A stretch of DNA of 44,229 bases, taken from the NCBI GenBank assembly GCA_012840225.1, contig DULU01000019.1, positions 1 through 44,229 on the forward strand, written 5' to 3'. The stretch is from Bacillota bacterium (lineage in GTDB: Bacteria > Bacillota > Limnochordia > DTU080). This document shows, piece after piece, positions 1 to 44,229 of this stretch. The position numbers and the translations under genes were made by a program. Below the pieces are notes generated by a model. It was not told where the DNA came from, did not search any database, and worked only from the letters and a program-made list of their open reading frames with translations. The first letter of the stretch is position 1. Each line of letters opens with the position of its first letter.

Positions 1-328
1 CGTCAGCTTCTCCGTTTCACCACCAACAGCATGGTTTTCCCCCGACGGCGTAAAATAGGGTTGAGCACAGGGGAGAGCACGGCGGTGAGAAATCGTACCA
101 ACAACGAATACGCCTCCCCACACAATGATAATGGCTTAAGCCATCTGCTGTTGCATTATATACGCACCGGTGCCCCAGGGTGCGCCGCCGCACCCGGTCT
201 GAGGCAAGTTTTTTGGCAAAGGATTCCGGGAAAGTCGTGTACAATATTACTTGGATGATCGAAATAGCCGCCCAAGCCACAGGCGGCAATCGAGGTCTTC
301 GACAAACCTAGGAATGAGGGATTTAGTG
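1..328. other. Non-coding leader upstream of the glycine cleavage operon
   Basis: No convincing gene is seen on either strand; the short open frames here have no family resemblance. It holds a perfect 14-base palindrome (ATGGCTTAAGCCAT, 131-144) and a strong hairpin (GGGTGCG 178-184 / CGCACCC 189-195, four-base loop) followed 15 bases later by a run of six T (209-214 region). A weak promoter candidate is TACAAT at 240-245, without a well-spaced -35. Glycine cleavage operons are often controlled by a glycine riboswitch in this position, but I do not see its conserved core, so regulation here is open. Confidence 0.5.
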
Positions 329-1426
329 ATGAAGCGCACGCCTCTTTTTCAGGTGCACCAGGCGGCAGGCGCCCGCTTGATCGAATTTGCCGGTTATGAG
401 ATGCCGGTGCAATATAGCGGGGTGTTGGAAGAGCATCGCACGGTGCGGCTGAAAGCAGGTATATTTGACCTTTCGCACATGGGTGAGTTTCTTTTCACGG
501 GCCCGGAGGCTTTGGGTGCCCTGCAGCGTCTGCTGACCAACGACCTATCCAAACTGGAAGTCGGTGGAGCCCAGTATTCCCTGCTTTGCCTGGAGAATGG
601 CGGTATTGTGGATGATGTGATCGTCTTCCGCCTGGCGCAGGGCTACCTGATGGTGGTGAATGCGGCCAATATCGCCAAAGATCTGGACTGGATCAAAGCG
701 CATTTACCGGAGGGGGTGCACCTGGAGGATCAGAGCGAGGATACGGCGTTGATTGCCGTGCAAGGCCCCGAGGCGGCGCGCATTGTGCAGGCCTTGACGA
801 GCTTGGCTCTCGATGGCCTTTACTCCTTTGAGGCAGCTGAGGATCAGGTGGCCGGGAAGAAGGCTTTGATTGCCCGTACCGGATATACTGGTGAAGATGG
901 CTTTGAGATCTACCTCGGGGCGGCCGATGCGGTGGCGGTATGGGAGGCTCTGATGGCGGTCGGTCAGCCGCTGGGGCTGGTGCCTGTGGGGCTGGGAGCG
1001 CGTGACACCCTGCGCCTGGAAGCCGGGCTCACGCTCTACGGCCATGAGATAGATGAGCGGACCACGCCGCTTGAGGCCGGTTTGGGTTATTTCGTCCGCT
1101 TTGAGAAGGGCGATTTTCTGGGCAAAGAAGCCCTGTTGAAGCAGAAGGCTGAAGGGGTGAAGCAGAAGCTCGTCGCTTTCACCGTGGAAGGGCGCGGCAT
1201 CCCCCGCCAGGGCTATCCTCTGCTGGCGCCGGACGGCTCGGTGATCGGCCGGGTGACCAGCGGTTCATTCTCGCCGACCCTGGAGCGGGATATCGGTATG
1301 GGTTATGTGCAAACCGCATTTGCCGCGCCCGGCACCCTGATCGGGGTGGATATCAGGGGTAAAGCCCGGCCGGCCGAGGTGATCAAAGGCCGGTTTGTGC
1401 CCTCCCGCACCCGCCGCCGGCCATAA
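329..1426 (+). CDS. gcvT: Aminomethyltransferase, glycine cleavage T protein
   Basis: T protein of the glycine cleavage system; it moves the aminomethyl carbon from lipoylated GcvH to tetrahydrofolate, releasing ammonia and 5,10-methylene-THF in the cytosol. The product (365 aa from the chosen start) opens with KRTPLFQVHQAAGARLIEFAGYEMPVQY-type sequence typical of GcvT and keeps the folate-binding landmarks such as GIFDLSHMGE, the RTGYTGEDGFEIY stretch and the GLGARDTLRLEAGL stretch. The frame is open back to 251, but ATG 329 has GAGGG at 316-320, eight bases upstream, so this start is preferred; GTG 326 directly before it is an alternative. First gene of a co-directional block with gcvH 48 bases downstream. 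Confidence 0.95.
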   Translation: MKRTPLFQVHQAAGARLIEFAGYEMPVQYSGVLEEHRTVRLKAGIFDLSHMGEFLFTGPEALGALQRLLTNDLSKLEVGGAQYSLLCLENGGIVDDVIVFRLAQGYLMVVNAANIAKDLDWIKAHLPEGVHLEDQSEDTALIAVQGPEAARIVQALTSLALDGLYSFEAAEDQVAGKKALIARTGYTGEDGFEIYLGAADAVAVWEALMAVGQPLGLVPVGLGARDTLRLEAGLTLYGHEIDERTTPLEAGLGYFVRFEKGDFLGKEALLKQKAEGVKQKLVAFTVEGRGIPRQGYPLLAPDGSVIGRVTSGSFSPTLERDIGMGYVQTAFAAPGTLIGVDIRGKARPAEVIKGRFVPSRTRRRP

Positions 1427-1474
1427 GGGGTATAAATAACAATTAAATAAATAAAAGAACGGAAGGGGAAAATT

Positions 1475-1858
1475 ATGTATCCCGAAAATTTAAAGTATAG
1501 CAAAGAGCATGAGTGGGTCATGGCGGAAGCCGGCAACAGGGCCAGAATCGGTATCACCTTCTTTGCCCAGAAAGAGCTGGGCGATGTGGTGTTTGTGGAG
1601 TTGCCGGAGGAAGGAGCGGAAGTGGCGGCCGGTGATGGCTTTGCCGTCGTCGAATCGGTGAAAGCCGTCTCCGACATATACGCTCCGGTTTCCGGCCGGG
1701 TGGTTGAGGTCAACCAAGCTTTGAACGATAACCCCGAGCGGATCAACGAGGATCCATATGGCGAGGGATGGATCGCCGTCATTGAGATGACGGATGCGGC
1801 GGAGCTCGACGACTTGCTCAACAGCGACGACTATGCCGCTCTGGTGGCGGAAGCCTAA
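1475..1858 (+). CDS. gcvH: Glycine cleavage system H protein
   Basis: Small lipoyl carrier protein (127 aa, normal for the family) that shuttles the methylamine group from the P protein to the T protein and is reoxidised by dihydrolipoamide dehydrogenase. The lipoylation site is seen as VESVKAVSDIYAP with the modified lysine at residue 63. The N-terminus (YSKEHEW) is the standard GcvH opening. A GGAAGGGG ribosome binding site lies just before ATG 1475. It sits between gcvT and gcvPA, and its likely modifying enzyme, LipM, is encoded four genes on in the same run. No L protein (lpd) is present in the window. Confidence 0.96.
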   Translation: MYPENLKYSKEHEWVMAEAGNRARIGITFFAQKELGDVVFVELPEEGAEVAAGDGFAVVESVKAVSDIYAPVSGRVVEVNQALNDNPERINEDPYGEGWIAVIEMTDAAELDDLLNSDDYAALVAEA

Positions 1859-1904
1859 TCTGCTAAAAAGACGCTGTGGCAAAAAATTTGGGAGGTAACC
1901 CGCA

Positions 1905-3254
1905 ATGCGATTTGTCCCGACTACCGAAGCGGAAAAGCGGGAGATGCTGGCTTCTCTCGGAGCGGCGTCCATCGAGGAGTTGTTTGCCGACATTCCGGCT
2001 GGACTGCGCCTGAAAGACGAGCTCGATCTGCCGCCAGCCATGTATGAATCCGAATTGACGGCCCATTTGCGCTCCCTGGCCGGGCGCAATGCCGATCTGG
2101 AAAATTACGCCTGCTTTATGGGTGGCGGGGTGTACGACCGGTTGGTACCGGCTGCTTTGTCCGCCGTGGCTTCCAGGGCGGAATTCGTCACCGCCTATAC
2201 ACCCTATCAGGCGGAGATAAGCCAGGGGGTGCTGCAGGCGATATATGAATACCAGACTTTCATCTGTCAGCTGACCGGCCTGGATGTGGCCAATGCCTCG
2301 GTCTACGACGGGGCTACGGCCTGCGCCGAGGCTGCCCTGATGGCGGTGGCGCATACGGGCCGACGGGCGGTGCTGGTGACGGAAGGATTACATCCGGAAT
2401 ATCGGCGGGTGGTGGAAACCTACCTGCGGCCCCAGGGCCTGGAGCTGATCACCGTGCCGCAAAGGGAAGACGGCCAAGCCGACATGGCTGCTCTGGAGGC
2501 TTTGTCGGTGGGTAAAAAAGCGGCCGGGCTCATAGCGCAGCAGCCTAACTTTTTCGGTTGCCTTGAGCCGATGGCGGCGTTGGCGCAGACCATGCATGAA
2601 GCCGGCGGCCTTTTCATTGCTTGCGTGGAGCCGGTCTCGCTCGGCATATTGGCCTCGCCGGGCAGCTATGGCGCCGATATCGCCGTGGGCGAGGGGCAGT
2701 CGCTCGGCAATCCGGTGAGCTTCGGCGGTCCACTTCTGGGCTTTATGGCAGCGAAGCAGGATTTGCTGCGCCGCCTGCCGGGACGCATTGTGGGCGCTAC
2801 CGTGGATAAGGACGGCCGCCGCGGCTTCGTCCTCACCTTACAGGCCAGGGAGCAGCATATCAGGCGGGAGAAGGCGTCGTCCAACATCTGCAGCAACCAG
2901 GCTTTAAACGCCCTGTATGCCGCCGTCTACCTGGCGCTGGCCGGCAAGGAAGGGCTGAAGGAAGCAGCTAACTTAAGCGTGCAGAAAGCTCACTACCTAT
3001 ATAAACGGCTGACGGCTTTACCCGGATGGCGACCGGCTTTTTCCGGACCGTTCTTTAACGAGTTTTGCCTGGCTGTGGATGAGAGGATCGACTGGGAGCA
3101 AATCGAGCGCCGGCTGCTGGAGCAGAAGATCATCGGCGGTTTGCCGCTTGGTCGTCTCGAACGGAAATATGAAGGTCTGGTGCTATTCTGTGTCACCGAA
3201 GCCCGCACCCGCGCCGAGATGGACCGGTTGGTAGAAATTGTGGCGGCAATGTAG
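1905..3254 (+). CDS. gcvPA: Glycine dehydrogenase (decarboxylating) subunit 1
   Basis: N-terminal half subunit of the split, PLP-dependent P protein (449 aa) which decarboxylates glycine and passes the aminomethyl group to GcvH. Family hallmarks visible are MRFVPTTEAEKREML at the start, TAYTPYQAEISQG, EYQTFICQLTGLDVANAS and YDGATACAEA. The split PA/PB form is the usual one in Firmicutes and archaea, in contrast to the single long GcvP of proteobacteria. GGAGGT at 1891-1896 stands eight bases before ATG 1905. gcvPB follows after 21 bases; the two products form the active heterotetramer, with the PLP lysine in the other subunit. Confidence 0.96.
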   Translation: MRFVPTTEAEKREMLASLGAASIEELFADIPAGLRLKDELDLPPAMYESELTAHLRSLAGRNADLENYACFMGGGVYDRLVPAALSAVASRAEFVTAYTPYQAEISQGVLQAIYEYQTFICQLTGLDVANASVYDGATACAEAALMAVAHTGRRAVLVTEGLHPEYRRVVETYLRPQGLELITVPQREDGQADMAALEALSVGKKAAGLIAQQPNFFGCLEPMAALAQTMHEAGGLFIACVEPVSLGILASPGSYGADIAVGEGQSLGNPVSFGGPLLGFMAAKQDLLRRLPGRIVGATVDKDGRRGFVLTLQAREQHIRREKASSNICSNQALNALYAAVYLALAGKEGLKEAANLSVQKAHYLYKRLTALPGWRPAFSGPFFNEFCLAVDERIDWEQIERRLLEQKIIGGLPLGRLERKYEGLVLFCVTEARTRAEMDRLVEIVAAM

Positions 3255-3275
3255 GAAAGGCGGAGGCGTCCTATC

Positions 3276-4757
3276 ATGCAAAAAGAGATGTCCTTGATTT
3301 TTGAAGGTGGAGCGCCGGGGCGCAGGGCTTTTGTCCTACCGCCGGCCGATGTGCCTGAAGAACCTCTGGAGCGGTTGATACCTGCCGAACACTTGCGGCA
3401 GGAGGAGTTATCCCTGCCGGAACAGGCGGAAGTGGACGTTGTCCGGCACTATACCAACCTCAGCCGGCGCAATTTCGCCGTGGATGTAGGTTTTTATCCC
3501 CTGGGCTCCTGCACTATGAAATATAACCCGAAGGTGAACGAGATGGCGGCCAGCTTGCCCGGTTTTGCCAAGGTGCATCCCTACCAGCCTGAGGAAACTG
3601 TGCAAGGGGCGCTGGAGCTGATGTATAACCTCGGGCAATATTTATGCCGCATTGCCGGATTGAATCATGTCAGTCTCCAGCCGGCGGCCGGGGCCCACGG
3701 CGAGCTGACGGGGCTCTTGCTCATCAAAGCCTATCATATGGATCGGGGGGAAGATGAGCAGCGCCGGGAAGTGATCATCCCGGATTCGGCTCACGGAACC
3801 AACCCGGCGTCGGCCGCCATGTGCGGCTATAAAGTGGTGACCGTGCGTTCCGATGAGAGGGGCGGGATGGACCTTGCCGAGTTGCGGAAGGTGGCCGGTC
3901 CGAAGACGGCGGCGCTGATGTTGACCAATCCCAACACTTTGGGTCTCTTTGATGAAAACATCACCGAGATTGCAGCCATCGTGCATGAGGCCGGCGGGTT
4001 ATTATATTACGACGGGGCCAATGCCAACGCCGTGGTCGGCATCGCCAAGCCTGGAGATATGGGCTTCGATGTGGTGCATTTCAATCTGCACAAAACCTTC
4101 TCCACTCCCCATGGGGGCGGCGGTCCGGGTGCCGGTCCGGTATGCGTATGTGACAAGCTGGCGCCGTTTCTCCCGGTACCTGTGGTGGTGGCAGCGGAGG
4201 AAGGCCGGTATAAATTAGATTACGACCGGCCGAAAAGTATAGGCCAGGTGAAGTCCTTTTACGGGAATTTCGGCGTCTTGGTCAGAGCCTATGCCTATAT
4301 CAGAGCTCTGGGCGCTTCCGGTCTGCGTGAGGTGGCTGAGACGGCGGTGCTGCATGCCAACTACCTCATGCGCAAGCTGGCGCCCTATTTCGATCTGCCT
4401 TATGATCGTCCATGCAAGCATGAATTTGTGTTGTCCGGGAAGCGTCAGAAAAGTCGGGGCGTGCGTACGCTGGACATGGCCAAGAGGCTCCTGGACTACG
4501 GTTTCCATGCCCCGACAGTCTACTTTCCGCTCATTGTGGATGAGGCCATCATGATCGAACCCACCGAAACCGAATCCAAGGAGACCCTGGATGCTTTTGC
4601 CGCCGCCATGATCGCCATAGCCGACGAGGCGGAAAAGGATCCCGAGTTGGTGAAGAGCGCCCCGCTGACAACGGTGGTGAAGCGCCTGGACGAAACCAGG
4701 GCCGCGCGCCAGCTGGATCTGCGCTGGCGACCGGCGCCGGCGGCGAAGTCCGGATGA
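3276..4757 (+). CDS. gcvPB: Glycine dehydrogenase (decarboxylating) subunit 2
   Basis: C-terminal half subunit of the split P protein (493 aa). It carries the PLP-binding lysine, residue 273, in [17 protein letters not shown], and the upstream family stretches [24 protein letters not shown] and [16 protein letters not shown] at 3262-3266 precedes ATG 3276 by nine bases. The stop overlaps the start of lipM by four bases (ATGA, 4754-4757), which suggests translational coupling of the decarboxylase to the lipoate-attachment enzyme. Confidence 0.96.
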
Positions 4758-5701
4758 GCATTCTCGATTTACAGATGGGGGAGCGGGAGACCTGGAGGTT
4801 GATAAAACATCCGCCCGCTCCCGGGCCCTGGAATATGGCGGTCGATCAGGCGCTTCTGCAGACGGTCATCGGGGGCGGCCGGCCGGTTTTGCGCCTTTAT
4901 TCTTGGCGACCGTACGCTTTATCCATCGGATACGCGCAAAATATGGCCTTGATCGACGCGGCAGCCTGCCGGAGGGCGGGTGTCGATGTGGTACGCCGGC
5001 CAACTGGTGGCCGGGCTGTGCTGCATGCGGCAGAGGTTACCTATTCAATCGCCCTGCCGCCCGGTCACAGACTTGTTGCTTCAGGGGTAATCAAGTCCTA
5101 CAAGCTGCTGAGTGTCGGCTTTATCAGAGCTTTTGCCCGGCTGGGCCTCCAGGTGGAGCCGGTGGCGCCGGAGTTACCGGAAGACGATCGTGAAGTGCCT
5201 GGAGCGTCAGGTGAGCCTGAGGCGCGGGAAATGGAGGCTGCAGAGGGGGAAAGGCCGGCCCTTAGCCGGTATTTAAATAGTGGTGCCGCCTGTTTCGATG
5301 CCCCGTCCTGGTATGAATTGACCGTGGCCGGGCGCAAAGTGATCGGCAGCGCTCAGGTGCGGAAGAAAGGGGCGGTGCTGCAGCATGGCTCCATTCCGCT
5401 ATACCTTGATGCCGAGGCTTTGTTCAGTCTGCTGAAATTTCCCGACGAAGGGCGCCGACGGCGGGCGGCAGCGGCTTTTTCCCAAAAGGCCGCCGGACTC
5501 AACCAACTCGGCCTGGGAGAGTTTCCGGCGGAAAGGGTGGAAGAAGCGCTGATTCAAGGCTTTGCGGAAGCCTTTCACCTGCAGTTTGCCTCCTCCGACT
5601 TAAGCCGGGAGGAGGCTGCTTGGGTGGAGCGCTTTCTGGCGACCGCCGGCCCGACCGCCAGCCCGGCGCAGTCCCCATCTCCCGCCCCGGCTGAAAACTA
5701 A
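4754..5701 (+). CDS. lipM: Octanoyltransferase LipM
   Basis: Cofactor transferase of the biotin/lipoate ligase fold (315 aa). The [11 protein letters not shown] motif marks the active site of this superfamily. The sequence [10 protein letters not shown] followed by [21 protein letters not shown] matches B. subtilis LipM as I know it, with the acyl-accepting cysteine at residue 180; this favours an octanoyl-ACP:GcvH octanoyltransferase over a lipoate ligase LplA. An acidic insert of about 25 residues ([20 protein letters not shown] region) sits before that cysteine and looks like a surface loop. It overlaps gcvPB by ATGA. In B. subtilis LipM modifies GcvH, so its place here makes functional sense. 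No lipA (sulfur insertion) is in the window. Confidence 0.85.
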
Positions 5702-5721
5702 GGCTAAAGGGGGCCGCTCTC

Positions 5722-6591
5722 TTGAGGAGCAGAATTGCCTATTTAGGTCCACAAGGCACATATTCGGAAGAGGCGGCCAGGCGCTATGCTTCCCGGCAAG
5801 GCTTCATCTCTCCGGAGTGGCTTTTGTGCCGTTCCATAGTGGAGGTGCTGGAAGAGGTAGCGGGTGGCAATGCCGATATCGGTGTGGTTCCGGCGGAAAA
5901 CTCCATTGAGGGGTCTGTGGCTGTCACGCTCGATTATCTGGCCCATGAGACCACCTTGCCCATCATCGGCGAGGTGGTCATACCGATCCGGGTGTGTCTC
6001 CTGGTTCACCCGCAGGCGGAGCTGGAGAAGATTGCCGTGGTCTATTCCCATCCGCAACCGCTGGCGCAATGCCGCCGCCACCTGAGGCAACTCCTGCCTC
6101 AGGCGGAGCAGAAAGCGGTCGGCAGCACGGCGGAAGCCGCCAGGTTGGTGGCCGGTGGCGGCGACAAGAGGGAGGCGGCGCTGGGTAATCAGTCGGCGGC
6201 CGGGATCTATGGGCTGGAGGTAGCTGTCTCCGACATGCAGGATGTCACAGGCAACGCCACCCGCTTTTTGGTGGTGGGTCGCACCCCAGCCGCTCCCAGC
6301 GGTTATGACAAGACTTCCATCGTCTTCGGCTTTCAAAACGACCGGCCGGGGAATTTATACCGTGCTTTGGGTGTCTTCGCCGAACGCCATATCAACCTGA
6401 CTAAACTTGAGTCCCGTCCGGCCAAACGCAGCCTGGGGGACTACCTCTTCTTTGTGGACATGGAAGGCCACATTACCGATGAGATCGTGAAAAGCGCCTT
6501 ATCTGCCCTGGAAAAAGTGTGCGATCACCTCAAAATATTAGGCTCGTATCCCAGAGCTGATAAGCCGCCTTCCCTCGAAAGCTCTTACTAA
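5722..6591 (+). CDS. pheA: Prephenate dehydratase
   Basis: Converts prephenate to phenylpyruvate in phenylalanine synthesis; cytosolic. The 289-aa product has the periplasmic-binding-protein-like catalytic domain (starts RIAYLGPQGTYSEEAA; NATRF carries the catalytic threonine) followed by an ACT domain from about residue 200 with the phenylalanine-binding ESRP motif (LESRPAKRSLGDYLFF). It therefore is expected to be feedback inhibited by phenylalanine. The start is TTG 5722, set by AAGGGGG at 5707-5713. It lies 20 bases after lipM, so it may be read from the gcv promoter although it belongs to another pathway. The last four bases overlap the opposing AraC-type fragment. Confidence 0.95.
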   Translation: MRSRIAYLGPQGTYSEEAARRYASRQGFISPEWLLCRSIVEVLEEVAGGNADIGVVPAENSIEGSVAVTLDYLAHETTLPIIGEVVIPIRVCLLVHPQAELEKIAVVYSHPQPLAQCRRHLRQLLPQAEQKAVGSTAEAARLVAGGGDKREAALGNQSAAGIYGLEVAVSDMQDVTGNATRFLVVGRTPAAPSGYDKTSIVFGFQNDRPGNLYRALGVFAERHINLTKLESRPAKRSLGDYLFFVDMEGHITDEIVKSALSALEKVCDHLKILGSYPRADKPPSLESSY

Positions 6592-6881
6592 GAGGAAAAC
6601 AACCCACACTCACGATATTGGCTGACTGTCGTCCCGGTGCACCTGCGAAAAGCGCTTTCAAATGAGCGCCGCGTGGCAAAACCATACATGCCGGCTAAAT
6701 CGTTCACTGGGATCCGCTCCTGCAATATTTTACTGCACGCTTGCTCGATTTTGATTTTTGTCCATAACTGATAGGGCGAACATAAAAGATCATTATGGAA
6801 CAGGGCAAATAAATGGCTCTGGGAGATATACAGCATGCGGGCCAGCTCGCTAATTTGAGCCACCGAGTTCATTTGAGTCAT
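6588..6881 (-). CDS. AraC-family helix-turn-helix fragment
   Basis: A 97-residue product that is only the double helix-turn-helix DNA-binding region of an AraC/XylS regulator: VAQISELARMLYISQSHLFALF forms the first HTH, IPVNDLAGMYGFATRRSFESAFRRCTG the second. Full AraC regulators are usually 250-300 aa with a sensor domain in front; here an in-frame stop lies two codons before the ATG and no good ribosome binding site is seen. It faces pheA tail to tail with a 4-base overlap. I read it as the 3' remnant of a regulator gene rather than a working transcription factor, though a free DNA-binding domain could still bind. Confidence 0.6.
   Translation of the reverse strand: MTQMNSVAQISELARMLYISQSHLFALFHNDLLCSPYQLWTKIKIEQACSKILQERIPVNDLAGMYGFATRRSFESAFRRCTGTTVSQYRECGLFSS
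6616..6644 (-). repeat. AraC-tail direct repeat, copy 1
   Basis: A 29-base stretch inside the AraC fragment, encoding CTGTTVSQY on the minus strand. It matches 24 of 29 bases with 7207-7235, in the same orientation, on the other side of the toxin-antitoxin remnant. The two copies suggest that two related AraC 3' ends once lay here. Confidence 0.7.
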
Positions 6882-6981
6882 CAGCTACCAAATGAATTCG
6901 ACGTGAGGGTAAGCACGTATTTGTGAGTTGATCCGGGTTGCTTATCCACCATACCCAAGCATGTGTATCCAAAACGATCAT
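6850..6981 (-). pseudogene. Truncated PIN-domain (VapC-type) toxin
   Basis: Overlaps the antitoxin stop by ATGA (6978-6981), the normal arrangement of a toxin behind its antitoxin. The first residues, MIVLDTHAWVWWISNPDQL, are the canonical start of a PIN ribonuclease, with the first metal-binding aspartate at residue 5. After about residue 20 the resemblance stops, and the frame ends at residue 43, where a PIN toxin would be about 125-135 aa; the later acidic residues of the active site are missing. The frame runs straight into the AraC fragment, so a deletion or recombination joined the two. It should have no nuclease activity. Confidence 0.7.
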
Positions 6982-7202
6982 TGATGGAGAGACTCCCAAT
7001 CATCGCCGCCGACTGGATCTGTAGGCCTATCGTATCGCAGCACCGATCCTCTCAGCGCCTGGAGTGCTTGATCACCGTCTACTGTATACGGAACGAGTCG
7101 CAGTACCGGTTTATCATGATCGGTGATGATGATTGGCTGACCCGTCTGTTCAACCTCTCTAAAATACTTGAGTGCCTGTGCCTTAAACTGGGATTTAGAC
7201 AC
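6978..7202 (-). CDS. Phd/YefM-type antitoxin
   Basis: A 74-aa protein with the Phd/YefM antitoxin pattern: SKSQFKAQALKYFREVEQTG, then PIIITDHDKPVLRLVPY, then a C-terminal toxin-binding tail. The family binds and neutralises a partner PIN or RelE-like toxin and represses its own promoter. The only usable start is GTG 7202, with no clear ribosome binding site; upstream the same frame reads LNRCTGITVSQYR, an AraC tail, back to a stop at 7239-7241. So the native 5' end may have been replaced. The toxin gene behind it is cut short (6850-6981), which leaves this antitoxin without an intact local partner. Confidence 0.75.
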   Translation of the reverse strand: MSKSQFKAQALKYFREVEQTGQPIIITDHDKPVLRLVPYTVDGDQALQALRGSVLRYDRPTDPVGGDDWESLHQ

Positions 7203-7206
7203 TCTG

Positions 7207-7235
7207 TATTGGCTGACGGTTATGCCGGTACACCT
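7207..7235 (-). repeat. AraC-tail direct repeat, copy 2
   Basis: A 29-base stretch encoding CTGITVSQY on the minus strand, in frame with and directly before the antitoxin. It is 24/29 identical to 6616-6644 and keeps the AraC-family C-terminal sense, so it is most likely the last trace of a second AraC gene. Confidence 0.65.
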
Positions 7236-7237
7236 GT

Positions 7238-9613
7238 TCAGCTACCTTGTTTGCCGGAAAAATCTGCGCCGGCATGGTAAAGAAGCAGGGTGGTAAGAGG
7301 AATCATGGCCGTGGCTGCAGCTACCACCCCGGAATCGTTGCTGACTAAAGCGACGAGGACGGTAATCAGGGCCCCTTTGGCGGCTGCTGTTTGATATGGA
7401 ATGTGGTGAAAGAGCGGGCGCAGCTGATTGGGTGGCCGGAAAAGCAGAAATGAAGTGGCGAAGAGCGATATGAGCAGGACATTGGTCCAAATGGTATATT
7501 TGAAGAGCTTCCAGTTCATGGCCAGCTTTCGGGCGGCTATTTCCCATATGGGAGATGCTCCATCCGTCCATACCCGGCGGATTAAGGCTCCCAAATGGGT
7601 GATGGTTTGATCCGGACGCAGGAGATCCAAAGCAATGGTGGCGCTCAGGGCGATGAGCAATAACAACAAGATGCCGCCCAGGCGCATCCAGTTCATCCGC
7701 CGACCTGATAAATAAGTCCATGTGGCAGCAAATCCGATAACAGCGCTTATCAATCCCCCAATGTTGGCCCCCCACCAGGGAGCGCCGACCGTAACCAAGG
7801 TAACCAGTAAAAGTGCGGCAGCGGTCATGCGGATAGCTGGTGGGGGAGGGAACGAGCGCGCGCTGTCAAACAACAAACCGCAGGTCATGATGGCTGCCGA
7901 GAGCAGTACTCCCATATATTCATTGCCGATGCCATAGTAGCGGGCGCCGGCAATAGGATCGTACCCCAGAACAGAATGCCTCATCAGGTGAGCACCAAAC
8001 CACACATCGACCAGCAAAGCCACAGCGGTGGCGGCAAACAAATACAAAAAAGCCTTGGCGGAGCGCCCGCCTGCCCACCATGCTGCCGAAGCCAGGACGA
8101 CAGTGAGCACAAAGGCTGAAGATAGGGCGGAAAAAAGCGACTGCGGGTGAAAGAGCGGTTGAATAAGGACAGCCAAAGGAAAGGCAGCTATAGCCGGCAA
8201 CAATAAAAACCAAAGTCTGCGGAGGCGATGAGGCCATTTCCAGCAGGGTATAAGACCAAATACCGCCAGGGAGACGGGAAAGACGACTATGTTGAGGAGG
8301 ATATACGACTTCAAAAGCGGCGCCCGCTGGTCATGAACGGCGGTTAGTCGTTCAAATTTGGCGATGAGAGAGGTTGCCGGCTGCGGTATTGGTTGTAGAT
8401 GCAAGGGACTCCCGTTTTTCGCTATGTTTGCGTTGTCGCTGCCGGCACCGCCCATGCCGGCTAATGCCAGGATGATATCCCCCAGTTCCAGGTTGGTGAG
8501 CAGGCCGGGGGTTTTGGTATGAGCGGAATATAATAAGCCCGGCTCGAGATGTGGCTGAAAAAACAAGAGAGGGGCGAGCCAATAGCCGGCTTCGAGAAAA
8601 TCGGCTCGAGGCGTCGGTGAGACAATCATGACGCAGATATTGTTGGCCCGGTAATACCCGGGTGCCGGGGTACCGGAGAGAAATCGCTGTATAAAGGCGC
8701 CGATCTCTTCCAGGGCCGCATACCGGTGTTCCAACCAGGCTTGCTCGCTCATGTTGCTCCTGTGGGCGTCAAGGCGCGCTAAGTCGCCCAACTCCACCAC
8801 GATCACCGCCTGCGGGCCGGCAGGCTCATAATGCGCGAGCAAGGTTTCCAAAATGCTATAGTCGGTGCGCAGGGCGAAGGGCCAGTTCGCATCGTACTTT
8901 AATGTATCCCGGCCCACGCGGCCGTGTGGAATCCAGCCTTTGTTGTTCATCACGAGCAAAGCTCCGTGCCGGCGGAGGGTCTCATGGGTGTCCGAGTTGC
9001 CGAAAAGCGCCACGTCAATATCGTGAGCTTCCAGCAGTTGCCCCAGGCGGCCGGGGGTCACACCGTTACCGGCCTCGCTGCGCAGGAATGCCGCGATGCT
9101 TGGGACGAGAATGCTGTCGGGAGCGGCTTTCGGGGGTGGGAACAGACCGGTCAGGGCCTTGTACTGTTCGGCTATCGTGATGGTGAGAGCGGCTTCGGTG
9201 AAGTTGCCGGCGATTGGCTCTCCGATGTTGCCGGCGACGATGTTCTCCAGGGGAGCGTCGGCTTTGGCACCGGCGCCAATGGTGAGATGGGTGGCTGCCG
9301 GGTGCCCTTTGCCGGCAGTACGGGTGTTCAGCAAAGCCATCCCGGCTTTGGCCGCCAACTCCCGCCACACGGCACTGGCGGTTAGGTCATGGGGAGCGAG
9401 ACCATCGACAAGAAAAATATAAAGCCGGTGCTGCTGGCTGGCGGCGGCTAAAGCCGAGGCCCAGGCCGCTTCTGCCGGAAAGAAAGCAGCAAGCAGCAGA
9501 GCACATAATAAAGCCGGTAAAGCAGCAGGCCAAAGCAGCAAAGCCGGCAGCCTGTTCACCAAACAAGCTGAGGACATATTCATAGGGCGAGTCCGAGGCA
9601 TACACGGGGCCAT
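7238..9613 (-). CDS. Alkaline-phosphatase-like polytopic membrane protein
   Basis: A 791-aa protein of unknown function. Residues 20-50 form a signal peptide or anchor. Residues 62-400 resemble the alkaline phosphatase/sulfatase fold: YIFLVDGLAPHDL places a possible metal-binding aspartate at residue 70, and AGKGHPAATHLTIGAG resembles the pocket strand that follows. From about residue 430 to the end there are roughly ten hydrophobic segments. The membrane part has distinctive stretches GARYYGIGNEYMGV, APWWGANIGG and SNDSGVVAAATAMIP. I recall similar unnamed proteins in other Clostridia. The usual nucleophile Ser/Thr is not identified. The start is uncertain (ATG 9613 or ATG 9583; neither has a strong ribosome binding site). 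It follows two co-directional genes and probably ends their operon. Confidence 0.75.
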   Translation of the reverse strand: MAPCMPRTRPMNMSSACLVNRLPALLLWPAALPALLCALLLAAFFPAEAAWASALAAASQQHRLYIFLVDGLAPHDLTASAVWRELAAKAGMALLNTRTAGKGHPAATHLTIGAGAKADAPLENIVAGNIGEPIAGNFTEAALTITIAEQYKALTGLFPPPKAAPDSILVPSIAAFLRSEAGNGVTPGRLGQLLEAHDIDVALFGNSDTHETLRRHGALLVMNNKGWIPHGRVGRDTLKYDANWPFALRTDYSILETLLAHYEPAGPQAVIVVELGDLARLDAHRSNMSEQAWLEHRYAALEEIGAFIQRFLSGTPAPGYYRANNICVMIVSPTPRADFLEAGYWLAPLLFFQPHLEPGLLYSAHTKTPGLLTNLELGDIILALAGMGGAGSDNANIAKNGSPLHLQPIPQPATSLIAKFERLTAVHDQRAPLLKSYILLNIVVFPVSLAVFGLIPCWKWPHRLRRLWFLLLPAIAAFPLAVLIQPLFHPQSLFSALSSAFVLTVVLASAAWWAGGRSAKAFLYLFAATAVALLVDVWFGAHLMRHSVLGYDPIAGARYYGIGNEYMGVLLSAAIMTCGLLFDSARSFPPPPAIRMTAAALLLVTLVTVGAPWWGANIGGLISAVIGFAATWTYLSGRRMNWMRLGGILLLLLIALSATIALDLLRPDQTITHLGALIRRVWTDGASPIWEIAARKLAMNWKLFKYTIWTNVLLISLFATSFLLFRPPNQLRPLFHHIPYQTAAAKGALITVLVALVSNDSGVVAAATAMIPLTTLLLYHAGADFSGKQGS

Positions 9614-9684
9614 CCGAGAACAATCATTCCATGCGGGACAATATTAACCGGTTCTGGAGATAGCTTGACCGGTCCGCCGACCGC

Positions 9685-10455
9685 TCATGCAAGAGGCTCT
9701 TGCCGCCCAAAAAGCGAGGCTCCCCAGATCCAGGTGGAAAAAGCCAAGAGCCAAAGGAAATCGAGAGCGGGATTAAACAGGTTGCTATTGGAGGTGAAAA
9801 GGAAGGAAGCATCGGCGATGCTTAGCAATAAAGCTCCCACGACCACCCAGAGAAATGGGGTGTGCAGGGATAGCCGCCGGCCGGCTGCCTTGACGGCAAA
9901 TATGACGGAGAGCAAAAGAAAGAGATTCAGGAGGAAGGTGGCGGTAAGCATCAGCCGCTCGCCGAAGGGGGTGAGGGAGAGCATATTCAGGATCCACATG
10001 ACCATAAGGAGCAGCGCGGCTATAGCCGCCGTCCAGATGAGGCTAAGCTGCAGGCGACTATTTTGGCTGATACGGATGCTGCCTGTGGCGGCGGGAAAGC
10101 GGCGGATGGCGAGGAGGAAAACTACGCCCAGGGGAATGTAGGACAATATCCACAGGATATCACCGGCGGTGGGATAAAACGGCATCACCCATTGTATGTC
10201 CAGGTAAAGCTGGTAAGATAAGGCAGCGGCCTCGAAGACGACGGCCACTGCCAGCCAAATCCAGGAAATCGGACCAGGGATACCGTCCTTATAACTGCGC
10301 CTGAGCGCCAGGACGATATAAAGCAAAGTTAAAAGCGACCCGGCGGCACCGATCACCGACAGCCACGAGTCATAACCTCCCAGGCTGCCCGGAGCGGCCA
10401 CGATGGCCGCCAGGTTCAGGATAAGCACGCTGAGCAAAGCCGGATTTATGCGCAT
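9685..10455 (-). CDS. Polytopic membrane protein, unknown function
   Basis: A 256-aa protein almost wholly made of about seven to eight hydrophobic helices (for example VLILNLAAIVAA, GAAGSLLTLLYIVLAL, ILSYIPLGVVFLLAI, LSLIWTAAIAALLLMVMWIL). The pattern resembles the membrane sensor part found in front of signalling domains such as GGDEF or histidine kinase, but no cytoplasmic domain follows. I do not recognise a named family. Its ATG shares a base with the stop of the foldase gene (TGATG, 10453-10457), so the two are translationally coupled, and the AlkP-like gene starts 71 bases downstream. Confidence 0.75.
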   Translation of the reverse strand: MRINPALLSVLILNLAAIVAAPGSLGGYDSWLSVIGAAGSLLTLLYIVLALRRSYKDGIPGPISWIWLAVAVVFEAAALSYQLYLDIQWVMPFYPTAGDILWILSYIPLGVVFLLAIRRFPAATGSIRISQNSRLQLSLIWTAAIAALLLMVMWILNMLSLTPFGERLMLTATFLLNLFLLLSVIFAVKAAGRRLSLHTPFLWVVVGALLLSIADASFLFTSNSNLFNPALDFLWLLAFSTWIWGASLFGRQEPLA

Positions 10456-11378
10456 CAGTCTGTATTCCCCAAATGCTTATAGCTATCCCAATGCACCTTT
10501 ACATCATATTTGTTATAAAGCGTGTTGATCACTTCGTCAAAAGATTTGGCCTTTTGCTCCATCAGCACCTGCCTGATATAGTCGCGGCGAGAGCTGAAGG
10601 TAGCCGGCTTGGCGAGAATCCGTTCCGTCACCATCAGGATATGATAACCGTCCTCCGACTTCACCGGACGGCTGAATTCGCCGAGCCCCAGACTGTCGAT
10701 GACTTCCCGGAATCCTTCGATCAGAGGCTCATTTTGCGCAATATAACCGACATCGCCGCCCAGCCTGGCCGTATCCCGGTCAAGCGAATAAGACTTGGCC
10801 AGGGAAGCGAAATCCTCGCCCTTCTGCAGCCGGCTGTAAAGCACTTCTGCCTCTTCCTTGGTGGCGACCACGATATGGCTGACGCGGGCCTGGGCCGGAT
10901 CGCTCAACTCCTCGGCATGGGCATAGAAAAAGTCCAGCATCTCCTGGTCGGTGACCACGACCCCTTCGAAAGCCAGAGTGTTGAGGATCAGGGTCAGCTC
11001 AATTTCATAGCGCAGGCGCTCGGGGGTGAGACGGTTGGCCATCAAGGTAAGGTCGAATTCTTCGTCGCTGCCATATTCGGCACGGATGGCGGCATATTGT
11101 GCGTCGATCTCCGCCTTGGACGGTCTGATCTTTTTGGCTTCGCCTTCTTCCATGATCAAGGCTTCAGCGATCAACTGGTTGAGCACGACTTCGCCGGCTT
11201 CCCGCTCCAAAGCATCGTAAAACTCTTGCCTGGTGATGGGGCGATCGTTGATCATGGCGACGATGTCGGCACTGCTTGCTGCCTGAGCTGCCTGAGCCGG
11301 CGACAGGTTCACCCCGGCCAGGGCGATAAAAGCGCACAAGGTGATCAAGCCAATCGATTTGCTGGATATGTTAAACAA
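10455..11378 (-). CDS. Secreted peptidyl-prolyl isomerase, PrsA/SurA type
   Basis: Extracytoplasmic folding factor of 307 aa. An N-terminal signal peptide (ITLCAFIALAGVNLSPAQA) is seen without a lipobox cysteine, so unlike Bacillus PrsA it is not predicted to be lipid-anchored. A SurA-type N domain (INDRPITRQEFYDAL) is followed by a parvulin rotamase domain from about residue 165 to 260 (ARVSHIVVATKEEAEVLYSRLQKGEDF, GGDVGYI, SEDGYHILMV). The start is TTG 11378, with GGTGGAG close upstream. It heads the minus-strand group foldase - membrane protein - AlkP-like protein; whether it folds secreted domains of these neighbours is only inference. Confidence 0.88.
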   Translation of the reverse strand: MFNISSKSIGLITLCAFIALAGVNLSPAQAAQAASSADIVAMINDRPITRQEFYDALEREAGEVVLNQLIAEALIMEEGEAKKIRPSKAEIDAQYAAIRAEYGSDEEFDLTLMANRLTPERLRYEIELTLILNTLAFEGVVVTDQEMLDFFYAHAEELSDPAQARVSHIVVATKEEAEVLYSRLQKGEDFASLAKSYSLDRDTARLGGDVGYIAQNEPLIEGFREVIDSLGLGEFSRPVKSEDGYHILMVTERILAKPATFSSRRDYIRQVLMEQKAKSFDEVINTLYNKYDVKVHWDSYKHLGNTD

Positions 11379-11492
11379 AGGACTCCACCTCTCTGGCGAA
11401 CCTGCAAGGCCGTACCTGCATAACCCCCGTCGTCGTACCTTGCGTATAAAGCATTAACTTCGACATAAAAGAGTAGGTACCTGCCGCCAATC

Positions 11493-11501
11493 TGGTATAA
11501 T
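11493..11501 (+). promoter_or_regulatory. Extended -10 promoter candidate for the DUF951 gene
   Basis: TGG-TATAAT at 11493-11501 gives a perfect -10 hexamer with an upstream TG, typical of extended -10 promoters; no good -35 is present. It stands about 70 bases before the GTG start at 11570 and in the correct direction. Confidence 0.55.
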
Positions 11502-11569
11502 GTAGGGCAATAGCATCTGCGGTAACAACTTCTGCGGCAACATTTGAGGCATGTGGAGGAGGCTTAAAG

Positions 11570-11785
11570 GTGCCGGTTAAGTTTTATCTGGGAGATCAGA
11601 TATACCTGCGCAAGCCGCACCCCTGTGGAGGTTATGAGTGGGAAGTGCTGCGGGTTGGTATGGATTTCCGCCTGAAATGCCTCAAATGCGGCCGGGTAGT
11701 GATGCTGCCGCGCCCCAAAGTGGAGCGGGGACTGAAAAAATTCATCGCTCGTGGTCCCGCTTATGTCGAGCCGGAGCAAAGTTAG
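11570..11785 (+). CDS. DUF951 family protein
   Basis: A 71-aa protein matching the small DUF951 family found widely in Firmicutes: LGDQIYLRKPHPCGGYEWEVLRVGMDFRLKCLKCGRVVMLPRPKVER. The conserved cysteines (HPCGG and CLKCGR) may bind a metal; the function is not known. The start is GTG 11570, fixed by GGAGGAGG at 11555-11562, seven bases upstream. In many Firmicutes this gene lies near rpsF-ssb-rpsR; here that block starts six kilobases further on, so unrelated genes seem to have been inserted between them. Its stop overlaps the converging small gene by four bases. Confidence 0.9.
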   Translation: MPVKFYLGDQIYLRKPHPCGGYEWEVLRVGMDFRLKCLKCGRVVMLPRPKVERGLKKFIARGPAYVEPEQS

Positions 11786-11994
11786 CGATACCGGCCGTAC
11801 AGACCGTAATCCTCATCTACGGCCTCATTTAAGGAAAGCTCCGTCAAACGCCGGTCGATCTCGTCCATGGGCAAGCTGAGCTCACGGGCCATTTCCTCCA
11901 TGGTATATTCGGCTCTGGCCATTTCCACCAACCGGCGTTCTGCGGCGGCAGTCCACAAGCTGCTGCCTCTCTTTTTGCGGTTTCCCCTGCGCAC
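11782..11994 (-). CDS. Small HTH-like basic protein, hypothetical
   Basis: About 70 aa. The N-terminus is very basic (RRGNRKKRGSSLW); the middle, ERRLVEMARAEYTMEEMARELSLPMDEIDRRL, has the spacing of a helix-turn-helix like those of Myb/SANT-type or sigma region 4 folds. I cannot assign a family. The frame is open from TTG 12000, but GGGAGG nine bases before GTG 11994 makes GTG the likely start. It faces the DUF951 gene tail to tail. A DNA-binding role is inferred from shape only. Confidence 0.55.
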   Translation of the reverse strand: MRRGNRKKRGSSLWTAAAERRLVEMARAEYTMEEMARELSLPMDEIDRRLTELSLNEAVDEDYGLYGRYR

Positions 11995-12095
11995 GAGCAA
12001 AGACCTCCCGCTTCCGGAACAGCCTGTTGCGACCTAAGCCGGTCAACAGGCAACCTGAATAAGCAGCCGACCTATATTATGACCGGACGTTGGGT

Positions 12096-13079
12096 TTAGC
12101 TATGCTTCTTCGGGGGTCCTTTCTGCTTGAGCGCCGGGTTGAAATACATGTCGGAAAGGGTGGTTTTTATCTCGCCGGCCAGGTTTACGAAGGCCTTCGC
12201 CCCGGCCGAGAGGGGGTGATCGGTGCGCAAAAGGAGCCAGGAACTGGTGATGGGCAATTCTATCTCCTCGACCTCCAGTTCCTGCAGTATGCCTTGTTGT
12301 ATCTCGGTCTGTACCGAGGACAAGGGGAGAAACGAGACACCCAGTTCCTCTTCTATCAGGCGTTTGGTAATATCTACCTGGGTCACTACCATGGTGCGCA
12401 CCCGCGGCTCCAGTTTGCGCACCGCCACCAGGAGATCGTCCCAATAGCCGGGGTGATTGTGCGTGATCAGGGGATAGGTGGCCAGTGCCGAGAGCCAGGT
12501 GTTGACCTTTCGGGTACCGCTTTTCGGCGTCGTGGCCTTGACCAGCGGGTTTTTATCCGACATTTTGCCGGCGGCGACGAAAACCACCGGGTCTTTGTAT
12601 AATAGCTCGGCGGTGAGCCGCGGGTCATGCGGTTCGATACGGGAGAGCCCCACCTCAGCCTCGCCGCTGGTGAGCGCCTGGGGAATCTCCTCGGAGACGA
12701 TCACGCTGATCACCACTTCCACCTGCGGCAGGCGTTCATGGAAGGTTTGCAGCACCCAGGGCAGCACCGACCTGGCGACCATCGGTGAGGCGGCTATGGT
12801 CAGCCGGGAAGCATAACCGGCTTGCCAGGAGGCAAATTCCTGCATGATCTCATCGGAAGTTGCCAACAGCCGGGCCGCGCACTTTAGGAAGCGTTCCCCG
12901 GCCGGGGTGAGGGTGATGGCCCGGCCCCAGCGCTCAAAAAGCTCGCAGCCGAGCTCATCTTCCAGCTGACGGATATGCTTGCTCACTGTTGGCTGAGATA
13001 AAAAGAGGATCTCGGCGGCTTTGTGGAAATTCAGGTGCCTGGCGGCAACCTGAAAGGTGCGCAAGAGCTTCAGATCCAT
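12096..13079 (-). CDS. LysR-family transcriptional regulator
   Basis: A 327-aa regulator. The winged HTH is at residues 1-60 (LLRTFQVAARHLNFHKAAEILFLSQPTVSKHIRQLE), followed by the coiled linker and a LysR substrate-binding domain (about 90-300; SRLTIAASPMVARSVLPWVL). An AAAGGAGG site lies before ATG 13079. It is transcribed away from the putative Re-citrate synthase at 13248; divergent LysR regulators usually control the neighbouring gene and themselves, with a small effector, so control of citrate synthesis is a reasonable inference. A 17-base perfect dyad at 13112-13128 in the shared upstream region could be its site. Confidence 0.93.
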   Translation of the reverse strand: MDLKLLRTFQVAARHLNFHKAAEILFLSQPTVSKHIRQLEDELGCELFERWGRAITLTPAGERFLKCAARLLATSDEIMQEFASWQAGYASRLTIAASPMVARSVLPWVLQTFHERLPQVEVVISVIVSEEIPQALTSGEAEVGLSRIEPHDPRLTAELLYKDPVVFVAAGKMSDKNPLVKATTPKSGTRKVNTWLSALATYPLITHNHPGYWDDLLVAVRKLEPRVRTMVVTQVDITKRLIEEELGVSFLPLSSVQTEIQQGILQELEVEEIELPITSSWLLLRTDHPLSAGAKAFVNLAGEIKTTLSDMYFNPALKQKGPPKKHS

Positions 13080-13111
13080 CGTATGCCTCCTTTACCTTCA
13101 GCCAAGATTAT

Positions 13112-13128
13112 GGGACAAGTTGTGTCCC
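13112..13128. promoter_or_regulatory. Inverted repeat between the LysR gene and the citrate synthase gene
   Basis: GGGACA-AGTTG-TGTCCC is a perfect six-base dyad with a five-base centre, 33 bases from the LysR start and 120 bases from the citrate synthase start. LysR-type regulators bind dyads of this size (T-N11-A), and this one contains a T and A at other spacings only, so the assignment rests on position and symmetry. A second, shorter dyad TTAA-CGTGA-TTAA lies at about 13147-13159. Confidence 0.5.
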
Positions 13129-13247
13129 GGCGGACGATTGATAACTTAACGTGATTAATACGCAACAATAATTGAATTTCCCTTTTTGAATGAGTCTGTG
13201 TTAGGATGATAACATATCTAAGCACAGTGAAAAAGGAGACGTGGCCT

Positions 13248-14636
13248 GTGCACGGAAACAGTTGGTTGCAGAAAAATGCCGGGAAAAATTATACACTGGT
13301 CAATCGCACGGATCCTGATCTGATGCGCGACCAATTTCCATATGAGGTTCCGCCGCGCATCACCTTCGACGGCGTTCAAGTGCCGGTGAACCCCGCCCCA
13401 CAACCGGTCATTACCGATACTACTTTCCGCGACGGGCAACAAGCGCGTACCCCCTATAAAGTCGAGCAGATAGTGGATTTATTTACCTTTCTCCATCGCC
13501 TGAGCGGCCCGAACGGCTTGATCCGTCAATCGGAATTCTTCCTCTACAGCGAAAAAGACCGGGAAGCTGTGCGCCGCTGCCGGGAATTGGGTTATCGTTA
13601 TCCGGAGATCACCGCCTGGATCAGGGCTTCCCGCAAGGACTTCCAGCTGGTGAAGGATATGGAAATCCCGGAGACGGGCATTCTCACCTCCTGTTCGGAT
13701 TACCACATTTACCTTAAGCTTGGCCTGGACCGGCAAAAAGCGATGATGCAATATCTGGATGTGGTGTCGGCCGCTCTTGAGCACGGCATCCGGCCCCGCT
13801 GCCATATGGAGGATGTGACCAGGGCGGACATATACGGCTTCGTGGTGCCTTTCGCTCAAGCTTTGGTCTCCCTGATGGATGAGAGCGGTATACCGATAAA
13901 AATCAGGCTGTGCGATACCATGGGATACGGGGTCACCTATCCCGGCGCCACTCTGCCGCGCAGCGTGCCCCGCCTGATATATGCCCTGATCAATGAGGCC
14001 GGCGTTCCCGGCGAGCTGTTGGAGTGGCATGGTCATAATGATTTTCACAAAGGGTTGATCAATGCCTCCACCGCCTGGCTCTATGGCTGCGCCGCCATCA
14101 ACGGCACCTTGCTCGGCTTCGGTGAGCGCACCGGCAACACGCCCATTGAGGCGCTGGTGATTGAGTATATCAGCCTGACGGGCGACAACTCGATAGATAC
14201 TACGGTGATCACGGAGATCGCCGAATATTTCGAGAAGGAACTGGGATACCAGATCCCGCCAATGACGCCCTATGTCGGCAAGCAATTCAATGTCACCTCC
14301 GCAGGCATTCATGCCGACGGCATCATTAAGAATGAGGAGATCTATAACATTTTCGACACGGCGAAGCTGCTCAACCGGCCCCTGGGCGTCAATGTCACGG
14401 ATAAGGCCGGGGCAGCGGGAGTGGCCTTCTGGCTGAACCGGGTGCTGAACTTGCGGGGAGAGGCCCGCATCGACAAGAAGCATCCCGGCGTGGCCGTGAT
14501 GGCGCAATGGGTGCAGGATCAATATAAAGACGGGCGCACCACCAGCCTCTCGGAGGAAGAGATGATGATGGCCGCCATGCGTTTTTTGCCTGAATACTTT
14601 GCTAAGAAGAAAGGCAACGTGGCTGCTTCCGACTGA
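13248..14636 (+). CDS. Putative Re-citrate synthase (isopropylmalate/homocitrate synthase family)
   Basis: A DRE-TIM metallolyase of about 462 aa. It has the family signature TDTTFRDGQQARTPY near the N-terminus and HGHNDFHKGLINAS with GERTGNTPIEA further on, which supply the metal and acetyl-CoA site. It lacks the C-terminal leucine-binding domain of LeuA. The overall sequence, as I recall it, resembles the Re-face citrate synthases of Clostridium kluyveri and syntrophic anaerobes more than NifV or LeuA, so the likely reaction is oxaloacetate plus acetyl-CoA to citrate. Homocitrate synthase is the main alternative. AAAAGGAG at 13231-13238 places the start at GTG 13248, although the frame is open from 13206. 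The 3' end overlaps the opposing transporter gene by 35 bases. Confidence 0.75.
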   Translation: MHGNSWLQKNAGKNYTLVNRTDPDLMRDQFPYEVPPRITFDGVQVPVNPAPQPVITDTTFRDGQQARTPYKVEQIVDLFTFLHRLSGPNGLIRQSEFFLYSEKDREAVRRCRELGYRYPEITAWIRASRKDFQLVKDMEIPETGILTSCSDYHIYLKLGLDRQKAMMQYLDVVSAALEHGIRPRCHMEDVTRADIYGFVVPFAQALVSLMDESGIPIKIRLCDTMGYGVTYPGATLPRSVPRLIYALINEAGVPGELLEWHGHNDFHKGLINASTAWLYGCAAINGTLLGFGERTGNTPIEALVIEYISLTGDNSIDTTVITEIAEYFEKELGYQIPPMTPYVGKQFNVTSAGIHADGIIKNEEIYNIFDTAKLLNRPLGVNVTDKAGAAGVAFWLNRVLNLRGEARIDKKHPGVAVMAQWVQDQYKDGRTTSLSEEEMMMAAMRFLPEYFAKKKGNVAASD

Positions 14637-16062
14637 GCTTGTCGGGCCGGCCGGATTTGTCGGGGGCGCGGCGCCGTCCGGCTATGCAGAGATAAAAAGC
14701 TTCTCCGAAATAACCGGTCATTAAGGCCGTCGCCCCGCCCGCCGACCCCAGGGAAAGCAGGAGGTAGCGCAGGGGTCCCCATACCAAAAAGGTCACGAGG
14801 CTCATATTGATGATCTTGCCGGCGAGGAGGGCTTTGGTGCGCCGGATGTGCACCAGCCGACCCATGCCGAGTTCCTGCCAGGCCAGAAGAAATGGGAAGA
14901 GGGTCAGGCAGCGCAGGGAAAAGACGGCTTGCGGCAGGATATGCGGCGGCACCCCCATCAGTTTGGTGAAAAGCCAGGGCGCGGCGGGAGTGAAACCGAT
15001 TAAGGCGACAACACCGGCGCAGGCTGCGGCCACCGTGACGGCAAAACGCTTGATCACCTCATCTCCGGCTGTGCTGCCGGAGTTTTTTTCCTCATCATTT
15101 ATGCCATTTTTAGGTTTGGGCGCAAAGACCAGGACCACATGGTGCAGGCCATAAAGAAAGGCGCCGATCACCCAGGAAAGGCTGAAGCTCAGAGAATAAC
15201 CAGGCAAGACATTGGCCGGTATGCCCTGCCGCGCCAGTCCGGAGTTGAGCAAAGCATCGCTGCTGGTGGCCGCCATGCCGGTGGAGAGAAGAGGCAGGAG
15301 GAAAGCCCAGAGGTTGATGCTGTCGGAAAGGGCCACCTGGGCCGTGGCCTGAGCCGAGTCTTGGGTTGTGGTTTGCGACTCGTCCTGGGCTCCGGTCTGG
15401 GCCGGAACCGGAACCTCCAGCCGGCTGTCCCGCTGACTGGCTGCCGTCCGACCGCCCCATACCGCCACTATGGCTTCCGTGGTCATGCCGGCAGTAAAGG
15501 TGGTGGCGCCGATGATCACGCCCAGCTCAGGCCGCAGGTAAACCAGACCGGCGGCAGTGGCGCTCATCACGATCAACCTGAGCACCATGCCCAAAGTGAT
15601 GTAGCCGGTGAGCTGCTCTCTGATCACCACACCTTGATATAGGCAGCGGATGCCGGAGGCGATGATCATCACAGAAAGCAGGCGGACGCATTGTACGGCC
15701 GGTAAGGCGACGGTGCTCTTTACCCCGAGCAGATTCTGGTATATATATCCCAAAGCCGGGGTCAGGCTGAGCAAGGCAGGGATACCGGCCGCCACGGCGA
15801 TGATGGCCAAGCCTGCTCTGAACACCCGCTTTTGGCTGGACCTGTCCTGCACCAAAGCCAGGCTCGCCGAGCGCAACATCACTACTGGCGCCTCAAACAA
15901 GCCGCTGGTGGAGACGCCTACCGCCCAACCGGCTAAAGCCAATTCAGGAGAGCTGGTCCTGGCCAACCCGGCATTGATGATCCAGTGGGTGAAGGCCATG
16001 AGCATTGAGGTGAAGCCAAGTGGTATATAGAAGGCGGCGATTCTTCTCATGTCTGGAAGCAT
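14602..16062 (-). CDS. MATE-like multidrug/oligosaccharide flippase family transporter
   Basis: A membrane protein of about 486 aa with some twelve hydrophobic helices in two halves, divided by a Gln/Thr/Ala-rich cytoplasmic loop (PVPAQTGAQDESQTTTQDSAQ region). Stretches such as GIRCLYQGVVIREQLTGYITLGMV are ones I associate with proteins annotated as MatE in Clostridia. The substrate is unknown. The frame is open from 16152, but that start would lie inside the terminator of the upstream gene; ATG 16062, with AGGA 11 bases before it, is preferred. The C-terminus overlaps the citrate synthase gene by 35 bases on the opposite strand. Confidence 0.7.
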   Translation of the reverse strand: MLPDMRRIAAFYIPLGFTSMLMAFTHWIINAGLARTSSPELALAGWAVGVSTSGLFEAPVVMLRSASLALVQDRSSQKRVFRAGLAIIAVAAGIPALLSLTPALGYIYQNLLGVKSTVALPAVQCVRLLSVMIIASGIRCLYQGVVIREQLTGYITLGMVLRLIVMSATAAGLVYLRPELGVIIGATTFTAGMTTEAIVAVWGGRTAASQRDSRLEVPVPAQTGAQDESQTTTQDSAQATAQVALSDSINLWAFLLPLLSTGMAATSSDALLNSGLARQGIPANVLPGYSLSFSLSWVIGAFLYGLHHVVLVFAPKPKNGINDEEKNSGSTAGDEVIKRFAVTVAAACAGVVALIGFTPAAPWLFTKLMGVPPHILPQAVFSLRCLTLFPFLLAWQELGMGRLVHIRRTKALLAGKIINMSLVTFLVWGPLRYLLLSLGSAGGATALMTGYFGEAFYLCIAGRRRAPDKSGRPDKLSRKQPRCLSS

Positions 16063-16104
16063 GCAGGTATAATTCCTGAAGAGTGACTTCAACCCTTCTG
16101 AGTA

Positions 16105-16140
16105 TACAAAAAATAAACAGGCCGGCAAAGAGCGCCGGCC
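16105..16140 (-). terminator. Intrinsic terminator behind the glutamine-rich protein gene
   Basis: On the minus strand GGCCGGC (16140-16134), a seven-base loop and GCCGGCC (16126-16120) form a perfect GC stem followed by TGTTTATTTTTT. It ends the message of the 16170-16400 gene and separates it from the MATE-like gene. Confidence 0.85.
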
Positions 16141-16169
16141 CGGTTCCGACAAGCATCAGTGAGGTTAAC

Positions 16170-16400
16170 TTATTGCTGCACCTGCTGATTCTGGAGTACT
16201 TGCTGGGCAAGCTGCTGAATTTTGTAAGCGGCCTGCTGTACTTCCTGGTTGCCTCCGGATTGCTGTTGTATCTGCTGAGCCAGTTGGCCGATCTCTTGCA
16301 TGAAATTCATACTGGATTGTCCCAACTGCTTTTTCATCTGCTGGTACTGGCCCTGCTGCTGATACTGGCCTGCTCCTTGAGCTTGGTTTTGCTGGCGCAT
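16170..16400 (-). CDS. Small glutamine-rich protein, hypothetical
   Basis: A 76-aa protein in which about two residues in five are glutamine (QYQQQGQYQQMKKQLGQ, QLAQQIQQQSGGNQEVQQ). The second half has a heptad-like pattern compatible with a single amphipathic or coiled-coil helix. No signal peptide or cysteine is present. The very good site AAGGAGG eight bases before ATG 16400 and a strong terminator behind argue for a real, well expressed, single-gene unit. A structural role such as a spore coat component is possible in a spore former but nothing here proves it. Confidence 0.7.
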   Translation of the reverse strand: MRQQNQAQGAGQYQQQGQYQQMKKQLGQSSMNFMQEIGQLAQQIQQQSGGNQEVQQAAYKIQQLAQQVLQNQQVQQ

Positions 16401-16561
16401 ATTTGTCACCTCCTTGCTGCCGTCACATCAGGTAGGCTTTCACCAGGATTGGCTATTTATACAGTTCATCGGCAATCGCTGCACCGGTCGCCCCCGCTTC
16501 GCCCGCCGTGCATGACGCCCATGATTGCCGGAGCTAATTGTGATAAACTGAGAGGAAAAAT

Positions 16562-17512
16562 GTGTCATTGAAGAGAGGATCTCCTGTGCAGCCGCTCACC
16601 ATCGCCCGGACGGTTATCCTGTTGTCGGTTGTGATAGTCTGGGGCATAAATTCGGTGCTGATCAAATACCTGGTGCTGGCCGTACCTCCATTGGTCCTGC
16701 AAACGCTCCGGGTCTCCTTGGCCTCGCTTTTTCTGGCCGTCCTGGTGCCCCGAGCAGTCTGGAGAAAGGTGTGGCAGGCGCCGGAGGTGCTGCGCCCGGC
16801 CTTTTGGGCGGCTTTTTTCTCCGTCCTCCTGCACCAGATCTGCATGGGTTACGGCATGGAATCCGGTCAGGCTGGCCTTAACTCGCTCATTCTCAGCCTC
16901 AATCCTCTGGCCATGGCGGTGCTGGCTCATATATTCCTGGGTGAGCGGCTGACCTGGCGGCGCCTGGTGGGGGTGGTGATTGGTTTCACAGGGGTGACGC
17001 TGATGGTGGGGAGCGAATATGACTGGCAGTTCGGCGGCTTGGGCGTGGGTTTGAGCGAGCTGATCATCTTCGGGGCGATGCTCACTTTCGTCATCGGCAA
17101 TCTCTTTGTGCGCCGGGCGGCCGGTTTGATCTCCGCCATCCATTTTACCGCCCTGACGCAGATATTCGGGGCGCTGATGCTGTGGCCTTTTGCCGGCCTG
17201 GAGCTGGCTGTTTCCGGCCGGCCCGCCTGGCCGGAGGAGTGGACATACTGGGCTTTGCTGGTGGCCTCCGCCGCTTTGGGCACGGCCTACAGCAATGTAT
17301 TGTGGAACCGTTCCATCCAGGAGGTCGGCGCCGCCCGCACCAGCATGTTTCTGAACCTGATGCCTTTGGCTTCTCTGGTGACGGCCAACTGGCTTTTTGC
17401 CGAGGCTATCACCCCAGCCCGCTGGGCGGGACTCGCCGCCGTGGTGACCGGGATATATCTGGGAGCGGTGCATAAAGAAAGTGCCGCTCGTCGACTGGTG
17501 GCGGGCTCTTGA
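16562..17512 (+). CDS. EamA/DMT-family transporter
   Basis: Drug/metabolite transporter superfamily permease of 316 aa, with two EamA repeats of five helices each. Visible marks are VIVWGINSVLIKYL at the first helix, ALNPLAMAVLAHIFLGERL-type sequence (SLNPLAMAVLAHIFLGERLT) closing the first repeat and SMFLNLMPLASLVTANWLFAEAI in the second. The substrate cannot be read from the sequence; members export amino acids or metabolites. The start is GTG 16562 (AGAGG at 16551-16555); GTG 16586, with AGAGG seven bases before it, is also possible. Confidence 0.9.
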   Translation: MSLKRGSPVQPLTIARTVILLSVVIVWGINSVLIKYLVLAVPPLVLQTLRVSLASLFLAVLVPRAVWRKVWQAPEVLRPAFWAAFFSVLLHQICMGYGMESGQAGLNSLILSLNPLAMAVLAHIFLGERLTWRRLVGVVIGFTGVTLMVGSEYDWQFGGLGVGLSELIIFGAMLTFVIGNLFVRRAAGLISAIHFTALTQIFGALMLWPFAGLELAVSGRPAWPEEWTYWALLVASAALGTAYSNVLWNRSIQEVGAARTSMFLNLMPLASLVTANWLFAEAITPARWAGLAAVVTGIYLGAVHKESAARRLVAGS

Positions 17513-17569
17513 TTTGCTTACCGGGACACCGCCGCCGCCGCCGACAGCCGATGTTACCGATATAAATGG

Positions 17570-17598
17570 TTGATTATTCCCCTTGGGAGTGTTATAAT
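17570..17598 (+). promoter_or_regulatory. Sigma-A type promoter for rpsF-ssb-rpsR
   Basis: TTGATT (17570-17575), a 17-base spacer and TATAAT (17593-17598): a near-consensus housekeeping promoter, 67 bases before the rpsF start. Confidence 0.85.
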
Positions 17599-17611
17599 TT
17601 GGCCTGTCCCT

Positions 17612-17632
17612 GCTCCAGGTAACGCCTGGGGC
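17612..17632 (+). promoter_or_regulatory. Hairpin in the rpsF leader, possible S6:S18 site
   Basis: GCTCCAGG, loop TAACG, CCTGGGGC forms an eight-base-pair stem (one G-U) followed by CG in the short leader between the promoter and rpsF. Bacterial rpsF leaders often carry an RNA motif bound by the S6:S18 complex for feedback control. The position fits; I have not matched the full consensus. Confidence 0.4.
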
Positions 17633-17664
17633 CGTCATGTCCAGAGGGAGGAGGTGAGCCGGCA

Positions 17665-18054
17665 GTGCGTCCGTATGAACTAGTCATCATCTTCAACCCC
17701 GGCCTAGAAGGCGAAGAGGCCTACGACGCTCAGATTGAGCGGGTGAAAACCATCATCACCGACAACGGCGGAGAGGTGGAGAAGGCCGATAAATGGGGTC
17801 GGCGCAGATTGGCATATGAGATCAAAGGACTCACTGAGGGCTACTATGTGGTGATGTACTTCAAAGCTCCCAGCACCGCAGGGGCTGAAGTGGAGCGGGT
17901 ATTGAAGATCACCGACACGGTAGTCCGGCATTTGCTTGTCAGGTTGGATGAAGACAAGATGCCAAGCAGCGCAGCAGACGACGACAAAGCTGACCAAGTG
18001 CCGAACGACGAGGAGAAGCAGGACGAAACCCCAGGCGACCAAGACAAGGAGTGA
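17665..18054 (+). CDS. rpsF: 30S ribosomal protein S6
   Basis: Ribosomal protein S6 (129 aa), which pairs with S18 on the small subunit platform. The core, RPYELVIIFNPGLEGE to VVRHLLVRLDEDK, is standard. A strongly acidic tail of about 30 residues (SSAADDDKADQVPNDEEKQ) extends past the usual end, as in several other bacteria with long S6. The start is GTG 17665, preceded by GGAGGAGGTGAG. It heads the rpsF-ssb-rpsR operon behind a strong promoter. Confidence 0.96.
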   Translation: MRPYELVIIFNPGLEGEEAYDAQIERVKTIITDNGGEVEKADKWGRRRLAYEIKGLTEGYYVVMYFKAPSTAGAEVERVLKITDTVVRHLLVRLDEDKMPSSAADDDKADQVPNDEEKQDETPGDQDKE

Positions 18055-18060
18055 GCCAAG

Positions 18061-19026
18061 GTGTTGAATCGCATCATACTCATCGGTCGTTTGGTTGCGG
18101 ATCCGCAGATAAGGTACACATCAAATGATGTGAAGGTAGCCAATATGCGCATTGCGGTCGATCGGCCCTATTCCGGTCAGAAGGGCGAGCGGGAGACCGA
18201 TTTCATCGACGTTGTCTGCTGGCGGAAACTTGCCGACGTGGTAGGCAATAATTTGAAAAAAGGACGTCTGATAGCTGTCGACGGGCGGTTGCAGATAAGG
18301 ACCTATGAAACGGACCAAGGCAAGCGGATAGCGCCGGAAGTGTTAGCCGAAGACATTCGTTTTCTGGACCGCCGTGAGCCATCCGCTCCAGCTGAGGGGC
18401 AGGCCTTCCGGCCTGAGGAGCCGGCCATGCCGCCGTCATATGCTGCGCCGAGTTACAGTCCCCCCGCATATAATCAGTCGGGGTTTAACCAGCCGTCTTA
18501 TGGCCAGCCGAGCTATGGCCAGCCGAGTTATAGTCAACCGGCTTACAGCCAGCCGTCTTATAATCAGCCGTCTCACAATCAGTCGCCGTATAGCTCGCCG
18601 CATACGCCGTCCTATTCTTCGCCGTCCAGCCAGCCGCAAGGACAGCCGCAGGGTCAACCGCAGGGCCAACCGATGGGCCAAACACATGGCCAGTCGTCCG
18701 GTCAGCCGCAAAGCCAGCCGTTCGGTCAACCATTTGGCCAGCTGCCGGCCCAGTCGCATAGCCTGCCGCAGGATCAGTCATTTGGTCAGCCACCTGGTCA
18801 GCAGTCTGGTCAGCAACCCAGCCAACAGCTTGACCAACAACCCGGCCAGCAGCCTGGGCAACAGCCGGGCCAGCCAGCCGGTCAGCCGCTGAACCAGCAG
18901 CAAAATCAATCGCAAAATCAACCGTATAATACACCGTTTGGTCAGCCGTACAATCAACCATACAGTCCGCCGGCCGAACAGGAAGAAGAAGATATTGAAG
19001 AAACCCAGGACGACGTGCCGTTTTAA
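18061..19026 (+). CDS. ssb: Single-stranded DNA-binding protein with very long disordered linker
   Basis: Protects single-stranded DNA and recruits repair and replication proteins. Residues 1-105 are the OB fold (LNRIILIGRLVADPQIRYT, FIDVVCWRKLADVVGNNLKKG). The protein ends in the acidic tip DDVPF that binds partner proteins. Between them lie about 200 residues made almost wholly of Q, P, G, S, Y and N, in short near-repeats: SYGQPSYGQPSYSQP, then GQPQGQPQGQP, then QQPGQQPGQQPGQ. Usual SSBs have 160-180 residues; this one has 321. The start is GTG 18061, six bases after rpsF. It lies between rpsF and rpsR as in other Firmicutes. Confidence 0.95.
   Translation: MLNRIILIGRLVADPQIRYTSNDVKVANMRIAVDRPYSGQKGERETDFIDVVCWRKLADVVGNNLKKGRLIAVDGRLQIRTYETDQGKRIAPEVLAEDIRFLDRREPSAPAEGQAFRPEEPAMPPSYAAPSYSPPAYNQSGFNQPSYGQPSYGQPSYSQPAYSQPSYNQPSHNQSPYSSPHTPSYSSPSSQPQGQPQGQPQGQPMGQTHGQSSGQPQSQPFGQPFGQLPAQSHSLPQDQSFGQPPGQQSGQQPSQQLDQQPGQQPGQQPGQPAGQPLNQQQNQSQNQPYNTPFGQPYNQPYSPPAEQEEEDIEETQDDVPF
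18466..18960 (+). repeat. ssb: Degenerate short tandem repeats in ssb
   Basis: Imperfect repeats of units such as CAGCCG-NNN encoding QP(S/G)(Y/Q) and GQP. They read in frame throughout with no stop and keep the protein composition although codons vary, which points to selection on the disordered tail rather than simple slippage. Confidence 0.75.
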
Positions 19027-19058
19027 GTGAGCGAATTTGAGCTATAGGAGGATGTGCT

Positions 19059-19286
19059 TTGCCCAGAGAGCGTGGGAGAAAGCGCAGGAAAGTTTGTTCC
19101 TTCTGCGTTGATAAAATAGAATCCATCGATTTCAAAGAAGTGGGCCGCCTGCGCCGCTATCTGACCGAGCGCGGCAAACTATTGCCCAGGCGGATTTCCG
19201 GCAATTGCGCCGGCCATCAGCGCCAGCTGACCAAAGCCGTAAAAAGAGCCAGACAGATTGCTCTGTTGCCCTACACGGCCGATTAA
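19059..19286 (+). CDS. rpsR: 30S ribosomal protein S18
   Basis: S18 of 75 aa, partner of S6. [12 protein letters not shown] followed by [43 protein letters not shown] is the family core. The CSFC pair and the later NC make this the zinc-binding (C+) form. The start is TTG 19059, with TAGGAGG eight bases upstream. It ends the ribosomal operon before a strong hairpin. Confidence 0.96.
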
Positions 19287-19324
19287 TAACCGGTGCATAA
19301 GCTGGTATTTTTCGTCACCGAACT

Positions 19325-19364
19325 GGACGGGTCGCCTGGGGCGGCCCGTTCACCGTTTCTTTGG
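19325..19364 (+). terminator. Probable terminator after rpsR
   Basis: A 12-base-pair stem with two G-U pairs (19325-19336 with 19340-19351, three-base loop) is followed by ACCGTTTCTTT. The U-tract is interrupted, so termination may be partial, with read-through into the DUF2232 gene. Confidence 0.5.
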
Positions 19365-19460
19365 GATTGTGTCCATTAATTGTTTACCCTTGCGGGGAGG
19401 ACTCCCCACATTTCCTGAGGAACTACAAAGCACGTCCACTTGAGGGTGTGAATTATCGCA

Positions 19461-20648
19461 ATGCCGCCGTCGGATCAATCGGAATCGACCAGCCTGCGCC
19501 TGGCGCTTGCTTTTCTTGTGGGGGCAGGGTCTCTGCTCGGCGTGGTTTCGCCATATATCATGTACCTTACGCCGGTGCCGATGGGTGTGCTGGTAGCCCG
19601 CCACGGCATCAGGGCAGGGACGACCACCGCGATAGTCACCAGCGTGGCTTTGGGCTTGATCACCCAGTCGCCCATCACCATGATGGTCATTTTGCTGGTG
19701 CTGGGCTTGGGAGTAGCTTTAGGTGAAGGTTTGCGGGACGGGCTTTCTTTCCCCCAGCTGACCGGCGTCGGCTGGGTACTGGTCATGGCTTCCCTGCTCG
19801 TGCCTTATGCTGTTTTCCGGCATCTATATGACATCGACCTCATGGATGTGGCCGTGGATTTTTGGGAAGAAAGCCTGGAGCGGGCCCTGCATTTCAGTGG
19901 GATAAACATGAACAACCTCACCAGCGAAAAGATTGCCCGGCTGAAGCAGCAAATGTGGTTGATGCTGCCCTCGGTTTCCGCCGTATCGGCTGCCGGCATC
20001 ACCCTGGCCAATTATTGGGTGATAGGGCGTTGGCTCGGCAGGCTGGGGGTGACCATAGAGAAAAGGGCCTGGTTCCCGCCGTTTTTACAATGGCGCTTCC
20101 CCTGGTATTTGGCGTGGATATACATTGCCGGCATCGGCATTCCGCTCCTGGAGGCGGCTTCGTCTCCGGGCTGGATGTTGTCGCTTGCCGTCAACCTGCA
20201 GATCATCACCGGGCTTCTCTTTTTGCTGCAGGGACTATCCGTAGCGTTTTATTTTCTGTTGAGATGGCGAGTCGCCCCGGCGGTTAAAGCGGTTTTGGCC
20301 GGTATCTTTGTGTTTCTTCTGCCCTGGGTGCTCCAGCTTTTCATATTGGTCGGCTTGCTGGATACCTGGTTTGATTTCCGCCGCCTGGGGAAGGGCCGGC
20401 TGCCCGCGGTTCAGGAGGAAGCGGAGAAGACGGAGGAGGCAGGGGAAGCAGGGAAAGGGCTGGAAGCAGGGGAGACGGCGCCGGCAGACGACGGTGGTGA
20501 TATCGGCGACGGTGACGCCGGCGACGGTGAAAGCGACGCTGCCGCCCAGGGTGCCGCCCAGGGTGCCGCCCAAGGTGCCGGTCAGAACGCCGACGATGAT
20601 GCCGGCCATGAGCAAAAAAGCGAAAACAATGAAGAGCGCAACGACTGA
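19461..20648 (+). CDS. DUF2232 (YybS-like) membrane protein
   Basis: A 395-aa membrane protein with about eight helices ([62 protein letters not shown]). Position after rpsR and before rplI and the helix content identify it as the YybS/DUF2232 family, whose role is unknown. From about residue 320 it has an acidic, low-complexity tail of some 75 residues, with [15 protein letters not shown] and AAQG repeats, that the family does not usually need. In Bacillus the next gene is the c-di-AMP phosphodiesterase gdpP; here rplI follows directly after 47 bases. Confidence 0.82.
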
Positions 20649-20695
20649 CAAAACGACCGCAACGACCGAGAGGATTGAGCAGGAGGTTATCCGGG

Positions 20696-21145
20696 ATGAA
20701 AGTTATTTTAAGAGAAGATGTCAAGAAGCTCGGCAAGAAGGGTCAGGTAGTTAATGTGGCCGATGGTTATGGGCGCAACTTTCTCATTCCCAGAGGCCTG
20801 GCCATGCCGGCTAATGAGGCCAATATGAAAGCCTGGCAGAACGAGCAGGCTGTACAGGCGAAAAAAGCCGAACGGGAAGCCGAGGAGGCCAGGAAGCTCG
20901 CCCAGCAGCTCTCCGGGCTGCAGGTCTCCGTGGCTATGAAAGTGGGGGAAGGCGGCCGCCTTTTCGGTTCCGTCACGGCGGAAACAATCGTGGAGGCTGT
21001 GCAGAAAGCTTCGGGTATCGCGCTGGATAAGCGGCGCATCAAACTGGAAGAACCCATCAAAAACCTTGGTGAGTATGCCGTCCCCGTGCGTCTCGCCCCT
21101 GATGTGACGGCGGAAATCAAGTTAAAGGTCGAGGGTGAAAAATGA
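20696..21145 (+). CDS. rplI: 50S ribosomal protein L9
   Basis: L9, 149 aa. The N-domain [34 protein letters not shown] is the family signature; a long charged connecting helix ([18 protein letters not shown]) leads to the C-domain ([16 protein letters not shown]). The frame is open from 20675, but AGGAGGT at 20681-20687 sets the start at ATG 20696. Its stop overlaps the start of lonC (ATGA, 21142-21145), so the protease is translationally coupled to a ribosomal protein. Confidence 0.96.
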
Positions 21146-23235
21146 AATCTTTGTTGAGCAAATGGCAGGGGAAGAAAAGCGGCAGGCTGCTGAAGAATGA
21201 AGATAAGATAAAAAGGCAGGTCGATGCCTTATATGAATTGGTCGGCCGCATCTATGGCGCAGATAAGCTGGTGCTGAAAGCCGGCAAGCTGGACGCCCTG
21301 GCGCTGATGAGGTCGCGGCAGCTTTCCGACCGGGTATTGGCCTTGCAGAGGATAGTCTGCGAAGACCCCACCTTGGAATGCAATTTTACAGCCGACGAGA
21401 TACCTCGGGTGCTGGAAGAGATCGAGGAGACGCTGGCTGAATATATCGCCCGGCGCAATGTGGAAGAGAGCATCGAGAAGAAGATCGCTCAGAAGATGCA
21501 GGAGCGGCATGAGGAGTATGTCAAAGAGCTGAAGATCCAGATCCTGAAGGAGGAAGCCGGGCCGGATAATGCCCAGACCCTCCGCAAATTCGCCGAACTG
21601 GAAAAGCTGGAGAAAAAGCATCTCTCCCGCTCGGTGATCGAAGCGTTGCGGCCGAAGAGCGTCGACGAGGTGGTCGGTCAGGACAGGGCTATCAAAGCCT
21701 TGTTTGCCAAGATCGCTTCTCCTTTCCCCCAGCATGTTTTGCTCTACGGTCCTCCCGGGGTAGGGAAGACCACGGTAGCGCGCCTGGCTTTGGAATATGC
21801 CAAGGAGCTGCCCTATACCCCCTTCGACAAGGATGCCCCCTTTGTGGAAGTGAACGGAGCCACTTTGCGCTGGGACCCCAGGGAAGTGACCAACCCGCTG
21901 TTGGGATCGGTGCATGATCCCATCTACCAGGGTGCCCGGCGGGATCTGGCCGATTCGGCCGTGCCCGAGCCTAAACCGGGTCTGGTCACGGAGGCTCACG
22001 GCGGGGTGCTCTTTATCGATGAAATCGGCGAACTCGATCCCATGCTGCACAATAAATTGCTGAAAGTGCTGGAAGACAAAAGAGTGCGCTTCGATTCCTC
22101 CTATTACGATCCGCACGATACCAGGGTGCCCAAGTATATAAAGAAACTCTTCGAGGAGGGGGCGCCGGCCGACTTCATCCTCATCGGCGCCACCACCCGT
22201 GACCCGTCGGAGATCAACCCGGCCTTCCGTTCCCGCTGCGCCGAAGTGTTTTTCGACCCGCTCAACCGTCGCCAGGTGATGGACATCGTCAACGGGGCGG
22301 CCAAGCGGCTCCACGTCTCCTTGGCCCCGGGGGTGGCCGAGATGATCAGCGAATATACGGTGGAGGGCCGGAAAGCCACGAGCCTTCTCGCCGATGCCTA
22401 TAGCGTGGCGCTCTACCGTCGCCTTTCGGTAGCCGGCGGTCAAATGACACCCCACGCCGCCGCCAGAGAGACGGAGGCCGGAGCGGTCACCCAAACCGCC
22501 GGTGAGGCGGCTCCGGCGCCAGGCGACCTGGTGATCGAGCTACAGGATATAAAAGAGGTAGTCAGAATCAGCAGGCTTACCCCTTATGTGCATGTAAAAG
22601 CTTCCCCGAAACCGGCTGTGGGGCGCATCTTCGGTTTGGCGGTGAGCGGCTATCTGGGCTCGGTAATTGAGATCGAGGCCGTGGCTTTTCCGGCCGCCGA
22701 GGCCGGAAAAGGCCTCTTGCGCTTCAACCAGACTGCCGGGAAGATGGCTAGCGATTCCGTGTTCAATGCTTCCTCCGTGGTGCGGCGCATCACCGGGGAG
22801 AATCTGGCCGATTGGGATATCCACATCAACGTGGTCGGCGGCGGCCGCATCGACGGGCCGTCGGCCGGAGCAGCGGTGGCTTTGGCCATCATCAGCTCCA
22901 TTATGGAATGGCCGGTGCGCCAGGATATTGCCGTCACCGGAGAGGTGTCCATTCACGGCAAGATAAAGCCGGTGGGCGGGGTATATGAGAAAATATACGG
23001 CGCCCGTCAGGCCGGGATCGTGCAGGTGCTTATCCCGGAGGACAATGCGGCCGAACTGCCGCCGGCCGTCCCCGATATCGAGGTGGTTCCCGTGGCCACC
23101 CTGGAAGAGATGCTGCCGCATGTCTTCTCCGGAGCACCGGGGAGACAGCTTGCCGCGGCCGCAGCCGACGGTGGTAAGGGACCCTCGCCTCAACTCTTGC
23201 CTTATCTAAAGCGCCAGGCACCGCCCCTTTGCTGA
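21142..23235 (+). CDS. lonC: Lon-family ATP-dependent protease, sporulation LonC type
   Basis: A 697-aa AAA+ protease. It lacks the long Lon N-domain and instead starts with a charged coiled-coil region (residues 15-165). Walker [10 protein letters not shown] is at 203-211 and Walker B GVLFIDE at 288-294, both intact. The protease domain at the end has the Ser-Lys dyad: S574 in [10 protein letters not shown] and K617 in [10 protein letters not shown], 43 residues apart as in E. coli Lon. This matches the family named LonC that is restricted to some endospore formers; it differs from the ATP-independent MtaLonC of Meiothermus that shares the name. Position behind rplI is also found in other Clostridia, as I recall. 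Confidence 0.88.
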
Positions 23236-23258
23236 GCCGGCGACCAGGAAGGTGAAGG

Positions 23259-24188
23259 ATGATGCAGGAATTGCTGCGGGATATACCGATCCAGCCAGTA
23301 ACCGGGCGCACGCGGGTGGTCGGCCTCTTCGGCCATCCGGTGAGCCACACCCTCTCCCCACAGATGCAAAACCGGGCCTTTGCCGCCATGAAACTGCCCT
23401 ATATTTACGTGCCCTGGCATGTTCTGCCGGAACGCCTGGGCGCAGCCGTCGAAGCGGTGCGGGCTTTGAACCTGGCCGGCGTCAACATCACCCTGCCTCA
23501 TAAAAACGCAGTTATCCAATATCTGGACGAAATTACCCCTGAAGCCCGCCTGTTTGGGGCGGTGAACACCATTCAGGTCGTCGGTGAGCGCTTGATCGGA
23601 CACAACACCGACGGGCCGGGCTTCCTGTTGTCCCTCAAGGAGCAGGCCGGATTCGACCCGGCCGGCAAGCGTTTTCTCCTCCTGGGAGCCGGCGGCTCCA
23701 CCAGGCCAATAGCCACCCAGCTGATGCTTTCCGGAGCAGCGGCCGTCTATATCGCCAACCGCACTTACGATAAAGCCGCAGCGCTCTGCCAAACTTTGAA
23801 CAGCGTGAACTGGACCAATATATTCCGCTCCCTGCCGCTGGACAGTGCAGCGGCGGAGTTCCGGTGCGCCTTGCAGGAAGTCGATGCCGTGGTGAACACC
23901 AGCTCGGCCGGGATGTATCCGCATCACCGCGAGCCGTCGCTCATCCCTTCGGACCTTTTCTCCCCGCACCTTTTGGTCTGCGACATTGTCTATACCCCGC
24001 GGCGCACCGCCCTCCTTGCCGCTGCCGAGCAGCGGGGTTGTGCCACTTTGGCCGGCTATCACATGCTGGTTTATCAGGGAGCTTTGGCCATAAAAATCTG
24101 GACCGGCCTCGAGGCGCCGGTCGGGCTCATGACGGCTACCGTGGAGCAGGAATTGATCAGGGCAGAGAATGAATGGGCGAAAGATTAG
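23259..24188 (+). CDS. aroE: Shikimate dehydrogenase
   Basis: NADPH-dependent reduction of 3-dehydroshikimate to shikimate in aromatic amino acid synthesis. The 309-aa product has the substrate site LFGHPVSHTLSPQMQN, the catalytic lysine 82 in NITLPHK, AVNT and the aspartate 118 in GHNTDGPGF. The nucleotide loop reads GAGGSTRPIA, with an Arg-Pro where most enzymes have Arg-Ala. The C-terminus is a little longer than usual. ATG 23259 follows GAAGGTGAAGG. It lies behind lonC by 23 bases. Its 3' end overlaps the opposing cyclase gene by 32 bases. Confidence 0.93.
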   Translation: MMQELLRDIPIQPVTGRTRVVGLFGHPVSHTLSPQMQNRAFAAMKLPYIYVPWHVLPERLGAAVEAVRALNLAGVNITLPHKNAVIQYLDEITPEARLFGAVNTIQVVGERLIGHNTDGPGFLLSLKEQAGFDPAGKRFLLLGAGGSTRPIATQLMLSGAAAVYIANRTYDKAAALCQTLNSVNWTNIFRSLPLDSAAAEFRCALQEVDAVVNTSSAGMYPHHREPSLIPSDLFSPHLLVCDIVYTPRRTALLAAAEQRGCATLAGYHMLVYQGALAIKIWTGLEAPVGLMTATVEQELIRAENEWAKD

Positions 24189-25323
24189 AGCCCTTCTTGT
24201 TTTCGTACATGGCCAGATCGGCCTGGCGCAGAGCGGCCTGGATATCTTCAATGTCCTCTAAATAGGCCAAGCCGAAACTGGCGGAGATATTTATATTCTG
24301 CTGGAGCCATTCATTCCGGAAACAGGACAAACCGACGGTTAAAATGTTGTGCAACTGCTCCATCTGCTCACGGTTTTTCCTGGTGAACAAAGCCACGAAT
24401 TCATCCCCGCCGAAGCGATATATGTTACGCCTGCCGATCATCTCAGAGAGATGCCGGGTGAAAGATTTCAGCACCTCGTCGCCCACATAGTGCCCGGAGG
24501 TATCGTTCACTTCTTTCATACCGTCCAGATCGAACAAGGCAACGATATAGGGTCCCTCCGGCTTCTTGGCCAGGCGAGCCAGCGTCGCCTGCCAAGCATG
24601 GCGATTGCCGACCTCCGTCAACTCGTCGGTATGGGCCGTCCGGCTGATGATGTCCCTTTGCACATAAAACTGGAAGGAACGGAGCATGGAGACGACGATG
24701 ATGCACATGATGACGATGGCGGCCAGGGGCTCCTGGTGATAAACAAACATACCTGTTATGGCAAAAAACCGGATGCCGATGCCCGCCGTGCCGCCCGCTC
24801 CGGTTAATTCTTTGAACAGTTGTTTGAACTTAGCATCGGAATGAATGGATGTCCAATATGCCAAGCCAATGAGATTGAGAGCGTACCTCATACATACAAT
24901 CACGAAGGCCAAAGCAGTGGTCAGCCAGATGGACGATTCAGCCGGAAGAGAAATGCTTTGCCAGAGCATACCAACGACAAACATTGGCACAACGGCATTG
25001 GCGACATTGAAAACGGTGCAGGAAGCTTTGCGGTGCACCACAAAGGAGGCGAACATGGCGTTCAGCCCGTCGATGATCACCGCCATGTGCACCGGCAAAC
25101 AGAGCAAAGCGAGATAAACCAGGGGCATACTGCCCGGCTGGACGATGGAGCTGCAGATCTGCACCCGCCAGTGCAACAAGAGAAGAATGGCTATCATAAA
25201 AGGCAGAAGCGTCCACCAATCGGATATGTGCATGGAGGCAAGCGCCCATGCTGCGATGGCGGTGGCAATTATGACATATAAGGTATAGAAATAACGATAT
25301 TGACGCAATATGAAACTCCTCAT
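24157..25323 (-). CDS. Membrane-bound diguanylate cyclase (GGDEF)
   Basis: Makes cyclic di-GMP from two GTP. Residues 10-215 hold about six hydrophobic helices, an uncharacterised membrane sensor region. Residues 225-380 form a GGDEF domain: TDELTEVGNRHAW, FDLDGMKEVNDTSGHYVGDEVL and the active-site loop FGGDEF (GGDEF at 305-309), all intact, so catalysis is expected. The four residues where the inhibitory I-site RxxD would be are IGRR, so classical product inhibition is probably absent. No EAL or HD-GYP domain follows. It starts at ATG 25323 and is preceded by a 181-base gap with tandem palindromes. A possible user of its product is PilB at 42046. Confidence 0.92.
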   Translation of the reverse strand: MRSFILRQYRYFYTLYVIIATAIAAWALASMHISDWWTLLPFMIAILLLLHWRVQICSSIVQPGSMPLVYLALLCLPVHMAVIIDGLNAMFASFVVHRKASCTVFNVANAVVPMFVVGMLWQSISLPAESSIWLTTALAFVIVCMRYALNLIGLAYWTSIHSDAKFKQLFKELTGAGGTAGIGIRFFAITGMFVYHQEPLAAIVIMCIIVVSMLRSFQFYVQRDIISRTAHTDELTEVGNRHAWQATLARLAKKPEGPYIVALFDLDGMKEVNDTSGHYVGDEVLKSFTRHLSEMIGRRNIYRFGGDEFVALFTRKNREQMEQLHNILTVGLSCFRNEWLQQNINISASFGLAYLEDIEDIQAALRQADLAMYENKKGSNLSPIHSLP

Positions 25324-25460
25324 TACAATTACTAAATACTATAGGCCATACGCGCCAAAAACAGCTGAAAAATCCAGTGAATGGAATTATATCGGTCGAA
25401 AATATTTATGCGCTTTGATCGGGAAACCCTGCCTAAAATCATGACAATCCCGGAATAATT

Positions 25461-25491
25461 AGGACTCAAGTCCTCCATCCTAGGATAGAGG
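25461..25491. promoter_or_regulatory. Two overlapping palindromes upstream of the diguanylate cyclase gene
   Basis: AGGACTCAAGTCCT (25461-25474) is a perfect 14-base palindrome; CCTCCATCCTAGGATAGAGG (25472-25491) is a 20-base palindrome with one mismatched pair. They overlap by three bases. Neither has room for a hairpin loop of normal size or a U-tract behind it, so binding sites for a dimeric protein are more likely than a terminator for the purN-like gene. Confidence 0.5.
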
Positions 25492-25504
25492 TGATAAGCT
25501 GTTG

Positions 25505-26110
25505 TTAACCGTCCAGAGAAAGGCGCCCTGTAGCTATGTCCCGCAATACGGACACGAAAAGTTTCCGCTCTTCCGCCTGTACCCGGGCGGCCAGCGTTTC
25601 CGGCGTGTCTCCGGCCAGGACGGGAACCTGGCATTGGGCCACAATATTACCATGGTCATACTCATCATCGGCCAAATGCACAGTAACCCCGGTCACAGAT
25701 TCGCCGGCCTCCAGCACGGCTTCGTGTACCCGCCGGCCGTACATACCCTTGCCGCCATATTTAGGCAGGAGAGAGGGATGCACGTTCAGGATGCGGTTGT
25801 GAAAAGCGGCCAGGGTCTTTGGTCCTAGCTTTTTCATATAGCCGCTCAGCACCACATGAGTCGCTCCATGCTGAAGGAGAGTATCACGGATGGCCGCATC
25901 GAGATCGTCGGCATCGGGATGAGTCCGGCTGCTCAGATGATAACAAGGGATGCCAAGAGCGGCGGCGGCGCCGAGAGCCGGCGCCTCTTTATTGTTGCTG
26001 ATGAAACAAGCGATGCCCGCCGGCAATTCGCCGTCCCTTATAGCTTTGACTATTGCCATGGCCGTACTGCCGTTGTGTGATGCCATAAAACCCAGTTTCA
26101 TATTGCTCAT
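25505..26110 (-). CDS. Phosphoribosylglycinamide formyltransferase-like protein
   Basis: A formyltransferase-fold protein of about 201 aa close to PurN, which transfers the formyl group of 10-formyl-THF to GAR in purine synthesis. The catalytic triad is present: N109 and H111 in LNVHPSLLP and D152 in ADDEYDHGNI. The phosphate loop reads SHNGSTAMAIV in place of the usual GSGTNLQA, and no other purine gene is adjacent, so a related reaction cannot be excluded. The frame is open from 26146, but GGAG 11 bases before ATG 26110 supports the shorter start. Confidence 0.75.
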   Translation of the reverse strand: MSNMKLGFMASHNGSTAMAIVKAIRDGELPAGIACFISNNKEAPALGAAAALGIPCYHLSSRTHPDADDLDAAIRDTLLQHGATHVVLSGYMKKLGPKTLAAFHNRILNVHPSLLPKYGGKGMYGRRVHEAVLEAGESVTGVTVHLADDEYDHGNIVAQCQVPVLAGDTPETLAARVQAEERKLFVSVLRDIATGRLSLDG

Positions 26111-26231
26111 GTGCTGCCGTTCTCCAGTCTTCGCCTGAATGTCCAAAAATAACCCGATATGTATTCGGCAAAAGCAGCAGCTTTCCTTTCTGCCGGCTTT
26201 AGCCGGACGGCGGGCGGGGCAACATATTGCT

Positions 26232-26639
26232 ATGGAGATGTGGATGCGTTTTCTTTTCTACGGCCTATGCGGCTGGGGTTTGGAGATATTCTGGACCGGT
26301 TTGGGAAGCCTGTTGCGCCACGACAGCAACCTCACCGGAAAAACTTACCTTTGGATGTTTCCCATATATGGCCTGGCGGGTTTGCTCTTTGAACCGCTGC
26401 ACTGGCGCATCTCCGACCTGGCCTGGCCGATCCGGGGCTTGATCTGGATGAGCGCCATCTTTGCTGTGGAATATACCAGCGGTTGGTTGATTCGCACCGC
26501 AACAGGCCAATGCCCCTGGGATTATTCAGGCGTCCGCCTGGAGGTGGATGGCCTGATCCGTCTGGATTACGCCCCTCTCTGGTTCACGGTCGGTTTGTTG
26601 TTCGAGCTGGTGCACCGCACACTCCTGAGACTGCTTTGA
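26232..26639 (+). CDS. Small polytopic membrane protein, putative PF06541 (ABC_trans_CmpB) family
   Basis: About 135 aa with four hydrophobic helices. MRFLFYGLCGWGLEIFWTG, LWMFPIYGLAGLLFEPLH and FAVEYTSGWLIRTATGQCPWDYS resemble the family called putative ABC-transporter type IV, whose function is not known. The frame is open from 26139, but that would overlap the divergent purN-like gene. ATG 26232 and ATG 26244 (GGAG six bases before the latter) are the likely starts. It is alone on its strand and faces the 26657-27307 gene tail to tail. Confidence 0.6.
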   Translation: MEMWMRFLFYGLCGWGLEIFWTGLGSLLRHDSNLTGKTYLWMFPIYGLAGLLFEPLHWRISDLAWPIRGLIWMSAIFAVEYTSGWLIRTATGQCPWDYSGVRLEVDGLIRLDYAPLWFTVGLLFELVHRTLLRLL

Positions 26640-26656
26640 GCATCACGATTTGCGCA

Positions 26657-27307
26657 TTATGGGAGCGCCGGGCCGCGGAGGACAAAGGTAGCGCTTTGTT
26701 CCCCACTTATCACCCGCACCCGGATCCATGCCGGTTCACCGGCTAAGACGGCGTTTCGCTCAAAGATGCAGTAGTATCTGCTCCTGCCGGAGCTCAATCC
26801 TGTGGCCACGGGCGGCTCATAATAAGTGTATAACGGCTGGATTTCCTCCCGGCCGGGAATCTCGATGGCAAAAGAGAAAGTCTCCGCCTTCACTTCCAGA
26901 GCCGGAGAGTGATGGAGATAAAATTTCCCGATCAGGTATCTGTCGGCCAACAGCTCGCTTATAGTATAGCGGCGCTGATCGGATCCACCCCCGCCGGCAG
27001 TCAGAAGCTCCAGGGTGTGAAAATCGATCAGGTGAGATTCCGCCAGGATCACCAGGCTTTCCGGAGCGAGGAAGCGCCCACTATCCTCATCCGGTTGGGG
27101 ATTCATTTCCACAGCATAATAACCTTCCGGCGGGGCTTGTGCCGAAGCGCAGGGACAGTCGCCCACGTCGTAGTCACTTATACTATCACCGGCGCTCGAA
27201 GCAGCTGCCATTGTTGGTGAGGCTGTTGAAGCCGTCAGAACTAAGGGAAGGAGTAAAAGCAAAAGCCACGGTTTTATCTCAATAAGCAGCATAGGGCCTG
27301 GACGCAC
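26657..27307 (-). CDS. Secreted protein, unknown function
   Basis: A 216-aa protein with a signal peptide (PWLLLLLLPLVLTASTASPTMAAA). The mature part starts with a cysteine pair DCPCASAQ and then has a beta-rich sequence (EGYYAVEMN, RYYCIFERNAVLAGEPAWIRVRVISG) that looks like an Ig-like or similar sandwich. I do not recognise a family. The start GTG 27307 is set by GAGGTGAG. It lies 30 bases behind the thioredoxin-CcdA-like gene, so it may be a substrate or partner of that redox protein; this rests on position only. Confidence 0.65.
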   Translation of the reverse strand: MRPGPMLLIEIKPWLLLLLLPLVLTASTASPTMAAASSAGDSISDYDVGDCPCASAQAPPEGYYAVEMNPQPDEDSGRFLAPESLVILAESHLIDFHTLELLTAGGGGSDQRRYTISELLADRYLIGKFYLHHSPALEVKAETFSFAIEIPGREEIQPLYTYYEPPVATGLSSGRSRYYCIFERNAVLAGEPAWIRVRVISGEQSATFVLRGPALP

Positions 27308-27337
27308 TATTAGCTCACCTCTCTGTGTGCCTCTGTT

Positions 27338-28729
27338 TTATGACCTGCCGGCGAGCACGCGCCGCTGCGTCAGATGCCGGATACCGGCCAACAAGAAAAT
27401 GCCCAGCACCGCCAGGAGGAAGAGAAGAGCGGCACCCTGGAAGGTGTTCAGGAGCTCCGGCCTGATGATCATGGCGGCGGCGAGGGCCAGCATCACGGTG
27501 CCGCCCACGAGCTTCAGGATGCGACCGTGTTTTTCCTGCATTTTGGCTACCCGCATGGTGATGACGGCGGCGAGAAACAAAACCAACTCGTCTATTAAGA
27601 ATATGAGCAGATATAGCGCCAGCAAAAGGTAGAATACGGCCAAAGGGGGCTGGCGGGAGGCGATAAGGCTGGTCCAGAGCACCGGAAAGCCGGCCGTGCA
27701 GGGCAACTCGACCAAAGAGACGCCGGCCGCCAGAACAGCAGTAGCGCCGACCATGGCCGGCGCCCGCGGCTCATGCAGAATGGCTCTCATGCGGCTGTAT
27801 ATGGTCGGCTTTTGCTGATCGGAAATGGTCAGACTTGGTCCGGTGCGAAACCAGAAGTAATCTTTGATATTGATCAGGCCGAAAACCAAGGCTAAAAGAG
27901 CCACTACGATCTGGATCCAGCGCAGGTAGGCCACATAGGAGAGAACGCTGAATAAACCGGTCATGAATAAGCCGTAAACCAGGGCGGATGTCACCAGGAA
28001 TACCAGCCCGACCAAAAGGGTCCGCCGCCGGGATCCGGAATGAACCACGATGGCCAAAAGCATGGAGAGCACCCAGAGGGAACAGGGATTCAGCCCGTCG
28101 ACAAAGGCGATGAGCGCCGTCGAGAGGATCAACGGCTTGTTGGATAAGTCGATGCTGCCTAATGTGGGAGCTTCTTTGGTGAGCGGTGAATCGGCACCGC
28201 CCATACCACCCGCCCCGACTTTGGCTATGACTCCTGCCGCGATATCGCTGGGATTCGGGCAGACTATCTCACCTTCCAGGCAGTCTGCCACAGCTTCGGT
28301 GATCTCCTGCCTGATCTGGTCGTTAAAACCCACCCAATACTTATTACCAATAAAAGTGACCGGCACCAGATCGATATCCAGGCCATATGCCTTGGTCACG
28401 TTTTTATAGATGGTGTGGTTTTCCGGATGATACCACAACTCGAAGGATTTGAGCGTGATGCGGTTGGGATAGCGATTTACCAGCATATTGAGGAAAGGCT
28501 TCTCCTGGGCGCAATGCGGGCAGCCGTCTCCCCAGAAGAAAACGATCTCTATCTTTTTAGGCTCATCTGCGGTAGTGGAGCCGGTCGGGGTAGCAGCGGC
28601 AGCGGCGGCAAGGGCGCTGTTGTAACCGGTCCCGCCAGGCCAGAGCATCAGGCCGCAGATGCCGACGACACAGAGGAGCAGGAACAAACGCCGGACCAAA
28701 GGCAATAGATAAGAAATCACTCTATTCAT
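27338..28729 (-). CDS. Thioredoxin-like domain fused to CcdA/DsbD-like membrane domain
   Basis: A 463-aa protein. After a signal peptide or anchor (residues 1-45) comes an extracytoplasmic thioredoxin fold with CPHC at 70-73 (FFWGDGCPHCAQEKPFL, VPVTFIGNKYWVG), the DsbA-type redox motif. From about residue 185 a helix-rich domain follows, with FVDGLNPCSLWVL and SLVELPCTAGFPVLW, the paired cysteines of CcdA/DsbD transmembrane electron carriers. It should pass electrons across the membrane to its own outer thioredoxin domain. In DsbD the thioredoxin domain is at the other end. GAGGG before ATG 28729 fixes the start. Its targets are unknown; the secreted protein encoded next has two nearby cysteines. 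Confidence 0.8.
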   Translation of the reverse strand: MNRVISYLLPLVRRLFLLLCVVGICGLMLWPGGTGYNSALAAAAAATPTGSTTADEPKKIEIVFFWGDGCPHCAQEKPFLNMLVNRYPNRITLKSFELWYHPENHTIYKNVTKAYGLDIDLVPVTFIGNKYWVGFNDQIRQEITEAVADCLEGEIVCPNPSDIAAGVIAKVGAGGMGGADSPLTKEAPTLGSIDLSNKPLILSTALIAFVDGLNPCSLWVLSMLLAIVVHSGSRRRTLLVGLVFLVTSALVYGLFMTGLFSVLSYVAYLRWIQIVVALLALVFGLINIKDYFWFRTGPSLTISDQQKPTIYSRMRAILHEPRAPAMVGATAVLAAGVSLVELPCTAGFPVLWTSLIASRQPPLAVFYLLLALYLLIFLIDELVLFLAAVITMRVAKMQEKHGRILKLVGGTVMLALAAAMIIRPELLNTFQGAALLFLLAVLGIFLLAGIRHLTQRRVLAGRS

Positions 28730-28913
28730 GTCAGTCCCTCTTGTCTGAGAGTATAAATGAGTTGACGAGCGGGAGCGCAGACCCATGGTTTATGCATAAC
28801 ATTCGCATTACCTGATTCACATCCTGCAGGCAAGTTCTGTTTGGAGCTTCTGTTTTTATAAAGCAAAAGGAAAATGTACCGGATCACCGAAAAAGCACGG
28901 CAGGGAGGAAGGA

Positions 28914-29777
28914 GTGAAGCAAGTGATTGCCCGCATCACCTGTGTTGTCGACAACCGTCTGCCACCGGACGCCAAACCCGGGTTGGGGGCCGAGCACGGG
29001 CTGAGCCTTCATGTGGAACTCTCCGGCCGGCAGGTTTTGCTGGACACCGGACAAAGTAAGCAGGTTGTCGATAACGCCTCACTAATGGGCATCAACCTGT
29101 CGCAGCTAGATGCCATCATATTAAGCCATGGCCATTATGACCACACCGGCGGCTTGCTTCCTGTTCTGGAGGCCAGGGAAGCCAAACTGATACCTGTATA
29201 TGCCCATCCGGACATTTTCGACGAAAAGTTCACGCTCCAGCGCGGAGTGCGGCGGAGTATAGGGCTTCCATGGCACAGGGAAGATGCAGAAGCCCTGGGA
29301 GCCAGGTTTTTCGATGCCTCAAGCTGGCGGCAGGTGGTCGAAGGTGTCTGGGTGACCGGCATCATCAAGCGGGTATCTTTGTTTGAAACAGGGGATCGGC
29401 AGCTTTTGACAGCACGTTATCCCGGCGGCCCGCCGGAACAGGACTCCTTATTGGACGATATTTCGGTGGTGGTGGAACTCGGGCCGGATAATAGCCTGGC
29501 GATATTGACGGGATGCGCTCACGCCGGGATGGTGAATATCATCGAAGCGGTGCGGCGCCGTTTCCCTGCCCATAAAATCAAGGCCATAATCGGTGGCAGC
29601 CACCTGTCCAAGGTTTCCAAAAACCAACTTTTCGCTACCTTGGCCTATCTGACCGAAAGCGAAATCGAGATGTTCCGCCTCTCTCACTGCACCGGCGAAG
29701 CCGAAGAGCAACTGGCAAAGGCGCTAGCCGGCCGCTACCAATGGTTCGGCGTGGGCGAAGTAGTGGAATTCAACTGA
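28914..29777 (+). CDS. MBL-fold metallo-hydrolase
   Basis: Metallo-beta-lactamase fold enzyme of 287 aa. The metal motif is LSHGHYDHTGG (H72, H74, D76, H77), with further ligands likely in TGCAHAGMVN and near RLSHCTG. The layout fits the group often annotated as 7,8-dihydropterin-6-methyl-aminobenzene-phosphate synthase (Tflp-like), in which the true reaction in bacteria is uncertain. No signal peptide is present. The start is GTG 28914, after GGGAGG. It stands alone, divergent from the thioredoxin fusion gene. Confidence 0.88.
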   Translation: MKQVIARITCVVDNRLPPDAKPGLGAEHGLSLHVELSGRQVLLDTGQSKQVVDNASLMGINLSQLDAIILSHGHYDHTGGLLPVLEAREAKLIPVYAHPDIFDEKFTLQRGVRRSIGLPWHREDAEALGARFFDASSWRQVVEGVWVTGIIKRVSLFETGDRQLLTARYPGGPPEQDSLLDDISVVVELGPDNSLAILTGCAHAGMVNIIEAVRRRFPAHKIKAIIGGSHLSKVSKNQLFATLAYLTESEIEMFRLSHCTGEAEEQLAKALAGRYQWFGVGEVVEFN

Positions 29778-29870
29778 ATGTAGACTTAATTAAATGCCTA
29801 CCTGGTCCTTAAGGTATTTTGTAGTTGCCTAAGTACGTCATCCCAATCCCCACATAAACGATACATATAT

Positions 29871-29901
29871 AAAAGCAAATGTGACCACCCATTGTGGTCA
29901 C
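29871..29901 (-). terminator. Probable terminator behind the 29950-30657 gene
   Basis: GTGACCAC (29881-29888), a five-base loop and GTGGTCAC (29894-29901) form a perfect eight-base-pair stem. Read on the minus strand it is followed by ATTTGCTTTTATATA, an interrupted U-rich stretch. The MBL gene on the other strand ends 100 bases away, so it may serve both directions weakly. Confidence 0.55.
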
Positions 29902-29949
29902 GGTGCGCATAGGAATAGGTGAAGCTATGAAAATCTGCCACTACAGTGT

Positions 29950-30657
29950 CTATTTATTGCTCTTTTTGGCCGGTCCGGAAGGCACTTTTTTGTCATGCTT
30001 CTTCTTCGGCGGCACAGGCTGGGTCAATTGTTCATACGGCACCTTATATTGGCTGCAGAGCTGTGACCAATTCTGCCCCTTCTGCCTGGCGGCGACCACG
30101 GAGACTGGATTGGCGTTAGCCCTGGCAGCGATGTTCAGGCACAGGGCGATATCGGTCAGAGACAGGCCGCTTCTCAGCCAGGTGATAACCTGGTCTTCCG
30201 GTACGGCATAATAGGCAGCCAGGAAATTGATGTTCAGCGATATCTCAAAGTCCTCGTCATCGAGGGAATAAAGGTCACCTTTCTTCCATTTGGAGGTCAA
30301 GCCGGGCGGTATCTTGCCCTTTGCTAGCGCCCCCCAACCCCGGACTTTGCCGGTCTTCTTTTCCAGAACAAGCTCATCGGGAAGCACCTGGGCCTCAGCC
30401 GCAATGTAAAACAGGCTGATCGCCGCTCTGCTGGAACCGATATCATTGCGGTAGCGCATGGCCAGATTGTTGTCAATATCGAAAAAGAGGCTCGCCGCCG
30501 CCATGAGCAAAGCTTCACCCGGATCCTGGTTGGCACTGGAGATACCGACATTAATGGAAAAAGCTTCGGCTGCCGGCGCAACAGCACAGATCAGACCAAA
30601 ACCGGCCATTAGCATCAGCATGATGAGCAAGGGACACAAAACGTAACGGATGTTCAT
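29950..30657 (-). CDS. Secreted protein with internal repeat, unknown function
   Basis: A 235-aa protein with a signal peptide (LLIMLMLMAGFGLICAVAPAAEA). The mature part seems to hold related helical modules: AAISLFYIAAEAQVLPDELVLEKKTGKVRGWGALAKG and DIALCLNIAARANANPVSVVAARQKGQNWSQLCSQYKVP share the pattern I-L-x-x-x-IAA-x-A, V, K/R-x-G, W, L. It ends in a basic, proline-rich tail (VPPKKKHDKKVPSGPAKKSNK). No family is recognised. AGGAGG precedes ATG 30657 and a probable terminator follows, so it is a single-gene unit. Confidence 0.65.
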   Translation of the reverse strand: MNIRYVLCPLLIMLMLMAGFGLICAVAPAAEAFSINVGISSANQDPGEALLMAAASLFFDIDNNLAMRYRNDIGSSRAAISLFYIAAEAQVLPDELVLEKKTGKVRGWGALAKGKIPPGLTSKWKKGDLYSLDDEDFEISLNINFLAAYYAVPEDQVITWLRSGLSLTDIALCLNIAARANANPVSVVAARQKGQNWSQLCSQYKVPYEQLTQPVPPKKKHDKKVPSGPAKKSNK

Positions 30658-30697
30658 TTTGGTTCCTCCTGCATTCTCCAGTTTTTGTTTTTATTTA

Positions 30698-31456
30698 TTA
30701 TATCAAAGTTAGGTCGGCCACTACCGGATTGTGATCCGAAATACCCTGTTGTTCCGAAACCACCCACACAGAGTCAACTCGCCAGTGGCTGCTCACCCAA
30801 ATGTGATCAATCGTAGATGCAGCCTCCTTTCCATTGGGAAAAGTAAAGCCGTGGACCTCGCTGAGAAGACTGGTCAATTCTCCTGCCACCGCCGAGGCCC
30901 GCAGCTCCGGCAATTGAGCGTTGAAATCACCCATCAGGACGAGAGGCTTGTCCTTTTCCATACGGACCAGTTCGCTCACTTGCCTCAGCTGCTCCTGGCG
31001 CTGATCGGCAGTGGTCGACAAATGCAAACCCATGATGATAATAGGCTCGGGAGCGAGGATTTCGGCGACTAAGCAGGAGCGCGGTTCGATCACCCATTTC
31101 GGCTCGCCGGGCAAATTGTAATCCCTATGCCACAAGGGCTCCACCCGCCAGGCGGAGATGTGGTAACGTGACAGCAAACCATTGCCGTATTCGCCCACGG
31201 AGCCGTCCGCCTGCGGGTCAAAAAAGGATCTGCCGAAGACGCCATGATAGCCGAGCTTTTCGCTCAGCCAGGAGATCTGGTCCATGGCCTCGGAGCGGAG
31301 CCGGCCTTTGTCCACTTCTTGTAATACCACTACATCCGGATTCTGGGCGGCGATCACTTTGACAATGCCATTGATATTATCCTGATATGTCCAACCTTCC
31401 GAGGCCCGGCGGGCTTTGTTGATGCCCCCTTTGATATTATAAGTCATGACGCGCAT
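30698..31456 (-). CDS. Endonuclease/exonuclease/phosphatase family protein
   Basis: Metal-dependent phosphodiesterase fold of 252 aa. The active-site stretches are MTYNIKGG, VLQEVD, LMGDFNA, STIDHIWVS and SDHNPVVA, in the standard order. Members cleave nucleic acids, phospholipids or inositol phosphates, and nothing here chooses between them. No signal peptide is visible, so it is probably cytosolic. ATG 31456 has AGAGGAAG nearby. It is the last gene behind the pilus operon in the same direction (64 bases after the PilX-like gene), which may be chance. Confidence 0.88.
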   Translation of the reverse strand: MRVMTYNIKGGINKARRASEGWTYQDNINGIVKVIAAQNPDVVVLQEVDKGRLRSEAMDQISWLSEKLGYHGVFGRSFFDPQADGSVGEYGNGLLSRYHISAWRVEPLWHRDYNLPGEPKWVIEPRSCLVAEILAPEPIIIMGLHLSTTADQRQEQLRQVSELVRMEKDKPLVLMGDFNAQLPELRASAVAGELTSLLSEVHGFTFPNGKEAASTIDHIWVSSHWRVDSVWVVSEQQGISDHNPVVADLTLI

Positions 31457-31520
31457 CCGGATCTTCCTCTCTTGTCTGGTTTATCTCAAAGTCGCGAGCC
31501 CTGGGCAGTCCCAATCAGGC

Positions 31521-32888
31521 CTACTTCGCCTGGAAAAAGCCGATGCCGAAACCGGTGCCGCTTGTGGCGCCGGGTATGGTGACGTTGTCGAAATTATAGT
31601 ATATGCCCGGATAAATGCCGGAATTAGAAGTGTTATGTATCATTACCTCTTCCGCTATTACTTCCCCATGGATATGAGCATTGGCATTTAATATTATCTT
31701 TTTCGCTATTACTTTCCCATAGATAAAAGCATTGCTGTTTAATGTTACTGTTCGGGTAGGTGCCCAGAGTAAACCGTATATTTTTGCGTTACTGTTGAGC
31801 TCGATAGGATCGGTGTATTCCGGGTCCATAAAGATCAGCACCGGTCTGCTCCCTATATTACCCAACTGGACATTGGCGTTTAGCTGCAAGCCTCTCTGCA
31901 CCACGATGCGGGGCCACAATGACTGATCCTGGCTGCTGGAACCGAAGTCGTCGGTGTGGAAGTTGGAATTAAGTTCCAGCCAACCTTCATGCCAGAATAG
32001 CAGGGCGGTGTTGGCCGACAAGCGCAATCGGGAGTTGCTGTTGATGTTGCTCTGAGTGGTGTGGAAAATGGCTTTTCCGTCCACATTTAAGTCGACATAG
32101 GTATTGGCATTGAGATGAAATTCCGAGGTGCATACAGAAAAATCTCCGGTGACATCAGCATCGATGAAACTGTTGCTGTTTAACTGTAGTCTATTTGCGC
32201 AGATCGTCATATTGCCGGCAGATTGTACAATCATCCGGGTATCGGCGTTCAATTGGTGAGTGCCCATCACCTTGAGCTCACCTGCATTGATAAGATTCAG
32301 TACCCCGCTGGCGGCCACGTTTATATCGGAATATATGGAAGGCGCAGAGATGGTGTAAGGGCTGTAATTAGGCCAGTAGCCGATGCCTAAGGAACCCTGG
32401 GACGGGCCGGTGATGCTGCATGCGCAGGAAGGCCAGCTGATGGGCACAACTCCTCCATCACCGACCTGCGGCGCAGAGCCTCCTTCTCCGCCTTCCACCA
32501 CATTCACCATGGCATGGCGAATGATGGTCCCCTCTTCACCTTGAGAGGCAATCCTCAGCTGGCCGTCCACCGGATCGATATATAGCCAGACCTTATATAC
32601 CGGTTTGGTGCCGGGCGCGCTGACAATGGGCGGTTCATCTTCCGGAACCAAGCCATCTTTAGGTGGTTCGGAAAGGGGTAGGTCCGCACCGGCCCGCAAC
32701 ATGGCCAATGCATGGTTTACACCTGCTTCGGCAGCATAGAAGGCCTGTGCTCTAAATGCTTCCGACACGGTTCTTTTGTTGGTATTCAAGCCGAAGTAGG
32801 TTATGCCGGAAACGATAGTGAACAAACCTATCGATACCACCAAGACGCCTATCAACATGAAACCTTTGTCGTCGCGTTTCCAGTTCAT
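31521..32888 (-). CDS. PilX-like minor pilin with LNSN-repeat domain
   Basis: A 455-aa pilus-related protein. The N-terminus DDKGFMLIGVLVVSIGLFTIV is a class III-type pilin helix, but position 5 after the cleavage glycine is Gly instead of Glu. AQAFYAAEAGVNHALAM is the typical PilX signature. After a linker, residues about 215-430 have some ten LN(S/A)N-type motifs (LNADT, LNSNS, LNANT, INSNS, LNSNF, LNANV, LNSNA twice, LNANA), each followed by a short strand such as IYGLLW or IHGEVIA. This suggests a beta-solenoid, as in the DUF7305 group. Placed at the pilus tip it could be an adhesin; that is inference. AAAGGAG precedes ATG 32888. Confidence 0.8.
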   Translation of the reverse strand: MNWKRDDKGFMLIGVLVVSIGLFTIVSGITYFGLNTNKRTVSEAFRAQAFYAAEAGVNHALAMLRAGADLPLSEPPKDGLVPEDEPPIVSAPGTKPVYKVWLYIDPVDGQLRIASQGEEGTIIRHAMVNVVEGGEGGSAPQVGDGGVVPISWPSCACSITGPSQGSLGIGYWPNYSPYTISAPSIYSDINVAASGVLNLINAGELKVMGTHQLNADTRMIVQSAGNMTICANRLQLNSNSFIDADVTGDFSVCTSEFHLNANTYVDLNVDGKAIFHTTQSNINSNSRLRLSANTALLFWHEGWLELNSNFHTDDFGSSSQDQSLWPRIVVQRGLQLNANVQLGNIGSRPVLIFMDPEYTDPIELNSNAKIYGLLWAPTRTVTLNSNAFIYGKVIAKKIILNANAHIHGEVIAEEVMIHNTSNSGIYPGIYYNFDNVTIPGATSGTGFGIGFFQAK

Positions 32889-32945
32889 GATATAATCTCC
32901 TTTTTCCTAACCTTTCCTTAGCCTTAATTACAGCTAGGCTAGCGG

Positions 32946-33482
32946 TCAGCTTCCTCCTTTTCCCGCATTGCGCGGCTTAACCTGTGTGGCTATTTCCACC
33001 GGGCGCTCGCCCCCTGTGCCGCTTACAGTAGACCTAATGCGCAACTGCACGATATTTGTGCCATTTTCTTTTACGGCAAAGCAGGAAAGATTTTCCATAA
33101 GTAACATTTCAGGTGCATCGTCTACCTTTAAGAACAATTGACCGCTTTCATAACGGTAAGTAAACACCGTATTGTCGGTTATTGTAAAGGCAATACTGCT
33201 TCGATAGGCTGTATCTCCCAGGCCGCAAGGGTCCAAAGTACCGGAAAGAGAATAAGCTTTAGCGGTGATCAGTCCCGATTTTTCGCCAAACCCGTCCAAT
33301 ATACGATTGACCACGCTTTGCAGTTCGTTCTGTTTTTGCAGCACCAAATAAGTCATGCGACCGAGACCATTGTAGTAGGCGAGCAAATTGGCCACTACAC
33401 CACTGATTATACCTAACACCATCATGGCCAGGATCAATTCTACCAGAGTTAAACCGCGCTCATCCTTCGCCGGCCGCAGCAT
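32946..33482 (-). CDS. Prepilin-type minor pilin (PilW-like)
   Basis: A 178-aa minor pilin. KDERG / LTLVELILAMMVLGIISG is a complete prepilin peptidase site with Glu at position 5 and a hydrophobic helix. The rest is a small beta-rich head (FTITDNTVFTYRYESGQLFLKVD) ending MLLMENLSCFAVKENGTN, a pattern I associate with PilW-like proteins. It follows the PilV-like gene with a one-base gap, and the PilX-like gene starts 57 bases downstream. Minor pilins of this kind prime assembly of the fibre. Confidence 0.85.
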   Translation of the reverse strand: MLRPAKDERGLTLVELILAMMVLGIISGVVANLLAYYNGLGRMTYLVLQKQNELQSVVNRILDGFGEKSGLITAKAYSLSGTLDPCGLGDTAYRSSIAFTITDNTVFTYRYESGQLFLKVDDAPEMLLMENLSCFAVKENGTNIVQLRIRSTVSGTGGERPVEIATQVKPRNAGKGGS

Positions 33483-33483
33483 T

Positions 33484-33897
33484 CTAATAACCTCCGCTTA
33501 CCACAATGGCATAGATTTCCACCGAAGCCAGATTATCCCTGGCAACAACGCTCAAGCGTATAGCGTCCAAAACCGTCTCTTCATATGAGATGGTCGTCAT
33601 TTCCAGATAGGTTTCCAGATCTATATTGCTGTCGGCAAAATTGGGTTGGCTGATCACGGCCGTTGGGGCTCCCTGTAAATACACATCGCGCAGATACTCA
33701 AAACCTTCGCTTTTCCTAAATTCCACTTCCTGCCGGGCCAGACCGAGGCAGCGCAATCTATGGAGGCCTATCTCGCTCATTTTGGCTGCATTCATGTAGA
33801 CAGCCGCTATGGACGGCAGGATGATAAACATAAGTATTACGGTGGCAATTACTTCCACCAAGGTCAAGCCGTCATCCTTCTTGAGCTGCAGCCTCAA
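33484..33897 (-). CDS. Prepilin-type minor pilin (PilV-like)
   Basis: A 137-aa minor pilin. KKDDG / LTLVEVIATVILMFIILPSIAAVY is the prepilin site with Glu at position 5. RCLGLARQEVEFRKSEGFE follows, as in PilV/GspI-type pilins. The start is TTG 33897 with a GGGGGGTGG site upstream, 18 bases after pilQ. Together with the next two genes it forms a minor-pilin set. Confidence 0.85.
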   Translation of the reverse strand: MRLQLKKDDGLTLVEVIATVILMFIILPSIAAVYMNAAKMSEIGLHRLRCLGLARQEVEFRKSEGFEYLRDVYLQGAPTAVISQPNFADSNIDLETYLEMTTISYEETVLDAIRLSVVARDNLASVEIYAIVVSGGY

Positions 33898-33915
33898 GCA
33901 TTACCACCCCCCGGA

Positions 33916-35865
33916 TCACCGGTTATATCCAACCATCACTCCTGCATTAATATATGCAGCATTAGTGCCGGTTCCCAGCGGTATCCCGATGCGCAGTGTC
34001 GGCTCCAGCACCAGAGGCGGCTTCCTGCTAAAGGGAAGGTTCATTTTCAACCCGACTCCCAGTTCAGCTTCCCAATGGTGGGAGAGCGCACCGCCGGCAC
34101 CCGGAAGATAGTATCCGGCCAGGTAAAGAAAATCGTTTTCATAGCCCAGGCGATACATGGCGCCAAGGCGATACTCATCTTTTGCCGGAGCGGGGGAGGA
34201 GAGAGCGGCGGTATAGGAGGCTACCGCTCCATACCACTGTTCCGTCTCCCCTTGCTTTTTTCCCCCGCCGAATCCCAGCGCTGCGAGCCAATTCGAGTAA
34301 GAAGTGAAATTGGTGGTAATCCCGGTTCTAAAGTAGAGAGGTGCATGCGAGGAGGAAACGCTCTTCTCAGCCTCTGCGGCGGATGCGGGAGAAGCAGGCG
34401 ATGGCTCTCCCTCGGTTTCTGCCAAAGGAGCAGCTTCCTCCTTTTCGCTCTCACCCTTCCTCGCTCCCTCCCCATCTCTTTCCTCTTCCGTCGCCTTGTT
34501 GACGGTCTCAGGCTGAGCCACACCTTGAGCATATGGAGGAGAGCTTGGCGCCGGATTGGCGTTTGCGGCATCTATAATTTCGGACAGCGTACCTGCCTGG
34601 CGGGTATCCTCGATCAGATGCGGGGTGAGGATGATCACTGTTTCCATCTGATCGACGTTGCTCCGGTTCCAGCGGAAGAGCGATCCCACAATTGGCAAGC
34701 TGCTGATGAGGGGGATGCGGGACATGCTTTTCTGCTCTTCTTCCCGGATCAGGCCGCCGATGATGATCGGTTGGCCGTTGTAGACCTGCACAGTGGTTTC
34801 GGCATTGCGGGTGCGCACCACAGGCATGCCCTGCGGGCTCCACTCGAGGATGCTGCTCACTTCCAAGGCTACATTGACGGTGATTTCGTCGGAGGCGGCG
34901 ATGCGGGCGTTGATCTGCAGGCGGATGCCGGCTTCGATATAGGTCATGGTGTCGCCTTCCTCGGCACCACCGCTGATGATCACCGGGACGCGGTCGCCGA
35001 CAAAGATGGGCGCCGTCTCCCCGCTGACCGTGGTGATCAGCGGTTTGGCCAGGAGCTTGGCCTCACCTCTGGTCTCCATGGCATCGATGGCCGACTGTAA
35101 ATTGGACAAAGTCCAGTTGAGCCCGCCGGTGGCGGTGTTGATCGCACCGGTAAGGTCGGGCAGTGTCCAGTTCAGCCCCAGGCGCCTTAACGCATTGTGT
35201 GAAATCTCCTCCACCCGGGCTTCAATCAGCACCTGGCGTCCGGCTTTGTCGAAGAGCTGGAGGAAACCTTCGAAGATCTCAAGATCTTCCTTGCTTCCTA
35301 CGGCGACAAGGCGATTGGATTTCTCGTCACCGCTCAGTTTCAGATTTGGAGCGATGATGGAGGCCATCTCGATCACCTTGGTTACCTCGGCATATTGCAA
35401 GGCGTATACCCGGACAAAACCGTCGTCCGCTCTGGCTTCCGCTTTTCCCGCCGCTTTGGCGAGCGGGGTTACCGAGAGCAGTTGACCGCTGATGGTATAG
35501 GCGGCGCCCACCTGTGCGGCGAGGATGGACAAGGCTTCTTCTATAGTGACATCGTGCAGCAACAGGCTGACCACCCCGTCCACCTCCGGGTCGACGGTGA
35601 CATTCAACCCGGCCATTTGGCCTAAAGCCATGAAGAGGTCTCCGGCTTGGCATTCAAAGACGGATAGTGATTCGATCTTACCCGCCAAAGTAGCTGCGGC
35701 AGCCTCTGCCGGCATAGTGGGTCTTAAGCATATCGCCAGGAGCAATATCAATATTTGCCGGACGAAGGCCGGCCGCCATGATCGCCCAGCTATTATCTGT
35801 TTTGACCATAGCTGGCCATGTGCAGGTTGGCCCCGCGGTTTCGACCGGTGGGCATCAGTTATCAT
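33916..35865 (-). CDS. pilQ: Type IV pilus secretin with C-terminal barrel-like extension
   Basis: A 649-aa secretin, the ring through which pili cross an outer membrane. A long positive n-region and hydrophobic segment (residues 37-55) form the signal. N0/STN domain: 64-133; N1: about 150-207; secretin domain: 210-420, with the signature IPLISSLPIVGSLFRWNRS at 384-402 and the VIILTPHLIED end. Residues 430-508 are a low-complexity acidic linker. Residues 509-649 have alternating aromatic strands (EYRLGAMYRLGYENDFLYLAGYYLP, HHWEAELGVGLKMNLPF) that resemble a small outer-membrane barrel; normal PilQ ends at the secretin domain. It overlaps the preceding gene by ATGA. A secretin implies an outer membrane, unusual for Firmicutes. 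Confidence 0.88.
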   Translation of the reverse strand: MITDAHRSKPRGQPAHGQLWSKQIIAGRSWRPAFVRQILILLLAICLRPTMPAEAAAATLAGKIESLSVFECQAGDLFMALGQMAGLNVTVDPEVDGVVSLLLHDVTIEEALSILAAQVGAAYTISGQLLSVTPLAKAAGKAEARADDGFVRVYALQYAEVTKVIEMASIIAPNLKLSGDEKSNRLVAVGSKEDLEIFEGFLQLFDKAGRQVLIEARVEEISHNALRRLGLNWTLPDLTGAINTATGGLNWTLSNLQSAIDAMETRGEAKLLAKPLITTVSGETAPIFVGDRVPVIISGGAEEGDTMTYIEAGIRLQINARIAASDEITVNVALEVSSILEWSPQGMPVVRTRNAETTVQVYNGQPIIIGGLIREEEQKSMSRIPLISSLPIVGSLFRWNRSNVDQMETVIILTPHLIEDTRQAGTLSEIIDAANANPAPSSPPYAQGVAQPETVNKATEEERDGEGARKGESEKEEAAPLAETEGEPSPASPASAAEAEKSVSSSHAPLYFRTGITTNFTSYSNWLAALGFGGGKKQGETEQWYGAVASYTAALSSPAPAKDEYRLGAMYRLGYENDFLYLAGYYLPGAGGALSHHWEAELGVGLKMNLPFSRKPPLVLEPTLRIGIPLGTGTNAAYINAGVMVGYNR

Positions 35866-37046
35866 TTTGAGCCTCCAACCGGGATGAATTCACGCCGCTC
35901 CCCTAATTTCACCGTCACGCCTTGCGCCGTGACGCTTTCGATGAGCAGCTCACCGATGCTGTCTCCTTGCTTCACCACATGGGAGCGGTTCTCCACGCTC
36001 AGTAAAGCCACGGTATTCGGTCCTTGCTGGATAATACCTCCCAGCCGCACCGGTGGAAAATCATGCCAGGCGAGGAGTTGGGCTGCAGCCGTCAGAACGG
36101 AGGGCTTCCCGGTAGCGGCAATGATCGAGGTGTTCTGTCCGGCTTTGAGCACGAGTTCAGGATAGGCGGCGGATATTATTTCCATGGCATGAGCCACAGG
36201 CAGGTAGCGCACCTGGAAAAGCCGGGTTTCGTCCGTCACGAGACCCACAGATTGAGCCGCCGCCTCGGTCGGTTTTTCTTCTGAAGCCGGTTTTAGCTGC
36301 AGAATGCCTTCCGGCGACACTTCGGCCACCAGTCCGGCTCGCTTCACGATATAATCGAAAGCTTCCCGCGGCGCCATGTCGGAAAGCACGATGGATAATG
36401 TCCCCGGGATCTCCCCGATGATCATGTAGCTGATGCCGGCGTTTATAGCCAGGGTGCGCAGAATAGAGGTGATGGGCTCGTTCTGGAAGTCGAAACGCTG
36501 CTTGGTGGCGACATCATGTTCAGCTATTACGCTCCTGGCCAAAGCTACCTGAGCACTGGTGCCCGTCACCAGGAGCCTGTTTGAACCCTCGTCAACCAAC
36601 ACATTGATTCCCGGTACCGCCGCCAGGACCAAGCTTCTGGCAGTCTGCGGATTGAGGTTGGCCACCTGGATGAAGGCCACTTCCGACTTGACCATGGTCC
36701 TCATGCGTTCGGCTGAAGCGATGGTCAAGGTGTTTCCTTCCAACAGGTAGCTATAACCTGTTACCCGACCCACCTGGTCAAGAGCTTCTTTCAGGCTCAT
36801 GTTGCCCAGCTTGAGGGTGATCTGGCCCCTCACATCGGTGGGATCGGCGATCACGTTCCAGCCGGCTACCTCTCCCAGCACGCGGTAGATGTTGAGAATC
36901 TCCTCGTTGATAAACTCCATCTGCCGCACCGGCATATCCATACCGCCGGTTTCCGCTGCTGCCTGTGCAAAAGCGCCGGCACAGACCAGAAGGCCAATTG
37001 CCAGTGTCATCATCAACATCTGCCAAATTTTTACCACGCTTTTCAT
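35862..37046 (-). CDS. Secretin N-domain protein with PilP/GspC-like C-terminus
   Basis: A 394-aa exported protein without a secretin barrel. A signal peptide (1-32) is followed by N0/STN (42-110, DVRGQITLKLGNMSLKEAL), N1 (122-178, NRLLVTGTSAQVALARSVI), a second N0-like unit (183-252), a second N1-like unit (273-328) and a 58-residue end (334-391): GGIIQQGPNTVALLSVENRSHVVKQGDSIGELLIESV. This last part has the pattern of the PilP/GspC homology region, which links inner-membrane parts to the secretin. The whole may be a periplasmic adaptor extending the secretin channel. GGAGG stands before ATG 37046. It overlaps pilQ by four bases, so the two are coupled. Confidence 0.75.
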   Translation of the reverse strand: MKSVVKIWQMLMMTLAIGLLVCAGAFAQAAAETGGMDMPVRQMEFINEEILNIYRVLGEVAGWNVIADPTDVRGQITLKLGNMSLKEALDQVGRVTGYSYLLEGNTLTIASAERMRTMVKSEVAFIQVANLNPQTARSLVLAAVPGINVLVDEGSNRLLVTGTSAQVALARSVIAEHDVATKQRFDFQNEPITSILRTLAINAGISYMIIGEIPGTLSIVLSDMAPREAFDYIVKRAGLVAEVSPEGILQLKPASEEKPTEAAAQSVGLVTDETRLFQVRYLPVAHAMEIISAAYPELVLKAGQNTSIIAATGKPSVLTAAAQLLAWHDFPPVRLGGIIQQGPNTVALLSVENRSHVVKQGDSIGELLIESVTAQGVTVKLGERREFIPVGGSK

Positions 37047-37049
37047 AAA

Positions 37050-38003
37050 CTAGTTGCCTCCTAATTTTAAAGTGATGCGTTCTCCGGCGATATCAAGGAC
37101 AATTCTTTTCTCTACGGTATCTATTCTGTTGATCTTGGCTCCTTCCAGCTCAGGTAGGATATCGCCTTCGCTCACTGTATAAACACGGCCGTTTACCTGC
37201 AAGTTGGCCAAGGTTTTCCCCGACGCCACCACGATCCCCGTAAGCATGGTCTGCTCCAGTTTTTCGGTTATCAGACGCCCCTTAACCAACTGGACAGTAT
37301 CTGCCGCCGGCTGAAAGGGATCGTTGGCCGGCAGATCGACAGGCTTGGCGGGTCTGGGGTACCAACCTGGCAGTGCTTGGCCACTGTTAACCACGACAGT
37401 TGTTTCCGACATCAACCATACAGTCATCACCATGTGAACATCCAGATGATCAACTTCCATCAATTTGAGGCTCATGTCGGATACATTCTCTTTTAGCACC
37501 GCGCTGAAGCGCACATCTTCAAGCCGCGCCGTGGGCAGGATCTGCGGCAGCTGCACGAGGATTTTCGCCAAACGCTTGTAATCCCCGCTCAGATCGGCGG
37601 TAATCTGCATTCGCCCCACGCCTTCCCCCCACTCCGGCTTGGTATAGCTGATGCGCACCAGGTCAACCAAGTTGTTGGTGGTCAGATTGGAGATTGTCGC
37701 CAGAATAAAAGGCAGATCCGCCTCTCTGGGGTAGAGGCTGATGATATCGTTCACCCGCCTGAGGGTTTCCTGATATTGCGCCTGTGCCGTGGCGTGACGC
37801 CTTTGCAGATCGGCCAGACTGGCCAGGGTAGTGGCCTGGAGTTGCGAGGACTGGCGCAACCTTTTCAGTTCGGCCATGGTCGGCTTGGCATAAAAGAAAG
37901 TGAAGGCGACCACTGCCAAAACATACAAAGCTATAAGTATGATGATGAGGCGAGTGCGCTGGCCGCTTTTGCTATCCTTCAGCATGATCGGCTTGGTGAT
38001 CAT
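37050..38003 (-). CDS. PilO-PilP fusion protein of the pilus alignment complex
   Basis: A 317-aa inner-membrane protein. Residues 19-38 are the single TM helix, 45-90 a coiled coil (MAELKRLRQSSQLQATTLASL), 90-215 the ferredoxin-like PilO domain. From about 225 a proline-rich spacer with NDPFQPA, the phrase common in PilP, leads to LTGIVVASGKTLANLQVNGRVYTVSEGDILPELEGAKINRID, which looks like the PilP homology region. In proteobacteria PilO and PilP are separate. It overlaps pilN by ATGA (38000-38003) and lies three bases before the next gene. Confidence 0.75.
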   Translation of the reverse strand: MITKPIMLKDSKSGQRTRLIIILIALYVLAVVAFTFFYAKPTMAELKRLRQSSQLQATTLASLADLQRRHATAQAQYQETLRRVNDIISLYPREADLPFILATISNLTTNNLVDLVRISYTKPEWGEGVGRMQITADLSGDYKRLAKILVQLPQILPTARLEDVRFSAVLKENVSDMSLKLMEVDHLDVHMVMTVWLMSETTVVVNSGQALPGWYPRPAKPVDLPANDPFQPAADTVQLVKGRLITEKLEQTMLTGIVVASGKTLANLQVNGRVYTVSEGDILPELEGAKINRIDTVEKRIVLDIAGERITLKLGGN

Positions 38004-38560
38004 TTCCCATCACCTTCTGTCGGCAATCCCATTTGAGCGAGGAAATAGGCCAGGCGCACTCCGCTTTGCTCTTCCCAACTTAGTGAGCCCATTTGCACCC
38101 GGTAGGGATCGCGGCCTACGGCGGCCAAAAAGCGGTCGAGCTCGGTGAGGCTCGTGGCATAGCCGCTGATGGGCACGGCGCCCGTCCGGGACAAGGTGAG
38201 ATCCCGCAGCCAGACATGACCTTTTTGCGTGCTTAAGGCCACCCGCTGCAAAAGGTGATACAGATTTATCGGCGGCTCCATTTGCCTTAACTGGCTCTCC
38301 AGCGGCGCCAGCAGGTTTTCCCAGGCCTTGATATCCTTTTCCAGCTGGTTGATGGCCGAACGGAATTGGGAAATGCTGGCCATTGTTTCTTTATAGCCTT
38401 CCATCTGCTCCCTCGTCGACCTCAGCTCCATGTGCAGGTATATACCGGTAAAGGTCATAGCGAAGCCGATGATGATACCGAACACCGCCACAATGGTGAC
38501 CACATTGATAGCTTTGATGGAAGCCCGCTCTTCAGGGGGGAGGAGATTGATGCGGATCAA
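38000..38560 (-). CDS. pilN: Type IV pilus assembly protein PilN
   Basis: A 186-aa bitopic inner-membrane protein. The cytosolic start MIRINLLPPEER holds the INLLP motif that docks into the PilM groove. One TM helix (VVTIVAVFGIIIGFAMTF) follows, then a coiled coil and a small ferredoxin-like domain, as usual for PilN. The start is TTG 38560, overlapping the pilM stop (TTGA); its stop overlaps the PilO-PilP gene. Confidence 0.88.
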   Translation of the reverse strand: MIRINLLPPEERASIKAINVVTIVAVFGIIIGFAMTFTGIYLHMELRSTREQMEGYKETMASISQFRSAINQLEKDIKAWENLLAPLESQLRQMEPPINLYHLLQRVALSTQKGHVWLRDLTLSRTGAVPISGYATSLTELDRFLAAVGRDPYRVQMGSLSWEEQSGVRLAYFLAQMGLPTEGDGK

Positions 38561-39597
38561 GGTTCCGACAACCCCCTCAAAGCCATGCCCATCGCTCCGG
38601 TAAAGAGGGGGGCGATATCCAATATTTCCGGAGGCAGTTTTTCACTGCCCAGGCAAAAAGAGAACGGCTGGGAAATGACCACCGGTATGCCGATCTCTTC
38701 GCTTAAGAGGATGTCCATGCCCTTCTGCATGGTGCCTCCACCGGACAAAAAGATGGTGGTGATCAGATCTCCTATGGATACCACCCTGTGCCTGGCTCTT
38801 AAAAATTCAAGGGTCTGAATGATACCTCCCAGCAGATCTTCAATAACTTTCTGCAACTGAGAGCGCTCCCCAGGCGCCTCCAGCATGAGCTGGTCGATAT
38901 GCTTCTCCCGCTGCAGGCGCTCCACTGCCTCATCGGAGACCTGATAGACACGGGCAACAGTTTCGCACCACCTTCTCATGCCGATCGGCAGCAAGCGATA
39001 TAACACAAAAGTGCCGCTGTCGACTACCAGCACCTGGGTATATTCAGCGCCAATATCCAGGTAGCAGGCCAAACCTTCCCTGGGTTGGCTGCGGGGCAGG
39101 GCGAAAGCCTGCACTTCGAAAACATAAGCCGGCAGGCGGGAGTTGCGCAGCACTTCGGCATATACTCCGAGATGCAGCTTTTGCATCCCTACCACCAGCA
39201 GTTCATGCTCGGAAGGCGAACCAGACGGCAGCTCAAGATAATCGATATGATAGAGCTCTGCTTTTTCAGGCTGTATGTGCAGGGCGGAGGTGAATTCGTG
39301 CATAATCAAGGGGTGTAAGTCGGCTTCCTCGGCGGAGGGGATCCTCACCGGCAGCACATTGATCTGTGCGCCGGCAGCTCCGGCCACCACCATGACGCGG
39401 TCGAGACGCATAGCCGGAGCAAAATTGTCCAGTAGCTCCTCCAGAACCTGGGGCTGCTGGATCACCCCTCTCGAGATCGCACCCGGCGGGACGGGAATAT
39501 AAACCGCCCGTTTTATAATGGGCTGTCGACCGCGCCGCACTTCAACCAGTTTGATGCCGGCATGTCCAAAGTCGATGCCCACAGCCTGATTAGCCAC
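38557..39597 (-). CDS. pilM: Type IV pilus assembly protein PilM
   Basis: An actin-like cytosolic ATP-binding protein of 346 aa that holds PilN and connects it with the motor ATPases. The phosphate loop GIDFGHAGIKLVEV and the later YLDIGAEYTQVLVVD and IFLSGGGTMQKGMDILL are the three nucleotide-site segments of the actin/FtsA fold. The start is GTG 39597 with AGGAGGTG. It overlaps pilN by four bases. Confidence 0.93.
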   Translation of the reverse strand: MANQAVGIDFGHAGIKLVEVRRGRQPIIKRAVYIPVPPGAISRGVIQQPQVLEELLDNFAPAMRLDRVMVVAGAAGAQINVLPVRIPSAEEADLHPLIMHEFTSALHIQPEKAELYHIDYLELPSGSPSEHELLVVGMQKLHLGVYAEVLRNSRLPAYVFEVQAFALPRSQPREGLACYLDIGAEYTQVLVVDSGTFVLYRLLPIGMRRWCETVARVYQVSDEAVERLQREKHIDQLMLEAPGERSQLQKVIEDLLGGIIQTLEFLRARHRVVSIGDLITTIFLSGGGTMQKGMDILLSEEIGIPVVISQPFSFCLGSEKLPPEILDIAPLFTGAMGMALRGLSEP

Positions 39598-39636
39598 GTT
39601 TCACCTCCTGTTCCCATATATTTTTAAATATAAACT

Positions 39637-40863
39637 TTATCCGGTCGGGACCGAGGTGGCCATTTTGAACATGGGCAACACCACCGCAATAGCCAAGAAC
39701 AATACCACTCCCGTCAGCCCGACGATGATCAACGGTTCAAGCAAGGTGGTTAAGGCTTTGATGCTGTAACCGGCTTCCCGGTCGTAATAATCGGCCATCT
39801 GGTTTAGGGTGGTGTCGAGGGAACCGGTCTCCTCCCCAACCGACACCATCTGTACCAGGGCACGGGGAAACACTTTCTCTTTGGCCATGGCGGCAGCCAA
39901 AGAGGAGCCCCGTTCCACTGCCGCTCTCACCTTGGCCACGGCTTCCGCGGCCGGCACATTCATCACGATGCGCTCCACCATGCGCAGAGCTTCCACCATG
40001 GGCACACCGCTTTTGGACAAAAGCGCCAAAGAGCGGCCCATACGGCTAAAAACGAGCTTGGTGACCACCGGACCGATCAGGGGAGCTCTTAAGAGAAACT
40101 GATCTTTAATCCGGTTCCCCTTAGGCGTGACCAGCCATTGGCGCAGAGCGAAGACAAAAGCACCGATGATGGAGAAGATCAGCCACCACCATTTCGTGAG
40201 AAACTTGCTGGCGTCGATGATAAACTGGGTGGTCCAAGGTAGGGGCATATTCATACTTTCAAAGATCGTAACAAAGTTGGGCAAGACGAAGAGCACCAGT
40301 ACGATGATGGCGCCGATGGCCACCACGGTGACCACCATGGGATACATCAGCGCTTCTTTGATTTTGGCCTTCGTCTCCATTTCCCGCTCATAATATTGAG
40401 CCAGGCGGTCCATCACCTCGTTTAAGACACCGGCCATCTCGCCGGCCTCCACCATCTGCACCAGCATGGGGGGAAAGGCTTTATCCTGGGTAGCCAGGGC
40501 CGCTCCCAGGCTGTTTCCGGACATCACTTCCCGCCGGGCATTTTCCAGTCCCTTTTTCAGCCGGACGTCCCGCATCTGATCGGTGACCAAAGCCAAGGCA
40601 TCCATCACCGCCATGCCGCTGGACATCATTACAGAAAACTGGCGGCAAAAGACGGCCAGGGCAGAGACCGGGACCTTGCCCATAGGTTCGTTGAGGCGCT
40701 GCCAGAGGGTTTTCTGCCGGCTCTGGCGCTGCACGGAGAGGACAATATAACCCTGATTGCGGAGCCGGTTGATAATACTGCCTTGGTTGTCGCCGGCAAT
40801 GGAACCTTGCAGCAACTGGCCGCTGCGGGTTTTTACTTTATATTGCCAATACTGTTGAGCCAT
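39637..40863 (-). CDS. pilC: Type IV pilus inner-membrane platform protein PilC
   Basis: Platform protein of 408 aa with two T2SSF domains: the first opening ALAVFCRQFSVMMSSGMAVMDALALV, the second RMGRSLALLSKSGVPMVEALRMVE. Three main hydrophobic segments are seen (about 170-190, 220-240 and near 380). Each domain has the MVEAGE / MVSVGEETGSLD motif typical of the family. PilC is turned by PilB during extension and by PilT during retraction. It lies between pilT and pilM, 39 bases before the latter. Confidence 0.95.
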   Translation of the reverse strand: MAQQYWQYKVKTRSGQLLQGSIAGDNQGSIINRLRNQGYIVLSVQRQSRQKTLWQRLNEPMGKVPVSALAVFCRQFSVMMSSGMAVMDALALVTDQMRDVRLKKGLENARREVMSGNSLGAALATQDKAFPPMLVQMVEAGEMAGVLNEVMDRLAQYYEREMETKAKIKEALMYPMVVTVVAIGAIIVLVLFVLPNFVTIFESMNMPLPWTTQFIIDASKFLTKWWWLIFSIIGAFVFALRQWLVTPKGNRIKDQFLLRAPLIGPVVTKLVFSRMGRSLALLSKSGVPMVEALRMVERIVMNVPAAEAVAKVRAAVERGSSLAAAMAKEKVFPRALVQMVSVGEETGSLDTTLNQMADYYDREAGYSIKALTTLLEPLIIVGLTGVVLFLAIAVVLPMFKMATSVPTG

Positions 40864-40913
40864 AACCCTTTCGCCGTTTTCAAATATGATTTATTATTAT
40901 AATCTCATAACCG

Positions 40914-41960
40914 CTATAACCGCCGCCGCCACCGCAGTTCTTCAGGATCCACCAGACCCTGGTTCACCAGCTGTTCCAACGAAGATTCCATGGTCTGCAT
41001 GCCGAAGCGGGCGCCGGTTTCGATGGCGGCGGGGATCTGGTGCGTCTTGCCTTCGCGTATCAAATTGCGAATAGCGGTGGTACCTATCAGCACTTCCACC
41101 GCCGGCACCATGCGCTTGCCGTCGACGGTTCTTAATAGCTGTTGCGATATGACGGCTTGCAGCACGCCGGCCAACTGCACTCGCACCTGCTGTTGCTGGT
41201 GCGGAGGGAAGACATCGATGATGCGATCGATGGTCTGGGCGCCACCGCGGGTGTGCAGGGTGGACAAAACCAGGTGGCCGGTTTCGGCGGCGATGAGTGC
41301 GGTGCTGATAGTCTCCAGATCCCTCATTTCTCCCACTAAAATCACGTCAGGATCCGCCCGCAGAGCCGCTTTCAGCGCCGAGGCATATGAAGTGGTGTCG
41401 CTTCCCACTTCCCGCTGGTTGACGATGCATTTGGCGTGCCGGTGGATATATTCAATGGGGTCCTCCAGGGTGATGATCACCCCGTGACGCTGGTGATTTA
41501 TCACGTCGATCATGGCGGCCAGAGTGGTGGATTTTCCGCTCCCTGTAGGACCGGTCACCAGGATCAAACCGTCGCGCCTGTCGCATAAATCACGCACCAC
41601 CGGCGGCAAACCCAACTCCTCCAGTGGCAGCACCTGTGGGGATATAAGGCGAATGGCCAACCCATAGCTGCCGCGCTGTCTGAAAGCCGTGCAGCGGAAG
41701 CGGCCCACCTGTCCCAGGCTGTAGGAAAAATCGAGTTCGCCCGCCTGTTCCAATTCCGACCATTTGTCATCCTTAACTAACTGGTGGATCAACGCCTCGG
41801 TCATTTCGGGTCGCAACCGCTCCATGTTCTCCATGGGCACCAAATCGCCCCTGATGCGCAGCACAGGAGGGATGCCCACGGTGATATGTAGATCTGAAGC
41901 TTTTGCCTCCAGCGCCTTACGTAATAAATCATCGATGGTATATGTTGTAGTATAAAGCAT
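40914..41960 (-). CDS. pilT: Pilus retraction ATPase PilT
   Basis: A hexameric secretion ATPase of 348 aa. Walker A is GPTGSGKST (137-145), followed by TLEDPIEYIH, LRADPDVILVGEMRDLET (Walker B) and GHLVLSTLHT. AIRNLIREGKTHQI, the C-terminal PilT motif, separates it from PilB. It depolymerises the fibre for twitching and DNA uptake. It is encoded between pilB and pilC, so retraction genes are expressed with assembly genes. Confidence 0.95.
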   Translation of the reverse strand: MLYTTTYTIDDLLRKALEAKASDLHITVGIPPVLRIRGDLVPMENMERLRPEMTEALIHQLVKDDKWSELEQAGELDFSYSLGQVGRFRCTAFRQRGSYGLAIRLISPQVLPLEELGLPPVVRDLCDRRDGLILVTGPTGSGKSTTLAAMIDVINHQRHGVIITLEDPIEYIHRHAKCIVNQREVGSDTTSYASALKAALRADPDVILVGEMRDLETISTALIAAETGHLVLSTLHTRGGAQTIDRIIDVFPPHQQQQVRVQLAGVLQAVISQQLLRTVDGKRMVPAVEVLIGTTAIRNLIREGKTHQIPAAIETGARFGMQTMESSLEQLVNQGLVDPEELRWRRRL

Positions 41961-42045
41961 TATTTTCGGCTCCTGAGCGGCCTCTGGATTAATTTTCTGT
42001 TACCTTGTGGGTTACATTTCTGCTTCGCCTGTCTTCACTGTAAGT

Positions 42046-43839
42046 TTAGACGGCCTTTATTTCTGTGACCGGCATATCATCGGCCAGCTGCCCGTTGGCC
42101 TCCGTGTCGTCCGGGTGACGGCCGCCTTTTATGTTCATCTCGTCTTCCAGCATGTCGACGGAGAACACCGTGCGCCACAGTTCCTCAAGGGTAGTGTAGC
42201 CCTCCAGCACCCTTTGCAGACCGCGTTCCGCCATAGGTATAAAGCCCTCTTCCATGGCGATTTCCAGCAGGCGGGCTTCATTAGCCCGTTCGGCGATGGC
42301 CGCCCTGAGACGCTTGGTCACAATCAGCACTTCCTCGATCGGCAGGCGGCCTTTATAGCCGGTCTCTTTGCATTGCGGGCAGCCTTTACCCCGCCACAGA
42401 TGAGTGACGTTGTGCCCAGTCTTTTTGAGAAAGGCCAGCTCGGCAGGATCGGTCACCTCATACTGTTCTTTGCATTCCGGACAGATGCGCCGGACCAGTC
42501 TCTGGGCGACCACGCCTAAGAGGGTGGCGGCGACCATGAAAGGTTCGATGCCCATATCGATGAGCCGGGCTAAGCTGCTGCAGGCGGAGTTGGTGTGCAA
42601 AGTGGACAGTACCAGGTGACCAGTAAGCGCGGCTCTGACCGCGATTTCCGCCGTTTCCAGGTCGCGCACCTCGCCCACCATCACCACTTCCGGGTCCTGA
42701 CGCAACACGGCTCGCAGGCTCGTGGCAAAATCCAGGCCGATTTTGTGATTCACCTGCACCTGGTTTAGACCCTCAATGCGGTATTCGACGGGATCCTCAA
42801 CGGTGATGATGTTTTTGTCCGGAGTGTTGAGGGCGTTTAAAAAGGCGTATTGGGTGGTGGTCTTGCCGCTCCCTGTAGGTCCGGTCACCAAAATCAATCC
42901 TTGAGGATTTTTGATCATGGCTTTCATTTCCGCCACCGATTCCGGCGCAAACCCCACTTCATCAAGCTGGAAAACGGTGGCGCTTTTATCGAGGATACGG
43001 ATGACGATCTTCTCCCCGTAGATGGTGGGCAACACCGAGAGCCGCATATCCACTTCCCGCCCGTCTTGCTCCAGGCGAATTTTGAAGCGCCCGTCCTGCG
43101 GCCGACGGCGCTCGGTGATGTCCAGATTGGAGATCACCTTGATGCGGGTGGTGAGATCGCGCTGGATATGCTTCGGCAACACCATCTCCTGGCGGAGGAT
43201 GCCGTCGATGCGGAAGCGCACGATCACATTTTTCTCCCGCGGTTCGATATGTATGTCGCTAGCCCTGTCGTTCACGGCTTGGGCCAGGATCAGCTGGACC
43301 ACTTTCACGCCCGGCGATTCGGCGATATTATCTGTTTGTAGAGGTTCCGGTTCTTCTTCCTTTTCTTCCTCTATTTCCGAGATGATGGTCTGGGCCATGG
43401 AAGCCAGATTAAAGGACCTGTTGTAAGCCAGCTTAATCTCGTCGGCGGTAGCCACGGCGGGCTCTACCCGCATACCGGTGGCCCGGCTCACTTTGTCCAT
43501 GGCATAAAAATCCAGTGGGTCGACCATGGCCAAGATGAGAGTGTCGCCCTGGCGCTTGAGAGGATAGAATTGGCCTTCCCGCAGGAGTTCAGCAGGCACA
43601 AGGAGCGCCAAATTGGGGTCGCGGCCGGCTTCTGCCCAATTGGCTCTCGGGATCTTCAGCTGTTCGGCGAGAACATCGGCCATCACGCTTGGCTTGACAA
43701 ACCCGAGTTCGGACAGGACAGTGCCCAGCGGCTTTTGCGTAACCCTTTGGCGCTCCAGAGCCTGATTCAGCTGTTCCTGCGTCAGAACCCCCCGATTAAG
43801 TAGAATATCGCCTAAACGGCGCCGGCGGGTGAGGGACAT
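42046..43839 (-). CDS. pilB: Pilus assembly ATPase PilB with MshEN c-di-GMP-binding domain
   Basis: The extension motor, 597 aa. Residues 8-60 contain two 24-residue MshEN motifs separated by five residues (RLGDILLNRGVLTQEQLNQALERQ and the unit after RVTQK, with Met for one Leu); MshEN domains of this form bind cyclic di-GMP. The ATPase core has Walker A GPTGSGKTT (320-328), VEDPVEYR, QDPEVVMVGEVRDLET and GHLVLSTLHT. The zinc finger is C453, C456, C487, C490. ATG 43839 follows AAGGAG, located in the end of the pilin gene. Pilus extension is therefore likely tuned by c-di-GMP. Confidence 0.95.
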   Translation of the reverse strand: MSLTRRRRLGDILLNRGVLTQEQLNQALERQRVTQKPLGTVLSELGFVKPSVMADVLAEQLKIPRANWAEAGRDPNLALLVPAELLREGQFYPLKRQGDTLILAMVDPLDFYAMDKVSRATGMRVEPAVATADEIKLAYNRSFNLASMAQTIISEIEEEKEEEPEPLQTDNIAESPGVKVVQLILAQAVNDRASDIHIEPREKNVIVRFRIDGILRQEMVLPKHIQRDLTTRIKVISNLDITERRRPQDGRFKIRLEQDGREVDMRLSVLPTIYGEKIVIRILDKSATVFQLDEVGFAPESVAEMKAMIKNPQGLILVTGPTGSGKTTTQYAFLNALNTPDKNIITVEDPVEYRIEGLNQVQVNHKIGLDFATSLRAVLRQDPEVVMVGEVRDLETAEIAVRAALTGHLVLSTLHTNSACSSLARLIDMGIEPFMVAATLLGVVAQRLVRRICPECKEQYEVTDPAELAFLKKTGHNVTHLWRGKGCPQCKETGYKGRLPIEEVLIVTKRLRAAIAERANEARLLEIAMEEGFIPMAERGLQRVLEGYTTLEELWRTVFSVDMLEDEMNIKGGRHPDDTEANGQLADDMPVTEIKAV

Positions 43840-43850
43840 TGGTAGACTCC

Positions 43851-44229
43851 TTATTCACTAGCAGCGGCTCCCTCAAGATCACCAAATTCATAGAGTTTTG
43901 GTGTACCAAACAAAGATGAGTCGCAATCATCATCACCTTTACATGCATCAATAGAGATACCTTTGCCTTCTTTCACATAAATAAGATAGTACTTATTATC
44001 AGTTTTAGCATATTGTTTGCCTCCGACAACTAATATATCGTCAGGGATATTGGCTAGAGCCCTAATTGCTGTATTACAGCCATTTTCTCCACCATCACAA
44101 TCAGGAACATCTTTCCCTTGAATCGCCGCGTAAATTGCTCCAGTGCCAATAGCATCGGCTGTAGCCGCCAATTTCGCTTTCCAAGCTTGTTCTCTCATAT
44201 TTCCAATCAACGGTATCGCCACACCAGCC
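43851..44229 (-). CDS. Type IV pilin, major subunit candidate (5' end outside window)
   Basis: The C-terminal 125 or so residues of a pilin. The visible start, AGVAIPLIGNMREQAWKAKLAATADAIGTGAIYAA, is the second half of a pilin alpha-1 helix, so the prepilin site lies beyond base 44229 and GTG 44222 is not the true start. The head has four cysteines (DCDGGENGC and ACKGDDDCDSS) that may form disulfide loops. Bases 43921-44100 count about 37% G+C, against 57% in a pilB line (43501-43560), so this gene looks foreign or fast-evolving. It lies 11 bases ahead of pilB and first among the visible pilus genes, fitting the major pilin. Confidence 0.75.
   Translation of the reverse strand, partial: AGVAIPLIGNMREQAWKAKLAATADAIGTGAIYAAIQGKDVPDCDGGENGCNTAIRALANIPDDILVVGGKQYAKTDNKYYLIYVKEGKGISIDACKGDDDCDSSLFGTPKLYEFGDLEGAAASE

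Follow-up and report, generated by a model that had tools for sequence, protein, structure and literature searches.

The window analysed here, a 44,229-nucleotide stretch of DNA from a bacterium of the class Limnochordia (phylum Bacillota), carries a type IV pilus locus on its minus strand. PilB, PilT, PilC, PilM, PilN, PilO and the secretin PilQ are encoded together with prepilin-like genes at this single locus, in the order pilB, pilT, pilC, pilM, pilN, pilO-HR, adaptor, pilQ, followed by the prepilin-like genes (Table 1). HR denotes the PilP/GspC homology region, the docking domain between the inner-membrane base and the secretin. How the inner-membrane platform is coupled to the outer-membrane secretin is known, for type IV pili and for type II secretion, from few models with one PilP or GspC. 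An earlier sequence-only reading of this DNA had proposed the order pilM-pilN-pilOP-adaptor-pilQ with 4-base overlaps at three of the four junctions, and the coordinates agree: pilM and pilN share TTGA (38557-38560), pilN and pilO share ATGA (38000-38003), adaptor and pilQ share ATGA (35862-35865), and a 3-base gap separates pilO-HR from the adaptor. At the end of the operon, a prepilin-like protein (31521-32888, minus strand) has a C-terminal region with weak matches to DUF7305, ice-binding-like adhesive and bactofilin domains, making it a possible pilus-tip adhesin.

Table 1 Genes and domains of the pilus locus, with window positions and the basis of each assignment.
Feature	Position	Strand	Basis
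pilB, extension ATPase	42046-43839	-	Sequence and position; kept in relatives' operon
pilT, retraction ATPase	40914-41960	-	Sequence and position; kept in relatives' operon
pilC, platform protein	39637-40863	-	T2SSF, E 4e-61
pilM	38557-39597	-	PilM_2, E 1e-18
pilN, TTG start	38000-38560	-	Weak PilN Pfam match, position, conservation in relatives
pilO-HR fusion gene, 317 aa	37050-38003	-	Pfam PilO, TIGR03021, PilP/GspC structures by profile
PilO domain, residues 51-178, preceded by TM segment at ~17-40	37470-37853	-	PF04350, E 6e-5; solved PilO by family profile
HR of PilO, residues 245-316	37056-37271	-	TIGR03021 at 248-294; tail profile matches PilP and GspC structures
Adaptor gene: signal peptide, N0-N1-N0-N1, C-terminal HR	35862-37046	-	Pfam, N0N1 profile, AlphaFold2
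Adaptor probable cleavable signal peptide, residues 1-31, no lipobox	36954-37046	-	Inspection; helix 3-29 in model
Adaptor first N0, residues 42-112	36711-36923	-	STN, E 2e-14; model
Adaptor first N1, residues 121-184	36495-36686	-	Secretin_N, E 7e-10; model
Adaptor second N0, residues 185-255	36282-36494	-	N0N1 profile match 185-332; model
Adaptor second N1, residues 270-330	36057-36239	-	N0N1 profile; model
Adaptor C-terminal HR, residues 332-391	35874-36053	-	HHalign 99% to PilO tail and PilP profile; six strands, pLDDT ~90
pilQ: one N0-N1, secretin domain, disordered linker, barrel-like C-terminal domain	33916-35865	-	Secretin PF00263, E 9e-38; single N0N1 by profile
Last 145 residues of PilQ, predicted outer-membrane barrel of eight strands	33919-34353	-	AlphaFold2 pLDDT 70; Foldseek

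The 37050-38003 product has the N-terminal transmembrane (TM) segment, coiled coil and periplasmic domain of the PilO family, and its match to the PilO Pfam model PF04350 (E 6e-5) lies above the cut-off. The pilP_fam model TIGR03021 matched residues 248-294 (E 7e-5), below its curated cut-off. A profile of 18 homologues matched solved PilO over its first part (E 2e-11 and 8e-8) and PilP and GspC over its tail. When a profile of the tail (20 PilO homologues) was searched against the PDB, the eight best matches were four PilP structures (2ivw, 4av2_M, 2y4x and 2lc4; E 5e-6 to 4e-5, best 4.5e-6) and four GspC structures (7oio, 3oss, 2lnv and 6hcg_e; E 2e-4 to 4e-3). The gene thus encodes PilO joined to a PilP-type end, as had been proposed from the sequence.

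The adjacent 35862-37046 product, here called the adaptor, had been described as an N0-N1-N0-N1 array followed by an HR and lacking a secretin barrel, and this description held. Pfam placed STN at residues 63-111 (E 2e-14) and Secretin_N at 126-183 (E 7e-10), and an N0N1 profile built from relatives identified residues 185-332 as a second N0-N1 copy (E 1.7e-11). AlphaFold2 models of the adaptor, run with four relatives (mean pLDDT 79), showed N0 and N1 folds alternating at residues 43-111, 122-177, 184-253 and 273-328, followed by a tail of six strands at 333-389 with pLDDT near 90; the low pTM of 0.32 means that the mutual placement of these domains is not predicted. Foldseek searches with the model returned secretin N-domain structures. 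The adaptor therefore has the periplasmic N0/N1 domains of a secretin without the barrel domain PF00263, which was absent from it and gave no Pfam match in the 16 adaptor-family members scanned.

We then compared the two tails with each other and with PilP. Used alone against PDB sequences, the adaptor-tail profile gave no significant match (best, a dUTPase, E 0.05). HHalign aligned it to the PilO-tail profile with a probability of 99.1% over 72 columns, and in a repeat of this comparison the score was 88, against at most 17 in 30 column-shuffled controls. Against a profile of the separate PilPs of other Bacillota, the adaptor tail reached 99.4% and the PilO tail 98.9%, and plain BLAST matched PilO tail to adaptor tail in several relatives. 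The Pfam PilP and T2SSC models had no match over the whole genome, the sequences being too divergent for these single models. The sequence-only reading had taken both tails to be PilP/GspC-like, naming a lack of such matches as half of what would speak against it and a profile search as the check. That search linked the PilO tail directly to PilP and GspC structures, whereas the adaptor tail is linked through profile comparison. Both products therefore end in a PilP/GspC HR, carried by PilO and by an N0-N1 array, and neither is a separate lipoprotein or a TM-anchored linker with an HR only. A tree of the HRs (76 columns) does not decide which of them descends from PilP. With most PilPs of other Bacillota, the adaptor HR scores higher than its counterpart on PilO, likewise in the profile comparison, which only hints that the adaptor HR is the one of PilP descent.

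The adaptor gene occupies the operon slot of pilP, between pilO and pilQ. In each of the 22 adaptors examined, the N terminus is a hydrophobic stretch that looks like a cleavable signal peptide, with N0 closely after it; none of the 22 has a lipobox, and no TM anchor was detected in the adaptor sequence. A signal peptide without a lipobox suggests that the adaptor is probably soluble or ring-forming and that membrane anchorage of the HR has probably shifted to PilO. Across three pairs of relatives, dN/dS of the adaptor and pilO-HR genes was 0.08-0.64, indicating purifying selection on both.

Limnochordia are diderm, as electron microscopy of Geochorda and Carboxydochorda has shown (PMC11456536). 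Among 73 Limnochordia genomes, the adaptor, either full or cut by a contig end, was found in 33, and pilM in the same 33; this count includes one genome with a pilM fragment (G048) and one with an adaptor fragment (G453) at a contig end. Neither gene was found in the remaining 40, many of which carry other secretin-like genes of weak match. The long form of the adaptor, N0-N1-N0-N1-HR, is present in nine genomes including that of the window, whereas most relatives have a short form, N0-N1-N1-HR, of ~305-320 aa. The duplicated N0-N1-N0-N1 array of the sequence-only reading is therefore real in the window and its long-form relatives but not general. The combination of PilO-HR and adaptor is a class trait of Limnochordia and is not peculiar to the window's genome.

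Confinement to the class holds within a sample of the phylum. Among 398 sampled genomes, a full PilO-HR match was found in the operon-bearing class members and in G306, and a partial one in G072. We also inspected 20 secretin loci from the rest of the phylum. In 17 of them, pilQ is preceded by a separate HR protein, nearly always behind an unfused PilO; the exceptions are G306, G072 (PilO-HR and no adaptor) and G256 (no PilMNOP beside pilQ). By inspection, most PilPs of these other Bacillota begin with a TM segment and two with a signal peptide. The departure from the usual separate PilP is thus conserved across Limnochordia, and other Bacillota mostly keep the separate protein.

Two of these exceptions deserve description. 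G306, a genome placed outside the class, carries a Limnochordia-type pil operon on one 9.6-kb contig (contig 110, L088). Its genus-mate G283 has an ordinary M-N-O-P-Q operon; because the G306 genes resemble those of Limnochordia while genus-mates have the ordinary form, we attribute this case to misbinning or transfer. In G072, a PilO-HR fusion lies immediately before pilQ (L098:4229-6738, plus strand) with no separate PilP or adaptor, and pilB, pilT and pilC come next; this is perhaps an independent or an intermediate fusion.

The Limnochordia locus shares PilM, PilN, PilO, a PilP-type HR and a PilQ with N0-N1, in the order M-N-O-(HR)-Q, with the proteobacterial type IVa PilMNOPQ systems of Neisseria, Pseudomonas and Myxococcus. 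Proteobacterial PilP is a single inner-membrane lipoprotein in its own right and has an unstructured linker (PMC3441751), whereas, judging from the sequences, the Limnochordia HRs reside on PilO and on a probably soluble N-domain protein that lacks a lipobox. The pilM-N-O-P-Q loci of other Bacillota encode, in the same place before pilQ, an HR homologous to both Limnochordia HRs, but their PilO is unfused and their PilP is separate, mostly TM-anchored and devoid of N0-N1. In Thermus thermophilus, the gene between pilO and pilQ encodes PilW, which has a C-terminal GspC-like HR and is thought to bridge PilQ and PilMNO; unlike the adaptor, PilW is described as a flexible linker protein, and neither secretin N domains nor an HR on PilO is reported for that system (PMC13039148). 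Type II GspC and GspB/OutB offer membrane-anchored HRs that bind the secretin N0, with two HR proteins per secretin (PMC9239104). GspB/OutB has a single TM and a periplasmic HR; the adaptor has a signal peptide in place of the TM and also carries secretin N domains, and in the PilO fusion a PilO domain separates TM and HR. No account of this arrangement turned up in the open-access papers that our search covered. The architecture is real, conserved in the class and different from the PilP arrangements found in those papers.

To trace the origin of the adaptor array, we compared it with PilQ, which has a single N0-N1 unit in the window and N0-N1-N0-N1 in many relatives. The window adaptor and window PilQ are ~26% identical (E 1.7e-10). 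In a tree of N0N1 modules, which has weak deep forks and long branches, the second modules of adaptors and PilQs cluster together (98/95), apart from nearly all first modules; most first modules of the class adaptors and PilQs also cluster (96/80), and one first module (L033) falls inside the second-module group. The adaptor array was probably copied from PilQ, because PilQ of many relatives has the same tandem organization. The simplest reading of these sequence relationships is a class-level duplication of PilQ's tandem N0N1-N0N1, in which the copy joined the HR of the neighbouring pilP and a second HR joined PilO. On this reading, the window PilQ would later have lost one N0N1 and the short adaptors their second N0; the order of duplication and loss is not settled, because the deep forks are weak and the branches long.

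In PilQ of the window and of several long-form relatives, the secretin domain and a linker that looks disordered are followed by a C-terminal tail of ~130-145 residues with many strand-like segments, often ending in an aromatic residue. The C-terminal segment of the window PilQ matched no Pfam family, and the leading Foldseek matches of its model were outer-membrane barrels (the OprF barrel, PagL and OmpX; best E 1.8e-3). Similar tails end PilQ in L031, L033, L035, L037 and L038. Such a predicted barrel anchor on a secretin may be of interest in its own right.

How might these parts bridge the periplasm? We favour a reading, to which we give an even chance, in which the single connector PilP of the Limnochordia bridge has been replaced by two HR-bearing proteins forming a relay from PilO-HR through the adaptor to PilQ. 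It builds on the directly observed domain content, gene order, co-occurrence with the operon, purifying selection and lack of a lipobox or TM anchor in the adaptor. The HR of PilP binds the N0 of PilQ through edge strands, and the HR of GspC binds the N0 of GspD likewise (PMC3441751). OutB and OutC are two HR proteins that serve one secretin (PMC9239104). Limnochordia have two HRs and, to pair with them, N0 domains of two or more kinds. We infer the HR-N0 contacts of the relay from PilP-PilQ, GspC-GspD and OutB-OutD, and likewise infer its stoichiometry and ring formation. The HR fused to PilO would be the inner-membrane handle, so that the PilM-PilN-PilO platform would carry its own secretin dock, like GspC in type II secretion. 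By analogy with the known pairs, PilO-HR would grip an adaptor N0 and the adaptor HR would grip the N0 of PilQ, and the adaptor may form an intermediate collar or ring that lengthens the PilQ vestibule across the periplasm. The relay is favoured because every domain gets used and every known type of contact is kept. Pointing against it, the short adaptor has one N0 only; a second N0 is therefore not essential, and PilO-HR could equally bind the N0 of PilQ directly, without an adaptor N0. In a more specific and only tentative form of the relay, the adaptor would make its own stacked periplasmic ring under PilQ. HR-N0 contacts would then join the two polypeptides into one pilus conduit, the two-layer channel that the sequence-only reading had raised as a possibility, and PilO-HR would complete the chain on the inner-membrane side. 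Together with the predicted PilQ barrel, such a channel would let the pilus exit through a machine anchored in a different way, which might lack both PilP and pilotin lipoproteins.

The main rival to the relay places both HRs, that of PilO and that of the adaptor, on PilQ, where they would contact N0, or N0 together with N1, at different stages; the adaptor would then serve as a PilQ scaffold or assembly factor and not as a channel layer. OutB and OutC offer a precedent, since their HRs both contact OutD with differing affinities and sites, but OutB is membrane-anchored by a single TM (PMC9239104) and the adaptor is not. The PilO and adaptor HRs are indeed homologous, yet this model leaves no role for the conserved N0-N1 array, and we consider it rather unlikely. 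Alternatively, the adaptor could sit inside the PilQ ring, its N domains intercalating with those of PilQ and its HR capping them, in a mixed ring in place of two layers. Close kinship of the adaptor modules with same-class PilQ modules would suit this idea, which is nonetheless improbable given how far the module sequences have diverged (~26% identity in the window); we know of no case in which secretin N domains mix with those of another protein in one ring. N domains without a barrel might also suggest a secretin gene that has been truncated and is decaying. This pseudogene reading is extremely improbable and was rejected as contradicted by conservation and selection: no internal stop occurs among the matches listed for the class, dN/dS is 0.48 in one of the three pairs and well below 1 in the other two, and a specific HR stands at the barrel's expected place.

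Limnochordia show that PilO can acquire the HR module and that the entrance domains of a secretin can be detached and combined anew with an HR. The arrangement is a natural experiment on the question of which HR-N0 contacts are indispensable, and it bears on how pili cross the envelope of the early-branching diderm Bacillota, which are central to the debate on diderm and monoderm bacteria.

Finally, two further PilQ variants were observed in the same phylum. In G171 (L106:371-5095, minus strand), the secretin domain of a 1574-aa PilQ is preceded by a single N0 and some fourteen N1-like repeats, which make an extremely long periplasmic vestibule. In G270 (L100:3663-5656, minus strand), two genes that overlap by 4 bases seem to divide PilQ between them, one encoding a 283-aa protein with N0-N1 and the other a 381-aa protein with the secretin domain; this is either a natural two-gene secretin or a frameshift.
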